DNA of 64,000 nucleotides from Gluconacetobacter azotocaptans. GTDB taxonomy: Bacteria > Pseudomonadota > Alphaproteobacteria > Acetobacterales > Acetobacteraceae. The stretch is from positions 1 to 64,000 of the forward strand of contig NZ_JABEQF010000006.1 of NCBI RefSeq assembly GCF_014174355.1, written 5' to 3'. Shown here piece by piece: positions 1 through 64,000 of this stretch (positions are counted from its first letter, which is position 1; each line of letters starts with the position of its first letter). Position numbers and translations under genes: made by a program. The notes below the pieces were generated by a model. The model was not told the origin of the DNA. It did no database searches and saw nothing but the letters and a program-made list of their open reading frames with translations.

Positions 1-366
1 CGGAAGCTGGCGATGCTGGCCGCCGTGCCGCCGTCGCCCCCGCCGGCGCGGGCGGACCCGCCACCGCCGCCCGGTGGGCCGCGCGGTGTCGTGGTGCTGC
101 ATCATGGCGCGCGGGTGATCGACGGGTTCGGCCCGCCGGACGGGCGGGTCGTGGGGTGGGTGGGCGACGTCTACCTGCAACGCGACGGCGGCGCGGGCGG
201 GGCGCTGTGGTCCAAGCCGTCGGGCGCCGGCACCGCGGACGGCTGGGCGGCCGGGGGCGGCGGCGACAACAGGGCGGGCGGCGTGCTGCCGCTGGTCAAT
301 GGCGACACATCCCCGATCGGCATCCTGTCCGATCCGACGGGGCAGACAATCGGGGTGCCGATCTGA
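1..366 (+). CDS. Phage tail-fibre-like protein, 5'-truncated
   Basis: This reading frame is open from the left edge of the window, so the true start may lie upstream; the first ATG is at 13. The visible part is proline- and glycine-rich at the N-terminus. The stretch VVGWVGDVYLQRDGG...LWSKPSGAGTADGWAA resembles the GDIYLRTDG...LYVKESGTG-W repeats of phage tail fibre and virion proteins, and the C-terminus NGDTSPIGILSDPTGQTIGVPI is also of that style. Its stop overlaps the start of the next gene (TGATG), which suggests translational coupling within a late phage operon. The function is inferred from family style and neighbours only. Confidence 0.55.
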   Translation, partial: RKLAMLAAVPPSPPPARADPPPPPGGPRGVVVLHHGARVIDGFGPPDGRVVGWVGDVYLQRDGGAGGALWSKPSGAGTADGWAAGGGGDNRAGGVLPLVNGDTSPIGILSDPTGQTIGVPI

Positions 367-824
367 TGGGACACAGCACGCTGATCACCGATTATTTCGG
401 CTATGGCGCCGCCGCCGCCCGGCCGGCGGCGCCGAATATTCCCGGCGGCTGCCTGGGGTTCTACTACGCCACCGATATCGGGCAGGTCTATGCCTGGGAC
501 GGGGCGTGGCAGGCCTGGGCGCCGTCCGGGCAGAGCTTCGCCGGCGGGCTGGGGGCGGCGGGCGCCACGCAGGGGGCGGCCACGGCGCTGGTGGCGAACG
601 TCAGCCTGTTCACCACCGTGGCGGCCGGCGGCGGCGCCATCCTGACGGCGGGGGCGGTGGGCACCTGGCGGAAGGTGCTGAATCGCGGCGCGGCCGCGCT
701 GCTGGTCTATCCGCCCCCGGGCGGGGGGATCGACGCGATGGCGGCGGATGCGCCGTTCACGATCCTGGCCGGCGGCGCCGCGACGTTCTGGCAGAACAGT
801 GCAACGCAATGGTATTCCGAATGA
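366..824 (+). CDS. Phage tail-fibre-like structural protein
   Basis: A 152-residue protein whose ATG overlaps the stop of the preceding gene. It has two recognisable phage-fibre patterns: GCLGFYYATDIGQVYAWDGAWQAW, like the 'YYATDTGNTYVWDG' motif, and a C-terminal half of the type RKVLNRGAAALLVYPPPGGGIDAM...FTILAGGAATFWQNSATQWYS, seen in virion-associated beta proteins. There is no signal peptide or membrane segment. The next gene starts inside its stop codon (ATGA at 821-824). It probably belongs to the adhesin or baseplate region of the phage; the exact role is unknown. Confidence 0.6.
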   Translation: MGHSTLITDYFGYGAAAARPAAPNIPGGCLGFYYATDIGQVYAWDGAWQAWAPSGQSFAGGLGAAGATQGAATALVANVSLFTTVAAGGGAILTAGAVGTWRKVLNRGAAALLVYPPPGGGIDAMAADAPFTILAGGAATFWQNSATQWYSE

Positions 825-1737
825 AGACGATTTTGCTGACCCTGGTCGGCGCGCTGGCGCTGGCCGCCCCCGCCCGCGCGCAGGTCGCGGGGCCGGTGGG
901 GCATGGCGAACTGCCGTCCTGCCCCGATGCCGGCGGCAACCATCTGAACTACGTGCCCGCGACGGGGGCGTTTTCCTGCGGCACGTCGGGCGGGGTGCCG
1001 GTGCTGGCGAACGGGACGGTGCTGGGCAATGTCAGCGGCGGTGCCGCCGTTGCCGCGGCCCTGACGCCGGCGCAGGTGACGGGGCTGATCCAGCCGTTTA
1101 CCGCCGGCCTGCCGGGCGCGGTGCCGGCCATCGTGCAGAGCCAGGTGGTGGCGATGACCGGGGGGCGCTGGTCGTTCCGCTGCCGAACGCGCCGACGGCG
1201 GGGAACATGCTGCTGTTCGTGGGAACGAAGTGGAATATCTCGCCCTCGATCGTCGCGGGATGGACCACGCTGTGGTTCGACCCCACCGAGACCGCCGACG
1301 GGCTGATGGTGCTGTACCGTTTCGTGCTGCCCGGCGATACCGCGTCGATCCAGCTTTCGACCCAGCAGACCGGGTGGGTGGGGTGCCTGTTCGAACTTTC
1401 GGGGGTGGGGGCGGGAAATATCATATCGGTGCAGAAGGGGGCCGATTATGCCGGCGGCAGCACGCCGGTCGGCGCCAGCTCCGGCTTTCCCGACGACGGG
1501 ACGCTGATGGTGGGAATGGCGTTGGCCGAGGGCGCCGCCGCGCAGCCGGCCGTCACCCTGACCGGCGCGACGCCGGGCCAGACGGCGTGGGCCACGGGGT
1601 CGGCCAATGGCGGGAACCGCTTCGTGACGTCGTTTACGGCCGGCCCGCTGCCCCGGGGCGGGACGACCATCGCCGCCGGCTTTTCGCCATCGGCCACGAC
1701 CATCATCGGCACGGTGGCGATCAGCCCCGTGCGGTGA
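821..1737 (+). pseudogene. Phage structural protein, interrupted by a -1 frameshift at a G6 run
   Basis: Translation from ATG 821 gives a signal-like N-terminus (MKTILLTLVGALALAAPARAQ) and a virion-like segment ending ...VVAMTGG. The frame then degenerates into arginine/cysteine-rich shadow sequence. The coherent protein continues in the -1 frame as ALVVPLPNAPTAGNMLLFVGTKWNISPSIVAGWTT... to the stop at 1737. The switch point falls at the six-G run 1160-1165. 'PLPNAPTAGNMLLF' is a pattern met in phage hypothetical proteins, so one fused product of about 304 residues is the natural reading. It may be a one-base indel, a sequencing slip, or programmed -1 slippage on GGG GGG. A separate start at ATG 1207 is possible but would cut the motif. 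Confidence 0.6.
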
Positions 1738-1790
1738 GGGGGCGATGGGCGGCCGACCCGATGCCGTCCCTCGGGTGCCGCGGCGTGCCG

Positions 1791-2369
1791 CTAGGCGGTG
1801 AGATGCTGGTACAGGATGGATGCGCCGACGACGATCAGCGCGACGCCGCCCAGTATTTCGGCATAGCGGCCGATATAGGCGCTGGCGTGCCGGCCCAGCA
1901 TGACCCCGAGCGTGGCGACGACGGTCGTCACGCCGCCGATGACCAGGCAGGCGGTAACGATGTTGACCTGCATGACCGCAAGGCTGACGCCGACGGCGGT
2001 CGCATCGATGCTGGTGGCCAGGGCGGTCGCGGCCAGCCGGAGCGGCGTGTGGGTTTTGTCGGGCGAAGCATCCTGCGACGCTTCGTTCGTCATGGCGGCA
2101 TGGATCATGTGAACGCCGACGCCCAGCAGAAGGAAGAACGCGATCCAGTGATCGACGGCGGCGATCCGGTTGCTGAGCGCCAGGCCGATGCTCCAGCCGA
2201 TTGCCGGCGTTATGGCTTCGAAGACGCCGAACACGGCCCCGACGCGCAGCGCGTGGATCCATGCGCTGCGCCGGGTGGCGGCACCTTTGCCGACAGCCGC
2301 GGCAAACGCGTCCACGGACAGGCCGGCGCCAAGTGCGCCGAGCGTGATGACACCTGTCATTTCGAACAT
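1791..2369 (-). CDS. mntP: Manganese efflux pump MntP
   Basis: A 192-residue membrane protein of the MntP (YebN, DUF204) family, which exports Mn2+ across the inner membrane. It shows the family's two homologous halves, each with an acidic membrane motif: GAGLSVDAFAAAVGKGA near residues 14-30 and ALATSIDATAVGVSLAV near residues 115-131. About six hydrophobic helices are visible and the length is normal. The gene is antisense to the surrounding phage genes. A manganese-type yybP-ykoY riboswitch lies directly upstream (about 2418-2545, minus strand), so expression is expected to rise when cytosolic Mn2+ is high. The final residues LYQHLTA end at the window's own stop with no sign of truncation. 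Confidence 0.93.
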   Translation of the reverse strand: MFEMTGVITLGALGAGLSVDAFAAAVGKGAATRRSAWIHALRVGAVFGVFEAITPAIGWSIGLALSNRIAAVDHWIAFFLLLGVGVHMIHAAMTNEASQDASPDKTHTPLRLAATALATSIDATAVGVSLAVMQVNIVTACLVIGGVTTVVATLGVMLGRHASAYIGRYAEILGGVALIVVGASILYQHLTA

Positions 2370-2417
2370 GTCCCAGGGCCGTCAACGAACGATGCAATCC
2401 ACCTCCGGCCGCGAAGG

Positions 2418-2545
2418 AGGCGGGCATCGCTGGTCTTGCCGGGCAGGTCGAAACCTGCTGCCATCGCCACGGATTGCTCTGCCGAGCCTTCCGAGGATGT
2501 TGACGACGGCCCCGCGCGTGGCGGGTAGCTACTCCCCAAGAGCGA
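2418..2545 (-). promoter_or_regulatory. yybP-ykoY manganese riboswitch upstream of mntP
   Basis: Read on the minus strand, the leader begins CTTGGGGAGTAGC (2528-2540), followed about 30 bases on by GTCAACATCC, and ends with GGCAAGACC (2432-2440). GGGGAGTAG and GGCRAGACC are the two signature pieces of the yybP-ykoY aptamer that pair to form the Mn2+ site, and mntP is the classic downstream gene. Between the aptamer and the start codon there is a GATGC...GCATC stem that also contains CCTCC/GGAGG, a plausible expression platform. Boundaries are approximate because the aptamer was recognised by eye. Confidence 0.85.
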
Positions 2546-2604
2546 GGCTCTCATATCCGCAGACGGCCGGCGGCGCAACCGCGCAGGAAATCCATCTCGG
2601 CGCC

Positions 2605-2684
2605 GGTTTGAAAATGCGCGCTGGCGGCGATCCGACGCGCATTTTCTGCGTTCCGCTTCGGGGCTCGAAAACACACGCCGGGCG
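2605..2684. repeat. Intergenic repeat family B, copy 1
   Basis: This segment starts GGTTTGAAAAT, contains GGCGATCCG and CGCTTCGGGGCTC, and ends AAACACACGCCGGGCG. The same ordered blocks occur at 52909-53013. Both copies are in intergenic spaces beside a minus-strand gene end. Confidence 0.6.
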
Positions 2685-2722
2685 CTTCGCTGCGTTCCGC
2701 TCTCGCTCGCCAGCCCACATCT

Positions 2723-3531
2723 TCAAACAGGCTCTCGTTCCGTGAGATGTCGGGGCCGGGAAAGCCAGGCGAAGACGGCGAAGACGGCGGCGCCGGCGAT
2801 CAGATCGACGGCGTAATGGCCACCGACCGGGATCGCCGAGAGAAGGACCGCGGCACACCAGACGCAGGCCGCCGCCAGCAGCGCGGCGGATTCCCATGCG
2901 GCGAACGGCGCCAGGAAGGCCATCACGGCGTGGAACGAGGGAAAGGTGACGACGCCCTGGAGGTGACGCACGTCGATCGTATCGGTCGATCGCGCGTGGT
3001 AGAGGCCGAAGACCTGCTGATGGTAACGGCCCGCGCCGGGCGGCAGCGACGCCAGGATCTTCTGCAGTGTCGCATAATTGATCATCGCGCCGATCGCGGG
3101 GATGAAGGCGGACACGACAATGCATGTCAGGGCCGACATGATGTAGATGAAGCAGAAGCGCCACAGTCGGGGCATCCGGTTCGCGCATCCCAGAAAAAGC
3201 GCCGACGCCAGCATGGATGGCACGGTCATGCCATAGACGACATCCAGCCGGCGATCGCGGCGAGGCGTAGCGGCGGCCGTGCCGCCGTATAGACGAGGTG
3301 TACCGCAAGAAGAATGCAGATCATGCCGGCCCCGCGCAGCAGGGGTGGCTCGATCAGCAGGCGGGTCCGCGTGGCGGCGAGCAGTGCCCCCGTGGCGGCC
3401 GTGGGGATGAGGCAGAAGCCGACAGCGGGATAGGTGCGGCAGAAATCCAGGAAACGGGGGACGATATCGGGCCCGTCCGTCGCCATGCCGTCGGAACGTG
3501 CCCCGGTGGCGTCGAGAAACGATCGTCGCAC
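2723..3531 (-). pseudogene. PAP2-superfamily phosphatase split over two frames
   Basis: A 101-residue frame (GTG 3531 to stop 3226) gives the N-terminal membrane part, ...FCLIPTAATGALLAATRTRLLIEPPLLRGAGMICILLAVHLVY. A second frame (to the stop at 2723) gives the catalytic part of a PAP2_3-type enzyme, with TFPSFHAVMAF and AIPVGGHYAVDLIAG supplying the two catalytic histidines and the aspartate. The family includes lipid phosphatases and inositol-phosphorylceramide-synthase-like enzymes. The conserved-looking run LDVVYGMTVPSML in the second frame begins before the first frame stops, which suggests a one-base indel near 3240. Alternatively two proteins are coupled through an ATGA overlap at 3226-3229. 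The gene is antisense to the phage genes and downstream of the mntP riboswitch promoter region. Confidence 0.65.
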
Positions 3532-3619
3532 GGCTGGCCTCGTGATATTGACGCATCGTGACTATCACGCCGGAATGAAAAGGGCGAGGCGGCGTGGACA
3601 TCGGGCCCGTTTTACGCGC

Positions 3620-3649
3620 TTGCGCGGCCATCCGCCGGTGGGGTACAAA
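3620..3649 (+). promoter_or_regulatory. Candidate promoter of the second phage block
   Basis: TTGCGC (3620-3625) and TACAAA (3644-3649) are separated by 18 bases. The same layout, TTGCCC-N18-TAGGAT, lies at 7223-7252, and both are followed 3-4 bases later by the same leader sequence. The positional conservation supports a promoter even though the hexamers are only partial sigma-70 matches. Confidence 0.5.
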
Positions 3650-3653
3650 CGTC

Positions 3654-3679
3654 GCATCCGGGCACAGGCACCGCCCGCT
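3654..3679 (+). repeat. Conserved phage leader element, copy 1
   Basis: GCATC followed by GGGCACAGGCACCGCCCGCT is repeated at 7256-7281 with one mismatch. It would form the first bases of the transcript if the adjacent promoter is used. Both copies precede a gene beginning ATGTC(C/T)G(G)TTCAGCCG, so the similarity also touches the start region. Confidence 0.75.
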
Positions 3680-3722
3680 CTCCGACGCCTCCACAGGGGG
3701 CGCGTATGCGATTGCAGGTGCC

Positions 3723-4067
3723 ATGTCCGTTCAGCCGGTTTCCATCCTTCCCGCGCAGCCCGTCCCCGCGTCCACGACGGCGATCTATACTTCGCCCGGC
3801 GGGGTGTTGACGCGCATCGACGCGCTGGGCGTGTGCAATGTCGCGGCCGTTGCCGTCCAGGTCACGATCTGTCTGGTTCCGGCGGGGGCCGATGCGGGGC
3901 CTGCGAACGCCACGACGTTCAACCAGACCATCCTGCCCGGGCAGAGCTGGAACAGCCCGAACGAGATCGGCAAGGTGCTGGGGCCGGGGGATGCGATCGC
4001 GGCGGTGGCGACGGCGGGGGCCGCGCTGACGATTTCGGCCGGCGGGCTGCAGGTGACCACCTCGTGA
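3723..4067 (+). CDS. Small phage virion-like protein
   Basis: A 114-residue protein with no membrane segment. The composition (PVPASTTAIYTSPGGVLTRIDALGVCNV...ATTFNQTILPGQSWNSPNEIGKVLGPGDAIAAVA) is typical of small beta-rich phage structural proteins that sit next to internal virion proteins. ATG 3723 is chosen because the region upstream is a promoter plus leader that recurs at 7223-7281, with the leader ending about 40 bases before the start. The stop overlaps the GTG start of the next gene, indicating coupling. No specific function can be assigned. Confidence 0.55.
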   Translation: MSVQPVSILPAQPVPASTTAIYTSPGGVLTRIDALGVCNVAAVAVQVTICLVPAGADAGPANATTFNQTILPGQSWNSPNEIGKVLGPGDAIAAVATAGAALTISAGGLQVTTS

Positions 4068-4537
4068 TCGTCTATCGGGTCGAACCCTGGTCGGCGGCGC
4101 TGGCGGACATGCGGCCGCTGTGGGCGGCGCATTTCCACGAGGTTGCGGCCGATCAGGCGCGTGTTCCGCTGGACATGGATCTGGCCGCCTATGCGGCGCT
4201 GGAGGCGGCGGGCGCGCTGCATGTCGTGACCATGCGCGACGGCGACCGGCTGGCGGGGTACCTGGTCGCGATGGTCTGGCCGCATCTGCATCATCGCAGC
4301 ACGCTGCATGCGTTTTTCGATTTGTATTACGTCCGACCGGCCGACCGCAGATGGACCGCCGGCCTGCGGCTGTTCCGCGAGGCCGAGCGCACGCTGGCGG
4401 CGCGCGGGGTGCGGCGGCTGATCACCGGCACGAAGATCCATGCCGCGCCGTGCGGCCGGCCGCTGGATGTCGGGCGGATTTTCCAGCGATTGGGCTGGGT
4501 GGAAATGGAACGTCAATTCGGGAAGTGGATCGGCTGA
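4064..4537 (+). CDS. Phage-associated GNAT-fold acetyltransferase-like protein
   Basis: A 157-residue protein starting at GTG 4064, which overlaps the previous stop (GTGA). The sequence LAGYLVAMVWPHLHHRSTLHAFFDLYYVRPADRRWTAGLRLFREAERTLAARGVRRL fits the central beta strands and the acetyl-CoA helix of the GNAT fold. The usual Q/RxxGxG/A signature is replaced by RRWTAGLRL, so catalysis is uncertain. Proteins of this sort commonly sit directly before the internal virion gene in podovirus-like genomes, as here. The next gene overlaps its stop by one base. Confidence 0.65.
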   Translation: MIVYRVEPWSAALADMRPLWAAHFHEVAADQARVPLDMDLAAYAALEAAGALHVVTMRDGDRLAGYLVAMVWPHLHHRSTLHAFFDLYYVRPADRRWTAGLRLFREAERTLAARGVRRLITGTKIHAAPCGRPLDVGRIFQRLGWVEMERQFGKWIG

Positions 4538-5253
4538 TGGTGACGGCAATCACGGGCGGGCTGGGCGCGCTGGGTTCGATCGCAAGTGGTCTCACGGGGG
4601 CGGACGCGGCATCGACCGCCGCCCGCCAGCGGGCGTCGGAGTTCAACGCGGCCAACCAGTTCCAGCAGGGGGTCTATGACCAGACCCGGCAGGATTTGTC
4701 GCCCTATGTCTCGGCGGGGACGAATGCGCTGTACAGCCTGGCCAGCCTGATGGGGCTGCCGGGTGGGTCTTCCGGCCAGGGGTCGGGCGCGCTGGATGCC
4801 TACAACCAGTTCACCCGGACGCCCTATTACCAGTTCCCGTTGCAGCAGGGCGAACAGGGGCTGGACCAGTCGGCCGCGGCGAAGGGGCTGGCGCTGTCGG
4901 GCGGCCAGATGAACGCCTTGCAGAAATACGCGCAGAATTACGCGGGGACGCAGTTCGGCAACTACATGAGCGGGCTGTCCGGCCTGGCGGGCATGGGCAG
5001 TTCGGCGGCCGGGACCGTCGGCAGCCAGGGCAACCAGGCGGCCGGCGACGTGCTGAACGCCCTGTCGGGGGCGGGGAATGCGACGGCGCAAGGCACGCTG
5101 GGCGCGACCGGCGCGTTGCAGGGCGGGCTGGGAAACGCGCTGGCGCTGCTGGCCGGCGGCGGGTCGTCCGGGGTGCTGGGGTCGCTGCTGGGCGCGGCGG
5201 GCGGGGACAGCAGCTACCAGAACCCGTTCGCCGGCATGGGCATGACGATGTAG
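4537..5253 (+). CDS. Internal virion / DNA-transfer-like protein
   Basis: A 238-residue protein rich in Gly, Ala, Ser and Gln. The N-terminal hydrophobic stretch MVTAITGGLGALGSIASGL is followed by ASEFNAANQFQQGVYDQTRQDLSPYVSAGTNALYSLASLMG and YYQFPLQQGEQGLDQSAAAKGLALSGGQMNALQKYAQNYAGTQFGNYMSGLSGLAGMG. This order of motifs is characteristic of phage internal virion proteins ejected with the DNA (P22 gp7/gp14-like or 'DNA transfer protein'). It is coupled to the GNAT gene by a TGATG overlap. The length is on the short side for the family. Confidence 0.7.
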   Translation: MVTAITGGLGALGSIASGLTGADAASTAARQRASEFNAANQFQQGVYDQTRQDLSPYVSAGTNALYSLASLMGLPGGSSGQGSGALDAYNQFTRTPYYQFPLQQGEQGLDQSAAAKGLALSGGQMNALQKYAQNYAGTQFGNYMSGLSGLAGMGSSAAGTVGSQGNQAAGDVLNALSGAGNATAQGTLGATGALQGGLGNALALLAGGGSSGVLGSLLGAAGGDSSYQNPFAGMGMTM

Positions 5254-5442
5254 GGCTGCAAACCCGTCGCGGATCGGGGGGCATTGCCTGTCATGGCCAT
5301 GGCTTGTACACTGTTGCCCGGCCTCATTCGGCGTTTTATCTCCGGGACCCGGAAAATTCGGGTTGGTATCGGAATAAAATGGAAACGCCTTCCTCCGGCA
5401 CATGTTCATCGGACGTGATGGAAAGACAGATCAGAATTGGTA

Positions 5443-6147
5443 ATGGACAATCGCACTTCCGCCTCTCGCCCCGCCTCGCCGCTTGCGTACATGCGGGAAA
5501 AAATGACTCAGGCGGATGCGGCGTTCAGGCACGATCTGGCTGCCGCCACGGACGGGACCGACGTGAGCCGGCTGGCGCGTACCCTGCTGGCTCTTTGCGA
5601 TGACGTGGCCGATGAACTGCTGCGGATCGGCCCGGTCAAGCCACTGGCCTGCCGCGCGGGATGCGATACCTGCTGCCGGAGCCTGATACAGGTCAATCCG
5701 GTTTTTGCCGTTCTGGCTGTTGCCGAGGCGCGCCGGACATTTTCGCGGGACCGGTTCCAGGCGCTGAAGGACCGGCTGGCGTCAGGCACGCCCTTCTGCC
5801 CGTTTCTGTTCGATGGCGTCTGTTCGATATATCACAGCCGCCCCATGGTCTGCCGCGGCTATTACAGCCTGGACCTGGACCTTTGCAAACAGGGCGATTA
5901 CTGCGAAAAAAACCTTGGGTACCAGGGCGACGAGGCGCATGCGGCGCACCAGTTGATGATTTTTCTCTTTTCGCTGGAAAAACGCATCGAAGGCATCGAG
6001 GCCGACCTTGGCCTGGACCCGGGGCCGGTCTTTCTGGATGCGGCGGCGCGTGTGCTTCTGGAGACGCCGACCGCGCCCGACGCCTGGCTGTCGGGCGGGC
6101 GGATCTTTTCCGGAAATCACGACCGGGAAAAAATTCCCGCAACCTGA
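5443..6147 (+). CDS. YkgJ-family cysteine-cluster protein
   Basis: A 234-residue soluble protein with the YkgJ (CxxCxxxCC-type) zinc- or iron-binding cysteine pattern: CRAGCDTCCRS near residues 71-81, then CPFLFDGVCSIYHSRPMVCRGY and DLCKQGDYC. The family binds a metal cluster but its biochemical role is not established. It is on the same strand as the phage genes but separated from them by 190 bases on one side and an intergenic repeat on the other, and it looks like bacterial cargo. ATG 5443 is preferred over the TTG two codons upstream. Confidence 0.8.
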   Translation: MDNRTSASRPASPLAYMREKMTQADAAFRHDLAAATDGTDVSRLARTLLALCDDVADELLRIGPVKPLACRAGCDTCCRSLIQVNPVFAVLAVAEARRTFSRDRFQALKDRLASGTPFCPFLFDGVCSIYHSRPMVCRGYYSLDLDLCKQGDYCEKNLGYQGDEAHAAHQLMIFLFSLEKRIEGIEADLGLDPGPVFLDAAARVLLETPTAPDAWLSGGRIFSGNHDREKIPAT

Positions 6148-6169
6148 CGGGCTCTTGCGCGGCGTGCCT

Positions 6170-6262
6170 CAGGGCTCTGCCCTGAAACCCGCCAAAGGGC
6201 CGAGCCCTTTGGAAACCCGGTCGTTTGATCCATGATCGGGGTCCAGGGCCTCAGGCTCCCCG
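6170..6262. repeat. Palindromic intergenic repeat family A, copy 1
   Basis: Two perfect small hairpins, CAGGGC-TCT-GCCCTG (6170-6184) and CCAAAGGGC-CGA-GCCCTTTGG (6192-6212), are followed by CATGATCGGGGTCCAGGGCCT, cut here as CATGATCGGGGTCC. The last block is the reverse complement of blocks at 29441-29467 and 39294-39318. It lies between the convergent ends of the YkgJ and YfdX genes and could also act as a bidirectional terminator. Confidence 0.7.
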
Positions 6263-6311
6263 ATCCCGGATAACGGGTGGGTTCGGGCGAAGCCCGATCT
6301 TCCTTCGCGGC

Positions 6312-7046
6312 TTAAGAGGATTTCGGGCCCGTGGGAGCGAACACCATGTCGTCGGCGACGAAGCGGGCGGCGTTCTGGGCGTCCTGCAGGGCCTGGTCGG
6401 CGCCCGCCATGTCGGTGCCGCGCACCAGGTTCGAAGCCCGATAGACGTCCGCCGTCACGCTTTGCAGCGGTGCGACGATCATGACGAAATCGACGTCGAC
6501 ATCCGCGCCCTTCAGGGTCTGCGCCGCAGCGGCGGATTCGCCTTTCTTCATGTGCTGGCTGGCGGTTTTCGCGGCCTGGGCCTTGTCGGCGGGGGCGGTG
6601 GCCGGATCGGCCGAGACCACATATTCCGCATCGACCGGAATCCAGGTGACGGCCGGCGCGGTCGCTGCCGGGTCGGGGGCCTTGCCGTGCGTGCCCTGCG
6701 GCGCGTGGGCCGGCGGGGCCAGGGCGGCCTCGGCGCGGGTGAAGGCGTGATTGTCGGTTTGCGCACGGGCCAGGGCGGTGTTGGCGTCGGCCAGGAACGT
6801 GCCGGCCGCGCCCTTGTCGCCCTGCGCCAGGGCCTGGCGCGCCAGGTCGATATCGGCAAAGGCCCGCAGCCCGTCGCGCGACAATCTTCCGAAATCGTGC
6901 TCGATCGCGGTCTGGCCCGGTCGTGCGACGTGGGTCTGGGGCACGGTGGCCTGGGGGGCCGTCTGGGGGGCGGCCAGGGCGACGGCCGGGGTGGCGGCCA
7001 GGGCGGCGGCGAGAAGGGCGCGGGACAGGACGGAACGCTGTGGCAT
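6312..7046 (-). CDS. YfdX-family periplasmic protein
   Basis: A 244-residue protein with a cleavable Sec signal peptide (MPQRSVLSRALLAAALAATPAVALA, cut near residue 25). The mature part carries the YfdX layout: GRLSRDGLRAFADIDLARQALAQGDKGAAGTFLADANTALARA, then the family hallmark TWIPVDAEYVVSADPA, then ASQHMKKGESAAAAQTLKGADVDVDFVMIVAPLQSVTADVYRASNLV. YfdX proteins are periplasmic and have been linked to stress and antibiotic response, but the mechanism is unclear. The start at 7046 is chosen because it yields the signal peptide; upstream extension reads through low-complexity sequence. It is antisense to the phage genes on either side. Confidence 0.82.
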   Translation of the reverse strand: MPQRSVLSRALLAAALAATPAVALAAPQTAPQATVPQTHVARPGQTAIEHDFGRLSRDGLRAFADIDLARQALAQGDKGAAGTFLADANTALARAQTDNHAFTRAEAALAPPAHAPQGTHGKAPDPAATAPAVTWIPVDAEYVVSADPATAPADKAQAAKTASQHMKKGESAAAAQTLKGADVDVDFVMIVAPLQSVTADVYRASNLVRGTDMAGADQALQDAQNAARFVADDMVFAPTGPKSS

Positions 7047-7222
7047 CGGATGACCTCGGCTGTTGGCGGGGCCAGCCTCCCCCCTTTCCGCCCGGGGGCA
7101 AAGACCCCTGCGCGCAGGGCGGAGTCCCCCCTCCTGCATGACGGGCGGGCCGGGAGCGGGGGAGATGCGACGGGAAAAGTCGCGACGGACTGCGTATATT
7201 TCCGGTATTTCATATTGCACGG

Positions 7223-7252
7223 TTGCCCGTTCGCCGTTTCCGCGGCTAGGAT
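7223..7252 (+). promoter_or_regulatory. Candidate promoter of the third phage block
   Basis: TTGCCC (7223-7228) and TAGGAT (7247-7252) are separated by 18 bases, matching the geometry at 3620-3649, and are followed by the same leader. It would drive the tail-collar gene and the lysis genes. Confidence 0.5.
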
Positions 7253-7255
7253 GCG

Positions 7256-7281
7256 GCATCAGGGCACAGGCACCGCCCGCT
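7256..7281 (+). repeat. Conserved phage leader element, copy 2
   Basis: This is the second copy of the leader at 3654-3679, differing at one base in the 26 compared (CATCAGGG against CATCCGGG). It lies 42 bases before the ATG of the tail-collar gene. Confidence 0.75.
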
Positions 7282-7323
7282 TATCCAGTCGCCCCCGCGC
7301 GGGGCGCGGTCGGGGTATGGTGC

Positions 7324-8229
7324 ATGTCTGGTTCAGCCGCTCGTTTCATCTGGCCCAACAGTTTCAGCGTGGATGCCGCGGGCGTGCCGCGCGCGGGCGC
7401 ACGGCTGTTTTTCTACCAGACCGGCACGACGACGCCGCAGGCGACCTATGCCGACGCGAGCCTGACCATCCCCAATCCCAACCCCGTCGTCGCGGACGAG
7501 GCCGGGCAGTTCGGCGCCATCTTCCTGGTCGGCTTTCCGGCCTATGCCGTGGTGCTGGACGATGCCGGCGGCAACCAGGTCTGGGCGATGGACCCGGTGG
7601 GCGCCGGCACGGGCGGCATGGGCGCGGTGCCGGTCGGGGCGGTGATGGATTTCGCCGGGGCCACCGCGCCGCCGGGGTGGGTGCTGTGCTACGGCCAGAC
7701 TGTCAGCCGCACGACCTATGCCGCGCTGTTCGCCGTGCTGGGCACGGTTTTCGGCGCGGGCGACGGGGCGACGACGTTCGGCCTGCCGGACCTGCGCGGC
7801 CGGGCGACGTTCGGCGTCGACAACATGGGGGGGGCCGCGGCCAATCTGGTCACCTCCGCCGGGTCGGGGCTGAACGGGGTGCAGCTTGGCGCCGTGGGCG
7901 GCAGCCAGATGAGTGCATCGCACACGCACGGCGTCACGGATTCCGGACACACGCACGCCGTCACCGACCCCGGGCACGTCCATAGGCCGAACCACGGATC
8001 CGGCTTCGTCGTGCCGCAGGGATCGGGCGGCGAAATGGACGCGGTTTTCGCCGGGGGCGGCGACGTCGAGGAAAAGGCGACCGCGCAGACGGCATCGGGC
8101 ACGACAGGGATCGCCCTCGCCAGCGCCGCCACCGGCCTGACCATCGACAGCGCCGGCAGCGGTACCGGCCAGAACATTCCGCCGGCGATGATGCTGAACC
8201 GGATCATCTATACCGGTGTGGGCGGATGA
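7324..8229 (+). CDS. Phage tail-collar domain protein (tail fibre)
   Basis: A 301-residue tail fibre protein. The N-terminal domain, RLFFYQTGTTTPQATYADASLTIPNPNPVVADEAGQFGAIFL, is a common phage fibre module. Around residues 100-160 lies a phage tail-collar domain: GAVMDFAGATAPPGWVLCYGQTVSRTTYAALFAVLGTVFGAGDGATTFGLPDLRGRATFGVDNM. The C-terminal part has His-rich SHTHGVTDSGHTHAVTDPGHVH repeats like those of microcystin-dependent-protein-type fibres, where His pairs bind iron. Expected role: host recognition. The stop overlaps the next start (ATGA). Confidence 0.85.
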   Translation: MSGSAARFIWPNSFSVDAAGVPRAGARLFFYQTGTTTPQATYADASLTIPNPNPVVADEAGQFGAIFLVGFPAYAVVLDDAGGNQVWAMDPVGAGTGGMGAVPVGAVMDFAGATAPPGWVLCYGQTVSRTTYAALFAVLGTVFGAGDGATTFGLPDLRGRATFGVDNMGGAAANLVTSAGSGLNGVQLGAVGGSQMSASHTHGVTDSGHTHAVTDPGHVHRPNHGSGFVVPQGSGGEMDAVFAGGGDVEEKATAQTASGTTGIALASAATGLTIDSAGSGTGQNIPPAMMLNRIIYTGVGG

Positions 8230-8720
8230 GCGCCGTCGCCCGGCCGCGGGATGACGATGCGCCCCGCCCCGCGATGCCCGAACCGGTGACGCCCCAACCG
8301 GCGATGCCCCAATCGGCGATGCTGGACCCCGTCGAGGCGTCCGAGGCGCTGCGCGACCACGGCCTGCGGATCGGCCGGCTGGAGGCCGGGCAGCAGGGGC
8401 TGATGGTCAAGCTGGCCGAGATCTCGGCCGAGGGGCGCACGCGCGGCGAACATCAGGACCGGCGCGCCGACCGCGATTCGCAGCAGACGCAGCAGGCCAT
8501 CGCCGGGCTGCGGAGCGAGATGCGCGCGACCATCGCCGAGACGACGGCCCCGCTGAACGAGGCGCAGCGGACGCTGATCCGCCAGAGCGAGCAGATTGCC
8601 GGCGGCATCAAGGTGATTCGCAACATGGGCATCGGCATCGGCGGCGTCGTGTCGGCGCTGCTGGGGTTCCAGCCGTTCGTCGACTGGATCGGCCATGTGC
8701 TGCGGCTGGGGGGACGCTGA
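8226..8720 (+). CDS. Coiled-coil protein with C-terminal membrane helix (phage lysis region)
   Basis: A 164-residue protein with a Pro/Met-rich N-terminus, a long predicted coiled coil (ALRDHGLRIGRLEAGQQGLMVKLAEISAEGRTRGEHQDRRADRDSQQTQQAIAGLRSEM...) and one C-terminal hydrophobic segment (MGIGIGGVVSALLGFQPFVDWI). It is overlapped by the tail-collar gene and by the endolysin gene. That position and topology fit a holin- or spanin-like accessory of phage lysis, but no motif proves it. Confidence 0.55.
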   Translation: MSAVARPRDDDAPRPAMPEPVTPQPAMPQSAMLDPVEASEALRDHGLRIGRLEAGQQGLMVKLAEISAEGRTRGEHQDRRADRDSQQTQQAIAGLRSEMRATIAETTAPLNEAQRTLIRQSEQIAGGIKVIRNMGIGIGGVVSALLGFQPFVDWIGHVLRLGGR

Positions 8721-9199
8721 TGTCCGGCATCGACCTGGCCCAACTGAAATGGCGCGTCGTCGCCCCCACGCTGGCGACACTGGGGCTGGGCGGGGATGCG
8801 GCGGTCAATCTGCTGACGGGCACGGCACTGGTCGAAAGCGGCGGGGTCTGGCTGGCGCAGCTTGGCGGCGGCCCGGCGCTGGGCGTGTGGCAGATGGAAC
8901 CCGCGACCCATGACGATATCTGGCGCAGCTTCCTGTCCGACGACCGGTTCGGCGAGATCGAAACCCGCGTGCGGCGCATGACCGGTTCCGACCTGCCGCG
9001 TGTGCAGCAGCTTGTCGGCAACCTGCGCTACGCCTGCGCCATGGCGCGGCTGAAATACTACCGCGCGCCCGATGCGCTGCCGGCCGCGAATGATGCCGCC
9101 GGCCTGAGCGCGCTGCACAAGCGTGTCTACAACACCGTGCGCGGCGCGGCGGACCCCACCACCAACATCGCGGCGTTCCGGCGCGCGATTGCAGCATAA
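8720..9199 (+). CDS. Phage endolysin-like protein (putative peptidoglycan hydrolase)
   Basis: A 159-residue protein. The motif TGTALVESGGVWLAQLGGGPALGVWQMEPATHDDIW near residues 33-68 is typical of a phage lysozyme-like family with the catalytic glutamate in 'xxxESxxG'. It has no signal peptide, so release would depend on a holin. The start overlaps the upstream stop (TGATG). The membrane protein after it starts 11 bases downstream with a strong Shine-Dalgarno sequence. Peptidoglycan cleavage is inferred from the family. Confidence 0.72.
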   Translation: MSGIDLAQLKWRVVAPTLATLGLGGDAAVNLLTGTALVESGGVWLAQLGGGPALGVWQMEPATHDDIWRSFLSDDRFGEIETRVRRMTGSDLPRVQQLVGNLRYACAMARLKYYRAPDALPAANDAAGLSALHKRVYNTVRGAADPTTNIAAFRRAIAA

Positions 9200-9210
9200 G
9201 GAGGTCCGCC

Positions 9211-9939
9211 ATGGACCCGGCGACCCTTTTCCCCACGCTTCTGGCGATCGTGCCGGTGCGGTACCTGATCGACGTGGCCGCCGTGTGCGGCGTGTGCGCG
9301 GCCGTGATGCCGTGGCTGCCGGTGCCGGCCCGCGCGGCGTCGGCGTACGGGCGCGTCTATGCGCTGCTGAATATCGCGGCGCAGAATTTCCGCAATGTCA
9401 CGAACCTGGCGCGGCCAGGGAAGGGTGGATCGGGGTCCTCGGGGACGCCGATGGCGGGCATGGCGCTGCTGGCGGGCCTGGGCCTGTCGCTGTCCGCCTG
9501 CACCACCGTCGGCGGCACGACCGCGATCGACACCGCCGAACTGAACGCCGATGCCGGCGCGATCGCGTTCGCGGCCGAGGCGATCGAGGCCATTCCGGGC
9601 CTGTCGTCGCATCTCAGCCCCGATCAGGTGGCGCGGGTCAATGCCGCGCTGGGCCGGATCAAGGACATCTCGGCGCAGATCGATGCGGCATCGGGGGGTG
9701 CGATCGACATCGACACCGGCAAGGGCTGGGCGTCGGCGCTGGCGTCGGAATTCCAGACGATCCTGACCATCGCGACGCCGATCGTGTCGGCCTTCGCGCC
9801 CGGGGTGGGGGCCTATATCCAGACGGCCGGGCAGATCATTCCGCTGCTGTTGCAGGCCGTGGGGCTGACGCCGGCAAGCGTGTCGGTGACGCCGGACACG
9901 CCGTCGGCGGTGCGGGCGGCGCTGTATCGCGGCGTGTAA
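9211..9939 (+). CDS. Phage membrane protein fused to an internal lipoprotein
   Basis: A 242-residue protein starting 6 bases after a near-perfect AAGGAGGT. Residues 1-40 hold a hydrophobic N-terminus, and YALLNIAAQNFRNVTNLARP resembles small phage membrane proteins of lysis cassettes. After a Gly/Ser linker, residue 81 begins MAGMALLAGLGLSLSACTTVGG, a textbook lipoprotein signal with lipobox LSAC, followed by a helical domain (ELNADAGAIAFAAEAIEAIPGL...). It looks like two lysis-type genes (a membrane protein and an outer-membrane lipoprotein, spanin-like) joined in frame, or one gene with an internal start at ATG 9451. Confidence 0.6.
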   Translation: MDPATLFPTLLAIVPVRYLIDVAAVCGVCAAVMPWLPVPARAASAYGRVYALLNIAAQNFRNVTNLARPGKGGSGSSGTPMAGMALLAGLGLSLSACTTVGGTTAIDTAELNADAGAIAFAAEAIEAIPGLSSHLSPDQVARVNAALGRIKDISAQIDAASGGAIDIDTGKGWASALASEFQTILTIATPIVSAFAPGVGAYIQTAGQIIPLLLQAVGLTPASVSVTPDTPSAVRAALYRGV

Positions 9940-9966
9940 GGGCGCCCGCCCGCCCCGTCGTCGCGG

Positions 9967-10287
9967 TCAGGAATGCGGCCCCTGTCCGGGCTTGGGCATC
10001 TGATCGGGCCGGGGCTTGTCCATGCCGGGCGGCTTCGGGTTTTCCTCGGCCGGTTTCAGGGCATGGGGTGTGGGATAGTTCTTGGACTTGGGCGCCTGGT
10101 CCTGATGTTTCCGGAGATAGGGGGCATTGTCGTAGTCCGTGGACGGCTTGTCCGACGGTTTGGGAAAATGCCCCTGTTCGGAATCCATCGAGGAGGGGGA
10201 AGGGTTTTTCTGCGCCCATCCGGCCGGCGGCATCAGGGCCGGCACGGCTGCGGCGCAGGCGAGCACGAGAATGGGGAGACGGCGCAT
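9967..10287 (-). CDS. Small secreted proline/lysine-rich protein
   Basis: A 106-residue protein with a Sec signal peptide (MRRLPILVLACAAAVPALMPPAGWAQ) and a mature part rich in Pro, Lys, Asp and Ser (KNPSPSSMDSEQGHFPKPSDKPSTDYDNAPYLRKHQDQAPKSKNYPTPHALKPAEENPKPPG). The start at 10287 is supported by GGAGGT six bases upstream. No known domain is recognisable; it is probably disordered in the periplasm or outside the cell. Like the other cargo it runs against the flanking phage genes. Confidence 0.65.
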   Translation of the reverse strand: MRRLPILVLACAAAVPALMPPAGWAQKNPSPSSMDSEQGHFPKPSDKPSTDYDNAPYLRKHQDQAPKSKNYPTPHALKPAEENPKPPGMDKPRPDQMPKPGQGPHS

Positions 10288-10374
10288 GGCGGGACCTCCT
10301 GTCCGGTGATGTGCCAACGCCGGATGGCGGCAGGTGTTGGGGTCGTCGCGTCGACGTGAAGGGGACAGGCCACG

Positions 10375-11214
10375 ATGGTTTCACGCACATGGGGGAAACT
10401 GGGCTGCCGTCCGGCGGAAACCCGGCCGGGGCAGCCGGGCCTGTCCGGCCTGGCGATGATGGCGCGCCGCGCGCCGGGCCGGCTGGCGCGGGCGGACATC
10501 GACCCCGCGCCGCTGATGCTGGGCAACGACGTGCTGGGCGACTGCACCTCGGCCGGCATCGGCAACCATATCCGCGCGACGGCGGCGCTGGCCGGGTATC
10601 AGGTGGCGGTGGGCACGGGGCAGGCCGAGGCGTTCTACGCGGCCTCGACCGGCTATGTGCCCGGTGACCCGGCGACCGACCGGGGCGGGGTGGAGGTGGA
10701 CGTGCTGACCCACGCCGCGCGCGACGGCTACGCGCTGGCCGGCCAGACGCTGTTCCCCCTGTGGGGCAGCGCCGACCCCGACGACCTGAACGGCCTGCGC
10801 AACATCATGGCCGGGATGGGGGCGGCGTATCTGGGCGTGCGGCTGGCGCGCGCCGACCAGCAGGACGGCGTGTGGGACACCACCACGCCGGGCGACCAGA
10901 CGCCGGGGTCGTGGGGCGGGCATTGCCTGCTGGCCTGGGCCTATGACGGCGTGGCGGAGGATGCGCTGGTCACGCTGCTGACCTGGGGCACGACGCAACG
11001 CTGCACCTGGCGCTGGCTGCGGTCGCGCCTGATGGAGGTGCACGGCCTGGCCTGGCGCCAACTGATGCCCGCCGGCGGAAGGGCACCGGGTGGCGAGGAC
11101 TGGGACGCGCTGGTGGCGGCGAATGCGGATTATCTGGAAGGCGGGTTGCGCACAGGTCGGGCCCTGCCCGAACCCGGCAAGGGCCCTGGCCCTTGCATCC
11201 CGTTCGTTTCCTGA
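10375..11214 (+). CDS. Papain-like-fold phage-associated protein with repeat-derived C-terminus
   Basis: A 279-residue protein. LGNDVLGDCTSAGIGNHIRA places Cys57 at the start of a helix, and GSWGGHCLLAWAYDG places His183 on a strand, the arrangement of papain-like cysteine peptidases; a substrate is not known. LTWGTTQRCTWRWLRSRLMEVHGL near residues 201-224 would hold the third residue. The last 20 residues (RALPEPGKGPGPCIPFVS) are translated from an intergenic palindromic repeat that is almost identical to non-coding DNA at 47840-47890, so the original stop has probably been lost. GAAGGGGACAGG precedes the start. Confidence 0.55.
   Translation: MVSRTWGKLGCRPAETRPGQPGLSGLAMMARRAPGRLARADIDPAPLMLGNDVLGDCTSAGIGNHIRATAALAGYQVAVGTGQAEAFYAASTGYVPGDPATDRGGVEVDVLTHAARDGYALAGQTLFPLWGSADPDDLNGLRNIMAGMGAAYLGVRLARADQQDGVWDTTTPGDQTPGSWGGHCLLAWAYDGVAEDALVTLLTWGTTQRCTWRWLRSRLMEVHGLAWRQLMPAGGRAPGGEDWDALVAANADYLEGGLRTGRALPEPGKGPGPCIPFVS
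11155..11205. repeat. Palindromic repeat family A, copy inside a gene 3' end
   Basis: CTGCCCGAACCCGGCAAGGG, then CCTGGCCCTTGCATCCCGTTCGT, cut here as GGCCCTTGCATCCC, is nearly identical to 47846-47889. Here it is read as the last codons of the preceding gene. Confidence 0.75.
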
Positions 11215-11319
11215 AGTGCGGGGCGTCCAAAGGACGGTGGGGGCACCGGTGGTGCGCCCGCGATCCTTAACGTCCCGGCCCCAGGCCCGGCGCCATCACG
11301 CCGGGCCCGTTCCCGCATT

Positions 11320-12066
11320 TCAGCGCAGACCGCCGGAGGCGATCAGCGTTTCGCCGGTCAGCCACCGGGCGTCATCGGAAGCCAGGAAAACCGCAAGCGG
11401 CGCGATGTCCTGCACCTGGCCCGTGCGGCCCAGCGGCGTCTGGGCCACGATGGCCTGTTCCATCTCCGAGCCGACGACGTGCGCGCTCTGGGTGCCTTCG
11501 GTTTCGACCAGGCCGGGATTGATGGCGTTCACCCGGATCTGCTTCGGCCCGAGTTCGCGCGCCAGCGACCCGGTGATGGCGTCGACCGCGCCCTTCGTGC
11601 CGGTATAGACCGCCGAGTTGGGCGGCGTGATGCGCGAGACGACCGAACTGATATTGATGATGCTGCCGCCCGCGCCCAGGTGGCTGACCGCCGCCTGGGT
11701 CGTCAGCAGCGTGCCCAGCACGTTGACGTTGAACTGCCGGTGGAAATGCTCCTCGGTGATCTCCTCGATCGAGGCGAATTCATAGACGCCGGAGTTATTG
11801 ACCAGGATATCCAGCCGGCCGAACTGGTTGATCGCGGCATCGACGATGGCCTGGGCATCGGCCTTGCGCGAGACGTCGCCCTGAACCGCCACGGCCTGGC
11901 CGCCGGCATTCGTGATGGCCGTGACCACCGCATCGGCCCCCGATCTGCTGGAGGCGTAATTGACGACGACCGCGGCACCTTCCGCCGCCAGCGCCTTGGC
12001 GATTCCCGCGCCGATGCCCTTGGAGGCGCCGGTGACGATCGCGACTTTTCCGGAAAGCTTGCTCAT
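11320..12066 (-). CDS. SDR-family NAD(P)-dependent oxidoreductase
   Basis: A 248-residue classical short-chain dehydrogenase/reductase. It has the nucleotide-binding TGASKGIG (residues 12-19), NNSG (90-93), the catalytic Ser140/141, Tyr154 and Lys158 (SAVYTGTK), and NPGLVETEG after them. The C-terminus GETLIASGGL matches SDRs of the 3-oxoacyl-ACP-reductase/glucose-dehydrogenase type. The substrate cannot be told from sequence. It diverges from a TetR gene, and a perfect 18-base palindrome lies between them, so the reductase is probably repressed by that TetR and induced by its ligand. Confidence 0.9.
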   Translation of the reverse strand: MSKLSGKVAIVTGASKGIGAGIAKALAAEGAAVVVNYASSRSGADAVVTAITNAGGQAVAVQGDVSRKADAQAIVDAAINQFGRLDILVNNSGVYEFASIEEITEEHFHRQFNVNVLGTLLTTQAAVSHLGAGGSIINISSVVSRITPPNSAVYTGTKGAVDAITGSLARELGPKQIRVNAINPGLVETEGTQSAHVVGSEMEQAIVAQTPLGRTGQVQDIAPLAVFLASDDARWLTGETLIASGGLR

Positions 12067-12145
12067 TGGTAATGTCCCTGTCTGCTCGGGCTGAGAGCGA
12101 AGCGCGGCCCTGGCGCCCGGGTTGCGGAAACGGATGACTTAAAAT

Positions 12146-12163
12146 TTGGAGCGGCCGCTCCAA
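12146..12163. promoter_or_regulatory. TetR operator, perfect 18-base palindrome
   Basis: TTGGAGCGGCCGCTCCAA is a perfect inverted repeat placed between the divergent SDR and TetR genes, 50 bases before the TetR start. Its position and symmetry fit the operator of the adjacent TetR protein. Confidence 0.75.
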
Positions 12164-12212
12164 CATGCGACATATGAGGGGCGTGATTTCGCGTTCAAGG
12201 ATTTATGGAGCG

Positions 12213-12857
12213 ATGACACCAAAAAAAATCGACGGTGAGCGGCGAGGCCGGGGCCGACCGCCATCCTTCGACCGGGGGCAGGCCCTGCGCGCGGCCATGC
12301 GCCTGTTCTGGGACCGGGGGTATGACGGAACCAGCTTCGACGACCTGATCGCGGCCATGGGGATCAGTGCGTCGAGCTTCTACAATGCGTTCGGCAGCAA
12401 GGAGGCTTTGTACCAGGAGGCGATCGACGCCTACATCAAGGTCGCCGGAGGGTGGTTTTCTGCCGCCCTGAACGAAGAGACCGACACGCGGACCACCTTC
12501 GGGCATCTGACGGCCGCGGCGGCGGCCGAGTTCACGCGCGACGACCTGCCGGCGGGGTGCATGATCGCGGTCGCGGCCACCCAGTGTGCGCCGACCCAGG
12601 CACGCCTGCGCGATCTTCTGGCCAGCCAACGCACCCAGTCCGAGGACGCGATGGTGGACCGCCTGCGTCGCGGCATGGCGGCGGGCGACCTGCCTGCCGA
12701 TACCGATATCGAAGCGCTGGCGGCGTTCTATGGTTCGCTGTTGCGCGGCATGGCGGTGCAGGCCCGCGACGGCGCGTCGCGGGAGAGATTGCTGGAAATC
12801 GCGCGGATCGGGATGCAGGCATGGCCTGCAGCGCAGCCGCATCCGCGCGATTCCTGA
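12213..12857 (+). CDS. TetR/AcrR-family transcriptional regulator
   Basis: A 214-residue regulator. The basic N-terminus (MTPKKIDGERRGRGRPPSFDRGQALRAAMRLFWDRGYDGTSFDDLIAAMGISASSFYNAFGSKEALYQEAI) is a standard TetR helix-turn-helix of the RGRP-N type. The ligand domain contains GCMIAVAATQCAPT and resembles the TetR_C group that controls neighbouring SDR oxidoreductases. The start at 12213 has GGAG six bases upstream; earlier in-frame starts would place the operator inside the gene. Confidence 0.88.
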   Translation: MTPKKIDGERRGRGRPPSFDRGQALRAAMRLFWDRGYDGTSFDDLIAAMGISASSFYNAFGSKEALYQEAIDAYIKVAGGWFSAALNEETDTRTTFGHLTAAAAAEFTRDDLPAGCMIAVAATQCAPTQARLRDLLASQRTQSEDAMVDRLRRGMAAGDLPADTDIEALAAFYGSLLRGMAVQARDGASRERLLEIARIGMQAWPAAQPHPRDS

Positions 12858-13042
12858 GAGGGGGCCTCATGAGAGGGGGCCGACGGTTTTGACCGGAGGC
12901 GGACTTGCGGGGATGGCGTGTCCGCAAGCGCCCACCGCCCCGCCTGGACGGCAAGCCCACCGCGCCGGCATCAAGCATGGCCGGAGCGTCCGCTGCGGCG
13001 ACTGACTGGCCCGACCCGCCGGAGCTTTCTACACTGGACGAC

Positions 13043-14788
13043 ATGACGGACGACCGATTCCCCCGCCTGAGCCGCCGCGGCGCGCTTTCCTCGCTCATGG
13101 CCCTGGGCGCCGCCGGAATGGGCAGCGGCGCGCGCGCCGACACGTCTGCGCCATCGGTCCCCGCCGCGCCCACGCCGCCCCAGGCGCCGGACCGGCTGCG
13201 CAAGGCCGAACCCAATGCCTCGCACCCCTCGCCTGCCGACCAGCCGGGCGTCGTCTCGCGTCCGGTCGTGAAGACGCAAAGCGATATCTTCTACCGCCCG
13301 ACGATCCATTTCTCGCCGACCAGCGGCTTCATGAACGATCCCAACGGCCTGATCTTCGACGGCACGCGCTATCATCTGTATTACCAGTACGATCCGTTCG
13401 CCCCCTATGCGGGGCGCGTGCATTGGGGCCATGCGACCAGCACCGACATGCTGCACTGGCAGGACCAGCCCATCGCCATTCCCGAAACGAAGGACGGCGA
13501 GGCCTATACCGGCTGCGCGGTCATGGACACGACGAATGCCTCGGGCCTGTTCGACCCCGGCCCGGACGGCAAGATCCAGGATGGCAGGACCGGGGGCGGC
13601 ATGGTCGCGATCTATACCCGCGCCACCCCGCAAAGGCAGGCGCAGTACCTCGCCACCAGCCGCGACAACGGCCAGACCTTCACCGAATACGCCCATAATC
13701 CGATCCTGGATATCGGCAGCAATTCCTTTCGCGACCCGCAGGTGCTGTTTCATAAACCCACGAACCAGTGGGTCATGGTCATCGCCAAATCACGCCTGCA
13801 CCAGATCGCATTCTACGCCTCCATCGACCTGATCCATTGGGTGCATCTCAGCGATTTCGGCCCTTCCGGCCTGTTCGGCGTCGATTACGAATGTCCGAAC
13901 CTGATCGAAATCCCGCTGGAGGGCGGCGGCACGCGGTGGGTGCTGTTCGTTTCGGTCAATCCGGGCGGCCCGACCGGCGGCAGCATCACCCAGTATTTCG
14001 TGGGCACGTTCGACGGCACGCGCTTCAGTCCGGACGACACGGTGATCGGCCTGACCGACTTCGCCAAGGACGCCTACGCCCTGCAGGTCTATAGCGGCAT
14101 GACGGACGGCCAGGCGGTGTCGATCGCGTGGTTCGGCAACTGGCAATATTGCCAGGAACTGCCGACGCAAAGCTGGCGCGGCACGATGACCCTGCCCCGG
14201 ACGATGACCCTGCGGCGCGATTTCGCCGGCTGGATCCGCCTGGCGCAGAACCCGCGCGGGCTGGAGGCCCTGCGCGGCCCGGCCATTCCCTTCCCGGCCA
14301 CGCGCCTGGCCGCCGGGTCCAGCACCCAGGTCTCGCTGCCGCCCGGCACGGCGCTGGACCTGGCGATAAGCGTCACCGTCGACGAACGTCCGCACGGCCT
14401 GCCGCTGGGCGACAAGGGACGCACCGGCCGCTTCGTCATCGTCTTCGGCAACGAGCAGGGCGAATCCCTCACCATCGGGTTCGACGCGTTTTCCGGCCAG
14501 CTCTGGCTCGACCGCAACGACCTCAGGGGCTTCGAACAGCCGTTCTTCACCGGCGAGTTCTCGACCGTGCTGAACCCGGACGACCGGCATTTCGAGGTCC
14601 GGATCGTGCTGGATGCCTGCACGCTGGAAATCTTCGCCAATGGCGGCCTGTCGGTCGGCACGGCCCTGATCTACCCTGTCGCCCCGCTCGATTTCCTGCG
14701 CCTGGAAGCCAGCGGCGCCGCCGCCACGGTCGAAAAACTCGCCCTCTATCCGCTGCAAAAGGCGATGGACCGCGAAACGGCGGTGTAA
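13043..14788 (+). CDS. Glycoside hydrolase family 32 fructanase (levanase/inulinase type), Tat-exported
   Basis: A 581-residue exported enzyme that hydrolyses beta-fructosides (sucrose, levan or inulin). The N-terminus RLSRRGALSSLMALGAAGMG is a twin-arginine signal. Catalytic motifs of GH32 are intact: HFSPTSGFMNDPNG (residues 89-102, nucleophile Asp99), FRDPQV (Asp231) and YECPN (acid/base Glu283). A five-bladed propeller (about 85-400) is followed by the beta-sandwich domain ending DACTLEIFANGGLSV. It stands alone without an obvious operon partner. Acetic acid bacteria use such enzymes to release fructose from levan; the exact linkage preference is not evident. Confidence 0.92.
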   Translation: MTDDRFPRLSRRGALSSLMALGAAGMGSGARADTSAPSVPAAPTPPQAPDRLRKAEPNASHPSPADQPGVVSRPVVKTQSDIFYRPTIHFSPTSGFMNDPNGLIFDGTRYHLYYQYDPFAPYAGRVHWGHATSTDMLHWQDQPIAIPETKDGEAYTGCAVMDTTNASGLFDPGPDGKIQDGRTGGGMVAIYTRATPQRQAQYLATSRDNGQTFTEYAHNPILDIGSNSFRDPQVLFHKPTNQWVMVIAKSRLHQIAFYASIDLIHWVHLSDFGPSGLFGVDYECPNLIEIPLEGGGTRWVLFVSVNPGGPTGGSITQYFVGTFDGTRFSPDDTVIGLTDFAKDAYALQVYSGMTDGQAVSIAWFGNWQYCQELPTQSWRGTMTLPRTMTLRRDFAGWIRLAQNPRGLEALRGPAIPFPATRLAAGSSTQVSLPPGTALDLAISVTVDERPHGLPLGDKGRTGRFVIVFGNEQGESLTIGFDAFSGQLWLDRNDLRGFEQPFFTGEFSTVLNPDDRHFEVRIVLDACTLEIFANGGLSVGTALIYPVAPLDFLRLEASGAAATVEKLALYPLQKAMDRETAV

Positions 14789-15570
14789 GTGTCTGATCGG
14801 ACGGGCGCGCATCGTCAGAGGGTAGGAAGAAGATCGGTTTTCCGGAAATCCCGCTCTTTGAACAGAAGAGGGACCTGCCGGTCCTTCGGCGGGGTAACGA
14901 CCCTTGCCGAACCGGATGAAGGCCTCCCGCGCCTGACCCGGGTCAGGCGGACCAGGCGATTTCGGGGACGGACCGGCCTTGGTCCTTGAGATACGTCAGG
15001 CGCCCACAGGCGCATGATGTCGCGCGTCGTCTCGGGGCCTTCCGGCACGTGCCGCCGATCGGCGCAGGCGGTATGCGCGCCATGGTGCCTTTGTGCTTAC
15101 GGCACATCAGGACACGTTCGCCTGACGCGATGATCGGCGGCAGAAGACGCACCGATGCCGATGCCTCCGGCGATCGGCAGCGTAGTCACTCTCGCATACC
15201 GGTCGGGTCGGCGCATCGTGGGCTCCGGGCTTCGGGCTCCGGACTGCTGGTTGCGGTGTTGTGGCGTCTGTCTTCACACGCGAGCAGCGCTAAAAGCGGA
15301 CATTCTGCTTTCCCGCCATTGCTGCCTGTCGGCTCTCGCCTCATGTGGGACATACAAGCACTGCATGAACGCACGCAAAGCAGACATGAGTATTTCGTTA
15401 ATTTTCGGTACATTCACCCTACCATCCTCCTGAAAGCGGGATTACGCGTAGAAATTACGCTGTCGGGTATCAGATGCCCTCGGCAACGGCATTCAATTGT
15501 TATGTTCGAGCCAAAAAGATAGGCAGTCTCTGCGTTGCACCTTATTACAAGCCTAGCAAGAAGCATTTCG
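14789..15570. other. Gene-free stretch between GH32 and the EcsC-like gene
   Basis: About 780 bases without a convincing gene. The frames open here have poor codon use and no family resemblance. GC content falls from left to right across it, so it probably contains the left border of the AT-richer island; no direct repeat, tRNA or integrase is visible. Confidence 0.5.
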
Positions 15571-16317
15571 ATGGACTATGTTTCATTGTATTTCATGAAC
15601 TGGAGATTAGACTTGAACGACGCGCCTTCCCGAGATCAGGGGTCCTTGCTTCTGACTGCTGTCCAAGCGGTTGCAATCAGTCCAGAAAAAGCCAAAAAAA
15701 TTGTGGCTCAATACCAGAAGGCTGCACACAAGACGAACCCAAAGGCGAGTGAAACGGAGATCGAAGAAATCATCTCCAATAAGATCGTCGACAAATATTC
15801 CAAGTATGCTTCGCTCAGCGGTGGCGTAGCCGCGCTACCTGGTATTGTCCCCGGCGTTGGGACGGTCGCAGCTATGGTTGGGGGGGGAATGGCAGACACA
15901 ACAGCTTGCATGAAGATACAGATCGACATGACGATGCTGTTGGCAACAAACTTTGGTTACGACCTGAACGACCATGACGCCATGTACATGACTACGCTTA
16001 TTGCTGTCAGCGGCGGGTTAGAGAAAATGGGAGTAGGCATCGGTGTTCCGATAGCGTCGAAAGCTGGCGTCAAGATGCTTAAGCAATATCTAAAAGGTGC
16101 GACGCTTACGATTGTAAAGGAATTATTCAAGCGCTTTGGTCTTACTTTTACTCGTAAAGCACTTGAAAAAAGCATACCTTTCGGCGTCGGAGTTGTCGCT
16201 GGTTCGGGCCTCAACTACGCCCTTACACAATATGTCGGTCATCAAGCGATAAAATGCTTCACCATTGAACGACAGATGGAAGAAGAGGCTGATAATAACG
16301 GCAAAGTGGATAGCTAA
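15571..16317 (+). CDS. EcsC-family membrane-associated protein
   Basis: About 248 residues; ATG 15571 or 15595 are both possible starts. The core matches the EcsC family: ISNKIVDKYSKYASLSGGVAALPGIVPGVGTVAAMVGGGMADTTACMKIQIDMTMLLATNFGYDLND, followed by a second amphipathic/hydrophobic half SIPFGVGVVAGSGLNYALTQYVGHQAI. EcsC-like proteins associate with membranes and their function is poorly known; several sit in defence or stress contexts. Base composition is clearly lower in GC than the flanks, consistent with acquisition, and a ParA-type gene follows on the opposite strand. Confidence 0.75.
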   Translation: MDYVSLYFMNWRLDLNDAPSRDQGSLLLTAVQAVAISPEKAKKIVAQYQKAAHKTNPKASETEIEEIISNKIVDKYSKYASLSGGVAALPGIVPGVGTVAAMVGGGMADTTACMKIQIDMTMLLATNFGYDLNDHDAMYMTTLIAVSGGLEKMGVGIGVPIASKAGVKMLKQYLKGATLTIVKELFKRFGLTFTRKALEKSIPFGVGVVAGSGLNYALTQYVGHQAIKCFTIERQMEEEADNNGKVDS

Positions 16318-16637
16318 AGAGTAGAGTTTATTATGGCACGGTCAAGAGGTATTCTCTGCTTCTGATGCCCCCGCCATTAACGCTGATTTTTTTATTTTCC
16401 GTCTGCCACCGCCTGTCTTCTTATCGAAGACGAAGAAGACAGGCGGCTTTCGCCTTTATGTCGATCGTCCGGTCGATGTGCGCAGCGTTCCAACAGAGGA
16501 CGTGGGTCTAAGGCACCCTCCCTAGTGGAGGGCCATAACTACTCACGGGGCTTTTGGGGCAACAATAACTGGAAAGTGCCCCCAGCGTCGCTTGATCCCG
16601 TTGCCGGCGAGACCAAGCGACCAAATTATGCCAAGGG
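16318..16637. other. Gene-free stretch between convergent EcsC-like and ParA genes
   Basis: Holds the strong hairpin at 16409-16446 and a weaker CGCTTG...CAAGCG stem near 16588-16619. No other feature is seen. Confidence 0.5.
16409..16446. terminator. Bidirectional-type hairpin between convergent genes
   Basis: CCGCCTGTCTTCTT and AAGAAGACAGGCGG form a perfect 14-base stem around a 10-base loop. A T-rich run lies just upstream on the + strand (GATTTTTTTATTTT), which would read as an A-to-U tail for minus-strand transcription of the ParA gene only if transcription passes leftwards. Confidence 0.7.
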
Positions 16638-17711
16638 TTAAAGTTTTGATACAAAATCCTCAAGGTGATCCAACGACTCTTTGTAATTAGCCTTTGGAAT
16701 ATTCACTTCGGTGCCGTCTGGCATCGTATATTTAGTCTTCTTAGGTAGTTTGTGTAATGGGATGCCAAGGCTCGACGATACTTTTCCCGAGGTATGAAAA
16801 TCCTTCACGTTTGACATAAATATATCTTCCCACTCCTTATTGCTTGTCGGAATGCTTGAGAGATGTGCAAAAACAGACGGATCGGCTTGATATTGTTGCC
16901 ACGCGAAGCGAGATATTTCGTTCTTGATCGACGCATACGCATTAGCCACGCCCATATTGGCTGTAAAGTTGTTGAAGGGTAGCTCGAATATTTTTGGCAA
17001 AGGCAAATTGAAGTTTTGAATCTGCTTGTTGAAGGTCAATACCTTGTCTGCATAGTTCTTGGCGGCTGACGACGGGTATTTCCCGTAGAGCAGCATCATA
17101 ATGCCTTTTATCCCTTCCAGTGAGCTATAATCCGCCATCACGGGTATAACGATATGGTCCGATGAGACTAGCGCCATTTGAGTGTAAACCGAAAAACTTG
17201 GGTTACAGTCAATAAAGACGGTCATCTCCTCAAAGTCGGTCCTCGCCAGTTCAGCCTCGCACAGTCGCCGGATAGCGGTGACGTACTCCGCCCAAGCATT
17301 GATGTTGCCAGGGTTCATCGTCGCAAAATTGAGTGCCAGAGATAGGGACTCAAGAAAGGAATCACCAGCTATTAAGAAAAGATTAGCGGCGATTTCCTTG
17401 TTATGCCTTGAAACGTGCGTCATGTAGCTGGACGGAATGCTCGTGAAGCCTGAGTTGCCGCTCAACACCCAGTCCATGAATCCCACAATGTTTCTACGCG
17501 TGGCCTGCGACTGGAGTCGTTGGTTCTCAGCATATCCCTTCTTTCCACCGCCTAAGAAGAACTGCGAGATGTTGGCTTGAGGACAGAGATCAATCACCAA
17601 TATTAGCTTGTCTGGGTTCTGCTCAGCATATAGGCAAGCCGCATTCTGGCACAGAGTAGTTTTGCCCACTCCGCCCTTGTTATTGTAAAAGGCGTATATT
17701 GCGGTCGACAT
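16638..17711 (-). CDS. ParA/MinD-type P-loop ATPase
   Basis: A 357-residue protein with the deviant Walker A NNKGGVGKTTL (residues 10-20), VIDLCPQANIS as the A' box and VFIDCNPSFSVYTQMAL as Walker B. This is the AAA_31/ParA class that uses ATP-dependent dimerisation. ParA proteins normally act with a ParB and centromere, but none is present, and the C-terminal third (AWQQYQADPSVFAHLSSIPTSNKEWEDIFMSNVKDFHTSGK...) is an extension beyond the ATPase. The start at 17711 is chosen because it begins just before the first strand. The AT-richer composition matches the EcsC-like gene opposite. An orphan ParA could serve positioning, plasmid-remnant or defence roles. Confidence 0.85.
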   Translation of the reverse strand: MSTAIYAFYNNKGGVGKTTLCQNAACLYAEQNPDKLILVIDLCPQANISQFFLGGGKKGYAENQRLQSQATRRNIVGFMDWVLSGNSGFTSIPSSYMTHVSRHNKEIAANLFLIAGDSFLESLSLALNFATMNPGNINAWAEYVTAIRRLCEAELARTDFEEMTVFIDCNPSFSVYTQMALVSSDHIVIPVMADYSSLEGIKGIMMLLYGKYPSSAAKNYADKVLTFNKQIQNFNLPLPKIFELPFNNFTANMGVANAYASIKNEISRFAWQQYQADPSVFAHLSSIPTSNKEWEDIFMSNVKDFHTSGKVSSSLGIPLHKLPKKTKYTMPDGTEVNIPKANYKESLDHLEDFVSKL

Positions 17712-18029
17712 CGTCCATCCCACGTTCTGAAGGCTGATAGCATGGCGAACTGGGGCTGCGGTCGCAACCCCGCGATCTTCGGCTGTCCCTTTTTTATCAA
17801 GGGCCGACCGTCAGCGTTATCCGTTGCTGCGCCACGATGGAAACCAAAACAAATGGCGGGCTTCGGGAGCGGGAGATAAGTTGACGATCGACACAAAAGT
17901 GACCGCATAATAGGCATGAACGCCGGTAGCACGAATGACGGCTTTTCTAACCGCTACAATCAGAAGCCGACATCCCGCTCTCCCCGCAGACCAGACGTTC
18001 GGATGCAACGAGGCTACGTCTGCCAAGAG
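17712..18029. other. Gene-free stretch between ParA and LysR genes
   Basis: About 318 bases with mixed composition that marks the right edge of the AT-richer island. It should contain the promoter of the ParA gene. No repeat, tRNA or coherent reading frame is seen. Confidence 0.45.
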
Positions 18030-18893
18030 TTATCCCGCTTGTTGCGCGATCCATTTTTCCAGGGCCCTGAGATTGTCCGTCATTTCCATCCCTCTGGGCC
18101 TGATCAATCCGTAGGATGTCCCGTCCGCATCGAAGCCGACCGGTGCCAGAAGCCGTCCGTTCCTTACCTCGTCCGCCGCGATGATCCGGGGCGACAGGGC
18201 GACGCCCAGGCCGCCGGCGGCTGCTTCCAGCATCATGAAATGATGGTCGAACAGGCGCGTATCGCGGGGCGCCGGAATGTCGGGCCGGGAGGCCAGCCAG
18301 TTCCTCCATGCCTCGGGCCGGGTCCGCGATCCCAGCGCCAGATAGTCCCCGGCCCTGAACCGCTCCGCCATGTCAGGCCGCATCACCGGTCCGACCGCCT
18401 CCGGCACGAGCGTGGTGACGGTCCAGTCCGGATCGAGCGGAAAGTCGAGGCGCCGGATTGCCAGCGTGATGCGTTCCCGCGCGAAATCCAGCGCCCCGCC
18501 GCCGGTCGAGAGATGCACGTCGATGCCGGGATGGCGGTCCTGGAAGTCTGACAGTCGCGGGATCAGCCAGCGCATGGCCAGCGATCGCTCGCAGGACAGT
18601 ACGATCGGCGGCGCGGCGGCGGACGACCTGATCTCGGCCAGAGCCGCCGCGATCCCGTTCAGCGCATCGCTTGCCGCGCGGGCAAGACGCGCGCCGTCCC
18701 GGGTCGGCCGCACGCCGCGCCCGTCCGGTTCCAGCAATGTCAGGTTCAATTCGGCGGCCAGCTTGGACGCCCGGCGGCTGACCGCGCCGTGCGTCAGGGC
18801 CAGTTCCGTGGCGGCCGCCCGCACCGAGCCCAGGCGGACCACCGCCGCGAAGGCGCGCAAATCGTCGAGCGACGGAATGTCGGATCGCTTCAT
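18030..18893 (-). CDS. LysR-family transcriptional regulator
   Basis: A 287-residue LysR-type regulator of the GcvA-like class. The HTH is LDDLRAFAAVVRLGSVRAAATELALTHGAVSRRASKLAAEL (residues 9-49), followed by a periplasmic-binding-fold effector domain (IVLSCERSLAMRWLIPRLSDFQDRHPGIDVHLSTGG...). It diverges with only 75 bases from the pdxA2-like operon, so it very probably controls that operon in response to a pathway intermediate. No clear T-N11-A box could be assigned. Confidence 0.9.
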   Translation of the reverse strand: MKRSDIPSLDDLRAFAAVVRLGSVRAAATELALTHGAVSRRASKLAAELNLTLLEPDGRGVRPTRDGARLARAASDALNGIAAALAEIRSSAAAPPIVLSCERSLAMRWLIPRLSDFQDRHPGIDVHLSTGGGALDFARERITLAIRRLDFPLDPDWTVTTLVPEAVGPVMRPDMAERFRAGDYLALGSRTRPEAWRNWLASRPDIPAPRDTRLFDHHFMMLEAAAGGLGVALSPRIIAADEVRNGRLLAPVGFDADGTSYGLIRPRGMEMTDNLRALEKWIAQQAG

Positions 18894-18968
18894 TGGTCAG
18901 TTTTTATCACCGGAATGGGTCAGTTCATATCGATTTTCACTCGGCACCGTTCCGTTATTCTCACCATC

Positions 18969-19973
18969 ATGAGCGAAGCGTCCTCCTGCCACACCCTGCC
19001 GCTGGCCGTCACGATGGGCGACCCCGCCGGGATCGGGCCGGAGATCGTGGCCCGGATGTTCCTGCGGCGGCCGGCGCAACGGCGCTGGATTGTCGTCGGT
19101 GATGCGCTGGTGATGGGCCATGCCCTGGCCGCGCGCGATCCGGTGGCGCGGGTGCGCCGGATCGCGACGCCGGCCGAAGCCCGGTTCGATGACGGGGTGC
19201 TGAATGTGCTGGCGTCATCGGAATGCGTGGCCCTGCCGCCCGTGGGCCGGGTCAGCGCCGAAAGTGGCCGCGCCGCCTATGCGGCAATCCTCACCGCCAT
19301 CCGGTTGGCCAGGGGTGGCGCGATCCGGGGCATGGTCACCGCGCCGATCCACAAGGAAGCGCTCGCCGCTGCCGGACTGCATTATCCGGGCCATACGGAA
19401 ATCCTCGCCGAACAGGCCGGCGGCGTGGATGTCGCCATGATGCTGGCGAATGAGGATATCCACGTCGTGCTGGTGACCATCCATTGTTCGCTCAGGGACG
19501 CAATCCGGCGCGCCGATCATCCCGCGCAGATGGTGGCGATCCGCCTGGCCCACGCGGGGGCGCGGGCGCTGGGCATCGAACGCCCGCGCGTCGCCGTGGC
19601 GGGCCTCAATCCCCATGCCGGGGAAGGCGGACTGTTCGGCGACGAGGAAGCCCGCATCATCGTGCCCGCCATCGCACAGGCGCGGAGCGAGGGCATCGAT
19701 GCGTCCGGCCCCTGGCCCGGCGATACGGTATTCATGCAGGCGCGGCAGAAGCGCTTCGATGTCGTCGTCGCGCAATACCACGACCAGGGGCTGATTCCGT
19801 TGAAATATATGGGCCTGGCGCAGGGCGTGAACATCACGCTGGGCCTGCCCTTCGTGCGCACCAGTCCCGACCACGGCACGGCCTTCGATATCGCGGGATA
19901 TGGCGTCGCCGATTCGTCGAGCCTGGAGACGGCATTCGATTACGCCCTTCGCCTCACCGGAGCCGCTGCATGA
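18969..19973 (+). CDS. PdxA-family 4-phosphate dehydrogenase (PdxA2-like)
   Basis: A 334-residue NAD-dependent, metal-dependent dehydrogenase of the PdxA superfamily. Seen motifs: AVTMGDPAGIGPEI (N-terminal signature), GMVTAPIHKEAL, PGHTEILAEQAG, and the metal-ligand histidines in VTIHCSLRDA and VVAQYHDQGLIPLKYMG, then RTSPDHGTAFDIAG. PdxA acts on 4-phosphohydroxy-threonine in vitamin B6 synthesis, while PdxA2 paralogues act on threonate- or erythronate-4-phosphate in sugar-acid catabolism. The LysR control and operon with a TIM-barrel protein and a cupin argue for the catabolic role. The stop overlaps the next start (ATGA). Confidence 0.88.
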   Translation: MSEASSCHTLPLAVTMGDPAGIGPEIVARMFLRRPAQRRWIVVGDALVMGHALAARDPVARVRRIATPAEARFDDGVLNVLASSECVALPPVGRVSAESGRAAYAAILTAIRLARGGAIRGMVTAPIHKEALAAAGLHYPGHTEILAEQAGGVDVAMMLANEDIHVVLVTIHCSLRDAIRRADHPAQMVAIRLAHAGARALGIERPRVAVAGLNPHAGEGGLFGDEEARIIVPAIAQARSEGIDASGPWPGDTVFMQARQKRFDVVVAQYHDQGLIPLKYMGLAQGVNITLGLPFVRTSPDHGTAFDIAGYGVADSSSLETAFDYALRLTGAAA

Positions 19974-20650
19974 TCCGACCCGATTTCATCTTCATGCTGA
20001 CCCGCCATGACCGGACGGTGGAGAATGCGGCCGATCTGGTCGAAACCGCCCGTGCCGCGGGCGTCCGCCATATCGGGTTCAAGGATATCGGCCTGCCGTT
20101 TGCGGCACTCCAGACGCTGGCAGGCGCCATCCGGCAGGCAGGGGCACAGACATATCTCGAAGTCGTCTCGCTCGATCGCGAGAGCGAGCTTCGCTCCGTG
20201 CAGGCCGGGATCGATCTGGGCGTCGATTATCTGCTGGGCGGCACCCATGTCGACGATGCGCTGCGGCTGCTGGAAGGTACTGCGATCCGCTATTACCCCT
20301 TTCCCGGCCGGATCAGCGGACATCCCAGCATTCTCGAAGGGACCGAAGTCGAGATCGTGCGGAGCGCCGTCGATCTCGTCTCCCGGCCGGGGGTGCACGG
20401 GCTGGATCTGCTGGCCTATCGGTTCGCGGGAGACGTGCCGACTCTGATGCGACGGGTCTGCGCCGCCGTGGCGGACAAGCCCGTCATTGTCGCGGGGTCG
20501 CTCGATCGGGCGGAGCGGATCCGGGCCGCCGCGTCGGCAGGTGCCGCCGGTTTTACGGTCGGCACGGCGGTTCTCGACGGCGCGTTTCCGGCCCCGCCTG
20601 ATCTGTCGCGGCAGATCGCCTGCGTCCAGACTGTCCTGCGTCGGTTCTGA
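19970..20650 (+). CDS. Unassigned TIM-barrel protein in pdxA2 operon
   Basis: A 226-residue protein. Regular beta-alpha units are visible: FIFML, HIGFKDIG, TYLEVVSLD, VDYLLGGTHVD, YYPFPGRISGHPSI, GVHGLDLLAYR, PVIVAGSLD and GFTVGTAV. The last two form a phosphate-binding pair like those of HisA/TrpF-type barrels, so a phosphorylated substrate is likely. Lys in FKDIG and Glu in LEVVS are candidate catalytic residues. The start overlaps the pdxA2 stop. The adjacent dehydrogenase would produce a 3-keto-4-phosphate, which suggests this protein acts on that product, but the reaction is not established. Confidence 0.65.
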   Translation: MIRPDFIFMLTRHDRTVENAADLVETARAAGVRHIGFKDIGLPFAALQTLAGAIRQAGAQTYLEVVSLDRESELRSVQAGIDLGVDYLLGGTHVDDALRLLEGTAIRYYPFPGRISGHPSILEGTEVEIVRSAVDLVSRPGVHGLDLLAYRFAGDVPTLMRRVCAAVADKPVIVAGSLDRAERIRAAASAGAAGFTVGTAVLDGAFPAPPDLSRQIACVQTVLRRF

Positions 20651-20664
20651 TGGAGAAGAAGCCA

Positions 20665-21027
20665 ATGGAAAAAGTAAATCTGTCGCAGGCGTTTGCGACA
20701 TTTTCCGATTACTGGAGTCCCCGTGTGGCCGGCGACATCAACACGTCCCAGATCAAGCTGGCGAAATTCAAGGGGTCGTTCGACTGGCACCACCATGAAC
20801 ATGAGGACGAACTGTTCCTGGTCGTCTCCGGGACATTGCGCATGCACTTCCGGGAGAGGGACGTCGACATCGAAGCCGGCGAATTCATCATCGTGCCGCA
20901 CGGCGTGGAGCATTGTCCCGAGGCCCTGGGCGACGAATGCCATGTCGTCCTGCTGGAGCCGAACACGACCCTCAATACGGGCAATGTGACCAACGACCGT
21001 ACCGTGCATACGCCTTCCCGGATATAG
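20665..21027 (+). CDS. Single-domain cupin protein
   Basis: A 120-residue protein with the cupin motif FDWHHHEHEDELFLVVSGTLRMHF (metal ligands His, His, Glu) and the second motif IIVPHGVEHCPEA. GGAGAAG sits just upstream of ATG 20665; the overlapping ATG at 20650 would add five residues. As the last gene of the operon with the PdxA2-like and TIM-barrel proteins, it may be an isomerase, lyase or small-molecule binder acting on the same intermediates. Confidence 0.82.
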   Translation: MEKVNLSQAFATFSDYWSPRVAGDINTSQIKLAKFKGSFDWHHHEHEDELFLVVSGTLRMHFRERDVDIEAGEFIIVPHGVEHCPEALGDECHVVLLEPNTTLNTGNVTNDRTVHTPSRI

Positions 21028-21180
21028 CCGGGAAAGGGGGCAGTGGTGTCCGGCGATACATTGACAAGCGTGGCGCATCGCCTCGTCGCGCATGTCCGAT
21101 GCTGTAGCCCGCAGTGCAGGGCGAGCGCCTGAACCGGACAGGCGCTCACCCGCCGACCCGGATCGTGCCTGAACGACCGG

Positions 21181-21216
21181 GTTTCCAAAGGACGCGGCCC
21201 TTTGGCGCGCCCTGAC
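21181..21216. repeat. Palindromic repeat family A, short copy
   Basis: TTTCCAAAGGACGCGGCCCTTTGG is a shortened version, given in parts as CCAAAGGACGCGGCCCTTTGG minus its first base; the CCAAAGG and CCCTTTGG arms pair. It sits between the convergent cupin and c-di-GMP genes. Confidence 0.55.
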
Positions 21217-21236
21217 GCTTGCCGCCGGCCGGTTGT

Positions 21237-24053
21237 TCAGGCGTCGGCGGGTGCCGTCACCACGTCCGGGGCGAGGGGGCCGGGGCGGCCCAGGAAATAG
21301 CCCTGGGCTTCGGTGCAGCCTTCGACGTTCAGGATGTCGAGCTGGAAGCGTGTTTCCACGCCTTCGGCCAGCACGGGGATGTTCAGGCTGCGGCCCAGGG
21401 CGAGGATGGCGCGCAGGATGGCCTTGGATTCCGGCGAGTGCTCGATTTCGTTCATGAAGCTGCGGTCGAGCTTGATCTTGTCGAACGGGAAGGTCCGCAG
21501 CGTTTCGAGCGAGGAGTAGCCCACCCCGAAATCGTCGATCGCGATCGACACGCCCATGGCCTTGATCCGCCGCAGGGTGCGCAGCGAGCGCACCTTGTCC
21601 ACGACGATCGAGGTTTCGGTCATCTCCAGTTCCAGCCGGTGCGGCTCTAGGCCCGTTTCGGTCAGGATGTTGCCCACCAGGTCGGCCAGGCCGTCGTCGC
21701 CCAGCTGCACCGCCGACAGGTTGACGGCGATCTTGTAGGGGTGCGGCCAGCCGGCCGCCGTGCGGCAGGCCGCGCGCAGCACCCATTCGCCGATGGGAAG
21801 GATGGCGCCGCATTCCTCGGCCAGGGGGATGAAATCCATCGGCGGGACCATGCCCCATTCGGGGTGGCGCCAGCGCAGCAGGACCTCGAATCCGCTGATG
21901 TCGCCGTTCGAGACCTTTTTCTGCACCTGGAAATTCAGATGGAACTGCTCGCGGTCCAGCGCCTCCCACAAGGCGGCGGCCAGGCTGCGGCGGCTGCGCG
22001 CGGCCTCGTCCATTTCGGCCTGGTAGAAGCAGATCCTCTCGCGCAGGGCCGCCTTGGCCCGGTACATCGCAAGGTCGGCATTGACCATCAGCGCATCGAC
22101 CGTGTCGGCGTCCTGCGGAAACAGCGACACGCCGAAGCTGGCGTCGGGGCGCAGTTCGAAACCGTCCAGCACGATGGGCTGCGACAGGCAGGCCTCCAGC
22201 CGCCCGATGAAGGCGTCCAGTTCGGCGATGTCGTAAAACCGCTTGGCCGCCGCGAATTCGTCGCCGCCCAGGCGCGCCACCAGTTCGTCTTCCGCCTTGG
22301 TTTCGCGGATGCGCTCGGCCAGGACCTTCAGCACCTGGTCGCCCGCCGCGTGGCCGTGCTGGTCGTTGATGGCCTTGAACTTGTCCAGGTCGATGCAGAT
22401 CACCGCCAGGCGCTGCCCGACCCGTTCGGCCAGCATCAGGTCGCGCCGCAGCATGTCGTTGAACTGCGCCCGGTTGGCCAGGCCCGTCAGCCCGTCGTGA
22501 TGGGCCAGATAGGCGATGCGCGCCTCGGCCTCCAGCCGCTGGGTGATGTCCTCGTAGGTTTCGACCCACCCGCCGTCGGCCGTCGTGCATACCGCCACCT
22601 GCACCGCCCGCTCGTCGCGCAGGCGCAGCAGGAACTGCCCGTCCTGCCCCTGCCGGATCACGGCCATCTGCAGGTCGCACGCCTCGTCCACGCGCCGCCG
22701 CAGCGCCTCGCCGGTCAACCCCAGCGTCGCATAGACGCAGGTCAGGAACGCGCGATATTCCATGCCGGGCCGGATGTCCTGCACGGCGAGGCCGAACAGT
22801 TCGGCACAGCGTCCGTTCGCCAGGATCAGCCGCCCGTCCGCCCCGAACAGGCACAGGCCCTGCGACATGTTTTCCAGCGCGACATCCAGGTTGCGCGTGA
22901 TCCGGGCGATGCGGTCGCCGTCCTCCTTCTGCTTGGTGCGGTCGCGGGTGACATGGGCGAAGCCGATCAGCCCGTCCTCGGCGTCCCGCAGCGGCTCGAT
23001 CGTGGCCGAGGCCCAGAAGGGCGTGCCGTCCTTGCGATAGTGCCAGGCTTCCCGCACCACGGTGCCCATGGCGGCCTCGGCCAGCACGCGCTGGGGTTCG
23101 CCGGCCTGGCGCTCGGGCTCGGAATAATGTTCGCCGAAATACCGTCCCAGCGCCTCGGCGGACGTATAGCCCTTCAGGCGTTCGGCGCCGGCATTCCAGG
23201 TGCTGATGTGCCCCTGCGGGTCGAGCATGTAGATTGCATGGTCCCGCACGCCTTCGACCAGCAGGCGGAACGCCAGGTCGCTCTTGTGGACCGCCCGCTC
23301 GGCGCGCAGGGCGAAGAAGGCCGCGGCCAGCCCGATGGAGATCAGCGCGACGGCCACGATGCCGATCAGCGCGATCAGCACGGCCGACGACAGCGCCGGC
23401 CCCTGCATCCGCCAGGCCGCCGTCGCCATGGAGACATGCCGCATCGTCACGGCGGCCATGGCGGTGAAATGCAGGCCGGCGATGGACAGCGCCAGCAATG
23501 CGGCCGGGACCAGGCGGCGCAACGGCGTGCCGCCGTGCCGCCGCGCCGACAGAAAGGCCGCGAGGGACAGCGCGATGCCGATTGCCACCGACAGGGCCGC
23601 CAGGCCGCCGTTCCAGAGCATATGCCCCGGCATCCGCACCGCCGACATGCCGATGAAATGCATGGCGGCGACACCCAGCCCGAAAATGACCGCCGCACCC
23701 ACGCTGGCCGCCCGCCGCGCGGGCCGCGCGATGCCGTGGCCCGCGGCCAGGCCGATGGCGACGGCGGTCGCCAGGATCGCGATCAGCAGCGACAGCACGG
23801 TCGGCGCGGGCCGGAACCACAGCGCGATGCCCGGCCGATAGGCCAGCATGGCGATGAAGTGGGTGGCCCAGATGCCGAACCCTCCGGCAGCGCCCGCCCC
23901 CCCGATCCAGAGCCTCCGGTCGCCCTCCGCGCCGTGCCGCGCGCGGTCCAGCAGGGTCATGGTTCCGTAGCTGCTGAGCAGGCAGAGCAGAACCGACAGA
24001 CCCGTTCCAACCAGGTCATGTTTCAGGACGACATACCCCAGGATCCCAGTCAT
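21237..24053 (-). CDS. MHYT-PAS-PAS-GGDEF-EAL bifunctional c-di-GMP protein
   Basis: A 938-residue membrane sensor. The N-terminal ~230 residues form a seven-helix MHYT sensor with three paired motifs (ATHFIAM, AMHFIGM, GLHFTAM) proposed to bind copper or sense gases. Two PAS domains follow (about 255-375 and 390-500), then GGDEF (LVARLGGDEF intact, but AEDE replaces the RxxD inhibitory site) and EAL (EVLLRW, NLSAVQL, DDFGVGYSSL, EGVE retained). Both synthesis and breakdown of c-di-GMP are possible from the motifs. In related cellulose-producing bacteria such PAS-GGDEF-EAL proteins tune cellulose synthase. The start at 24053 was preferred over an in-frame GTG 66 bases upstream because it begins just before the first membrane helix. 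Confidence 0.9.
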   Translation of the reverse strand: MTGILGYVVLKHDLVGTGLSVLLCLLSSYGTMTLLDRARHGAEGDRRLWIGGAGAAGGFGIWATHFIAMLAYRPGIALWFRPAPTVLSLLIAILATAVAIGLAAGHGIARPARRAASVGAAVIFGLGVAAMHFIGMSAVRMPGHMLWNGGLAALSVAIGIALSLAAFLSARRHGGTPLRRLVPAALLALSIAGLHFTAMAAVTMRHVSMATAAWRMQGPALSSAVLIALIGIVAVALISIGLAAAFFALRAERAVHKSDLAFRLLVEGVRDHAIYMLDPQGHISTWNAGAERLKGYTSAEALGRYFGEHYSEPERQAGEPQRVLAEAAMGTVVREAWHYRKDGTPFWASATIEPLRDAEDGLIGFAHVTRDRTKQKEDGDRIARITRNLDVALENMSQGLCLFGADGRLILANGRCAELFGLAVQDIRPGMEYRAFLTCVYATLGLTGEALRRRVDEACDLQMAVIRQGQDGQFLLRLRDERAVQVAVCTTADGGWVETYEDITQRLEAEARIAYLAHHDGLTGLANRAQFNDMLRRDLMLAERVGQRLAVICIDLDKFKAINDQHGHAAGDQVLKVLAERIRETKAEDELVARLGGDEFAAAKRFYDIAELDAFIGRLEACLSQPIVLDGFELRPDASFGVSLFPQDADTVDALMVNADLAMYRAKAALRERICFYQAEMDEAARSRRSLAAALWEALDREQFHLNFQVQKKVSNGDISGFEVLLRWRHPEWGMVPPMDFIPLAEECGAILPIGEWVLRAACRTAAGWPHPYKIAVNLSAVQLGDDGLADLVGNILTETGLEPHRLELEMTETSIVVDKVRSLRTLRRIKAMGVSIAIDDFGVGYSSLETLRTFPFDKIKLDRSFMNEIEHSPESKAILRAILALGRSLNIPVLAEGVETRFQLDILNVEGCTEAQGYFLGRPGPLAPDVVTAPADA

Positions 24054-24238
24054 CCGATGTTCCACGCCTCGCCGCTTCGCCGCATCCTGCCACGCCGGCC
24101 GGAATGAAGGCCCTTTCACATTCCCGGGAGCACCGGGGGGAAATATGTTCTTTTAGGATACTGACCGGTGGGTCAAGGTCGGCCCGCGCGGATCGCCTCT
24201 GCGTGGCGGGTCGAGGCGGTTCAGGGCACGCCGCGGGA

Positions 24239-24298
24239 TGGGCACGAAGGCAGGGGCGTTGCCCTTGACCCACCAAAGGGCCACGCCTTCTGGAACCT
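24239..24298. repeat. Palindromic repeat family A, copy
   Basis: GGCAGGGGCGTTGCCCTTGA followed by CCCACCAAAGGGCCACGCC is the reverse complement of the second half of the element at 47900-47953. The remaining part of the 307-base spacer 24054-24360 shows nothing else. Confidence 0.6.
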
Positions 24299-24360
24299 AA
24301 GGCTTCATAAAATAAAGTGAATACAATGGATTGGGACCTTGTGGTGGCCCCGGCCTTCCT

Positions 24361-24771
24361 TCACCCGGACGGGGCCGGTCCCAGGGCCTCGACGATCCTG
24401 CATTCCTCAACCTTGCGGCGTCCGCACTGCCCCAGCAGGGTGCTCAGTTCATGGCGCAGGCATTGCAGGTCGCGGATCTTGCGTTCGATCTCGGCAACAT
24501 GCTCCTGGACAACAGCATCGATCCGGTCGCAGGGCCGATCCCCGTGCCGGGCCATATCCAGCAGGGCGCGCACCTGTTCAAGCGAAAAACCCAGTTTCCG
24601 GGCCCGACGGATAAAGCTCAGCCGGCGCAGGTGCTCCTGGTCATAGACGCGGTAGTTTCCCGAACTGCGGGGTGGTGGGGGCAACAGGCCGGATCGCTCG
24701 TAATACCGGATGGTTTCGACTTTGGTGCCGGCCCTGCGCCCCAGTTCGCCGATCGAGAAGGTCTGTCGCAT
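24361..24771 (-). CDS. MerR-family heavy-metal regulator
   Basis: A 136-residue MerR protein: FSIGELGRRAGTKVETIRYYERSGLLPPPPRSSGNYRVYDQEHLRRLSFIRRARKLGFSLEQVRALL is the winged HTH, followed by a dimerisation helix and cysteines in RPCDRID, LGQCGRRKVEEC, which match the metal-binding positions of CadR/PbrR/ZntR-type sensors. It diverges from a CDF transporter, and an inverted repeat of MerR type lies in the over-long promoter spacer between them. It is therefore the metal-responsive activator of the transporter. The exact metal (Cd, Pb, Zn) is not certain. Confidence 0.9.
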   Translation of the reverse strand: MRQTFSIGELGRRAGTKVETIRYYERSGLLPPPPRSSGNYRVYDQEHLRRLSFIRRARKLGFSLEQVRALLDMARHGDRPCDRIDAVVQEHVAEIERKIRDLQCLRHELSTLLGQCGRRKVEECRIVEALGPAPSG

Positions 24772-24778
24772 CGGTGTC

Positions 24779-24809
24779 TTGACCCTGTAGGGACTACAGG
24801 GTGGATATG
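24779..24809 (+). promoter_or_regulatory. MerR-type promoter and operator of the CDF gene
   Basis: TTGACC (24779-24784) and GATATG (24804-24809) are 19 bases apart, the over-wound spacing typical of MerR-controlled promoters. The spacer contains ACCCTGTAG-N3-CTACAGGGT (24782-24802), a perfect 9+9 inverted repeat close to the consensus of CadR/ZntR/CueR operators. Confidence 0.88.
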
Positions 24810-24842
24810 GCGTGCTCTCCACCCCCAGTCGAGAGCGCCGCC

Positions 24843-25496
24843 ATGCCCTGCTGCCATGATTCCCGTTGTCCCGGCACCTCGTCCGCAGCAGCGCGGCAGA
24901 CCGTTCGGTGGCGACGGGCGCTGTGGACCGCGCTGCTGATCAACGGCGGTTTTTTCCTGACCGAAACCGTAGCGGGTGTCATGGCAGGTTCGGCATCGCT
25001 TCAGGCCGACGCGCTGGATTTTTTCGGAGACACGGCCAATTACGCCATCAGTCTGGCCGTAACCGGCATGGCGCTGGCCTGGCGCAGCCGGGCAGCCCTG
25101 CTCAAGGGGGCGACGATGCTGGTTTTTGCCCTGTGGGTGCTGGGCGATACGGTCCGGCATGCCTGGATCGGAACATTGCCGCAGGCGGAAACCATGGGGA
25201 TTGTCGGCGCCGCAGCGCTGGTGGCCAACGGGGCGGTCGCCCTGATGCTGTATTGCTTCCGCAATGGCGACGCGAACATGCGTTCCGTCTGGATCTGCTC
25301 CAGAAACGACGCCATCGGGAATCTGGCCGTCCTGCTCGCCGCGCTCGGCGTATTCGGGACCGGAACGGGCTGGCCCGATCTTGTCGTGGCCTGTGTCATG
25401 GGTGGACTGGGGCTGCATGGCGGGGGACAGATCGTCCGTCATGCTCTGACAGAGGCCGGCGGCCCGTCGTCGCCTGAAACCGGACGGGCAGCCTGA
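24843..25496 (+). CDS. Cation diffusion facilitator (CDF) metal efflux protein
   Basis: A 217-residue inner-membrane transporter of the CDF type with about six helices. LLINGGFFLTETVAGVMAGSASLQADALDFFGDTANYAISL carries the helix-2 metal site (xxxAD--xD), and ICSRNDAIGNLAVLLAALGV carries the helix-5 site (N-D). The N-terminal MPCCHDSRC cluster may bind metal. ATG 24843 is chosen because the -10 element of the MerR promoter covers the earlier GTG 24801 and ATG 24807, so those codons would not be transcribed. It has no long cytoplasmic C-terminal domain, shorter than CzcD. Confidence 0.85.
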   Translation: MPCCHDSRCPGTSSAAARQTVRWRRALWTALLINGGFFLTETVAGVMAGSASLQADALDFFGDTANYAISLAVTGMALAWRSRAALLKGATMLVFALWVLGDTVRHAWIGTLPQAETMGIVGAAALVANGAVALMLYCFRNGDANMRSVWICSRNDAIGNLAVLLAALGVFGTGTGWPDLVVACVMGGLGLHGGGQIVRHALTEAGGPSSPETGRAA

Positions 25497-25567
25497 AGAA
25501 ACGCCCAACCACGACGCCGCACGCCCGATGGGGCGCGCGACGCGCGGTGCGGCGAACGCGATCGGTC

Positions 25568-25948
25568 CTACAAATCCGTGGGCCGGCGATAATAATCGTC
25601 GATTCCACGGCTGTACATGTCGTCGCTCCAGTTCGGCATCGTGTCTTCGGTGTAGACCGGGGCGGATTGCAGTTGCTCGCGGGTCAGGTCGACCACGTAC
25701 CCGCCTTGTGCCGGATCGTAGGTCAGGGAACTCCACGGCAGGGGATGATAGCTGTTGCCGATCCCCAGGAAGCCACCGAAGCTCATCACCGCATAGGTGA
25801 CGTGGCCGGTCAGCTTGTCGACCATGAAATGCTTGACGGTACCAAGCCTTTCGCCGTCACGGGAATAGACGGCAGTTCCCTCGACCTTGTCCGAGGCGAT
25901 CAGTTCATGCGTCTCGGTCTGGCCGCTGGTCACAGTAGAGTCGGACAT
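25568..25948 (-). CDS. PRC-barrel domain protein
   Basis: A 126-residue protein. ELIASDKVEGTAVYSRDGERLGTVKHFMVDKLTGHVTYAVMSFGGFLGIGNSYHPLPWSSLTYD is a complete PRC-barrel domain (residues about 14-80), with a C-terminal tail ending YSRGIDDYYRRPTDL. Stand-alone PRC-barrel proteins of this sort are common in alphaproteobacteria and often stress- or envelope-related, without a defined function. AGGAGAGAGACC precedes the start on the minus strand. Confidence 0.85.
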   Translation of the reverse strand: MSDSTVTSGQTETHELIASDKVEGTAVYSRDGERLGTVKHFMVDKLTGHVTYAVMSFGGFLGIGNSYHPLPWSSLTYDPAQGGYVVDLTREQLQSAPVYTEDTMPNWSDDMYSRGIDDYYRRPTDL

Positions 25949-26047
25949 GGGTCTCTCTCCTCTTGTCTGGTCCCCTAAGCGTGGGGACGCCATTACGGCG
26001 GACAAGGGGGCGGAGAAGATCGCACGAAAACGTCACCGTGCCGGGGG

Positions 26048-26671
26048 TCAGCGCGGGATCAGGGCGGCGAGGGCCTGGTCGGCGGGGTCGGGGCCGGCAG
26101 CCAGGGCGTCGGCCACGCGGGTGCGGTCCTCGGCGGTGCGGTTCTGGCTGAGCTTGCGCTTGCCCTCCAGCCGGGCGATCGGCAGGCGCAGGCCGACGAT
26201 GCCGCGCAACTGGGCCGCGATGAAGGCGTCCGGCGCGTCGGACACCGCCCAGGGGGCGGGGCGCCCGGCCTCGTGCCGGTCGGTCAGGCGGGTGACGATG
26301 TCGCGCAGCCGGTCGGCATCGTCGAAGAATTCGGCCGGGCCGGCGGCCTGCACGGCGGTGTAGTTCCAGGTCGGCACCACCTTGCCGTGTTCGTGCTTGC
26401 CCGCGTACCAGCCGGGCGAGACATAGGCGTCCGGCCCCATGAACAGGGCCACCGCCGGGCCGGTCGCGGGCGTGCTCCATTGGGCGTTGGCGCGGGCGAC
26501 GTGGCCGTACAGCACGCCGTATTCGCCCTCGTCTTCGGCCAGCAGCAGGGGCAGGGGCGTGACCAGCGGCCCCTCGGCGGTGGCGGTGATCAGCGTCGCC
26601 AGCCGGGCCGCGCGCATCATGGCGTGCAGGGTGGGCAGGTCGTCGGTGCGAAAGGCGGGGGGTGTGTACAT
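26048..26671 (-). CDS. PaiB-family FMN-binding protein
   Basis: A 207-residue protein beginning MYTPPAFRTDDLPTLHAMMRAARLATLITATAEG, the hallmark start of the PaiB family (split-barrel FMN-binding fold). GHVARANAQWSTPATGPAVALFMGPDAYVSPGWYAGKHEHGKVVPTWNYTAVQAAG and the C-terminal RLPIARLEGKRKLSQNR are also family motifs. Members were described as negative regulators of sporulation and protease genes in Bacillus; in Proteobacteria the role is not defined. Confidence 0.88.
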   Translation of the reverse strand: MYTPPAFRTDDLPTLHAMMRAARLATLITATAEGPLVTPLPLLLAEDEGEYGVLYGHVARANAQWSTPATGPAVALFMGPDAYVSPGWYAGKHEHGKVVPTWNYTAVQAAGPAEFFDDADRLRDIVTRLTDRHEAGRPAPWAVSDAPDAFIAAQLRGIVGLRLPIARLEGKRKLSQNRTAEDRTRVADALAAGPDPADQALAALIPR

Positions 26672-26936
26672 GGGGGCCGGTTCTCGTGGGCGGGGTGCCG
26701 TCCCATAGACACCAGTCGGCGGGGAAAAGGAAGGTCGGGGCGCGCTGCCGCCGCCGCGACCTGTCTCACCCATGAGACAGTCGGGCGATCCTGGAACAAC
26801 CCTGCGTGAGCATATCGCTGATCGGCATGGCGTCCCGTACGGGCGCCATGCTGATCAGGGGCGCCGGCCCGCGGGGACAGTACGCCGATACTGCCGCGCA
26901 TGTGTGGCCATGAAAACTTCTAGAGAGAAACGCGGC

Positions 26937-29393
26937 ATGCGAGAAGGTATCGGGAGGTTATTGTCTATCATAACCTCGGCGTTGTTTGCCCTGATCGGGC
27001 TTTTTCTTTTCTTCGGTGGGGCGCAACTGCTGTTTCTGGGCGGTTCGTGGTTCTATATTCTGGCGGGCGCCGTCATGCTGGGCGTGGCGTTCTGCGGCAT
27101 CCGGATGCCGAAGCTGGCCAACCGCATCTATGCGGTGTTCCTGCTGGTGGCCACGCTGTGGGCGCTGTTCGAGGTCGGGTTCGACATCTGGGGCCTTGAG
27201 GTCCGTCTGATGATGTTGGTCGGCCTGGGCGCGTGGCTGTTGCTACCGTGGGTCTGGCGGGCCGGCGCGGGCTGGCTGGCCGACAAGCGCGAGGTACTGG
27301 GCGCGGTCGCGATTTCCGGCCTGGCGCTGGTGGCCAGTTGCTTCGGCAGCTATTCGATCGACGGGACGGTGCCCGCCGAGCGCATGGCGGCGCAGGGACA
27401 GCCCGACCCGGCATCCGAAGGTGTGGCCGATGCCGACTGGTCGGCCTATGGCCGCACGGTGGGGGGCGACCGCTATTCGCCGCTGGGCCAGATCACGCCC
27501 GCGAACATCGGCACCCTGAAGCGGGCCTGGCTGACGCGCACGGGCGATGTGCAGCAGGATGGCGAAGGCACCGTGGCGGGACCGGACCAGGGGCACGAGT
27601 TCAATCTGGAACTGACGCCCATCAAGGTCGGCAACACGCTGTACATGTGCACGCCGCATAGCTGGGTGATGGCGCTGGATGCCGCCACCGGCAAGGTGAA
27701 ATGGAAGTTCGACCCCCATCCGGCGACGGCCGACCTGGCGAAGAACGTCTATCTGGCCTGCCGTGGCGTGACCTATTACCGCATCCCCGACGAGATCCAG
27801 ACCAACTGCCGGACGCGCATCTATTCGCCGGTGGCGGATGTGCGCATGGTGGCCCTGGATGCCGAGACGGGCAAACCCTGCGACGATTTCGGCGACCATG
27901 GCTTCATTTCCATGCGCCAGTATCTGGGCCACGTGCCGCATGGCTTCCATTTCATCACCTCGCCGCCGATGGTGGCCAGGAACCGCCTGATCACCGGCGG
28001 GTGGATCTTCGACAACCAGGCGAATTTCGAGCCCTCCGGCGCCATCCGCGCATTCGATGCGACGACGGGCGAAATCGCCTGGGCGTGGGATGCCGGCCAT
28101 ACGCCCGAGACCTGGAAGCCCGGCCCGGACGACGTGCTGACGCGCGACACGCCCAATGCCTGGGGCGTCTATACGGCCGACCCGGCCCTGGGGATGGTCT
28201 ATATCCCCACGGGCAATGCGCCGCCCGACAATTGGGGTGGCTCGCGCCGTCCGTTCGACGATGCGACATCGTCGGCGACGATCGCGCTGGATATCGTGAC
28301 GGGCGAGCGGCGGTGGACGTACCAGACCGTGCATCACGACCTGTGGGACATGGACCTTCCGTCCGGCCCGTCCATGGTGGAACTGCCCGGCCCGAACGGC
28401 GAGAGCGTGCCCGCGCTGGTGCAGAGCACGAAGCGTGGCGAATTCTTCGTCCTGGACCGCCGCACCGGGCAGCCGGTGCCGGGCTATCCGGTCGAGGAAC
28501 GGCCTGTGCCCACGGCGGGCCATGCGCCTGACGACCGTGTGTCGCCCACGCAGCCCTATCCGGTGGCGATGCCCAGCCTGACGCCCCCGAACCTGCGGGA
28601 AAGCGACATGTGGGGCGCGACGCTGCTGGACCAGATGATGTGCCGCATCGAGTATCGCCAGTCGGCCTACGAGGGGCAGTTCACGCCGCCGCATGTCGGC
28701 AAGACCACGATCGTCTATCCGGCGTTCTACGGTGTGGTGGACTGGCAGGGCATCACGATCGACCCGCAGCGCAAGATCCTGCTGGCCAATGCAAGTTACC
28801 TGCCGTTCCGCATCAAGCTGGACAAGCGCCAGACGCTGGAAGGCTCGGGCACGCTGCCGAAATGGAGCGGGCAGGGCGAGGAACCCGCGGCGAAGGGCGA
28901 TGCGCTTTCGGTGTCGCCGGATTACGGCACGCCGTATATCGCCTTTACCAATCCCTGGCTGAATCCGCTGCAGATTCCCTGCAAGGGGCCGGTCTGGGGC
29001 ACGCTGACGGCGATCGACCTCGTGACCAAGAAAATCGTCTGGCAGCATCCGGTGGGCACGACGCGCGACACCGGGCCCTTCCGCACGCACAACAACCTGC
29101 CCCTGCCGACTGGCATGTATAATATCGGCGGCAACATCGTGACCAAGGGCGGTGTCGTGTTCATGGGCGCCACGGCGGACGATTATCTGCGGGCCTTCGA
29201 CCTGGCGACGGGCAAGGTGATCTGGAACGACCGCCTGCCGGCGGGCGGACAGGCCACGCCGATGTCCTACGAGATCGGCGGCAAGCAGTACGTGCTGATC
29301 GCGGCCGGCGGCCATGGCGGCCTGGGCACGCGCAGCGGCGACTACATCATCGCCTATACGCTGGACGGCGCGCAGGGCGTGCCGGCGCAATAA
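26937..29393 (+). CDS. gcd: Membrane-bound PQQ-dependent glucose dehydrogenase
   Basis: An 818-residue quinoprotein. The N-terminal ~145 residues hold five membrane helices (LLSIITSALFALIGLFLFFGGAQLLFLGGSWFYILAGAVMLGVAF...), as in E. coli Gcd, and the rest is a periplasmic eight-bladed beta-propeller that binds PQQ. Recognisable segments include ELTPIKVGNTLYMCTPHSWVMALDAATGKVKWKFDP, the adjacent NCRTRIYSPVADVRMVALDAETGK, MVYIPTGNAPPDNWGGSRRPF with the catalytic-region Asp, and HHDLWDMDLPSGPSMVEL. It oxidises D-glucose to gluconolactone and passes electrons to ubiquinone. ATG 26937 aligns best; ATG 26910 would add nine residues. Confidence 0.95.
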   Translation: MREGIGRLLSIITSALFALIGLFLFFGGAQLLFLGGSWFYILAGAVMLGVAFCGIRMPKLANRIYAVFLLVATLWALFEVGFDIWGLEVRLMMLVGLGAWLLLPWVWRAGAGWLADKREVLGAVAISGLALVASCFGSYSIDGTVPAERMAAQGQPDPASEGVADADWSAYGRTVGGDRYSPLGQITPANIGTLKRAWLTRTGDVQQDGEGTVAGPDQGHEFNLELTPIKVGNTLYMCTPHSWVMALDAATGKVKWKFDPHPATADLAKNVYLACRGVTYYRIPDEIQTNCRTRIYSPVADVRMVALDAETGKPCDDFGDHGFISMRQYLGHVPHGFHFITSPPMVARNRLITGGWIFDNQANFEPSGAIRAFDATTGEIAWAWDAGHTPETWKPGPDDVLTRDTPNAWGVYTADPALGMVYIPTGNAPPDNWGGSRRPFDDATSSATIALDIVTGERRWTYQTVHHDLWDMDLPSGPSMVELPGPNGESVPALVQSTKRGEFFVLDRRTGQPVPGYPVEERPVPTAGHAPDDRVSPTQPYPVAMPSLTPPNLRESDMWGATLLDQMMCRIEYRQSAYEGQFTPPHVGKTTIVYPAFYGVVDWQGITIDPQRKILLANASYLPFRIKLDKRQTLEGSGTLPKWSGQGEEPAAKGDALSVSPDYGTPYIAFTNPWLNPLQIPCKGPVWGTLTAIDLVTKKIVWQHPVGTTRDTGPFRTHNNLPLPTGMYNIGGNIVTKGGVVFMGATADDYLRAFDLATGKVIWNDRLPAGGQATPMSYEIGGKQYVLIAAGGHGGLGTRSGDYIIAYTLDGAQGVPAQ

Positions 29394-29419
29394 GACCAAC
29401 CCTGGCGGGAGAAAATCGG

Positions 29420-29470
29420 GCGCTGCCCGAACCCGCCAGGGCCTGAGGCCCTGGACCCCGATCATGAGCC
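29420..29470. repeat. Palindromic repeat family A, copy
   Basis: CTGCCCGAACCCGCCAGGG, then CCTGAGGCCCTGGACCCCG and ATCATGA, match 39274-39318 almost base for base. CCAGGGCC-TGA-GGCCCTGG pairs as a hairpin and may terminate gcd. Confidence 0.8.
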
Positions 29471-29554
29471 GATGGCCTCTGGCGGGTTTCAGTGCCTTGA
29501 GGCTTGCCGCCGGAGCGGCATTCACTCCCCCGCGTTTCTCTACGGAATTTCCTT

Positions 29555-30445
29555 ATGTATCGGACGGAAAAATCGGAATGGCGTCGTGCCGTGGTCCGTC
29601 TCGGCGTCGCCTCCGTCGCGCTGTTCGGCGCGCGGGCGGCGCGCGCGGCGGATGTCACGCTTGGCATCATCGGTCCGCATGAATATGACCTGCCGGTCGA
29701 TTTCAAACCCTTCAACGTGCTGGTGCAGTACGGCGACGGCAACGCGGCCGGCAGTTCCTACAACTCCCTGGGGCAGCGGACGGCCGTGGGCGGCAGCCAC
29801 ACCTGGTCGGGCCTGACGAAATATGTCCATTTTCGCAGCTTCGATGCGATTCCGCATGTCGGCTTCGCCTTCGAACTGATCCAGAGCGAAAGCTACACCC
29901 TGGCCCATGGCACGAATTACGGCGGGTTCGGCCCGACCATCGTCGGCCCGGCGGCGTGGTTCAAGCCCAACAGCCACAGCACGTTCGGCATCCAGACCTT
30001 CATGCAGACGCCTGTGGGGACGCGGGATGCGACGTCGCCCAACTACTGGTCGAATATATCGAGCCTGATTTTCGATTACGAATGGCGGCATTTCAGCTTC
30101 GACGGGGATGTCGGCACCGTCGTCGGGTCGACGAAGCACGTCAAGGGCGAACACAGCTATTCGCCCGGCGTGGTGTTCTACAGCAACCTGCGGTTCAGCT
30201 GGAAAGCCACGCGCCTGATCGAGCCCTTCTTCGCGCTGGACTGGCAGAACGTGACGGGCACCTACGACCGCACGGCCCGCCGGGACGTGGCGGAGTCGAA
30301 CAGCCGCGAGGTGGCGCTGGGCACGGGCGTCATGTTCAACATCGCGAAGGATTTTTCCTTCACCGCGCGCTATGCGCACTCGGTCGACGGCCGCAACATT
30401 CCGGAAAGCAACGCATATTACATAAAACTCGTCTATCTGTGGTGA
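29555..30445 (+). CDS. Outer-membrane beta-barrel protein (MetA/phenol-degradation type)
   Basis: A 296-residue protein with an export signal (RRAVVRLGVASVALFGARAARAA). Alternating strands end in the C-terminal aromatic pattern SNAYYIKLVYLW, typical of outer-membrane barrels. LSNSLGQRTAVGG is not matched exactly, but YDLPVDFKPFNVLVQYG and the overall layout resemble the 'transporter/MetA-pathway of phenol degradation' barrel family. It follows gcd and precedes an AcoR-like regulator; a role in passage of a small hydrophobic or aromatic compound is inferred. ATG 29555 gives a compact signal peptide. Confidence 0.65.
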   Translation: MYRTEKSEWRRAVVRLGVASVALFGARAARAADVTLGIIGPHEYDLPVDFKPFNVLVQYGDGNAAGSSYNSLGQRTAVGGSHTWSGLTKYVHFRSFDAIPHVGFAFELIQSESYTLAHGTNYGGFGPTIVGPAAWFKPNSHSTFGIQTFMQTPVGTRDATSPNYWSNISSLIFDYEWRHFSFDGDVGTVVGSTKHVKGEHSYSPGVVFYSNLRFSWKATRLIEPFFALDWQNVTGTYDRTARRDVAESNSREVALGTGVMFNIAKDFSFTARYAHSVDGRNIPESNAYYIKLVYLW

Positions 30446-30486
30446 CGGCGGGCGCGCGCGCCGGAGCGTGACACAAAATGCGTATG

Positions 30487-30536
30487 ACAGCATGTCTTAT
30501 GCTGTATAAGTGAGCTGCCTCTCCGGACCGGAGAGG
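30487..30536. promoter_or_regulatory. Two palindromes before the AcoR-like gene
   Basis: ACAGCAT-N5-ATGCTGT (30487-30505) overlaps a TATAAG that could be a -10 element. CCTCTCCGG-A-CCGGAGAGG (30518-30536) lies between it and the start codon. The first resembles an operator; the second is likely an mRNA hairpin. Confidence 0.55.
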
Positions 30537-30546
30537 GTGTCAACGG

Positions 30547-31518
30547 ATGCGCGGACGGTCGGCGAAGATGAAATCGGCTTGCGGTAAGGACACGGCCCCT
30601 CGCCCCCCGGGGCCTGTTCCGGTGGTGCCGGGCGCGGGCGAGGTTGCCAAATCCTGGCAGCGGTGTTCGCGGTCCTATCAGCTTGACCCCGCGCAGGGAT
30701 GGACGGCCGATGTGCTGTCCGGGGCGGAATTCCGCCATGCCAGCGGCCCGTCGGGGGCCTTCCTGAAAACGGCGATGCCCGAAATGGGGCGGCTGTTCAC
30801 CCTGGTGCAGGGGCTGGGCCTGATGGTCCTGCTGGCCGACCCGGACGCGATGATCCTGGCGCGCTGCATCGACGAGGCGCATCGCCCGGTCTGCCGGCGG
30901 TTGCAGTTGCGCGAAGGGGCGCTGTGGAACGAGCGGGTGGCGGGCACCAACGGCATCGGGACGGCGGTGCAGGATGGCTGCCCGCTGTTTCTGGGCGAGG
31001 GCGAGCACTGGCGGTTCTGCTTTTCGCTTCTGGCGAGTTATGCCGTGCCGATTTTCGATGGGCGGGGCCGCGTGGCGGGAGCGATCAATTTGGCGGCGTT
31101 TAACGGCGACACGACGCGCCCCGTGGCGTCGCTGGTGCTGGACACGCTGATGCAGGCTGGCCGACGCATCGAGGAGCAGCTGTTCCGCGCCCGTCATGAG
31201 GGCCAGCAGGTCCTGACCCTGGGGGTGGCGGCCGGCTGTTCGGCCCCGCTGGTCGCGCTGAACGCCGACGGCGAGGTCACGGGTGCGACCTATGCCGCGC
31301 GGGCGCTCACGGGCTGGACCGACGACATGATCCGCACGCATCCGAACCTGCTGACCCGGCTGGAGGCCGGCGACGAGATCAGCTTCCAGCGGGCCGAGGA
31401 ACATGTCATCCGCGCGGCCCTGAGCCTGGCGCAGGGGAATGCCAGCGTGACGGCGCGCAACCTGGGGATCGGCCGCGCGACGCTGTATCGCAAGATGAAG
31501 GCGATGGGAATCCGCTAG
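30547..31518 (+). CDS. AcoR-like GAF regulator lacking the AAA+ sigma-54 domain
   Basis: A 323-residue regulator. The N-terminus has SWQRC as in AcoR-type activators. The GAF domain (ADPDAMILARCIDEAH...EGALWNERVAGTNGIGTAVQDGCPLFLGEGEHWRFCFSLLASYAVPIFDGRGRVAGAINLAAF) spans about residues 80-195. The C-terminus FQRAEEHVIRAALSLAQGNASVTARNLGIGRATLYRKMKAMGIR is a Fis-type HTH. The roughly 240-residue AAA+ domain that normally lies between them (GAFTGA and Walker motifs) is absent with no frame break, so this protein cannot activate sigma-54 in the usual way. It may sense a small molecule and act as a repressor or a sigma-70 activator near gcd and aldA. Confidence 0.82.
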   Translation: MRGRSAKMKSACGKDTAPRPPGPVPVVPGAGEVAKSWQRCSRSYQLDPAQGWTADVLSGAEFRHASGPSGAFLKTAMPEMGRLFTLVQGLGLMVLLADPDAMILARCIDEAHRPVCRRLQLREGALWNERVAGTNGIGTAVQDGCPLFLGEGEHWRFCFSLLASYAVPIFDGRGRVAGAINLAAFNGDTTRPVASLVLDTLMQAGRRIEEQLFRARHEGQQVLTLGVAAGCSAPLVALNADGEVTGATYAARALTGWTDDMIRTHPNLLTRLEAGDEISFQRAEEHVIRAALSLAQGNASVTARNLGIGRATLYRKMKAMGIR

Positions 31519-31551
31519 GTTCCGGGGCGGGCCGCGGGCGCCCCCGCCTGG

Positions 31552-32051
31552 CGATGGTCAGTCATCGCCCATCCGCGTGACGAGGTGATCGGGATCGGGC
31601 TGGATTGCGCGGAGTTCAAGGGACCGCCGGAACTGTTCCGCGCGGCGTACGCCCTGGCCCGGTCCGGCGAGGACAGCCAGACGTAGGCCCCTCCGCGCAA
31701 TGTCCAGACCTGCCTGGACGTTCCGGGGTGCGACCGCATCGACCACGGCTACAATCTGCCGGCCCGGCGCTGACCTGCCGCTGCCGCGAGCGCGGGGTGG
31801 CCTTTACCGTGTGCGCGCATACCTGCGTGCCGTAGCGGCTGGAACAACGCTGGCCCACGTTGAAGGCGATGAAAGAGGCCGGTCTGTTTCCCGTTTCCTG
31901 CGTGAATGATCCACCGATGTTCGGAACGGATATCGGCGCCATCTATGCCACGATGGCCCGTGTTCCGTCGCTTGACGTGCCGGAGGTCGCGGCGATGTCC
32001 CTGCGCGCGATTGATGCGGCGTGGCTGTCCGATGAGGAAAAGCCAGGATGA
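31552..32051 (+). pseudogene. Adenosine deaminase family, decayed C-terminal half
   Basis: Pieces of an adenosine/adenine deaminase are readable in order but not in one frame. HPRDEVIGIGLDCAEFKGPPELFRAAYALARS reaches a stop at about 31686. RNVQTCLDVPGCDRIDHGYN and RCRERGVAFTVCAHTCVP follow in other frames. WPTLKAMKEAGLFPVSCVNDPPMFGTDIGAIYATMARVPSLDVPEVAAMSLRAIDAAWLS ends at 32051. The catalytic region HGED is disrupted, and the DDPPMF metal site reads NDPPMF. The N-terminal half with the HxH metal site is gone. It is a relic of a purine-salvage gene. Confidence 0.82.
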
Positions 32052-32302
32052 GGAAGGATTTTCAAAGGAGTCGATGCGCTCTCCGGGATGGCGGCATGAC
32101 GTTTCCGATCCGCGGGAAGCGTCGGGTCTGTCGGCAGGGGCCGACCTGCCCGCGCTGCAACCCACGTATGATCGTGGGTGGACCGCCGGACGCCTGACCC
32201 ATCTTTCACGGCCCGAGGCCGCAACTTTTCGCCATGCTGTCGTTGACTCTTGCATCGTCCCCATCGCGGGTCCACACCCGTCGGGTCGGAGAGGAGGAAA
32301 GC

Positions 32303-33751
32303 ATGGCTTTGCAACAAAACTACGATCTTTTCATCAATGGTCGTTGGACGGCTGCAAGCAGGGGCGAGCGCCTTGCCGTGGAAAACCCCGCAACGGGCGA
32401 GACGCTGGCGCAGGTCGCCAACGGCACGGCCGAGGACGTCGACGTTGCCGTCGCGGCCGCGAAGGAGGCGATGCCCCACTGGCGCCGCCGCATCGCGACC
32501 GAGCGGGCGGATTATCTGTATCGCCTCGTCGGCCTGATCAAACGCGACGCCGAGCATCTGGCGCGCACGATCACGCAGGAAATGGGCAAGCCGATCCGGG
32601 AAGCGCGCGTCGAGGTGGGCTTTGCCGCCGATCTGCTGCGTTTCGCCGCCGAGAATGCGCGGCGTCTGGAAGGCGAGATTCTGCCCGGCGCGCGCCCGGG
32701 CGAGAAGATCCTGATCGACCGCAAGCCGGTTGGTGTGGTGGGCGCCATCGCCGCGTGGAATTTCCCGCTGGCGCTGGTGGCGCGCAAGCTGGGCCCGGCG
32801 CTGGCGGCGGGCAATACCATCGTCGTCAAGCCGCATGAAATGACGCCGCTGGCCGCGCTGGAACTGGCGAAGCTGGTGGCCGAGGCGGAAATTCCGCCCG
32901 GTGTGGTCAATATCGTCACCGGCGATGGTCCGCGCGTCGGCGTGCCGCTGGTGGCGCATCCCGATACCCGCCTGATCACCATGACCGGCAGCACGCCGGC
33001 GGGCAGGAAGATCATGGCGGCCGCGGCGGAACATCTGAAAATCGTGCGGCTGGAACTGGGCGGCAAGGCGCCGTTCATCGTGGCGGACGACGCGGATATC
33101 GACCGCGCGGTGGAAGCCGCCGTCGTGGCGCGCTTCGGCAATGCCGGACAGGTCTGCACGGCGAACGAGCGCACCTATGTCGATGCGAAGATCTATGACG
33201 CCTTCGCCGAAAAGCTGCGCGGCCGCATCCGGAAACTGAAAGTCGGCAACCCGCTGGACGAGGCGACGGACATGGGCCCGAAGGTCTGTGGTCCGGAGCT
33301 GGAAAAAGTGGACGGGATGGTCAGGCGGGCGGTCGAACAGGGTGCGAAACTCGAATTCGGCGGCGCGCGCCTGACCGGCGGCCTCTACGACAAGGGGCAG
33401 TTCTATGCGCCCACGCTGCTGACCGGTGTGACCGAGGCGATGGACATCACGCAGAACGAGGTTTTCGGCCCGGTTCTGTCGCTGATCAGGGTCGACAGCT
33501 ACGAGGACGCGATCCGGCAGGCCAACAACTCCCGCTACGGTCTGTCGGCCTATGTGTTCACCAACAGTTTGGAGCGGATCATGAAGATCAACGCCGACCT
33601 TGAATTCGGCGAGGTCTATGTGAACCGCGAGGGCGGCGAGGCCGCGCACGGCTTCCATCACGGCTATCGCGACAGCGGTATCGGCGGCGAGGACGGCCAG
33701 CATGGCCTGGAAGCCTATGTCGAGACGCAGACCATCTATCTGAACGCCTGA
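32303..33751 (+). CDS. aldA: Lactaldehyde/glycolaldehyde dehydrogenase (AldA type)
   Basis: A 482-residue NAD-dependent aldehyde dehydrogenase. The catalytic Cys285 lies in GQVCTANER and the general base Glu251 in LELGGKAPF. The NAD-binding run is AAWNFPLALVARKLGPALAAGNTIVVKP, and MTGSTPAGRKIM also matches. VYVNREGGEAAHGFHHGYRDSGIGGEDGQHGL is diagnostic for the AldA subgroup of lactaldehyde and glycolaldehyde dehydrogenases. AGGAGGAAAG stands just before the ATG. The gene is convergent with a sugar transporter, consistent with use of deoxysugars or pentoses, though substrate range in this family is broad. Confidence 0.9.
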   Translation: MALQQNYDLFINGRWTAASRGERLAVENPATGETLAQVANGTAEDVDVAVAAAKEAMPHWRRRIATERADYLYRLVGLIKRDAEHLARTITQEMGKPIREARVEVGFAADLLRFAAENARRLEGEILPGARPGEKILIDRKPVGVVGAIAAWNFPLALVARKLGPALAAGNTIVVKPHEMTPLAALELAKLVAEAEIPPGVVNIVTGDGPRVGVPLVAHPDTRLITMTGSTPAGRKIMAAAAEHLKIVRLELGGKAPFIVADDADIDRAVEAAVVARFGNAGQVCTANERTYVDAKIYDAFAEKLRGRIRKLKVGNPLDEATDMGPKVCGPELEKVDGMVRRAVEQGAKLEFGGARLTGGLYDKGQFYAPTLLTGVTEAMDITQNEVFGPVLSLIRVDSYEDAIRQANNSRYGLSAYVFTNSLERIMKINADLEFGEVYVNREGGEAAHGFHHGYRDSGIGGEDGQHGLEAYVETQTIYLNA

Positions 33752-33767
33752 GCGAAGCGGCGGCGCC

Positions 33768-33828
33768 CCGGGCGTTGCCCGAAGCCCTTTGGCGGGTTTC
33801 AGGGCAGCGCCCTGGGGCCTGCCGGCCG
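33768..33828. repeat. Palindromic repeat family A, copy inside a transporter 3' end
   Basis: GGGCGTTGCCCGAAGCCCTTTGG, written here as GCCCGAAGCCCTTTGG, followed by CAGGGCAGCGCCCTG (perfect 6-base stem), belongs to the same family. It lies between the convergent aldA and MFS genes and encodes the last residues of the MFS protein. Confidence 0.65.
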
Positions 33829-35286
33829 GAACATGCCGGCCCGCAACGATTCCTCGATCTCCTCCAGGCTGGTCCCGACCGTTTCCGGCACGTATTTCCA
33901 GACGAACAGGAACGCGATGACGTTGATGGCGCCGAACAGCCAGAAGGTTCCGGTGGTGCCCAGGGTCTGAACCAGCGACAGGGTGACAAGCGAGACGATG
34001 GTGTCGGACAGCCACACGGTGGCGCTGGCCAGCCCCATTGCCTTGCTGCGGATGACGAGGGGGAAGACTTCTGCCGCGACCAGCCAGACCGCGACCGAAA
34101 GAGAGCCGAAATTGAAGAAGATATAGCCCAGCAGCGACACGACCATGAGCACCATGCGGACGCCGCCCAGCGGCGCGGGGTTCAGGAACACGGCGCCGAG
34201 CACGAAGAGCGACAGGGCGGCGAAAGGCAGCATGACCAGCATCATCCGCCGCCGCCCGACCTTGTCGATCAGCGCGATGCCCATTGCCGTGGTGATGGTG
34301 GACGTCACCCCGACCGAGACCGATGTCAGCAGGGCGGCGGAATGGGCCAGCCCCGTGTGCGACAGGATGATCGGCGCGTAATAGACGATCACGTTGGGGC
34401 CTGAAAGCTGCGACAGGGCGGCGATGCCCAGGGCGGCGACCAGGGCCGGGCGCACCCAGCGGCGGCGCAGATCCGCCCACCCCGCCTGTGGCGTTTCGGT
34501 ATCGCCGACCGTCAGCACGGCGTTCAGTTCGCGGCGAACGTCCCGATGATGGCCCCGCAGCTTGTACAGGATCGAAACCGCCCGCCGTTCCTGCCGGTGA
34601 TGCAGCAGCCAGCGCGGGCTCTCGGGCAGAAACATCATGCCCAGGGCCAGAAGCAGCGCCGGGATCGCGCCCAGCATGAACATGGGCCGCCAGGCTTCGG
34701 GCCGCCCCGACAATACGTAGCCCACGAAGAAGGCCAGCAGCAGCCCGAGGGAAAAGACCAGCTGGAACAGCGACACCAGGCCGCCGCGCCGTTCGGCGGG
34801 CGCAAGTTCGGCGACATAGACCGGGACGATCTGCGTGGTGGCGCCGATGGCCATGCCAAGCCACAGCCGGGCGAAGATCAGGACGCCGACGGTCGGCGCC
34901 AGGCCGCAGCCGATCGACGCCACGATGAAAATGACGGCCGCGACCATGATGGCGGGGCGTCGCCCCCACCGGTCCGATACCGGCCCGCTGGAAACGGCGC
35001 CGAATATCGCCCCGATGTTCAACGCGGCCGCGACCCATTCCTGCCCCGATGTGGAAAGCGAGAAGCTCTGCGTGACGAAAATCAGCGCGGAGGCGATGAT
35101 GCCGGTATCGTACCCGAACAGCAGGCCGCCCACGGCCGCCACGGCGGCGGCGATCGAGACATAGCGCCGCGCGGATGCGGTGCGGTCACCCAGTCGCTCG
35201 ATGGCCGGCATGACCGAAAAGGCGCGCCTGTGCGTTTCGCTTGCGTGCAGGTCGTGCGCGATGTCCGTCGTGCCTGAGCTTGCCAT
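33799..35286 (-). CDS. Sugar porter (MFS) family symporter
   Basis: A 495-residue transporter with twelve membrane helices of the sugar porter group (XylE, GalP, AraE, IolT-like). Family motifs seen: GYDTGIIASAL near residues 58-68, RWGRRPA (cytoplasmic loop 2-3), PVYVAELAPAERRGGLVS, PESPRWLL after helix 6, LIDKVGRRRMM and VWLVAAEVFPLVIRSKAMG, then PETVGTSLEEIEE. It moves a sugar or polyol with protons. The last residues (RPAGPRALP) come from an intergenic repeat, hence are probably a recent extension. It diverges from a Yellow-type protein with a perfect 14-base palindrome between them. Confidence 0.93.
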   Translation of the reverse strand: MASSGTTDIAHDLHASETHRRAFSVMPAIERLGDRTASARRYVSIAAAVAAVGGLLFGYDTGIIASALIFVTQSFSLSTSGQEWVAAALNIGAIFGAVSSGPVSDRWGRRPAIMVAAVIFIVASIGCGLAPTVGVLIFARLWLGMAIGATTQIVPVYVAELAPAERRGGLVSLFQLVFSLGLLLAFFVGYVLSGRPEAWRPMFMLGAIPALLLALGMMFLPESPRWLLHHRQERRAVSILYKLRGHHRDVRRELNAVLTVGDTETPQAGWADLRRRWVRPALVAALGIAALSQLSGPNVIVYYAPIILSHTGLAHSAALLTSVSVGVTSTITTAMGIALIDKVGRRRMMLVMLPFAALSLFVLGAVFLNPAPLGGVRMVLMVVSLLGYIFFNFGSLSVAVWLVAAEVFPLVIRSKAMGLASATVWLSDTIVSLVTLSLVQTLGTTGTFWLFGAINVIAFLFVWKYVPETVGTSLEEIEESLRAGMFRPAGPRALP

Positions 35287-35399
35287 TGCTGGGTCCCTTC
35301 GCGGTCGGGTGCCGCCGTCGTTCGCGTCGGCCGGGAATGTCCTGACGCGTGCGTTTCATCACGCGGGCATCAGGCGTTTTGCCGTGTCGTTGCGGCCAT

Positions 35400-35413
35400 T
35401 GCATAGCTATGCA
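35400..35413. promoter_or_regulatory. 14-base perfect palindrome between divergent MFS and Yellow-type genes
   Basis: TGCATAGCTATGCA is a perfect inverted repeat located about 115 bases before the MFS start and 140 bases before the other start. Operator function is inferred from position only. Confidence 0.5.
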
Positions 35414-35552
35414 TGAAAGTTATCTGTATGTCTGATGGTGCCGGAGGACGCAAAGTCAAAGCGGCGGGCGGGCGCGGCCGCGTTCGATCACTTGTGCGTC
35501 AATCCCGTGTGGCGGGGGGTACGCACACACAGGGAATGAGAGGTGGGATGCG

Positions 35553-36731
35553 ATGGTTTCCGGGGTTCTGACGGGGCGGGGCGGCGGGTGGACACGCGCG
35601 GCAGGCGCACGCTGTGTACTGATGGGGGCGCTTCTGGCGGCGGCACCGTGTGGCGCACGCGCGGCGGACAGCGTGGATCATGGCGCCGTGCCCTCGGGAA
35701 ACGTGGCCGTCGCGGCGCGCTTTTCGGACATGCAGCCGTCGGGCATCGTCGTGCTGCCCGACGGCAGCGTGATCCTCGGCTTTCCCCGCAGCGCGCAGGA
35801 TCATGCGGGGCCGAGGCTGGCGCGGCTGACGACGTCCCCTGACGGCCCGCCCGGGCTGGTTGCCTATCCCGACGCCGCGACGCAGGGCCGGCTGGTCTCG
35901 CCCCTGGGCATGACGCTGGACACGCGCGGACGGATCTGGATCGTCGACGAGGGCACCGTGGCCGGCGCCACCGGCCCGGCGACGCCGGCGCTGGTGATGG
36001 TCGACCCCGCGCCGGGTGGCGAGGGGGTCAGGGTCCTGCCGCTGCGGGCGCCGGCGATCCGCCCGGACAGCCACGCCAACGACCTGCGGATCGACCTGAC
36101 GCACGGCGACGCGGGCCTGGCCTTCATCACCGATACGTCCCTGGCCGACCATCCGGCGATCATCGTCGTCGATCTGGCCAGCGAAAAGGCATGGCGGGTG
36201 CTGGATGGCGACGCCTCCACCCGCCCGACGCCGGGCTTCGCGATGGAGGTCGACGGGCAGATGCACCGCTTCGACCTGGCCCACCCCGCCATGGGGCAGG
36301 GGGGCGCCGACGGAATCGCGATCAGCCCCGACAGCGCGACGCTGTATTGGCAGCCCCTGTCGGGGCGCAGGCTGTACAGCGCGCCGACCGCCGTGCTGGG
36401 CGACCCCCAGGCCACCCCGGCGGCACTGGCGCGCGCCGTGCGGGACGAGGGCGAGACTGGGGTGGTGGACGGCATGGCGACCGCGCCGGACGGCAGCCTC
36501 TACCTGACCGATCTGGAACGCCACGCCATCCTGCGTCGCGCGACCGACGGCACGCTGTCGGTGGTGGCGCACGATCCGCGCCTGATCTCGCCCGACGGGC
36601 TGGCGCTGCGGGGCGACACATTGTGGCTGACGGTCGGGCAGTGGTCGCGCCTGCCGGTCTTCCATGGCGGCCACGACCGGCAGGAACGCCCATGGCTGGT
36701 CGCGCGTATCCGGATGTCCGGCACGCCCTGA
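35553..36731 (+). CDS. Yellow/major-royal-jelly-type beta-propeller, exported
   Basis: A 392-residue protein with an export signal (RAAGARCVLMGALLAAAPCGARAA). The propeller shows the Yellow/MRJP family pattern: LGMTLDTRGRIWIVDEG, NDLRIDLTHGDAGLAFITDTS, IIVVDLASEKAWRVLDG, GADGIAISPDSATLYWQPLSGRRLYSAPTAVL and DGMATAPDGSLYLTDLERHAI. Bacterial members are annotated as dopachrome-tautomerase- or gluconolactonase-related proteins; activity is not established. GAGGTGGG precedes the ATG. Divergence from a sugar transporter hints at sugar-lactone chemistry. Confidence 0.82.
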   Translation: MVSGVLTGRGGGWTRAAGARCVLMGALLAAAPCGARAADSVDHGAVPSGNVAVAARFSDMQPSGIVVLPDGSVILGFPRSAQDHAGPRLARLTTSPDGPPGLVAYPDAATQGRLVSPLGMTLDTRGRIWIVDEGTVAGATGPATPALVMVDPAPGGEGVRVLPLRAPAIRPDSHANDLRIDLTHGDAGLAFITDTSLADHPAIIVVDLASEKAWRVLDGDASTRPTPGFAMEVDGQMHRFDLAHPAMGQGGADGIAISPDSATLYWQPLSGRRLYSAPTAVLGDPQATPAALARAVRDEGETGVVDGMATAPDGSLYLTDLERHAILRRATDGTLSVVAHDPRLISPDGLALRGDTLWLTVGQWSRLPVFHGGHDRQERPWLVARIRMSGTP

Positions 36732-36781
36732 GGCCGGCTGCCCGAACCCGCCAAGGGCCCTCAGGGGGCAACCCCCGTGCC
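36731..36781. repeat. Palindromic repeat family A, copy
   Basis: GGCTGCCCGAACCCGCCAAG followed by GGCCCTCAGGGGGCAACCCCC lies between convergent genes, matching the left half of the family. Confidence 0.6.
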
Positions 36782-36785
36782 GTCG

Positions 36786-39197
36786 TTACGGCGTCAGGGT
36801 CAGCGTCCAGTGCGCCGCGCCGGGCAGCAGGGGGTGGGGCGTGCCGGCGACCCAGGCGGACTGGCCGGCGCCGTAATAGGGGGCCAGGGGGTTGCCGGCC
36901 TGGCCCATGGGCATGTCGAACAGGCCGGCGGCTTCGTGGCCGGGGCTGACGACCAGGCGTTCGGACGCGCCGAAGCCGGGGACGGCGACGCGGGGCACCA
37001 GGGTGTCGCCGGCCTCGGGCACGTCCGGCGGATCGGTCAGCCAGCCCAGGCCGGGCACCGCGCGGGCCAGCGGGTGGTGGATGCCGACGTGGTTGACCGC
37101 GCCCCAGTCGAACCGTGCCAGACCCCCGGCGGCGGCAATGTCGTGGGTCAGCGCGTCCAGGATCGCGTCGGTGACGGCGGCCCAGTCGCGATAGGGGGGC
37201 GGGACCAGCGCCGGCGGCTGGTCGGTCAGCAGGCGTTCCACGGCCCAGCCGGCACGGGCGGGCATGCGGGGCGGCGGCCCGGACGCCGCGCCGGGCGGGT
37301 GCGGCAGCGCGCGGGCATAGGCGTCGAAGACGATGTGCAGCGCCCGCGCGCGGAAGGTGCTGACCAGCCGGTAGCCGACCGAGCCCGGGCGGGCATGTTC
37401 GCCCCAGCCGGCGACCGGCGCCCGCAGCGCCGCCAGATCCGCCCGGCCGGGCCGCGCGTCGATGGCGCGTTGCAGCAGGGCCTGCCACGGGCGCAGCACG
37501 GTGGCGTGGTCGTCGGTTTCGATCGCCAGCAGGTCGGGTTCGGCGAAGTGGTCGCGGGCGTTCAGATCGTCGCGCAGCCGGCCGGCGCGCAGTCCGTCGG
37601 CATAGCCGCCGTCGCCCAGCAGCGCCAGCGCCGGCCCGCCCACCACGCGGCCGTTGGCAGACCACAGCCGGCCGCCCGGCGGGTCGACGATTTCCGGGAT
37701 CTCGGCCGCCGTCAGATAGCCGTTCCAGCCGTGGGTGCCGTCGGCCCAGGAATGCGGCAACTGGTCGTCCAGATCAATCCGTCGCGGCACCTGGCCGATG
37801 ATGGTCCAGGCGATGTGCCCGGCGCTGTCGCCGACCAGCATGTTTTCCTGCGGCAGGCCGGTGCGGTGCGCGGCGTCCAGGGCGGCGCGCACGTCCGTGG
37901 CGCCTTCCAGCGCGCGCACGCCGTCATAGCGCACGGCGTTGTCGTCGGCGGCGCTCCAGCGCCACACCAGCGGGGCGCCGGCGGCGTCGTGTCCCACGAC
38001 CGGGCCCCAGATGGTCTGCGCGATGTCGTCGGGCCGGCAGGCGGCGCGGATGACGCAGATCGTCTCATGCACCGTCTCGATGGCGCGGATGCCGTCGGGG
38101 GTGCGGTACCGGGTGGGGTCGCCCGGCAGCGTGTCCAGCGTGATCAGGTCGCCCGATTCGATATAGCCGTCGGTGAAGGCCCAGGCGACGTGGCCATTGC
38201 TGCCGACTACCTGGAAAGGCTGCCCGGGCAGGGTGACGCCCACAAGGTCCAGCACCGGCGGCGCGTCCGGGGCCGCGCGCACGATCTGGCGGGCGCGGTA
38301 CCAGATGTTGGGTACGCCCAGGCCCAGATGCATGTCGTCGGCGACGATGGCGGCCCCGGTCGCGGTCAGCCGCCCCGACACCGCGATATTGTTCGATCCG
38401 CGTTCCGGCGCCGGGGGGGCCGCGGCGGGCGAGGTCGATGCCTGGGTCGGCGATGGGGGCGGGGTCGTCAGCCGGGCCGGCATCGGCGGGCCGTCGGCGG
38501 CCGTGCCGTCGGCCGGGGCGTCCAGCGGCGTCAGGGACGGGTCCAGGAACGCCGCCATCCCGGGCCCCCACGTCCGGCGCAGGGCGGCGCGCAGGCGCTG
38601 GGCGCCGCCGTCGGCGCTTTGCAGGTCGAAATACATCGCATAGACGACCAGCAGGGAATCCGCGTCGGTCCACGGGGCGGGCGCCGCGCGCAGCAGCGTG
38701 TATTCGAACGGTGCGTGGCCCAGCGCCTGCAGCCCGGCGTTGACGCCGGCGGTATAGGCCGACAGCAGGGCGCGGTCGGCCGGGTCCTGCCGGGCCAGCA
38801 CCCGTTGGGCATGGGCGCGGAAGCGGTGCAGCCGGTGCGCGCGGTCGACCGGCAGGGCGGCGGCGCCGACCAGGGCGGACAGTTCGCCGGCGCCGACGCG
38901 GCGCAGCAGGTCCATTTCGAAAAACCGTTCCTGCCCATGCAGGAAGCCCAGCGCGCGCGCCAGGTCGGCGCGGCTGCGTGCGGTCAGCGTCGGCACGCCG
39001 TCGCGGTCGCGCGCGATCCGCACCGGGGCGGACAGACCCGCCAGGGGCCGCGTGCCCGCCAGCACCGGGCGGCTGGCGCGCAGCACCCACGCGCCATATC
39101 CCAGCCCCCCGGCCCCGGCCAGCAGCAGCACGGCCAGCCCCCCGGTCAGCACGCGCCTGATCCGGCGGCGGGGCGAAGGCGGCGCGGGTGGGGTCAT
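36786..39197 (-). CDS. Penicillin acylase family (S45) N-terminal-nucleophile hydrolase
   Basis: An 803-residue amidase precursor. The N-terminus RRRIRRVLTGGLAVLLLAGAGGLGYGAWVL is a membrane anchor or uncleaved signal, so the enzyme is periplasmic. The alpha-chain region contains GVPTLTARSRADLARALGFLHGQERFFEMDLLRR, conserved in S45 enzymes. Autoproteolysis is expected before Ser268 in ERGSNNIAVSG, which becomes the beta-chain nucleophile. GIPNIWYRARQ-type (GVPNIWYRARQIVR) and QENMLVGDSAGHIAWTIIGQVPRR motifs follow. Such enzymes hydrolyse acyl-homoserine lactones or aromatic amides; the substrate is unknown here. The linker before Ser268 is long and Pro/Ser/Thr-rich. Confidence 0.92.
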   Translation of the reverse strand: MTPPAPPSPRRRIRRVLTGGLAVLLLAGAGGLGYGAWVLRASRPVLAGTRPLAGLSAPVRIARDRDGVPTLTARSRADLARALGFLHGQERFFEMDLLRRVGAGELSALVGAAALPVDRAHRLHRFRAHAQRVLARQDPADRALLSAYTAGVNAGLQALGHAPFEYTLLRAAPAPWTDADSLLVVYAMYFDLQSADGGAQRLRAALRRTWGPGMAAFLDPSLTPLDAPADGTAADGPPMPARLTTPPPSPTQASTSPAAAPPAPERGSNNIAVSGRLTATGAAIVADDMHLGLGVPNIWYRARQIVRAAPDAPPVLDLVGVTLPGQPFQVVGSNGHVAWAFTDGYIESGDLITLDTLPGDPTRYRTPDGIRAIETVHETICVIRAACRPDDIAQTIWGPVVGHDAAGAPLVWRWSAADDNAVRYDGVRALEGATDVRAALDAAHRTGLPQENMLVGDSAGHIAWTIIGQVPRRIDLDDQLPHSWADGTHGWNGYLTAAEIPEIVDPPGGRLWSANGRVVGGPALALLGDGGYADGLRAGRLRDDLNARDHFAEPDLLAIETDDHATVLRPWQALLQRAIDARPGRADLAALRAPVAGWGEHARPGSVGYRLVSTFRARALHIVFDAYARALPHPPGAASGPPPRMPARAGWAVERLLTDQPPALVPPPYRDWAAVTDAILDALTHDIAAAGGLARFDWGAVNHVGIHHPLARAVPGLGWLTDPPDVPEAGDTLVPRVAVPGFGASERLVVSPGHEAAGLFDMPMGQAGNPLAPYYGAGQSAWVAGTPHPLLPGAAHWTLTLTP

Positions 39198-39270
39198 GCA
39201 GCGGCTCCGGTCGGGATGGCCCAGTAAACCGGACCTTGGGAGAGGCCGCAATCGTCCGGGGGTGTTGTCG

Positions 39271-39318
39271 GGCGTTGCCCGAACCCACCAGGGCCTGAGG
39301 CCCTGGACCCCGATCATG
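39271..39318. repeat. Palindromic repeat family A, copy
   Basis: TTGCCCGAACCCACCAGGG, then CCTGAGGCCCTGGACCCCG and ATCATGG, is the near twin of 29420-29467. Confidence 0.8.
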
Positions 39319-39456
39319 GGACAGGCCGATCGGCGCGTCGTTTCATGGGCGCGGAGGTAATGCTTCTGGGGTGCCTATATCGTTTGCGAACACGGCTGAT
39401 GGGGCGGGAGCGCAGAAACAGGTAAGAATCCATTTCCTTTTTCCACGTGCTATCAC

Positions 39457-39927
39457 TCACGCTTTCAGGTCGGCCTGACGATCCGGGTCGTCCGCCCCTG
39501 GCGCGGCAAGCCGTTCCAGCAATTGTCCTGCTTGTATAAGGAGCTTGCTCTCCTCATACGTGAGTTGCCTCGCGATCGCGTCGGCAAGCCATGCATCCCG
39601 TCGATGACGACTTTCCATCAGGATCGCGTCACCGGTTGCCGTCAGGACAAGCCGGGTCACACGCCGGTCGATCCCATCCGGGTGACGCGCGACCAGACCG
39701 GATGTTTCCAGATCCCGTAATACCGCCGCAACCTGGGATGACCGCATATCCTCCATGCGGGCGATGGCCGAGGGCGTCGCCGCGTTGCCGAGGCGGTCGA
39801 TCGCGCTGATCACCAGCATGCGTGTCCAGGATTCCGGATCGTTGCGGGCCTCCTGGCGCAGACGACGCGCAAGCCGGGTCAACTGCGCACGCAGCCGGCT
39901 GATTTCAGGGGAAACGATGGCTCTCAT
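39457..39927 (-). CDS. MarR-family transcriptional regulator
   Basis: A 156-residue winged-helix regulator: LVISAIDRLGNAATPSAIARMEDMRSSQVAAVLRDLETSGLVARHPDGIDRRVTRLVLTATGDAIL is the MarR DNA-binding core with the wing D-G-I-D-R-R. It diverges from surE with an AT-rich inverted repeat in the 63-base gap, so it probably controls itself and surE. Confidence 0.88.
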   Translation of the reverse strand: MRAIVSPEISRLRAQLTRLARRLRQEARNDPESWTRMLVISAIDRLGNAATPSAIARMEDMRSSQVAAVLRDLETSGLVARHPDGIDRRVTRLVLTATGDAILMESRHRRDAWLADAIARQLTYEESKLLIQAGQLLERLAAPGADDPDRQADLKA

Positions 39928-39939
39928 ATTTGCTACTTT

Positions 39940-39966
39940 ATATTAGCTATGAATTGATAGCAATAT
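39940..39966. promoter_or_regulatory. Candidate MarR operator
   Basis: ATATTAGCTAT-N6-ATAGCAATAT is an inverted repeat with one extra base in the left arm, placed between the divergent MarR and surE genes just before the surE ribosome-binding site. Confidence 0.6.
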
Positions 39967-39990
39967 GGAGCGAACGGCAAGGAGCCCTCC

Positions 39991-40779
39991 ATGACCGAAC
40001 CACTTTTCTCCCGTGTGCTGCTGACCAATGACGATGGAATCGATGCCCCCGGCCTGGCGGTCCTCGAAGACGTTGCAAGGCAACTGGCCCATGAAGTCTG
40101 GGTTGTGGCCCCCGTGCATGACCAGAGCGGCACGTCGCATTCCATCAGTCTGCATGATCCGCTGCGGATCAGCCGTCCTGGTGAACGCCGCTTCGCAGTC
40201 GGTGGCACGCCAGGCGACTGCGTGGCGATCGGTGTCCGACACCTGCTGGCCGATATGCCACCGGATATCATTCTGTCAGGCATCAATCGCGGCGCGAACC
40301 TGGGTACGGAAACGGTCTTCTCCGGCACGGTCGGCGCCGCCATGACGGGTATGCTGCTGGGTGTTCCTTCCATTGCGCTCAGTCAGGCGTTCACGGATCG
40401 TGCCAACGTGCGGTGGGAGACGGCCCGGACGCTGGCGCCCGACGTGATCCGCCGTCTGGCCGGACTGGCCTGGTCTCGCGACGCCTGCCTGAATGTGAAC
40501 TTCCCCGATTGTCCTCCGGAGCAGGCAGGTCCTCTCGTGCTGACCCGGCAGGGCCGAGGTCTGCTGGACGGGATCGGCGTCACGACCCGCGAGGATCCGC
40601 GCGGCCTGAACTATCACTGGCTGGAACTCCGGCGTTCGAAAAAGCAGGATGATGCCGGAACGGAAACGGCGGCACTTGCGGCGGCCCATATCAGTGTCAC
40701 GCCGCTTCGTTTCGAGCGGACACATGATGGCGTGTGGGAAAGCCTGAGACAGCAGATGGATCCGCCTGGCGGAAGGTAG
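39991..40779 (+). CDS. surE: 5'/3'-nucleotidase SurE
   Basis: A 262-residue cytoplasmic phosphatase that removes phosphate from nucleoside monophosphates and short polyphosphate. RVLLTNDDGIDAPGLAVL (metal-binding Asn13/Asp14/Asp15), VVAPVHDQSGTSHSIS, VGGTPGDCVAIG and LSGINRGANLGTETVFSGTVGAAMTG are SurE signatures in the right order. It is usually encoded near pcm in Proteobacteria; here it is instead divergent from a MarR gene, so this may be a second copy. GGAGC precedes the ATG. Confidence 0.95.
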   Translation: MTEPLFSRVLLTNDDGIDAPGLAVLEDVARQLAHEVWVVAPVHDQSGTSHSISLHDPLRISRPGERRFAVGGTPGDCVAIGVRHLLADMPPDIILSGINRGANLGTETVFSGTVGAAMTGMLLGVPSIALSQAFTDRANVRWETARTLAPDVIRRLAGLAWSRDACLNVNFPDCPPEQAGPLVLTRQGRGLLDGIGVTTREDPRGLNYHWLELRRSKKQDDAGTETAALAAAHISVTPLRFERTHDGVWESLRQQMDPPGGR

Positions 40780-41031
40780 CGGGGGCATGGCGTGTTGCAG
40801 ATGAGGCGGCAGTTCGGTTCGGTTGCGACGCTCATCGTACCGGCGGTTCTGGCGGGTAAGCTGACTGTCGGGCTTCCGTTTGTCGACCTGTACCGGACCA
40901 GCGTCTGAGCGAAAGCTGCGCGCAGGTCCCGTGGTGCGGGCAATTAAATCGCCCTGATCCCATTTCCGCTATCCGAATGAGGGTGCTACGGTCGTTTCAC
41001 GACACCCGGCGTGAGAACAGGAAAGGCCATC

Positions 41032-41568
41032 ATGAAGGCTCTGGCTATCATCGACATGCAGATGGACATGCAGCATCGAATCGAGGCCGGGCGAGACCAC
41101 GTCAACCCTGCGTCTCCGGTTCGAATTGCCGAACTTGCGGCTGCCTTCCGCCGGAAGGGGCTGCCTGTCCTTCACATCCGGCATGCTGACGAAAACCGTG
41201 CGTCGCCACTTCATCCCGAAGCCGCAGGATACAGGCCGATGCCATGCGCCGAAGCGCTTGAAAACGAGCCTGTTTTCGTAAAAAGGACGTCATCGGGTTT
41301 TGCATCTACAGATCTGGCCGTTTATCTGCGCGACAAAGGCATCGACGACCTTTTCGTGACCGGGGCCGTCGCGGGGTTCTGCGTCAATTCGACCGTTCGG
41401 GCGGGTGCTGATCTCGGCTTTAACATGACGGTCGTGCGCGACGCCGTACTCGGTTTCGACATGCCCTCGGCTCACCTGTCTGCCCGCACCATCTTTGATG
41501 TGACAATGGCGCTGCTCGAAGCCGACTTCGCGAAAGTGGTGGATTCCACAGCCGTTCTGCCTGATTAG
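41032..41568 (+). CDS. Isochorismatase-like cysteine hydrolase
   Basis: A 178-residue enzyme with the isochorismatase-fold triad Asp8 (ALAIIDMQ), Lys84 (FVKRTSSGF) and Cys117 (TGAVAGFCVNSTVRAG). The family includes nicotinamidases, ureidoacrylate amidohydrolases and related amidases; the Cys makes hydrolysis of an amide likely rather than the ether cleavage of true isochorismatase. GGAAAGG lies just before the start. It stands alone. Confidence 0.9.
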   Translation: MKALAIIDMQMDMQHRIEAGRDHVNPASPVRIAELAAAFRRKGLPVLHIRHADENRASPLHPEAAGYRPMPCAEALENEPVFVKRTSSGFASTDLAVYLRDKGIDDLFVTGAVAGFCVNSTVRAGADLGFNMTVVRDAVLGFDMPSAHLSARTIFDVTMALLEADFAKVVDSTAVLPD

Positions 41569-41922
41569 CCGAAGCGGCCGGTTCTGGCGCGGCGAAGCGG
41601 ATAATGCCAGGTCCAGGTCATTTTCCGGATGACCGCTTCATGGATCGCGTCACGATGCTCTGCATGACCGGGATGAAGGCGAAAGCCGCCTGTCCGCTCA
41701 TCGCGATAAGCTGACAGGTCGTTCAGGCCGGGGGAGCGGCTGGTCTGCTTTTAGTCGTAAACTGTGCCAATCGGATATTCACACGTGTGAATCGACCGTC
41801 CGGTGCGCGCGCATTCCGGCCATCGGCCGCGTGCATCCAGCCTCCTCCAGGCAGGCATTATGCACACCGGCGGAGGGCAAAGACCCTTCGTGACCCGTCC
41901 GCCAGCGTAATCAGACTTTCTC
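41569..41922. other. Gene-free stretch between convergent hydrolase and helicase genes
   Basis: About 354 bases with no coherent frame. It contains the perfect 16-base palindrome at 41777-41792. Confidence 0.45.
41777..41792. promoter_or_regulatory. Perfect 16-base palindrome
   Basis: ATTCACACGTGTGAAT is a perfect inverted repeat with an E-box-like CACGTG centre. It is 3' to both neighbouring genes, so it is not an obvious operator for either. Confidence 0.4.
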
Positions 41923-43209
41923 TCAAGCCGTCCTGGCTGCTGTCCGTGCGGCCTGCTTCTCTTCCTCGGTCCAGATTTTGCGTTCGCGCTTCTTCTGCGG
42001 CTTGATTTCCTTGGCCGGCGCACCGCCCAGCACGGGTGGGCGCATGGTCGAGTTCCGCGCCGCTTCCGAATGCCACTGATGATCGTCCTGAACGATCAGG
42101 GCGCGACCGATTTCGCGCTCGACATCACGCAGCCAGGCGCGCTGCTCGGCATCGCAGAGCGTGATGGCGAAGCCGTTGCGCCCGGCGCGGCCGGTGCGGC
42201 CTATGCGATGGACATAGCTTTCCGGCAGGCTCGGCAGGTCATGGTTGAAAACATGCGTCACCGTATCGACGTCGATGCCGCGCGCTGCGATATCCGTCGC
42301 CACCAGAACCTGCGCGGTTCCGGAGCGGAAGGCGTCCAGCGCGCGCTCCCGCTGGCCCTGCGATTTGTTGCCGTGCAGGGCCTCGGCCGTGATGCCCGCC
42401 TCGGTGATGAAGGCACAGACTTCGTTGGCAATGTTCTTCTGCAGCGTGAAGACCACGGCCTGGCCGATCCCCGGCGTCTGCAGCAACGCCAGGAGCGCCG
42501 CCTTCTTGTCGGCCGCATCGACGAACATGACCGACTGTTCGATCCGGTCGACGGTGGTCGAGGGCGGGGCGATTTCGACCTTCGCCGGATCGCGCAGGAG
42601 GCTCTCGGCCAGCGCGGTGATGGATTTCGGCATCGTTGCCGAAAACAGCAATGTATGCCGGTCCTTCGGGAGCGTCGCGACGATACGCTCGATCGGCTTG
42701 GCGAAGCCCATGTCGAGCATCTGGTCGGCCTCATCCAGCACCAGCGCCTCGAGCTGCGACAGGTCGCACAGGCCCTGGTTGATCAGGTCCAGCAACCGCC
42801 CCGGCGCGGCCACGATGATGTCCACACCATTTTTGAGCGCGTTCACCTGATGGAGCTGACTGACGCCGCCGAAAATCGTTGTCACGCTGGGCTGCAGATG
42901 GCGACCGAAGCTATTGAAGCCGTCGGCGATCTGAGAGACCAGTTCGCGCGTGGGCGCGAGGACCAGGACGCGGGCGCCGCCCTTGGGCGCCGGGCGGGGG
43001 GACGTGGCAAGGCGATGCAGCAGCGGCAGTGCGAAAGCGGCGGTCTTGCCTGTGCCGGTCTGGGCCATGCCCAGCAGGTCGCGGCCTTCCAGCAGCATCG
43101 GGATCGATTGGGCCTGGATGGGGGTAGGGGTGGCGTACCCTTCCTCGGCCAGTGCGCCCAGCAGGGTCGGCGCCAGGGAGAGATCGGCGAACGTCATGGA
43201 CATGGTCAA
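41923..43209 (-). CDS. DEAD-box RNA helicase (RhlE type)
   Basis: A 428-residue ATP-dependent RNA helicase. All core motifs are seen: F in MTFADLSL, Q motif TPTPIQAQSIP, AQTGTGKT (I), PTRELVSQI (Ia), GG, APGRLLDLI (Ib), DEAD (II), SATMP (III), VLVATDIAARGIDV (V), HRIGRTGRAGR (VI). The C-terminal tail is short and basic with KEIKPQKKRERKIWTEEEKQAARTAARTA, as in RhlE-like helicases of alphaproteobacteria that aid ribosome or mRNA remodelling in the cold. It is monocistronic. Confidence 0.94.
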   Translation of the reverse strand: MTMSMTFADLSLAPTLLGALAEEGYATPTPIQAQSIPMLLEGRDLLGMAQTGTGKTAAFALPLLHRLATSPRPAPKGGARVLVLAPTRELVSQIADGFNSFGRHLQPSVTTIFGGVSQLHQVNALKNGVDIIVAAPGRLLDLINQGLCDLSQLEALVLDEADQMLDMGFAKPIERIVATLPKDRHTLLFSATMPKSITALAESLLRDPAKVEIAPPSTTVDRIEQSVMFVDAADKKAALLALLQTPGIGQAVVFTLQKNIANEVCAFITEAGITAEALHGNKSQGQRERALDAFRSGTAQVLVATDIAARGIDVDTVTHVFNHDLPSLPESYVHRIGRTGRAGRNGFAITLCDAEQRAWLRDVEREIGRALIVQDDHQWHSEAARNSTMRPPVLGGAPAKEIKPQKKRERKIWTEEEKQAARTAARTA

Positions 43210-43354
43210 GCGGCGCCTCCGGCGCTCAGTAAGGCTGCGCCTGTTCGGGCTTCGCTGGTTCGGAACGCGGAGTTTTACGGGCGATGCTGCATCGCGTCAA
43301 CGCGGAGAGGAGGGGCGCGCGGTGGTTTTTCCTCCACCCGCGCCCGTCGCAGAC

Positions 43355-43445
43355 CCTGCCCGCCGAACCGCCGCGCCCACCGTCGGCGCAGTGTCATCGA
43401 ACGCATGTTCGGCCGTATGAAGGACTGGCAGCGGACTGCCATATG
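43355..43445 (+). mobile_element. IS5-family transposase, C-terminal fragment
   Basis: The + strand reads RRRSVIERMFGRMKDWQRTA, the (N/S)xIERxFxRxKxWRRxA signature at the end of the DDE domain of IS5-family transposases. The expected continuation (RYDK...) is broken at once, and no inverted repeats or upstream transposase sequence remain. The surrounding 43210-43800 spacer turns sharply AT-rich right after this fragment, marking the border of the next island. Confidence 0.7.
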
Positions 43446-43806
43446 CCACGGCCGGGGGGTGGAATATCGGATTCGCCAACAAAGCATGAATAGAAGACGA
43501 AATTAAATATCCACTGATATTTCATCAACGCTTAATTGATAATTTTTTGTATTTTCATATTAGCTATAATGATACTGTAAATAATGTAATGAGCCTACAT
43601 GAATCAGACTGCAACATCGCTGCGTCATAGCGGAAATGGTATGCAAATAATCCTCCAAGGAAATGCCAAATTGAGTGGAGGCTGGTGAACTTGTGTCATT
43701 ACCCATGGTCGTCGCCAGCAGCAATGTTGCAAATCGCGGATAAAATAGGTTAAAGACACTTGATTCAACGAAACGGAACACCTTAGCCAAATTGAATGGG
43801 ATTTTG

Positions 43807-44787
43807 ATGGCAACGGACGATGAGGATCAGTATCTTAGCTATACTGCGAGCTTGATAACTCAGGGCAAACACCGCTTCTATACGCTTACAATCCCGTCAG
43901 ACGTGCTCGCTCGAACCTGCTTCGTAATTGATCGCGACGAAGATCCAGTAGAAGGTTTTCAGCGCCTTCTAAACAAAGACCGAGCGCAAGAAATTGCGGA
44001 TTACATCGATGCTGGATTTGGTACGATCCCGACATCGATAGTTTTGTCAGCTCAGGACATTGCTGAGTTCACGTATAGCAGTGCCAAGCGGACAGTCCGC
44101 TTCCGATATAATCCGAAAGCATTCCTCATCCTGGACGGTCAGCATAGAATATATGGATTTCATTTAGCCAAGTCAGAATTACGTGTTCCCGTAGTTATTT
44201 ACAATGATCTGGCTCGAAGGGATGAGTCTCGGCTTTTTATAGATATAAATACGAAACAACGAGCCGTTCCAAATGAACTCCTCCTAGATATAAGGAAAAT
44301 TGCCGACTACCGGAACGATGTTGAAAGTCGTCTTGGAGATATCTTTGACCTATTTGCTTCTGAACCCACTAGTCCACTACTTGGGTCGATGTCAGCTTCT
44401 AGGCGGCGGAAAGATTATATCTCTCGTGTGACGTTCAATTCGGCGACGAAACCTATCTTATCTCTTTTTGGTGATGCAGATATTCAAGATATTTACCAAA
44501 TACTTTCTGCTTATCTGACATCTTTTTTGAGTACGGCGAAACAAAGTAAATTGGAAATTAATATCACTGCGCCGATAGTGTTTAGGGCGTTAATGTCTAT
44601 TTTCCCAGAAATCGCGCAACGAGTACGTGACAAGCATGGCGTCGTATATACGACGGACAATTTTGCCGAAGTTATCGCCTCTATGTTGAAGAACGTGAAA
44701 CACTCGTCAGTTAAAAATGTTGGAAACAGTGTAACTTCTTACGCAAAAGTTTTTACTGACGCTATGAAAACAAAGTCGATCTTCTAA
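43807..44787 (+). CDS. DGQHR-domain protein (DndB-like)
   Basis: A 326-residue protein with the DGQHR motif: AFLILDGQHRIYGFHLAKSELRVPVVIYNDLARRDESRLFIDINTKQRAVPNELLLDIRKI (motif residues 110-114). This domain occurs in DndB, the regulator of DNA phosphorothioation, and in related uncharacterised proteins of defence islands. The C-terminal half is alpha-helical and without known motifs. Genes dndACDE are not present. ATG 43807 or TTG 43792 are possible starts. The next gene starts one base after its stop. The sequence is strikingly AT-rich against the host background. Confidence 0.82.
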   Translation: MATDDEDQYLSYTASLITQGKHRFYTLTIPSDVLARTCFVIDRDEDPVEGFQRLLNKDRAQEIADYIDAGFGTIPTSIVLSAQDIAEFTYSSAKRTVRFRYNPKAFLILDGQHRIYGFHLAKSELRVPVVIYNDLARRDESRLFIDINTKQRAVPNELLLDIRKIADYRNDVESRLGDIFDLFASEPTSPLLGSMSASRRRKDYISRVTFNSATKPILSLFGDADIQDIYQILSAYLTSFLSTAKQSKLEINITAPIVFRALMSIFPEIAQRVRDKHGVVYTTDNFAEVIASMLKNVKHSSVKNVGNSVTSYAKVFTDAMKTKSIF

Positions 44788-44788
44788 T

Positions 44789-45745
44789 ATGACGAGCGTT
44801 GTTGAGGCATGTCGACTGATGTGGGTTCCTGGAATCGACAGACTAGACGGAAAGCCTAGCTATAACATGCACGGCTGGCTAACCACGGAAAACTTCGCAC
44901 CAACAATCACTGACGGAATTATTGAACTTCAAGGAGTGGATCCTAAAATTCTACTACAGGCATTTGCTGGAGATCTGAATAGAGTTGCTTTGGCCGGGAG
45001 CGAAAGTCTTAATAATATTGTTAATATTCCGACAATACCAAAATCACTTGGCTGGCCTTATGTAAAACTTTATTACAGTGCCTTCTTTTATGCCCATGCC
45101 ATATTACGCGCTTGGGGCCGCTCCCCTAGCTATCTTCGAACATCAGATCTAATAAGGGTAAAACAAGTCTTCCAATTATATACTCTCTCCCCTCCCTTTA
45201 AACTTCAGACTGGACAATATCTCTTATCCGCCGGCTCTAATGCCGATTCGCTCTTTATTGCCCCTATGAATAGTGGAGGCGGGACACACGAAGCTATTTG
45301 GCGTATTTTTCAAACCGAATTGAGTGACTTGCAAAGTCGTGTTATCGCTGCACCTTACACATCGTCTGATAAGGGCGCCATAAGTGGAGCCCTGAATTCG
45401 GCTGTTAATCTATTAACAAACCATGGAGCAAATACGGCTTGGCCGTCAGCGATGCGAAACGATATCCAATATCGCCAGACAGAGGGGCTTTGGTTTCCGT
45501 ATACCGGACGTAAAAAGACTGTTGATTTTGCTCGCCATGTTACAGATATTTTGTGCGACACCAAGAAAACCGAGGACGTTCTTGCGTGCCAAAATGATAA
45601 TTTGAGCCGGTTCCAAGCAGCCTGCTCGTTCGTGGTCGTTCTGGCGCGTCAGATGCTTTCAGACTTGTCGCAGGTGGGGGGCGCCAAAAGCTTCCTGAAA
45701 TTTGGGCAGTCCGACTTCGAGCGGAGCTTGACGACGAATACCTAA
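44789..45745 (+). CDS. Uncharacterised partner of the DGQHR protein
   Basis: A 318-residue protein that I do not recognise. It is soluble, alpha/beta in character, with FAPTITDGIIELQGVDPKILLQAFAGDLNRVALAG near the N-terminus, an aromatic stretch SLGWPYVKLYYSAFFYAHAILRAWGRSPSYLR near residues 90-121, and FSRYQ-free C-terminal helices ending FLKFGQSDFERSL. YVKLYYSAFFYAHAILR resembles the helix seen in HEPN/YaaC-type proteins, but the RxxxxH motif is not clear. It is separated by one base from the DGQHR gene and shares its AT-rich composition, so the two act together in all likelihood. Confidence 0.65.
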   Translation: MTSVVEACRLMWVPGIDRLDGKPSYNMHGWLTTENFAPTITDGIIELQGVDPKILLQAFAGDLNRVALAGSESLNNIVNIPTIPKSLGWPYVKLYYSAFFYAHAILRAWGRSPSYLRTSDLIRVKQVFQLYTLSPPFKLQTGQYLLSAGSNADSLFIAPMNSGGGTHEAIWRIFQTELSDLQSRVIAAPYTSSDKGAISGALNSAVNLLTNHGANTAWPSAMRNDIQYRQTEGLWFPYTGRKKTVDFARHVTDILCDTKKTEDVLACQNDNLSRFQAACSFVVVLARQMLSDLSQVGGAKSFLKFGQSDFERSLTTNT

Positions 45746-45760
45746 GAATATCCGTTGTGA

Positions 45761-45870
45761 TCAAGCGGATTTTGATGTCCAGAGGCGATCGTCCCGGAGG
45801 AGGGCGTTGGTGAGCACGATGAGCTTTCGCATGATCGCAGTGATGGCGATCTTGGCGTGTTTTCTCTTAT
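45761..45870 (-). mobile_element. IS110-family transposase, C-terminal fragment (minus strand)
   Basis: The minus strand reads KRKHAKIAITAIMRKLIVLTNALLRDDRLWTSKSA and then a stop at 45761, the usual C-terminus of IS110-family transposases ('K.A..AVMRKL..L.NALLRD.R.W'). Nothing upstream of this fragment is recognisable. Confidence 0.7.
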
Positions 45871-45959
45871 CTCTGAGGCATGCGAATATCGGATTCTCCG
45901 AGGGTTTGTCGCCCCCCGGGAGACCGGCGGGGCAGGGCGGCTTGGTGGTCCAGGCGGAC

Positions 45960-46060
45960 ACGCCGTTCATCACCGCCGTCATGCGAAAGGATGTCGTTCT
46001 TGCCAAAGTCCTTTCCCTGTCCGGGATGGTTGATAGCGGACGGCCGCTATTCGCGGATCG
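45960..46060 (+). mobile_element. IS110-like C-terminal fragment (plus strand), degenerate
   Basis: The + strand reads FITAVMRKDVVLAKVLSL, a degraded version of the same MRKL-L-N-ALL end, facing away from the minus-strand copy 90 bases to the left. The two relics form an imperfect inverted pair. Confidence 0.45.
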
Positions 46061-47030
46061 TATCCTCGCGGCGGGTGGCGAACTGAAGCCGATAGGCCGT
46101 TGGCGTCACCCCGGTGACCGCACGGAAATGCTGCCGCAGATTGGCGGCCGTGCCGAAGCCCGCCCGGAGCGCGATCGCCTCGATCGACAGGGTCGTCTCT
46201 TCCAGCAGTTCTTCCGCAAGCCTCAGGCGCTGGCGCAGCAGCCACGTACCGGGCGCCAGTCCGGTCGCGTCGCGGATGTGGCGATGCAGGCTTCTGACGC
46301 TGACATGCATCACGGCCGCCATGCGCTCCATCGTCCATCGCTCGGCCAGGCGGCCGCGCAGGGCGTCGAGCAGGCGGGAGAGCCGGTCGCCCGCGGGCGG
46401 AGGCACCGCGCGTTCGATGAACTGCGACTGGCCGCCGCCGCGGTGCGCCGCCACCACCAGCCGCCGCGCCACCAGATTTGCGGCTTTGGTGCCGAAATCC
46501 TTGCGGACGACATGGATGCATAAATCGAGACCTGCGGCGCTGCCGGCCGATGTCAGGATGTTGTCGCTTTCGACATACAACGCGCCCGCATCGACGCTGA
46601 TCGCCGGATAGGCGGCCGCGAGAGCGGCGGCATGGTGCCAATGGGTCGTCGCCCGTTTCCCGTCCAGGAGGCCGGCCTGCGCCAGCACGAACGCGCCCCC
46701 GCAGATCGAGACGATGCGGCGGCCGGACCGGTTCGCCGCGCGCAAGGCGTGCAGCAGGGGCGCGGGCGCGGCTTCGGCGGGGCCGCGCCAGCCGGGGATC
46801 ACGATCGTATCGGCCGTCTGGAGCAAGGAGAGATCGCCATCGGCGGTGATGGTCATGCCGCCCTGCCCGTGCAGGGGGCCGGGTTCGGCGGCGACGATCG
46901 CGCAGCGATACCAGCCCGCACCCATTTCAGGGCGCGACAGGCCGAAAACTTCAAAGGCGCAGCCGAACTCGAACAGGCACAGACGGTCGTAGACCAGAAG
47001 GGCGACGAGGGGCGCGGTCGTCTTTGACAT
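46047..47030 (-). CDS. GlxA-family AraC-type regulator (DJ-1/PfpI plus HTH)
   Basis: A 327-residue regulator. Residues ~8-180 form a DJ-1/PfpI-like domain (LVYDRLCLFEFGCAFEVFGL..., DTIVIPGWRG, RIVSICGGAFVLAQAGLLDGKRATTHWHH with Cys in SICGGAF). Residues ~220-320 form an AraC HTH (WTMERMAAVMHVSVRSLHRHIRDATGLAPGTWLLRQRLRLAEELLEETTLSIEAIALRAGFGTAANLRQHFRAVTGVTPTAYRL). FtrA/GlxA-type proteins activate adjacent catabolic genes. It diverges from a GST gene with a perfect TGTCCGATCGGACA palindrome between them. Confidence 0.9.
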   Translation of the reverse strand: MSKTTAPLVALLVYDRLCLFEFGCAFEVFGLSRPEMGAGWYRCAIVAAEPGPLHGQGGMTITADGDLSLLQTADTIVIPGWRGPAEAAPAPLLHALRAANRSGRRIVSICGGAFVLAQAGLLDGKRATTHWHHAAALAAAYPAISVDAGALYVESDNILTSAGSAAGLDLCIHVVRKDFGTKAANLVARRLVVAAHRGGGQSQFIERAVPPPAGDRLSRLLDALRGRLAERWTMERMAAVMHVSVRSLHRHIRDATGLAPGTWLLRQRLRLAEELLEETTLSIEAIALRAGFGTAANLRQHFRAVTGVTPTAYRLQFATRREDTIRE

Positions 47031-47045
47031 GATCCTTGCGATAGG

Positions 47046-47059
47046 TGTCCGATCGGACA
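47046..47059. promoter_or_regulatory. 14-base perfect palindrome between GlxA-type regulator and GST
   Basis: TGTCCGATCGGACA is a perfect inverted repeat 16 bases before the regulator start and 85 bases before the GST start. It probably binds the regulator or another dimeric factor. Confidence 0.6.
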
Positions 47060-47143
47060 ATGGCAAGCCCCTCTGCGCCCTGTCTAATCTGTCGGGAACG
47101 GGCCCGGTCGCGATGCCGGCCGGCAACAGAGGCGGTTCATGCG

Positions 47144-47758
47144 ATGAAACTGGTTGGCATGCTCGATTCACCCTATGTGCGGCGCGTCGCGATCTCGCTC
47201 GACCTGCTCGGGATCCCCTTCACCCACGAACCTCTGTCCGTATTCGCCGGGTTCGACGCGTTCCGGGCGATCAATCCGGTCGTCAAGGCGCCCACCCTGG
47301 TCACGGATGATGGGGTCGTGCTGATGGACTCCGGGCTGATCCTCGAATACGCCGCACGGCGCGCGCCGGGCGGGCGGCGGCTGCAGCCGGAAAGCATGGG
47401 GGATTTCGCACGGGTGCAACGCCTGACCGGCCTCGCGCTCGCGGCCTGCGAGAAGACCGTGCAGATCGTCTATGAGCACAGCCTTCGCCCGGCGGGGAAA
47501 CGGCATCAGCCCTGGCTGGAGCGCGTGACCGGGCAGTTGCGGCAGGCCTGTCGCCTGCTGGAGGAGGAAATCGGGCCTGCCGATCCCTGGCTTTTCGGCA
47601 TCCATCCGGTGCAGGCCGATATCACGATCGCGGTGGCCTGTCGCTTTACGCAGGACATGCTGCCCCAGGTCATGGAATCGCAAACCTTCCCGCGTCTTGC
47701 GGCATTTTCGGTGCGGGCCGAGGCGACGGATGCGTTCGCGGCCTATCCCTGTTCCTGA
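47144..47758 (+). CDS. Glutathione S-transferase family protein
   Basis: A 204-residue GST. The thioredoxin-like N-terminus is MKLVGMLDSPYVRRVAISLDLLGIPFTHEPLSVFAGFDAFRAINPVVKAPTLVTDDGVVLMDSGLILEYA, with the cis-Pro in VKAPTL and the glutathione-contact DS in MDSGLIL. An all-helical C-terminal domain follows to the end. Ser or Tyr near residue 9-11 would activate glutathione. Under control of the divergent regulator it may detoxify an electrophile. ATG 47144 gives the canonical domain start. Confidence 0.9.
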   Translation: MKLVGMLDSPYVRRVAISLDLLGIPFTHEPLSVFAGFDAFRAINPVVKAPTLVTDDGVVLMDSGLILEYAARRAPGGRRLQPESMGDFARVQRLTGLALAACEKTVQIVYEHSLRPAGKRHQPWLERVTGQLRQACRLLEEEIGPADPWLFGIHPVQADITIAVACRFTQDMLPQVMESQTFPRLAAFSVRAEATDAFAAYPCS

Positions 47759-47837
47759 TTCCGGCCCGAAAATGCCGGCCGACGCCCAACGGCGCGAGGA
47801 ACGCGGCGTCGATGCGGCGCTGCGCGTATCAAAGGAA

Positions 47838-47955
47838 GGTCGGGCGCTGCCCGAACCCGGCAAGGGCCGAGGCCCTTGCATCCCATTCGTCTTAAAAATC
47901 CTGGGTATCCAAAGGGCTTGGCCCTTTGGTGGGTCAAGGGCAACGCCCTTGCCTT
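47838..47955. repeat. Palindromic repeat family A, longest copy
   Basis: CGCTGCCCGAACCCGGCAAG, GGCCGAGGCCCTTGCATCCC, then CCAAAGGGC-TTG-GCCCTTTGG (perfect 9-base stem) and CAAGGGCAACGCCCTTGCC follow in order. Both halves of the family, found separately elsewhere, occur together here between convergent genes. Confidence 0.8.
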
Positions 47956-47965
47956 CCTCCCTTGC

Positions 47966-48784
47966 TCACCCCCGCAGGAAGGCCAGCAGATCGGCGTTGA
48001 CCTGATCCTTGTGGGTGAGGGGGAAGCCGTGCGGCGCGCCGGGATAGAGCTTGAGCGTCGCACCCGGGATCATCTCGGCGGCCAGCTTGCCGGTGGCTTC
48101 GAACGGCACCACCTGGTCGTCGTCGCCGTGCAGCACCAGGGTGGGCACGTCGATTTTCGCCATGTCGGGGCGGAAATCGGTTTCGGAAAAGGCGGTGACG
48201 CAGTCGATCGTGCCCTTGATCGAGGCCGTCAGGGCGATCTGCAGCGTCTGGTCGAACACCGCCTGCGACACCGCCGTGCCGTGGTTGGTGCCGTAGAAGA
48301 TGGGGCTGAAATCGGCCAGGAACTGCGCGCGGTCGGCCAGCAGCCCGGCGCGGATGCCGTCGAACACCGCGCGGTCGGGGCCGGCGGGGTGGTCCGGCGT
48401 CTTGACGAACAGCGGCGTCACCGCGCCCAGCAGCGCCAGCCCGGCCACGCGGCCGCTGCCGTGGCGGGCGATGTAGCGCACGATGTCGCCGCCGCCCATC
48501 GAAAACCCGACCAGCACCACGTTTTCAAGGTCCAGCCGTTCGATCAACTCGCTGATGTCGTCGGCGAAGGTATCGTAATCGTAGCCGTTCCAGGGCTGGG
48601 CGGAACGGCCGAAGCCGCGCCGGTCGAACGCGATGGCACGATAGCCGTGCTGCGCCAGGAACAGCATCTGATAGTCCCACATATCCGCGCTGAGCGGCCA
48701 TCCGTGGCTGAACAGGACGGGCTGGCCGGTGCCCCAGTCCTTGTAATAGAGGTCGGTGCCGTCGCGGGTCGTGATCGTGGGCAT
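47966..48784 (-). CDS. Alpha/beta hydrolase (arylesterase / non-haem chloroperoxidase type)
   Basis: A 272-residue hydrolase. The triad is Ser95 (VGFSMGGGD), Asp in LHGDDDQVVPF (about 222) and His252 (GAPHGFPLTHKD). VLFSHGWPLSADMWDYQM provides the oxyanion-hole HGW and RGFGRS the usual strand-loop. Sequence is typical of the arylesterase/cofactor-free haloperoxidase group, which also shows perhydrolase activity. AGGAGAG precedes the start. It is a single gene. Confidence 0.92.
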   Translation of the reverse strand: MPTITTRDGTDLYYKDWGTGQPVLFSHGWPLSADMWDYQMLFLAQHGYRAIAFDRRGFGRSAQPWNGYDYDTFADDISELIERLDLENVVLVGFSMGGGDIVRYIARHGSGRVAGLALLGAVTPLFVKTPDHPAGPDRAVFDGIRAGLLADRAQFLADFSPIFYGTNHGTAVSQAVFDQTLQIALTASIKGTIDCVTAFSETDFRPDMAKIDVPTLVLHGDDDQVVPFEATGKLAAEMIPGATLKLYPGAPHGFPLTHKDQVNADLLAFLRG

Positions 48785-49023
48785 GGGGCTCTCCTTCGTG
48801 AGGTAGGTGGGACGGGTGCCCGTCGGGGAACCGCGTCGTCGTTGACCGGACAGTAGGCGCCGCCTGGAAACGCATAAATAGAAACAAATGAAATATATCG
48901 TTTCCTTATTTTGATTTTTGGGGCGGGATGGAGCGCCCCCGGATCGCCGGAAACCATGCTAATCTGGTTCGTTGACACCTGATCCGAACCATCGGGCTCT
49001 TAAAAGTGAGGTGCGGGACGCAA

Positions 49024-49371
49024 ATGAGACGATTGTGCCAGATTGCCGCCGTGGGGTTGACGCTGTTTATCGTGTTCGTGACGCTCGGCCCGTTGAGGGA
49101 CCGGCCGCAGACCGGGCACCCGCAGGGCGAACGGTTTGCCGCCTATTTCATTCTCGGCGCCGTCTTTGCCGTTGCCTACCCGCGACATCGGGGCTGGATC
49201 GCGGCGGGGGTCGTGGTGGGGAGCATCGCGCTGGAACTGGGCCAGCTTGCCATCCCCGGCCGGGATGCCGGCCTGCCCGACGCCGCCGTCAAGGCCCTGG
49301 GCGGGATGATGGGAACGGCGCTGATTTCGGCATCGGCCTATACCCTGCGCGTGGCCCGCAGCCGGGCCTGA
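49024..49371 (+). CDS. VanZ-like membrane protein
   Basis: A 115-residue integral membrane protein with three to four helices (AAVGLTLFIVFVTLGPL, FAAYFILGAVFAVAYP, GWIAAGVVVGSIALELGQLAIPGRDAGLPDAAVKALGGMMGTAL). ALELGQL...R.A...D...N-type motifs correspond to the VanZ family; LPDAAVKALGGMMG replaces the usual D--AN--G. Function is unknown in this context. Confidence 0.75.
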   Translation: MRRLCQIAAVGLTLFIVFVTLGPLRDRPQTGHPQGERFAAYFILGAVFAVAYPRHRGWIAAGVVVGSIALELGQLAIPGRDAGLPDAAVKALGGMMGTALISASAYTLRVARSRA

Positions 49372-49545
49372 TGCACGGTATCGTGAGGTAATCGGCGGCC
49401 GGCAATCCGGTCCGGCGGCTGGATTCCGGCATTTCGGCGCGGCAGACTGGCGCTTTCGGCAGACGGGCCGCGTTGCACGCGGCGGGAACCGGCGTGCCGC
49501 GCGATCGCTGCCGATCTGTCCGACCACCAGCCGAGGGAACCGATC

Positions 49546-50697
49546 ATGCCGACAAGACGGGATATGCTTGCCCTTTCCACCATGGGCGCCGCCGCGTTGC
49601 TGGCGCGGCAGGCCCATGCCCAGGACGCGGGCCATGCGGGCGACGTCATGCCCACGCTGGGTCATGTGACGGGCACGACCCTGCCGGCCAACGCGCCCCG
49701 GCCGGGCCAGCGCTTTCGTCCGCCGACGCGGATCGGCCTGGGCGGGGTGCCTATCGGCAACGGCTTCGCCGCGTGCACCGACGCGGATGCCGAAGCGGCA
49801 TTGGAGGCCGCGTGGGCGGCCGGCGTCCGCTATTTCGACACCTCGCCCTGGTATGGGCTGGGCCTGAGCGAGCGCCGCTTCGGCCATTTCCTGCACACCC
49901 GCCCGCGCGACGAATTCGTGCTGTCCACCAAGGTCGGCCGGCTGCTGACGGCGACCACGCATCCGCCGGCGGTGAAACTGTGGAACGACCCGTCGCCCTT
50001 CGCCTATCGCTACGACTATACGGCGGACGGCGTGCGGCGCTCGATCGAGGACAGCCTGCAACGGCTGGGCATTTCGCGCCTGGACATCGTGTACATCCAC
50101 GACATCTCGCCCGACAACGGCGACATGGGCGCGCGCTGGACGGAGTATTTCGACGTCGCCGCCAAGGGCGCCATGCCGGCGCTGACCCGCATGCGCGAGG
50201 AAGGGATCATCAAGGCCTGGGGGTTCGGCGTGAACACCCCCCAGCCGGCCCTGAAGGCGATCGAGGCCGGCGACCCCGACATTTTCCTGCTGGCCACGCA
50301 ATATTCGCTGCTGCGCCATGACGAGGCGCTGGACCATACGCTGCCGGCGCTGGCCCGGCGCGGGATCTCGGCCGTGGTGGGGGCGCCGTTGAACGCGGGC
50401 TATCTGGCCGGGCGCGACCGCTACGATTATCGCGGCACCATCCCCGAGGGCATGCCCCGCAAGCGCGCCCGTATCAGCGCCATTGCGGCCCGCCACGGCA
50501 TCGACCTGCGCACGGCCGCCCTGCAATTCGCCGCAGCACACCCCACGGTCGCCGCCATCGTCCCCGGCGCGCGCAACGCCGCCCAGATGCAGGCCAACGC
50601 CCGGTCGATGGAGGTGGCGATTCCGCCGGAATTCTGGGCTGCCCTGAAACAGGAAAAACTGATCGCGGCGAACGCGCCGACGCCCGCCACGGTATAG
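49546..50697 (+). CDS. Exported aldo/keto reductase
   Basis: A 383-residue protein with a twin-arginine signal (MPTRRDMLALSTMGAAALLARQAHAQ). The AKR tetrad is visible: Asp and Tyr in YFDTSPWYGLGLSERRFG, Lys in LSTKVG, His in DIVYIHDI. SIEDSLQRLGISRLDIVYIHD and LRTAALQFAAAHPTVAAIVPGARN fit the D-threo-aldose/pyridoxal 4-dehydrogenase-type AKRs. A cofactor-folded NADPH enzyme in the periplasm is consistent with Tat export. AGGGAACC precedes the ATG. Confidence 0.88.
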   Translation: MPTRRDMLALSTMGAAALLARQAHAQDAGHAGDVMPTLGHVTGTTLPANAPRPGQRFRPPTRIGLGGVPIGNGFAACTDADAEAALEAAWAAGVRYFDTSPWYGLGLSERRFGHFLHTRPRDEFVLSTKVGRLLTATTHPPAVKLWNDPSPFAYRYDYTADGVRRSIEDSLQRLGISRLDIVYIHDISPDNGDMGARWTEYFDVAAKGAMPALTRMREEGIIKAWGFGVNTPQPALKAIEAGDPDIFLLATQYSLLRHDEALDHTLPALARRGISAVVGAPLNAGYLAGRDRYDYRGTIPEGMPRKRARISAIAARHGIDLRTAALQFAAAHPTVAAIVPGARNAAQMQANARSMEVAIPPEFWAALKQEKLIAANAPTPATV

Positions 50698-50732
50698 CGG
50701 CCGCCCTCGGGGCGCGGCCCTGAACCCCACCC

Positions 50733-50763
50733 GTCCTTCCTTCCTTCCTTCTTTCCTTCCTTC
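50733..50763. repeat. TTCC microsatellite
   Basis: About seven imperfect TTCC units with one CTTT interruption. Length variation by slippage is possible. Confidence 0.85.
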
Positions 50764-50909
50764 GGCGCCTGGTTCCGCCTCAGGCGCTGTCGCGGGCTAC
50801 CGGCTGGACGTCAGGCCTTTTCGCCGGCGATCTGCTTCCTCGCAGCCAGCGCGCCGCACGGGCCAGGATCCATAACTTATTCCTATATCGTCACAGCGCG
50901 ACGTTGGAA

Positions 50910-50944
50910 TTGACACAGAGCTGCACTTATCAAATTGTTTTGAT
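50910..50944 (+). promoter_or_regulatory. Candidate promoter and operator of the GH13 gene
   Basis: TTGACA (50910-50915) is a perfect -35 element. ATCAAA-TTGT-TTTGAT (50929-50944) is a perfect inverted repeat over the expected -10 zone (AATTGT), which fits a repressor site. No regulator gene is adjacent. Confidence 0.5.
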
Positions 50945-51128
50945 ATCGATAGGTTGCCTTCGTCGCACACGAAGTTGCCAAGGGTGTCGCCGGCGCTGCG
51001 GGAGATGAGTCATGACCTCCGCGATAGACCCTCGCGCCGGCCCCCGTCGTGGGCGCCCGGCCTTTTTCCGGTGTCGGACCGGCAAAGAAAATTTTTCCAA
51101 TGTCCTTTGAAAATCGAGAGAGATACAG

Positions 51129-52880
51129 ATGCTGAAGCGAAGAAGTCTGCTGGGCGGTGCAGCAGCTGGCGCCGGCATGATCATGATCGGCCGATCGGGC
51201 GCGGCGTCCGATGTCCGACCGGACGGGGCGCGCGCCTGGTGGAAGGAAGCCGTCATTTACGAGATCTATCCGCGCTCGTTCAAGGACCAGAACGGCGACG
51301 GAATCGGAGATATTCCCGGAATTATCGACAAATTGCCCTATATCCGCGACCTCGGGGCCGACACCATCTGGCTTGCGCCGATCTTTCAGTCGCCCAATCG
51401 CGATAACGGCTACGATATCAGCGACTACAAGGCGATTATGCCCGAGTTCGGGACGATGAGCGATTTCGACAGGCTGATGGCCAGGGCGTCCGCGCTGGGC
51501 ATTCGCATCATCCTCGACCTTGTCGTCAATCATACGAGCGACCAGCACCCCTGGTTTCAGAAAAGCCGCGCGTCCAAGGACAGCCCCTATCGGGATTATT
51601 ACATCTGGCGTGACTCGGCGCATGGCCATCCGCCCAATAACTGGCCCTCGGCCTGGGGCGGCAGCGCCTGGACGTTCGAGCAGTCGGCCGGCAGCAGCTA
51701 TCTGCATCTCTTTTCCCGGTATCAGCCCGACCTGAACTGGGACAATCCCGCCGTTCGTGAGGAGGTGTTCTCCATCATGAAATTCTGGCTGGACAAGGGC
51801 GTTTCCGGATTCCGGATGGACGCCATCACCATGATCTCCAAAATGCCGTCCTTCCGGGACATGAGCCCGGAAGAGCTGAAGGCGCCGGAATACGTCTATG
51901 CGGCGGGCCCGCATCTGCATGACTATCTGCGCGAAATGAACGACCGCGTCCTGTCACATTACGATGTCATGACCGTGGGCGAAGCGTACGGCATGCGTGC
52001 GCAGGACATTCCGCTTTTCACGGATAGCGCGCGCCGGGAACTCGACATGGTTTTCGCCTTCGACATCGTCCATGTCGACAGGCAGGGCTGGCGCAAGGTC
52101 GCCTGGCCGTTGTCCAAGCTCAAGGAAATCTACGCTGCCGCAGGGCGGCCGAGCTCGCCGGACTCGTGGAATACCGTCTTCCTCGACAATCATGACCAGC
52201 CACGTGCCGTTTCGCGCTTTGGAAATGATACGCCGCCCTTCCGCGAGGCCTCGGCCAAGGCGATCGCGACCATGCTTCTGACCCAGTGCGGAACGCCCTT
52301 CATCTATCAGGGTGAAGAACTGGGAATGACGAACCTTCCGTTCGACGGCCTTGACGATTTCGAGGACGTTCAGGTCCCTATCGAGTGGGATGCCAAGGTG
52401 AAGCGCCAGGGCGTGGACCCGGAAGCGTTTTTCGAAAGCCTGAAAGGGCTGGGGCGCGACAATGCCCGCAGCCCCATGCAGTGGGATACGACGAGGAATG
52501 CCGGATTTACCACGGCGCATAAGCCCTGGTACCGCGTGAATCCCAACTACACCGAAATCAACGCGCAGGATTGCCTGCAGAAGCCCGATTCGGTGTACCA
52601 TCATTTCCGGGATCTCATTGCGGTGCGGCGCAAATATCCGGCATTGGTCCATGGCGCCTACCAGGATCTGGACCCGAATCACTCCGCCGTCTTTTTCTAC
52701 TCCAGGCAGCTCGACAAGAGTAAGGTGCTCGTTCTGATCAATATGTCGGATCGGGGCTTTACGTATGAATCGCCCCTTCTGGCCACGGCGTCGCTTGTGA
52801 TTTCCAATATGAAGCACCACGGCGTGGCGAAGGGGGTGACATGGCTGGAACCCTGGGAGGCGCGGGTCTATGCGGCCTGA
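51129..52880 (+). CDS. Periplasmic GH13 alpha-glucosidase (oligo-1,6-glucosidase clade)
   Basis: A 583-residue exported enzyme; the N-terminus MLKRRSLLGGAAAGAGMIMIGRSGAA is Tat-like (KRRS). GH13 motifs: IILDLVVNHTS, GFRMDAITM (nucleophile Asp231), VGEAYG (acid/base Glu285) and FLDNHDQPRAVSRFG (Asp356). Sequence is close to the sucrose isomerase/oligo-1,6-glucosidase group, for example in the PRAVSRFGNDTPPFREASAKAIATMLLTQCGTPFIYQGEELGMTN run. The isomerase signature RLDRD is replaced by HVDRQ (315-319), so hydrolysis of alpha-glucosides rather than isomaltulose formation is expected. Confidence 0.9.
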   Translation: MLKRRSLLGGAAAGAGMIMIGRSGAASDVRPDGARAWWKEAVIYEIYPRSFKDQNGDGIGDIPGIIDKLPYIRDLGADTIWLAPIFQSPNRDNGYDISDYKAIMPEFGTMSDFDRLMARASALGIRIILDLVVNHTSDQHPWFQKSRASKDSPYRDYYIWRDSAHGHPPNNWPSAWGGSAWTFEQSAGSSYLHLFSRYQPDLNWDNPAVREEVFSIMKFWLDKGVSGFRMDAITMISKMPSFRDMSPEELKAPEYVYAAGPHLHDYLREMNDRVLSHYDVMTVGEAYGMRAQDIPLFTDSARRELDMVFAFDIVHVDRQGWRKVAWPLSKLKEIYAAAGRPSSPDSWNTVFLDNHDQPRAVSRFGNDTPPFREASAKAIATMLLTQCGTPFIYQGEELGMTNLPFDGLDDFEDVQVPIEWDAKVKRQGVDPEAFFESLKGLGRDNARSPMQWDTTRNAGFTTAHKPWYRVNPNYTEINAQDCLQKPDSVYHHFRDLIAVRRKYPALVHGAYQDLDPNHSAVFFYSRQLDKSKVLVLINMSDRGFTYESPLLATASLVISNMKHHGVAKGVTWLEPWEARVYAA

Positions 52881-52908
52881 CCCCGGCTTGCCCGAAATAT
52901 AAGAGGCT

Positions 52909-53013
52909 GGTTTAAAATTCGCCTGTTGGCGATCCGGCGTGTGTGTCCTGGGCTTCGGTGCTCACGGCCGTAAGGGCCGCTCCGCTCCGATACCCGGAAA
53001 CACACGCCGGGCG
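52909..53013. repeat. Intergenic repeat family B, copy 2
   Basis: GGTTTAAAATTCGC, GGCGATCCGGCG, GCTTCGGTGCTC and AAACACACGCCGGGCG occur in the same order as at 2605-2684. Confidence 0.6.
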
Positions 53014-53041
53014 TGCCGCGGCGCGGCACTCGGCCGATGGC

Positions 53042-54757
53042 TTACAGCATGGGCGCGTCCTGCCCCGTCATTTCGCGGCGGATGATCTTCATGGGCACAA
53101 GGCCCGCGCCCAGCAGGCTGTCGTGGAATTTTTCAAGCGAGAACGCCTTGCCCTGCGCCTTGGTCATGTCGTCGCGCAGATGCAGGATCATCAGCTTGCC
53201 CAGCAGGTAGGAATAGTACCCCGGGTCGGCCGTGCCGCGGCGGGCTTCCTTGTAGGCCATGACCGAGGACTGGTAGCATTCGCGCTGCATCATCCGCGTG
53301 GCGTCCGCAAGCGTCATGCCCTGCGTGTGCATGCCGAAGGCGGCCAGGAAACGGCAGTCGCGCAGCAGGGCGTCCTGCAACTGGGCCAGGTGCAGGCTGG
53401 CGTCCTGCCGGTGGTAGCCCTGTTCGACCATCATCTGTTCGGTGTAATGCGCCCATCCCTCGGTGGTGGCGTAGGACTGGCCGCTTTTGCGCGTCAGGGA
53501 CCATGCGGGGTTGGTGCGCAGGTACAGGCCCTGCACGAAATGGCCGGGCATGGCTTCATGCACTGTGATGTTGAGCATGGAGGGCGTGTTGTCGTCTTCC
53601 AGCGATTCCTCGGCCCTGGCGGGGCTCAGCTTCGGGTCGATGGGCGTGACGTAATAATAGGAGGTGGTGGCCTTCGTCTCGAACGGGCCGGGCCAGTCGG
53701 TCGCCGCCGTGATCAGCGACCGCTCGAAACCCGGGGTGTCGGTCACCACAGGCAGCGTCTCGTTGGGCAGGGTCACCAGATGGCGCGACCGCACGAAGCC
53801 CTGGGCGTCGGTCAACTGGTCGCGCACCAGCCGGTTCAGCGCGTCGGCGGCGGCATGGTTCTTGCGGATTTCGGACAGCGCCTGGTCGGGGTGGGCGGGG
53901 TCGATCGCGCGTTCGGCGGTGTGGAACGCGGCCTGATCGCGCTTGAGCTGCGCGCGGCCGGCCGCGACGATGGTGTCGAGGGGGGCGTCCACCAGATCGG
54001 TCGCGAGCATGGCGCGGATGGTGTCGGCGCCGAGCACGAACGTGCCGCCGGGCGCGATGCCGTCCAGCGCGGTGCGGAATTTCGCGAGGGCGGCCAGCGT
54101 GGTTCCGGTGCGCGCCTTGAGCTGGGCCTGAAGTGCCCGGTCCTTCACCCCGGCGAAGGCGGCGGGGACGTTGTCGCGCACGAAGACGATCGCCCCGTCC
54201 AGATCTTCCTTCGAGATTTCGAGGAAGATGGCCGGCACCTGCGCCAGTTGCCGTTCGCCGGTGGCCAGCATCGCCGGGATCAGCGCCTCGCGCGCGATGA
54301 CGTCCTTCATGCGGACGGCAGGCGGCGCGAAATCGCGGTCGATGAGGCCGTACAGCGCGTTTGTGGCCAGGCCGACATACAGGTCGGGGTTGTGCCGGAA
54401 GGACTGGACCCGTTCGTTTTCGATCAGTTCCCGGTCGATGTCCGCGACCAGGATATCGCGGTCGTCCTGCCGGCGCTGCGGCAGGGCGGACACATCCAGC
54501 GCGGCCAGCGCGTCGCGTTCGCGGTGCAGGCGCGCCGTCTGGGCGGCGATGGCCGGGGCCGAGACGTCGTCCAGGCGACCGTCCGTCGCGTGAATGCCCA
54601 GCAGGGTGGACCCGACCGGGCTGGCCGCCCATTCGGCTTCGAAATGGGATTTTTCCAGCGCGTCCAGGGCCGGGGCGGCATGCGCCGCCGTCGTGGCCAG
54701 CAGGGCGGTGAAGGCGAGGAGGAGGCGGCGGCTTCCGCGCGGCAGGATGGTTTTCAT
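53042..54757 (-). CDS. DUF885-family exported metallopeptidase-like protein
   Basis: A 571-residue protein with a Sec signal (MKTILPRGSRRLLLAFTALLATTAAHAA). The DUF885 core includes ISNNTP-type sequence (EESLEDDNTPSMLNITVHEAMPGHFVQGLYLR), where HEAMPGH is the HExxxGH zinc motif, followed by TEGWAHYTEQMMVEQGYH with the third-ligand Glu region. C-terminal MTLADATRMMQRECYQSSVMAYKEARRGTADPGYYSYLLGKLMILHLRDD is also diagnostic. A zinc peptidase in the periplasm is likely, substrates unknown. The start at 54757 gives the signal peptide. Confidence 0.9.
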   Translation of the reverse strand: MKTILPRGSRRLLLAFTALLATTAAHAAPALDALEKSHFEAEWAASPVGSTLLGIHATDGRLDDVSAPAIAAQTARLHRERDALAALDVSALPQRRQDDRDILVADIDRELIENERVQSFRHNPDLYVGLATNALYGLIDRDFAPPAVRMKDVIAREALIPAMLATGERQLAQVPAIFLEISKEDLDGAIVFVRDNVPAAFAGVKDRALQAQLKARTGTTLAALAKFRTALDGIAPGGTFVLGADTIRAMLATDLVDAPLDTIVAAGRAQLKRDQAAFHTAERAIDPAHPDQALSEIRKNHAAADALNRLVRDQLTDAQGFVRSRHLVTLPNETLPVVTDTPGFERSLITAATDWPGPFETKATTSYYYVTPIDPKLSPARAEESLEDDNTPSMLNITVHEAMPGHFVQGLYLRTNPAWSLTRKSGQSYATTEGWAHYTEQMMVEQGYHRQDASLHLAQLQDALLRDCRFLAAFGMHTQGMTLADATRMMQRECYQSSVMAYKEARRGTADPGYYSYLLGKLMILHLRDDMTKAQGKAFSLEKFHDSLLGAGLVPMKIIRREMTGQDAPML

Positions 54758-54907
54758 ATCGCCGACGATATGGGGGCCGGATGCGGTTGGCAACGCGCGC
54801 CCCCCGTCTTGCAGGGCGCCTGCGGCATGCACATGTCGTCTCTGCCGGGGAAGGGATGGCGGGTCACATGACCCGCGAACCGCCCTGGCAAGCGAGGAGC
54901 CGGACTC

Positions 54908-55246
54908 ATGGATGTCCACGGTTTCGACGAAGGTTCGCACTACGACAGCGAACGCGAGAGGCGGGTCGAACTTCTGATCCGGCGCCTGCCCGCAGGACTG
55001 CAGCCGGCCGTGCGCTGGCTGCGCCAGCCGGTGGCGCGCTGGGTGCGCATTCCCGCGGGCATCCTGCTGATCGCGGGCAGCGTGTTTTTCCTGCTGCCGG
55101 TTTTCGGGTTGTGGATGCTGCCGCTGGGGGTGCTGCTTCTGGCGGAGGATCTGCCGCCCGTGCGGCGCCTGACCGGCCGGCTTCTGCGCTGGATCGAAGC
55201 GCGTCATCCGAACTGGATGGGCCTGTCGCCGACCTCCACTCACTGA
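54908..55246 (+). CDS. Small two-helix membrane protein
   Basis: A 112-residue protein with a charged N-terminus and a hydrophobic hairpin IPAGILLIAGSVFFLLPVFGLWMLPLGVLLLAEDLPPVRRLTGRLLRWIEARHP. This resembles short alphaproteobacterial membrane proteins annotated as tryptophan-rich or PGPGW-type. The GAGGAGCC ribosome site lies before the ATG. It lies 38 bases upstream of the Bax-inhibitor gene on the same strand and may be co-transcribed. Confidence 0.7.
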   Translation: MDVHGFDEGSHYDSERERRVELLIRRLPAGLQPAVRWLRQPVARWVRIPAGILLIAGSVFFLLPVFGLWMLPLGVLLLAEDLPPVRRLTGRLLRWIEARHPNWMGLSPTSTH

Positions 55247-55275
55247 ACTCCCGGAAAGGGAACTCCCGGAAAGGG
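55246..55275 (+). repeat. Tandem 15-base duplication before the Bax-inhibitor gene
   Basis: AACTCCCGGAAAGGG occurs twice in direct succession, between the stop of the upstream gene and the GGGAG ribosome site of the next. Confidence 0.95.
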
Positions 55276-55284
55276 AGATGTGTC

Positions 55285-56004
55285 ATGGCCTTCAATGCCT
55301 ATCCGGGGCCGTCGTTCCGGCCCGCCGGGGTTGCCGTCCCGTTCGACGCGGGCCTGCGCCGCTATATGCTGTCGGTCTACAACTACATGTCGGCGGGGCT
55401 GGTCCTGACGGGCCTTGTCGCCTATTTCGCCGTCGCGACGGGCTTCTACCAGCAGATCGTCTCCACGCCGTGGATGTGGCTGGTGATGCTGTCGCCCCTG
55501 GCGGCGGTGCTGTTCCTCAGCTTTCGCATCGACAAGATGAGCCTGGGCACCGCGCAGGCGGTCTTCTGGGGGTTCGCGGCGATCATGGGGCTGTCGCTGG
55601 CCGGGATTTTCCTGGTCTATACCGGCACCAGCATCGCGCGGGTCTTCTTCATCACCGCCGGCACCTTCGCGGCCATGAGCCTGTATGGCTATCGCACGAA
55701 GCGGGACCTGACCGCCGTCGGCGCGTTCATGATCATGGGGCTGATCGGGCTGATCCTGGCCAGCCTGGTCAATCTGTTCCTGGGATCGAGCATGCTGCAG
55801 TTCGTGATCTCGGTGGTGGGCGTGCTGGTGTTCACGGGCCTGACGGCGTTCGACACGCAGCGGATCAAGCAGGTCTACCTGACCGTCGGCGCGGCCGGAG
55901 ACCTGGCGAAGGCGGCGCTGATGGGCGCGCTTTCGCTGTATCTCGACTTCATCAACCTGTTTGTCATGCTGCTCAGCCTGACGGGCAACCGGCGTCAGTC
56001 GTAG
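55285..56004 (+). CDS. Bax inhibitor-1/YccA family membrane protein
   Basis: A 239-residue protein with seven membrane helices. LRRYMLSVYNYMSAGLVLTGLVAYFA at the start, FFITAGTFAAMSLYGYRTKRDLTAVGAFMIMGLIGLILASLVNLFL in the middle and TGLTAFDTQRIKQVY near the end are signatures of the BI-1/YccA (TMBIM) family, including the conserved di-aspartyl region (FDTQ). Members modulate ion leak or membrane protease FtsH. GGGAGATG precedes the start, and a P-type ATPase gene follows. Confidence 0.92.
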   Translation: MAFNAYPGPSFRPAGVAVPFDAGLRRYMLSVYNYMSAGLVLTGLVAYFAVATGFYQQIVSTPWMWLVMLSPLAAVLFLSFRIDKMSLGTAQAVFWGFAAIMGLSLAGIFLVYTGTSIARVFFITAGTFAAMSLYGYRTKRDLTAVGAFMIMGLIGLILASLVNLFLGSSMLQFVISVVGVLVFTGLTAFDTQRIKQVYLTVGAAGDLAKAALMGALSLYLDFINLFVMLLSLTGNRRQS

Positions 56005-56103
56005 GAGATCAGGGGGAACGCGTTCCGGCCGGGATCGGGTACTTTCCGCCCCGATGCGGGTTGAAGATCTGCTGCGGCGCATCGGGCGTCGGGAGGGAAG
56101 CAG

Positions 56104-58641
56104 ATGGATGCGTTCTCCGAGGGCCGGGGACTCGCCGGGTCGGAAGCCGCACTGCGGCTGAAGCAGGACGGGCCGAACGAACTGCCGCACGCCGGGCACC
56201 GCACGGCCTGGCGCATCGTGCGGGAGGTCCTGAAGGAACCGATGTTCCTGATGCTGCTGGCCGCCGGCGGCATCTACCTGCTGCTGGGCGAGCGCGGCGA
56301 GGCGTTGCTGATCGTCGGGCTGGCTTCGGCCTCGGTCCTGATCACCGTCATCCAGGAAGCGCGCAGCGAACGGGTGCTGGAGGCCCTGCGCGACCTGACC
56401 AGCCCACGGGCGCTGGTCATCCGCGACGGCCGGCGCCAGCGCATCGCGGGGCGGGACGTGGTGCGCGGGGATGTGGTGGTGCTGGCCGAAGGCGACCGGA
56501 TTCCGGCGGATGCGGTCCTGTTGTCCGGGCAGGTCTTCGAGACGGACGAGTCGCTTCTGACCGGGGAATCCGTGCCCGTGCGCAAGCGCGCTTCGAATGA
56601 TGGCGCCATCGAGCCGGTCGCACCGGGTGGCGAGGAGTCTCCGTTCGTTTTCGCCGGCACGCTGGTCGTGCGGGGGCAGAGCATCGCCGAGGTGATCGCC
56701 ACCGGCGCGCGCAGTGAAATCGGGAAGATCGGCAAGACGCTGGAGGGCATCGAGCGCGAGGCCCCGCGTCTGGCGCGGCAGACCAACCGTCTGGCCAAGG
56801 GCCTGGCGATCATCGGCCTGGGCGTCAGCGCGCTGTTCACGGTGCTGGACGGGGCGTTGCGGGGCGCGTGGCTGGAGGCGCTGCTGGGGGGCGTGGCCCT
56901 CAGCATGTCCCTGCTGCCCGAGGAACTGCCGCTTGTCCTGACGGTGTTTCTGGTCATGGGCGCGTGGCGCATCACGAAGGCGGGGGTGCTGACCCGCCGG
57001 GCGTCGGCGATCGAAAGCCTGGGCTCGGCTACCGTGCTGTGCACGGACAAGACCGGCACCTTGACCGAGAACCGGATGACCATCGTGGAACTGCGGGTGG
57101 GGGAGGCGGTCGTCGATCTGCGGGGCGATGCCGGCCCGCCCGGCGACGCGCCGACGGGCCGGATGATCCGCATCGGCCGGCTTGCCTGCCCGCCGGACCC
57201 GTTCGACCCGATGGAAAAGGCCTTCCATGTTCTGGCCGGGCAGCATCTGGCGGCGGACGCGGCGATGGACGGCGGCGATCTGGTGCGGGATTACCCGTTC
57301 GGGTCGGACGTGCTGGCCATGTCCAACGTCTGGCGCCAGGCCGATGGCAGCCTGCTGGTCGCGACGAAGGGCGCGCCCGAGGCCGTGGCGGACCTGTGCC
57401 GCCTGGACCCCGTTCGGCGCGCGGCGCTGCGGCAGGCCACCGACGACATGGCGGCGCGCGGCATGCGGGTTCTGGGCATTGCGCAGGCCGTCCGCCCGGC
57501 CGAACCGCTGCCCGCGTCGCAGCGGGAACTGGCACTGGAGTTTCTGGGGCTGGTGGGGCTGTCCGACCCCCTGCGCGCCACGGTGCCGCGTGCGGTGGGG
57601 GAATGCCGGTCGGCGGGGATCCGGGTGGTCATGATCACCGGCGATTACCCGGCGACCGCGCGGGCGATCGCCGACGAGGCCGGGATCGAGACGGGCGCGA
57701 TCCTCAGCGGCGACGATCTGGCGCGGATGACCGACGACGCCCTGGTGGCGCAGGTGGGCCGCGTCAATGTCTTCGCCCGCATCCGGCCGGACCAGAAGCT
57801 GCGCATCGTGCGCGCCCTGCGCCGCAGGGGCGACGTGGTGGCCATGACGGGCGACGGCGTGAATGACGCCCCGGCGCTGAAGGCCGCGGACATCGGCATC
57901 GCGATGGGTGGACGCGGCAGCGACGTGGCGCGCGAGGCCAGCGCCATCGTCCTGCTGCGGGACGATTTCGGGTCCATCGTCCAGACCATCCGCCTGGGCC
58001 GGCGGATCTACGACAATATCCACAAGGCGATGGGCTTCGTGATGGCGATCCACGTCCCGATCGCGGGCCTGGCCATCCTGCCGCTGCTGTCCGGGCTGCC
58101 GTTGATCCTGATGCCGGTGCATATCGCCTTTCTGGAAATCATCATCGATCCGATCTGCTCCATCGCGTTCGAGGCCGAACCCGAGGAGCGCGACCTGATG
58201 ACGCGACGGCCGCGCGACCCGGGTGCGGCCCTGTTTTCCCCCGCGCTGATCGCATGGAGCCTGGTTCAGGGTGCCGCGGTGCTGCTGGCCGCGGCGGCCA
58301 TCCTGTTCCTGTGCGTGGGGCGCGGCATGCCCGAGGGCGAGGCGCGGGCGCTGGTGCTGGTGACGCTGGTGCTGGGGGATATCACGCTGATCCTGATCAA
58401 CCGGTCGTTCAGCACCTCGCTGGTGCGGGCGTTCCTGCGGCCGAACCGGACGCTGCTGCTGATTCTGGGGGTGGATATCGGCCTGCTGGCCCTGATCCTG
58501 CTGCTGCCCCCGCTGCGCGGACTGTTCCGTCTGGGGACGGTGGCGCCGCAGGACCTGGCCTATTGCGTGCTTGCCAATGCCGTCGTGCTGGCCACGATGG
58601 AGTTCTTCAAGCGGTTCTGGCGCACGGCCTTGCGCACATGA
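56104..58641 (+). CDS. P-type cation-transporting ATPase (P2-like)
   Basis: An 845-residue ion pump. LLTGESVPV (actuator, 151-159), CTDKTGTLTENRM (phosphorylation Asp315), and ATP-domain KGAPE, MITGDYPATARAIADEAGI, VAMTGDGVNDAPALKAADIGIAMG are intact. M4 reads SMSLLPEELPLVLTVFLVMG and M5/M6 include the usual Asn/Asp-containing helices (HIAFLEIIIDPICSIAFEAEP). This fits the cation-transporting HAD-IC ATPases of Ca2+- or unknown-specificity type; no heavy-metal CPC motif is present. The N-terminal cation-ATPase domain starts at residue 1 and is normal. GGGAGGGAAGC precedes the ATG. Confidence 0.92.
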   Translation: MDAFSEGRGLAGSEAALRLKQDGPNELPHAGHRTAWRIVREVLKEPMFLMLLAAGGIYLLLGERGEALLIVGLASASVLITVIQEARSERVLEALRDLTSPRALVIRDGRRQRIAGRDVVRGDVVVLAEGDRIPADAVLLSGQVFETDESLLTGESVPVRKRASNDGAIEPVAPGGEESPFVFAGTLVVRGQSIAEVIATGARSEIGKIGKTLEGIEREAPRLARQTNRLAKGLAIIGLGVSALFTVLDGALRGAWLEALLGGVALSMSLLPEELPLVLTVFLVMGAWRITKAGVLTRRASAIESLGSATVLCTDKTGTLTENRMTIVELRVGEAVVDLRGDAGPPGDAPTGRMIRIGRLACPPDPFDPMEKAFHVLAGQHLAADAAMDGGDLVRDYPFGSDVLAMSNVWRQADGSLLVATKGAPEAVADLCRLDPVRRAALRQATDDMAARGMRVLGIAQAVRPAEPLPASQRELALEFLGLVGLSDPLRATVPRAVGECRSAGIRVVMITGDYPATARAIADEAGIETGAILSGDDLARMTDDALVAQVGRVNVFARIRPDQKLRIVRALRRRGDVVAMTGDGVNDAPALKAADIGIAMGGRGSDVAREASAIVLLRDDFGSIVQTIRLGRRIYDNIHKAMGFVMAIHVPIAGLAILPLLSGLPLILMPVHIAFLEIIIDPICSIAFEAEPEERDLMTRRPRDPGAALFSPALIAWSLVQGAAVLLAAAAILFLCVGRGMPEGEARALVLVTLVLGDITLILINRSFSTSLVRAFLRPNRTLLLILGVDIGLLALILLLPPLRGLFRLGTVAPQDLAYCVLANAVVLATMEFFKRFWRTALRT

Positions 58642-58656
58642 GACGATGGGGGGCCA

Positions 58657-59103
58657 TCAGCGATCCATCTCGTTGACGTTTGCCAGGACGCGCTGCAGCA
58701 GGTCGATCAGCGTTGCCACCTCGGCGTCGGTCATGCCCTTTGTGGCGTCGCGGTTGGCCTGGCGCAGGATGGCGCGTCCGGCCGGAATCCGGCTGCGGGC
58801 CGCGTCGCTGAGGGACACCAGGCTGCTGCGGCGGTCCTTCGGGTCGGGCGTGCGGTGGATCAGCCCGTCGCGCTCCATCCGGGCCAGAAGCTGGGCCATG
58901 GTCGGCTGTTCCACCTTCGCCAGGCGGGCCAGTTCGCTCTGGGAGAGGGTCTCGCCGTTCGACAGGGCGGACAGCACGGGCAACTGGCCGCTGGCGAACC
59001 CGACCTCGCGCAGCCGGACGTCGCCGATCCGCATCAGGGCGCGGGCGATGCGGCTGATGTAATGGCCCGGTGTCCTTGTCAGGTTCCAGCCGTCGGACGT
59101 CAT
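58657..59103 (-). CDS. MarR-family transcriptional regulator
   Basis: A 148-residue MarR protein (GHYISRIARALMRIGDVRLREVGFASGQLPVLSALSNGETLSQSELARLAKVEQPTMAQLLARMERDGLIHRTPDPKDRRSSLVSLSDAAR). The wing reads DPKDRRSSLVSL. It is divergent from a TetX-like flavin monooxygenase, and two CTATG-containing palindromes lie between them, so it should repress both genes until a ligand binds. Confidence 0.9.
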   Translation of the reverse strand: MTSDGWNLTRTPGHYISRIARALMRIGDVRLREVGFASGQLPVLSALSNGETLSQSELARLAKVEQPTMAQLLARMERDGLIHRTPDPKDRRSSLVSLSDAARSRIPAGRAILRQANRDATKGMTDAEVATLIDLLQRVLANVNEMDR

Positions 59104-59105
59104 TG

Positions 59106-59142
59106 CATAGTATCCTATGTTTATACATAGTGGCCTATGTAT
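59106..59142. promoter_or_regulatory. Tandem MarR operators
   Basis: CATAG-TATC-CTATG (59106-59119) and ATACATAG-TGGC-CTATGTAT (59123-59142) are two inverted repeats with the same 4-base spacing and the same CATAG/CTATG half-sites, 16 bases apart. They fill the gap between the divergent MarR and monooxygenase genes. Confidence 0.78.
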
Positions 59143-59157
59143 ATCACGGAGCGACCC

Positions 59158-60276
59158 ATGACACCAAACGCGCGCATTGCCATTCTCGGCGCCGGCCCCG
59201 GCGGATTGATGCTGGCACGTCTGCTGCAGTGCCGTGGGGTTTCGGCCAGCATTTTCGAGCGCGAGGCGCATCCCGACGAACGGCCCCAGGGCGGGTCGCT
59301 GGACCTGCATGCCCGGACCGGGCAGCGCGCGATGCGCAAGGCCGGGCTGGACGCCGCGTTCCTGGCCGCCGCGCGCCCCGAGGACCAGGACGACCGGCTG
59401 TACGATCCGCAGGGGACGTTGCTGCTGGAGCGCGACGGGTCGGGCGACGACCGGCCGGAAATCGATCGTACTGCGCTGCGGCGTATCCTACTGGCGTCCG
59501 TGGCGCCGGGGACGGTGCGGTGGGGACAGGGCATCGAGACGGTCGCGCCGTCACAGGGCGGGGGCTATGACGTCACCCATCCGGGAGGCGTCGAGACATT
59601 CGACATCGTGGTCGGCGCCGACGGCGCCTGGTCGCGCGCGCGCCGGCTGCTGTCGGCCCAGCGGCCGGTCTACGAAGGCGTGGCCCTGGTCGATTACAGC
59701 GTCGAGGAAAGCGCGCATCCGTCGGTCGGCGCGCTGGTCGGGCGCGGCAAGATGATGGCGGTGGGCGAGAACCGCGCGCTGATCGGGCAGCGGAACGGGG
59801 ACGGCCATATCCGGCTGTATGCGCTGCGCCGGATGGCGGAAGGGGACGCGCGCGGGCTGATGTCCGCCTCGGCCGATGCCGTGCGCGCCGCCACGCTGGC
59901 GGCCTTTTCGGGTTGGGCGCCGCAGTTGCGGCATCTGATCGACGCCGGCACGTTTTCCGCCGTCCGGCCGCTGTACGCGCTGCCGGTCGGGTATCGCTGG
60001 GAAAGCCGTGCCGGCGTCACGCTGCTGGGCGACGCCGCGCATGTGATGGCCCCGTTCGGTGGAAAGGGCGTGAACCTGGCGCTGGCGGATGCGGCGGACC
60101 TTGCGGATGCGCTGTGTTCCGGCGAGGGGTGGGCGGCCGTGACGCGGTACGAGGCCCTGATGGCCGAGCGTGCCGCCCCGGCGGCGGCCGGCGCCGCCGC
60201 CGGGTTGAACGCGGTGATCTCGTCCGACGGGCTGGCGCATGCGCTGGCGCATTATCAGGCGCGGACGCCGCAATAA
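59158..60276 (+). CDS. FAD-dependent monooxygenase (TetX-like)
   Basis: A 372-residue group A flavin monooxygenase. IAILGAGPGGLMLARLLQCRGVSASIFERE is the FAD Rossmann motif (GxGxxG), GGSLDLHARTGQRAMRKAG and PEIDRTALRRILL resemble TetX and related aromatic hydroxylases, DIVVGADGAWSRAR is the DG motif, and LLGDAAHVMAPFGGKGVNLALADAADLA the GD motif. Substrate is unknown; the divergent MarR and operators point to induction by a toxic or aromatic compound. GGAGCGACC precedes the ATG. Confidence 0.9.
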   Translation: MTPNARIAILGAGPGGLMLARLLQCRGVSASIFEREAHPDERPQGGSLDLHARTGQRAMRKAGLDAAFLAAARPEDQDDRLYDPQGTLLLERDGSGDDRPEIDRTALRRILLASVAPGTVRWGQGIETVAPSQGGGYDVTHPGGVETFDIVVGADGAWSRARRLLSAQRPVYEGVALVDYSVEESAHPSVGALVGRGKMMAVGENRALIGQRNGDGHIRLYALRRMAEGDARGLMSASADAVRAATLAAFSGWAPQLRHLIDAGTFSAVRPLYALPVGYRWESRAGVTLLGDAAHVMAPFGGKGVNLALADAADLADALCSGEGWAAVTRYEALMAERAAPAAAGAAAGLNAVISSDGLAHALAHYQARTPQ

Positions 60277-60377
60277 TCCGGTGCGGTGTCGAGGATTTGT
60301 TGGGCGGAAGCGGCTATTCCGCGCCCCTCCCTGTCAACGGTAGAGCATCTTCCCCGGGCCGCAGGACCACAATGCCG

Positions 60378-61230
60378 CTACGCCGTAAGGGCGGGATAGT
60401 CGTGATCGATTTTAAAATGATTGACAATTTGGCGCAGAGACGTGGCTTCTCGCTCCAGATTATGAACCGCGGCAGTCGTTTCTTCAACCATGGCCGCGTT
60501 TTTCTGGGTTATGACATCCATCTCATTCATGGCCGAATTTATTTCGTTCAATCCTCTGGACTGCTCTTGAGATGAGATCGAAACTTCTTCGATAAGATCG
60601 CCAAGTTCACCGATGTATTTTGTTGTTTCCTTGATGCAGCTTCCTGTATCGTTGACGAACTTTACGCCTTTATTAATTTCCTCGTGCGACTGAGAAATAA
60701 GCTCTTTAATGCCATACAGGCCGGCATTAAAGTCTTTCCTTATGGATTCGTAATCGGCGGCAAACGGTTTATCCAGACTGACCTCCAGATCTCCGCGTTT
60801 TATTGCTTCCAATGCCTTGCTGAAGGAACTTCTTACGAATTCGACGTCGCTGTCCGATTCTTTCTGCTTTTCCTGGTTGGGAAATGTTTCCGACGATCTT
60901 CCCACACGACGGTGATCTGATCTGCGCCTTCGATATGAACCAGGAATATCGTTGCGAAAACCGGAAGAATGGTGCCGTCCAGGCGGACATGCATCCAATC
61001 GAATTGAACGGGACGGCGCGTTTTCAACAGGTCACTGATAATATTTTGCGAGGCTTGACCCGATTTTCTACCATCGGGCTGAAATTCGGGTGAGAATTTT
61101 TCGACACTTAACCCGATAACCTGATCTCTGCTTCCTCCGACCAGATCAAGCATGGCTTTGTTGCAGTCGGAAATTTTTCCATTTTTCAAATAAAAGCACG
61201 CGGTAAGGGTATACTCAAATATTGACTCGG
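60378..61230 (-). pseudogene. PAS-methyl-accepting chemotaxis protein, frameshifted and 5'-truncated
   Basis: One frame (to about 60895) gives a PAS domain: EYTLTACFYLKNGKISDCNKAMLDLVGGSRDQVIGLSVEKFSPEFQPDG...FDWMHVRLDGTILPVFATIFLVHIEGADQITVVWED. The next frame (stop 60378) continues with HAMP-like and MCP signalling-like sequence: SDSDVEFVRSSFSKALEAIKRGDLEVSLDKPF...ISSQEQSRGLNEINSAMNEMDVITQKNAAMVEETTAAVHNLEREATSLRQIVNHFK. One base has been lost or gained near 60895. Upstream there is no ATG before an in-frame stop at about 61255, only TTG 61189, and no membrane domain. The MCP hairpin is also too short. It is a relic, AT-richer than its surroundings. Confidence 0.75.
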
Positions 61231-61476
61231 CAAGAATTGACGAACTGTTCTGTCGTCTGAATTTTTACGGTCGCTTTTTTTTGAGAACCACACGTGACCG
61301 CGCCCTTTTTTGAAGGCCAGCTTTTTAAAAGAAAGTTCCCCCCGCATCCCTTAAATTTTTTAATAATTACATGCACAGAGGCGGGTGGGCGGGCCGACCA
61401 CACCGCCGGGACGCCGGCATGGCTCGGGGCCGCAGCCACAGCGGGTCGTGCCAGCGTCCGATCCCGCAATGGGTCC

Positions 61477-62022
61477 TTATTGAAGCTGTGCTTCGTAAGT
61501 GGCGAGCATGGTTCGGGTGTCGCTGGCGAGTTTGACGAGGTCTGCATTCTTCGAGCCGGCAATCTCGTTTTCAAAGACAGGTTTCATTTTGGCCTGGTCA
61601 TGTGAAAGATACCGGATGTGGCTCCGGTCGAACGCTGCGCCATGAAGGCGTTGCATCCGGTCGATCACCTTCTGGTCTTCGCTGGACGGCTTGGTCGTCA
61701 GGGTGATGGCGTGTGCCGTCACGACCTTCGCCAGCTTGTCCTGGTTTCCTTTCATGTCCTTTACAATGGTCGTGCCAAGGGTTGCGACATCGCTGCGGGC
61801 CGCATGGGTTTCGGCAATGTTGGCCAGCGCGATCTGCGTGATGTCCATTTCGTTGAGTTTTTGCACAAAATCGGCGTCGGCGGTCGTAAGGGGGGCGGCC
61901 TTTGCCACGGCCGGCAATGGCGGCGGGGACGGCTGACCGGGGGCTACGCAGGCACCGAGTGCCAGAAGGCCCGCCATAAGAGGAGGCAGGGCAAGCGACT
62001 TGTGACGAGACAGGAGCGACAT
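61477..62022 (-). CDS. DUF4142 lipoprotein
   Basis: A 181-residue lipoprotein: signal peptide ending LLALGAC (lipobox, residue 25). The mature part is a helical DUF4142 domain: TTADADFVQKLNEMDITQIALANIAETHAARSDVATLGTTIVKDMKGNQDKLAKVVTAHAITL...RLHGAAFDRSHIRYLSHDQAKMKPVFENEIAGSKNADLVKLASDTRTMLATYEAQL. This family has a ferritin-like four-helix fold, is often induced by stress and its function is not known. GGGAGAAT precedes the start on the minus strand. Confidence 0.88.
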   Translation of the reverse strand: MSLLSRHKSLALPPLMAGLLALGACVAPGQPSPPPLPAVAKAAPLTTADADFVQKLNEMDITQIALANIAETHAARSDVATLGTTIVKDMKGNQDKLAKVVTAHAITLTTKPSSEDQKVIDRMQRLHGAAFDRSHIRYLSHDQAKMKPVFENEIAGSKNADLVKLASDTRTMLATYEAQLQ

Positions 62023-62409
62023 GATCGGCAGATTCTCCCTGGATTTCCGATGCAGTTTTGAGCGACGGCGGCGTGATGCCGGACGGAGTTTCGAAGAAGC
62101 CGTGGCTGTGGCCGGCTTTTCCGGTCTTCGGATCCGCAGCGGACGCCCTCCTTGCTGACGATATGTCCCATGATGATAGTGTGGGGCGAGAAAGGCAATG
62201 GCGAAGTAAAGATGTCTTCCTTTGGCCAGATGTTCGGATCGAATCGTACATAATATGAACACAATTCCCGTAACATCGAGTTTCATTGGGAAAGAGACAT
62301 TTTGCGCCTCGTCCGGCTCTTGCATCGACCGGAAAGAGCGCACTAGGTTTGTCGAAGGGGTGCGCCGTGCCTCGTGTGTTCCGATTGAGGTGTGGGGATA
62401 ATCCTGGAA
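62023..62409. other. Intergenic region between divergent lipoprotein genes
   Basis: 387 bases without a coherent reading frame; it must hold the two divergent promoters. No clear operator or repeat was found. Confidence 0.45.
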
Positions 62410-63009
62410 ATGAACTGTCGCATTCTGTGTCTGCTCGTTGTTTCCTCGCTTTCTCTGGGTCTGGGTGGGTGCGGATATTTTGATTCACGGGCTGCTCACA
62501 AGGCACAGATCACCATGATCGGAATGACGTCCTACGATCTTCAGGCGTGTGCCGGGATTCCATCCGCCACCAAGCAGCTCAATGACACGACCCAGGTCTT
62601 CGTCTATACCGGAACGCATGCGCAGCCGAACTATGGAGGCTCGACGCTCATTCCGGTGGGCGACATCATAACGACGCTTTCGCAGTTCAGCGGTGGGGGC
62701 GGGACGACCTGCACGGCTGTGATCCGCCTGGACCACGACCGGGTATCGGACGTGCATTATACGGGCGATAATGACGAAATGGTCGGAACGGACGGGATCT
62801 GTTCCATTATCACCCGTGGGTGCGCCCGCCAGCCTGAAAGCACGATGAAGAGGTCTGCCGGAGGCCTGTTTGGTCCGGTTTCGGCGTTCCACCCGCCCGT
62901 TACACCGAATCAGTCGACATCGAATACATATTCCTCGCAATCCGGAGGGGTCGTTCTCAATCCCGACAAAAAATCTCCGGACGCGGTCATTATCCCCCGG
63001 CCCCAGTGA
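62410..63009 (+). CDS. Hypothetical lipoprotein
   Basis: A 199-residue protein with a lipoprotein signal (MNCRILCLLVVSSLSLGLGGC; lipobox LGGC). KAQITMIGMTSYDLQACAGIPSATKQLNDTTQVFVYTG resembles the SmpA/OmlA-like 'GMs..dV....G.P' pattern found in BamE-type lipoproteins and in small outer-membrane lipoproteins of acetic acid bacteria. Four cysteines after the lipobox (QAC, TTC, GIC, GC) may form disulfides. The C-terminus is Pro/Ser/Asn-rich and likely disordered. Function unknown. ATG 62410 is preferred over 62392 because it gives a compact signal. Confidence 0.75.
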   Translation: MNCRILCLLVVSSLSLGLGGCGYFDSRAAHKAQITMIGMTSYDLQACAGIPSATKQLNDTTQVFVYTGTHAQPNYGGSTLIPVGDIITTLSQFSGGGGTTCTAVIRLDHDRVSDVHYTGDNDEMVGTDGICSIITRGCARQPESTMKRSAGGLFGPVSAFHPPVTPNQSTSNTYSSQSGGVVLNPDKKSPDAVIIPRPQ

Positions 63010-63056
63010 AGGGCCGTCTGTAGAGGGACGGGGGCAGACCGGGGCCCTATCTTTCG

Positions 63057-63497
63057 TCAGCCATGCGGACGGTCGTCGTTCGACCGCTGAATGGCCGTAT
63101 CCTGGGCCTTGGTCGTGACCCAGTGCAGGGCGGCCTCGGCCTGGGGCACGCTCAGGGTGCCGGCGTCGACATCCAGGCCGATGCGCAAAGAGGCCATATC
63201 GACCTGCGCAATCAGGTCGTAATTGGCGCCGATCGCGTCCGGGTCATATCTGAAATGGGCCTGGGCGATGCAGCCGAACCGGTCGTATGCGGTTCCCTTC
63301 TTGAACGGATACCGTGCAAAACATCGGGAAACGGCCGCATGCGCGGCGCCCTTGCCGTGGTCGTCCGTACACGCGGCCGAGATGCGACATGGGCGGGATT
63401 TTTCATGGTTTTCGGTAATATTGTCGCCAGGTTCAGTGTTTTCTAAGAAATGTCGTCCCTGATGTCCGTCGCGATCCGGACGCTATCAATGGTCCGC
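63057..63497 (-). pseudogene. Coding-like frame without a start codon
   Basis: On the minus strand a frame runs open from a TAG at about 63500 to TGA at 63057. Its C-terminal half looks like real protein: ACTDDHGKGAAHAAVSRCFARYPFKKGTAYDRFGCIAQAHFRYDPDAIGANYDLIAQVDMASLRIGLDVDAGTLSVPQAEAALHWVTTKAQDTAIQ, with high third-position GC. No ATG, GTG or TTG stands at a plausible start; an ATG with MKNPAHVASRP at 63406 is in another frame, suggesting a frameshift near 63360-63390. I do not recognise the family. Confidence 0.5.
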
Positions 63498-63606
63498 AGG
63501 CCGGTCGTCCCGAAAGGTGCCTGTGGTAAAAGAGATAGTGTCACGCACCAATCGTTCCGTATCCTTTTTCAAAAGCGGGGCATTGCGGTGCAAGGGCGTC
63601 GTGCGT

Positions 63607-64000
63607 TCACCCCCGCAGGCGGGACAGGCGGTCGGTCAGGCGGCCCTGGATGATTTTGGCGGTGACCCCCAGGGGCCAGGCGGCGTGGAAGGGGATGGGG
63701 CGGATGGGGCTGGGGGGCAGCAGGATGTCCTCGGTGGTGGCGCCCAGGGCGCGGCGGGCGATTTCGCGGCCCAGCAGGGTGGCCATGGCGACGCCGCGGC
63801 CGTTGTAGCCCACGCAGGCGATGATGCCCGGCATGGGTTCGTGCCAGTGCGGGTAATGGTCCAGCGTGACGGCGACATGGCCGTTCCAGCCGTGCGTCCA
63901 TTGCACGCCGTGCAGGAACGGCCACAGCGTCAGCGCGTGGCGTTGCAGGAAGGGGAAGGCGCCGGGGCCGGAACGCTCGGCCAGGGACGATCGGCCGCCG
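63607..64000 (-). CDS. FAD-dependent oxidoreductase (DadA/PuuB type), C-terminal part
   Basis: The gene runs off the right edge; its last ~130 residues are visible: ...FPFLQRHALTLWPFLHGVQWTHGWNGHVAVTLDHYPHWHEPMPGIIACVGYNGRGVAMATLLGREIARRALG...PIRPIPFHAAWPLGVTAKIIQGRLTDRLSRLRG. WTHGWNGHVAVTLDHYPHW and GYNGRGVAMATLLGREIA are typical of DAO-type oxidoreductases annotated as gamma-glutamylputrescine oxidase or D-amino-acid dehydrogenase relatives. FAD binding sites are outside the window. Confidence 0.85.
   Translation of the reverse strand, partial: GGRSSLAERSGPGAFPFLQRHALTLWPFLHGVQWTHGWNGHVAVTLDHYPHWHEPMPGIIACVGYNGRGVAMATLLGREIARRALGATTEDILLPPSPIRPIPFHAAWPLGVTAKIIQGRLTDRLSRLRG

Follow-up and report, generated by a model that had tools for sequence, protein, structure and literature searches.

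The 64,000-nucleotide stretch of Gluconacetobacter azotocaptans DNA analyzed here (the window) carries two adjacent genes that we are inclined to read as a horizontally moved defence cassette, consisting of a DGQHR-domain switch and a toxic partner. Its foreign look, the joint travel of the two genes and a chromosomal site shared with defence genes suggest that this is probably a small antiviral system. The computed support comprises the recurrence of the module, its mobility, the predicted ParB/Srx fold of the first protein and the defence genes at the same site; from these we infer a defence function, a trigger, a division of roles and an RNase activity.

The DGQHR-domain gene (43807-44787, forward strand, 326 aa; ATG at 43807, with an alternative TTG at 43792) and the partner gene, which belongs to an unnamed family (44789-45745, forward strand, 318 aa), both have intact frames and are separated by exactly one base (44788), as the original prediction had described. 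It had also pointed to an alien base composition, and the pair indeed has a G+C content of 44.8% versus 66.1% in the 8-kb flanks; no non-overlapping stretch of equal length in the window (compared in 10-base steps) is as A+T-rich. No RNA element reached Rfam gathering scores between 43200 and 46100, the window contains no tRNA, and promoter and terminator counts were about equal to those in shuffled sequence.

The transposase debris expected on both sides was found: a remnant of an IS5-family transposase lies to the left (approximately 43354-43455, 72.5% identical to annotated IS5 genes) and one of an IS110-family transposase to the right (approximately 45742-45868, 81.5-85.8% identical to annotated transposase genes of Komagataeibacter and Kozakia plasmids). 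DNA synteny with 11 sister species stops between 43304 and 43450, and with two sister species it crosses the IS5 debris up to 43450, near the end of that debris, which is thus older than the cassette and part of an older site. A 16-bp direct repeat (43462-43477 and 45884-45899, both forward, the right copy identical at 15 of 16 positions) brackets the cassette and may mark its insertion border; the repeat pattern has exact matches only at these two places in the genome, and its expectation in the shuffled window (two mismatches allowed) is 0.04, a figure that is suggestive only, since the repeat was selected post hoc from a list of eight repeat families. The border mapped, from the loss of synteny, is the left one, and in an “empty site” comparison no sister species had both flanks in the stretch examined.

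The left anchor of this variable site is a gene on the reverse strand (41923-43209) which, from its motifs, we take to be DEAD-box helicase-like, and which is kept in 11 of 13 genus mates at 88-94% DNA identity; “same site” here rests on this left anchor, as the right border is not common to the species. Clear defence genes follow the anchor in two of the 11 sister species. In one (G004, L067 910-3481) there is a GmrSD_N/DUF262 gene (PADLOC NsnA, 9.9e-73; PD-T4-2_A, 2.7e-45) and next to it a RiboL-PSP-HEPN gene whose two pieces lie on either side of a transposase-like ORF, with Pfam matches of 4.1e-6 (just below the cut-off) and 2.9e-10; in the other (G005, L073 791-2811) there is a DarT gene (Pfam, 3.7e-16) together with DarG (PADLOC, 1.5e-55). 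A third species carries two overlapping genes, one with a sub-threshold NACHT match (G012, L068 4154-5613), and these are possibly unrecognized defence genes, and in G009 the anchor is followed by genes of no recognized kind. Family scans of the site contents covered these four species. In G002, G003, G007 and G008 the genes at the site look unrelated to defence, and no A+T-rich insert is present in G001, G006 and G010. As PD-T4-2 is a combination of DUF262 and HEPN proteins (available text of PMC10952713), the nearest known analogue of our pair occupies the same site in a sister species; deletion of PD-T4-2 from its native E. coli strain greatly increased T4 plaquing, according to the available text of PMC9519451. 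The site may be a small defence hotspot in the genus and a potential source of further systems.

The suggestion that a stand-alone DGQHR protein and its partner form a module was upheld by a gene-pair search, which gave 14 intact pairs, all in the same order and no more than 12 bp apart (gaps of -4 to 12 bp in the 13 measured), on plasmids, viral contigs, an inovirus and chromosomes. The G+C content of 13 pairs was in every case below that of the flanks, with a difference of at most 0.04 in four. Searching with the partner gave 10 loci beyond the window, one of which (L009) starts at the partner, so that its upstream side could not be judged; a DGQHR gene lay directly upstream in seven of the nine judgeable loci (L003, L006, L007, L008, L016, L017 and L018). 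The exceptions were L004, where the partner gene stands alone next to what by eye are transposition genes, and L005, a short partner match whose nearest annotated upstream gene encodes a TPR protein. Queries with the DGQHR protein added six intact pairs (L010, L012, L049, L050, L051 and L106), including those of the inovirus PfAC19 (L049), a Providencia plasmid (L050) and a Burkholderia glumae plasmid (L051). These queries also met an 82-aa partner remnant (L011), a 182-aa partner (L081, the same locus as L035), two DGQHR genes with no partner (L014 and L082) and a record that ends inside the DGQHR gene (L013). Among plasmid records, 35 had a DGQHR match and 20 of these a partner match as well, many of them near-copies, from Acinetobacter, Providencia (15) and Burkholderia (4).

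The distribution of the pair is sparse. Of 398 sampled Pseudomonadota genomes, 24 encode DGQHR-type proteins (19 above the cut-off) and four the partner, which occurs in one of 385 genomes of the class and in one of 147 relatives, the genome studied here being included in each partner count; this rarity rules out a housekeeping gene pair, which the original prediction had named as an outcome that would count against it. Its other such outcome, a partner confined to complete dnd clusters, was likewise not seen: in the surroundings of the other pairs we noticed no dnd cluster. At the DNA level the inovirus pair was unmatched in the E. coli genomes, and the phage collection had no match to the partner of the window.

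The proposed defence context was supported by the genes at the chromosomal site in sister species and also by the neighbourhoods of some relatives. On Acinetobacter pTR3_4 a methyltransferase gene and a NotI-type endonuclease gene lie directly upstream of the pair. Directly upstream of the Ramlibacter pair (L008 2130-5311) are the PADLOC candidates PDC-M61A and PDC-M61B, whose candidate system may include the pair as an unlisted component. In L010 the genes within about 6.5 kb of the pair include one for a methyltransferase and one for a GmrSD_N protein, and on the Providencia plasmid an AbiH gene is annotated some 4.5 kb from the pair. No defence genes were noticed by eye near L078, L079 and L080, and two neighbours in L079 had no PADLOC match. 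An adjacent DGQQR gene was present in four of 20 RiboL-PSP-HEPN loci.

DGQHR-type proteins have mostly been discussed by way of DndB. The protein of the cassette matches TIGR03187 with 170.4 bits (cut-off 58.85) and the Pfam DndB family PF14072 with 51.3 bits (cut-off 29.1), and its DGQHR motif occupies residues 110-114, with D110-R114 invariant in both DGQHR alignments (A3 and A6). It is predicted to have an N-terminal domain of ParB/Srx fold (residues ~16-153) and a helical C-terminal domain, so that by the modelled fold of its nucleotide-binding domain it would fit the ParB/Srx superfamily; SspE and BrxU are both present in its VIA list. Neither GmrSD_N/DUF262 (PF03235) nor PD-T4-2_A matched the cassette at E<=1, and a Pfam search found no DUF1524/HNH domain in it.

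The partner had been described as unrecognized, and the window copy indeed had no Pfam, NCBIfam or PADLOC match at E<=1 (the NCBIfam and PADLOC searches used this copy; those of Pfam, PHROGs and PDB used 15 members). Pfam offered no known family for the partner, the 15 members having given just two single weak matches. In PHROGs, two members fell to one unnamed family (best E 2.5e-4), and three further families had a single member match each (E about 0.05); among PDB sequences nothing was better than E 0.18, and Foldseek against PDB and viral models gave no match at E<=0.001, which leaves room for a known fold. Nine residues are invariant: W89, Y95, Y96, H167, W171, S220, R223, N224 and Y228. 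No Pfam HEPN family, PF18735 included, matched any of the 15 partners at E<=0.1, and the window copy lacks the HEPN Rx4-6H motif, having Q230 where eight of the 15 have histidine. H167, conserved in all 15, lies between a predicted helix at 88-108 and another at 218-229 that bears R223/N224, and so agrees with the AbiV-type pattern of a conserved histidine upstream of the arginine, the correspondence to HEPN helices 2 and 3 being a tentative assignment. In hhalign comparisons the partner was not linked to the RiboL-PSP, Swt1-like or AbiV HEPN sets; these sets also missed one another, a control within RiboL-PSP-HEPN excepted (probability 99.9), so that the comparison is uninformative. We infer the partner to be HEPN-like, and if the pair is a defence module the chance that the partner is a HEPN-type RNase is about even. 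In the eight closest relatives measured, identity to the window copy is 44-55% for the DGQHR protein and 18-25% for the partner; the rapid divergence of the partner could be explained just as well by contact with phage proteins, which would make it the phage-facing part. DndB-type proteins, for their part, have been put forward as nucleotide-degrading effectors themselves (available text of PMC10853773).

Proteins of the GmrSD, BrxU and SspE kind have a ParB/Srx fold with a DGQxR pocket for the nucleotide, and a nuclease coupled to it (available parts of PMC4619093 and PMC10952713), and in SspE, NTP hydrolysis in this pocket triggers the nuclease (same part of PMC10952713). By analogy, the DGQHR protein would be a nucleotide-driven, probably NTP-hydrolysing, switch of ParB/Srx fold that recognizes a sign of invasion, most likely a state of the invading DNA, and the partner would be a toxic effector kept inactive until triggered, most likely a divergent HEPN-type RNase that uses H167 with R223/N224. 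In a more specific version of this mechanism, the DGQHR protein would be a ParB-type clamp, gated by nucleotide, that is loaded onto invading DNA or marks it. The state of the clamp would license the effector, a fast-evolving protein of a new family and perhaps of a new HEPN clade whose catalytic histidine is displaced. The cassette would then be a chromosome-segregation switch rebuilt as a two-gene immune sensor that phages, plasmids and chromosomes carry; we regard this version as speculative and rather unlikely. The cassette differs from GmrSD, BrxU and SspE, which combine DUF262 with DUF1524, in having a separate partner and no DUF1524/HNH domain.

The idea of a defence pair of this sort has precedent, since ParB/DUF262 proteins with HEPN are already known from PD-T4-2 and from the 2013 HEPN survey, which noted ParB-type proteins and HEPN in operons or fusions (available text of PMC3710099). 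The cassette resembles PD-T4-2 in having two genes, with a ParB/Srx-superfamily protein first and a presumed RNase second, but its first gene is of the DGQHR/DndB type and has no GmrSD_N/DUF262 match, and its second has no PF18735 match and, in the window copy, no classical Rx4-6H; as neither component was matched, membership of PD-T4-2 is ruled out. ParB-HEPN fusions such as Saro_3948 (Table 1 of PMC3710099) likewise combine a DGQHR/DndB domain with a HEPN-type C-terminus, but they are single fused proteins whose N-terminus looks nuclease-like by eye, and their HEPN family is another one, with RxxxxH. Large proteins of L052 (5287-7596) and L033 (814-3099) also have an N-terminus that by eye resembles nucleases, followed by a DGQHR/DndB domain and a C-terminal RxxxxH; the one of L052 is the 769-aa protein of pNL1, with a DndB match and a sub-threshold Swt1-HEPN match. 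We found no description of the DGQHR subgroup with this partner in the portion of the PMC literature covered, which is exclusive of preprints, supplements and subscription papers, nor of the gene pair in the available parts of PMC12839542 and PMC3506569. Thus the kind of system is known, and the DGQHR subgroup with its unnamed partner appears to be new, as judged from PADLOC and the literature.

The pair might alternatively be a toxin-antitoxin or addiction module, with the partner as toxin and the DGQHR protein as antitoxin, serving the upkeep of an element and not phage defence. The two genes overlap or nearly do so, the presumed antitoxin comes first, and the pair is carried by small and large plasmids and by an inovirus; the DGQHR protein, however, is large, conserved and of enzyme-like predicted fold, which usual antitoxins are not, and there are solo chromosomal copies in core-looking surroundings, so that we consider this account somewhat improbable. 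It also overlaps with a defence cassette, DarTG being one example of a toxin-antitoxin pair with a defensive role. Distinctly less probable is a role as an accessory of restriction-modification, regulating or backing up a methyltransferase and an endonuclease: on Acinetobacter pTR3_4 a methyltransferase, a NotI-type endonuclease, the DGQHR gene and the partner form one gene run, and elsewhere there are DGQHR proteins whose N-terminus resembles nucleases or whose neighbour genes are methyltransferase-like (by eye), but an adjacent restriction-modification operon was seen in only one of the 14 pairs, and some pairs have none nearby, which rules out an obligate accessory as a general account.

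We think it very unlikely that the pair is a prophage or plasmid function that benefits the element carrying it, by superinfection exclusion, replication or partition, and not general host defence. It adjoins the repressor gene of PfAC19 (L049 3465-5444; the record assigns the pair no function), stands after a terminase-like gene in L012 (by eye) and has a ParB-like predicted fold; against this are the solo chromosomal copies, and among the ORFs read there is no ParA gene beside the pair of the window. Extremely improbable, and for dnd largely refuted, is a regulator of the DndB or DpdB type acting on a DNA modification that is encoded elsewhere in the genome. The DGQHR/DndB domain and a ParB/Srx-type fold are held in common, but the protein scores only 26.6 bits against the DndB equivalog TIGR03233 (cut-off 328) and 43.6 against DpdB NF041060 (cut-off 300) and so belongs to neither family, PADLOC returned weak DpdB and DndB matches alone (window copy), and the protein has its own partner gene. 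The original prediction had stated that dnd modification genes are lacking, and a profile search of the whole genome for DndC and DndD (the two covered, among DndA to DndE) found neither; together with the sub-cut-off DndB score, this rules out a standard phosphorothioation locus, as had been proposed.

With one DGQHR subgroup now joined to a dedicated partner, its role can be tested using two genes in a laboratory host. If the pair does defend, the DGQHR branch would be an interchangeable sensor or switch, as the DUF262 branch is, and a new effector family would be named, with nine invariant residues to mutate.

Base composition also dips elsewhere in the window. A second A+T-rich islet (15001-18000, G+C 0.47-0.55) contains genes read by eye as a ParA-like ATPase (16638-17723, reverse strand) and a small protein (15535-16317, forward strand), and between 60001 and 63000, where G+C falls to about 0.55, there are a chemoreceptor-tail-like fragment (60378-60998) and a DUF4142-like protein (61477-62343), both on the reverse strand and named by eye.
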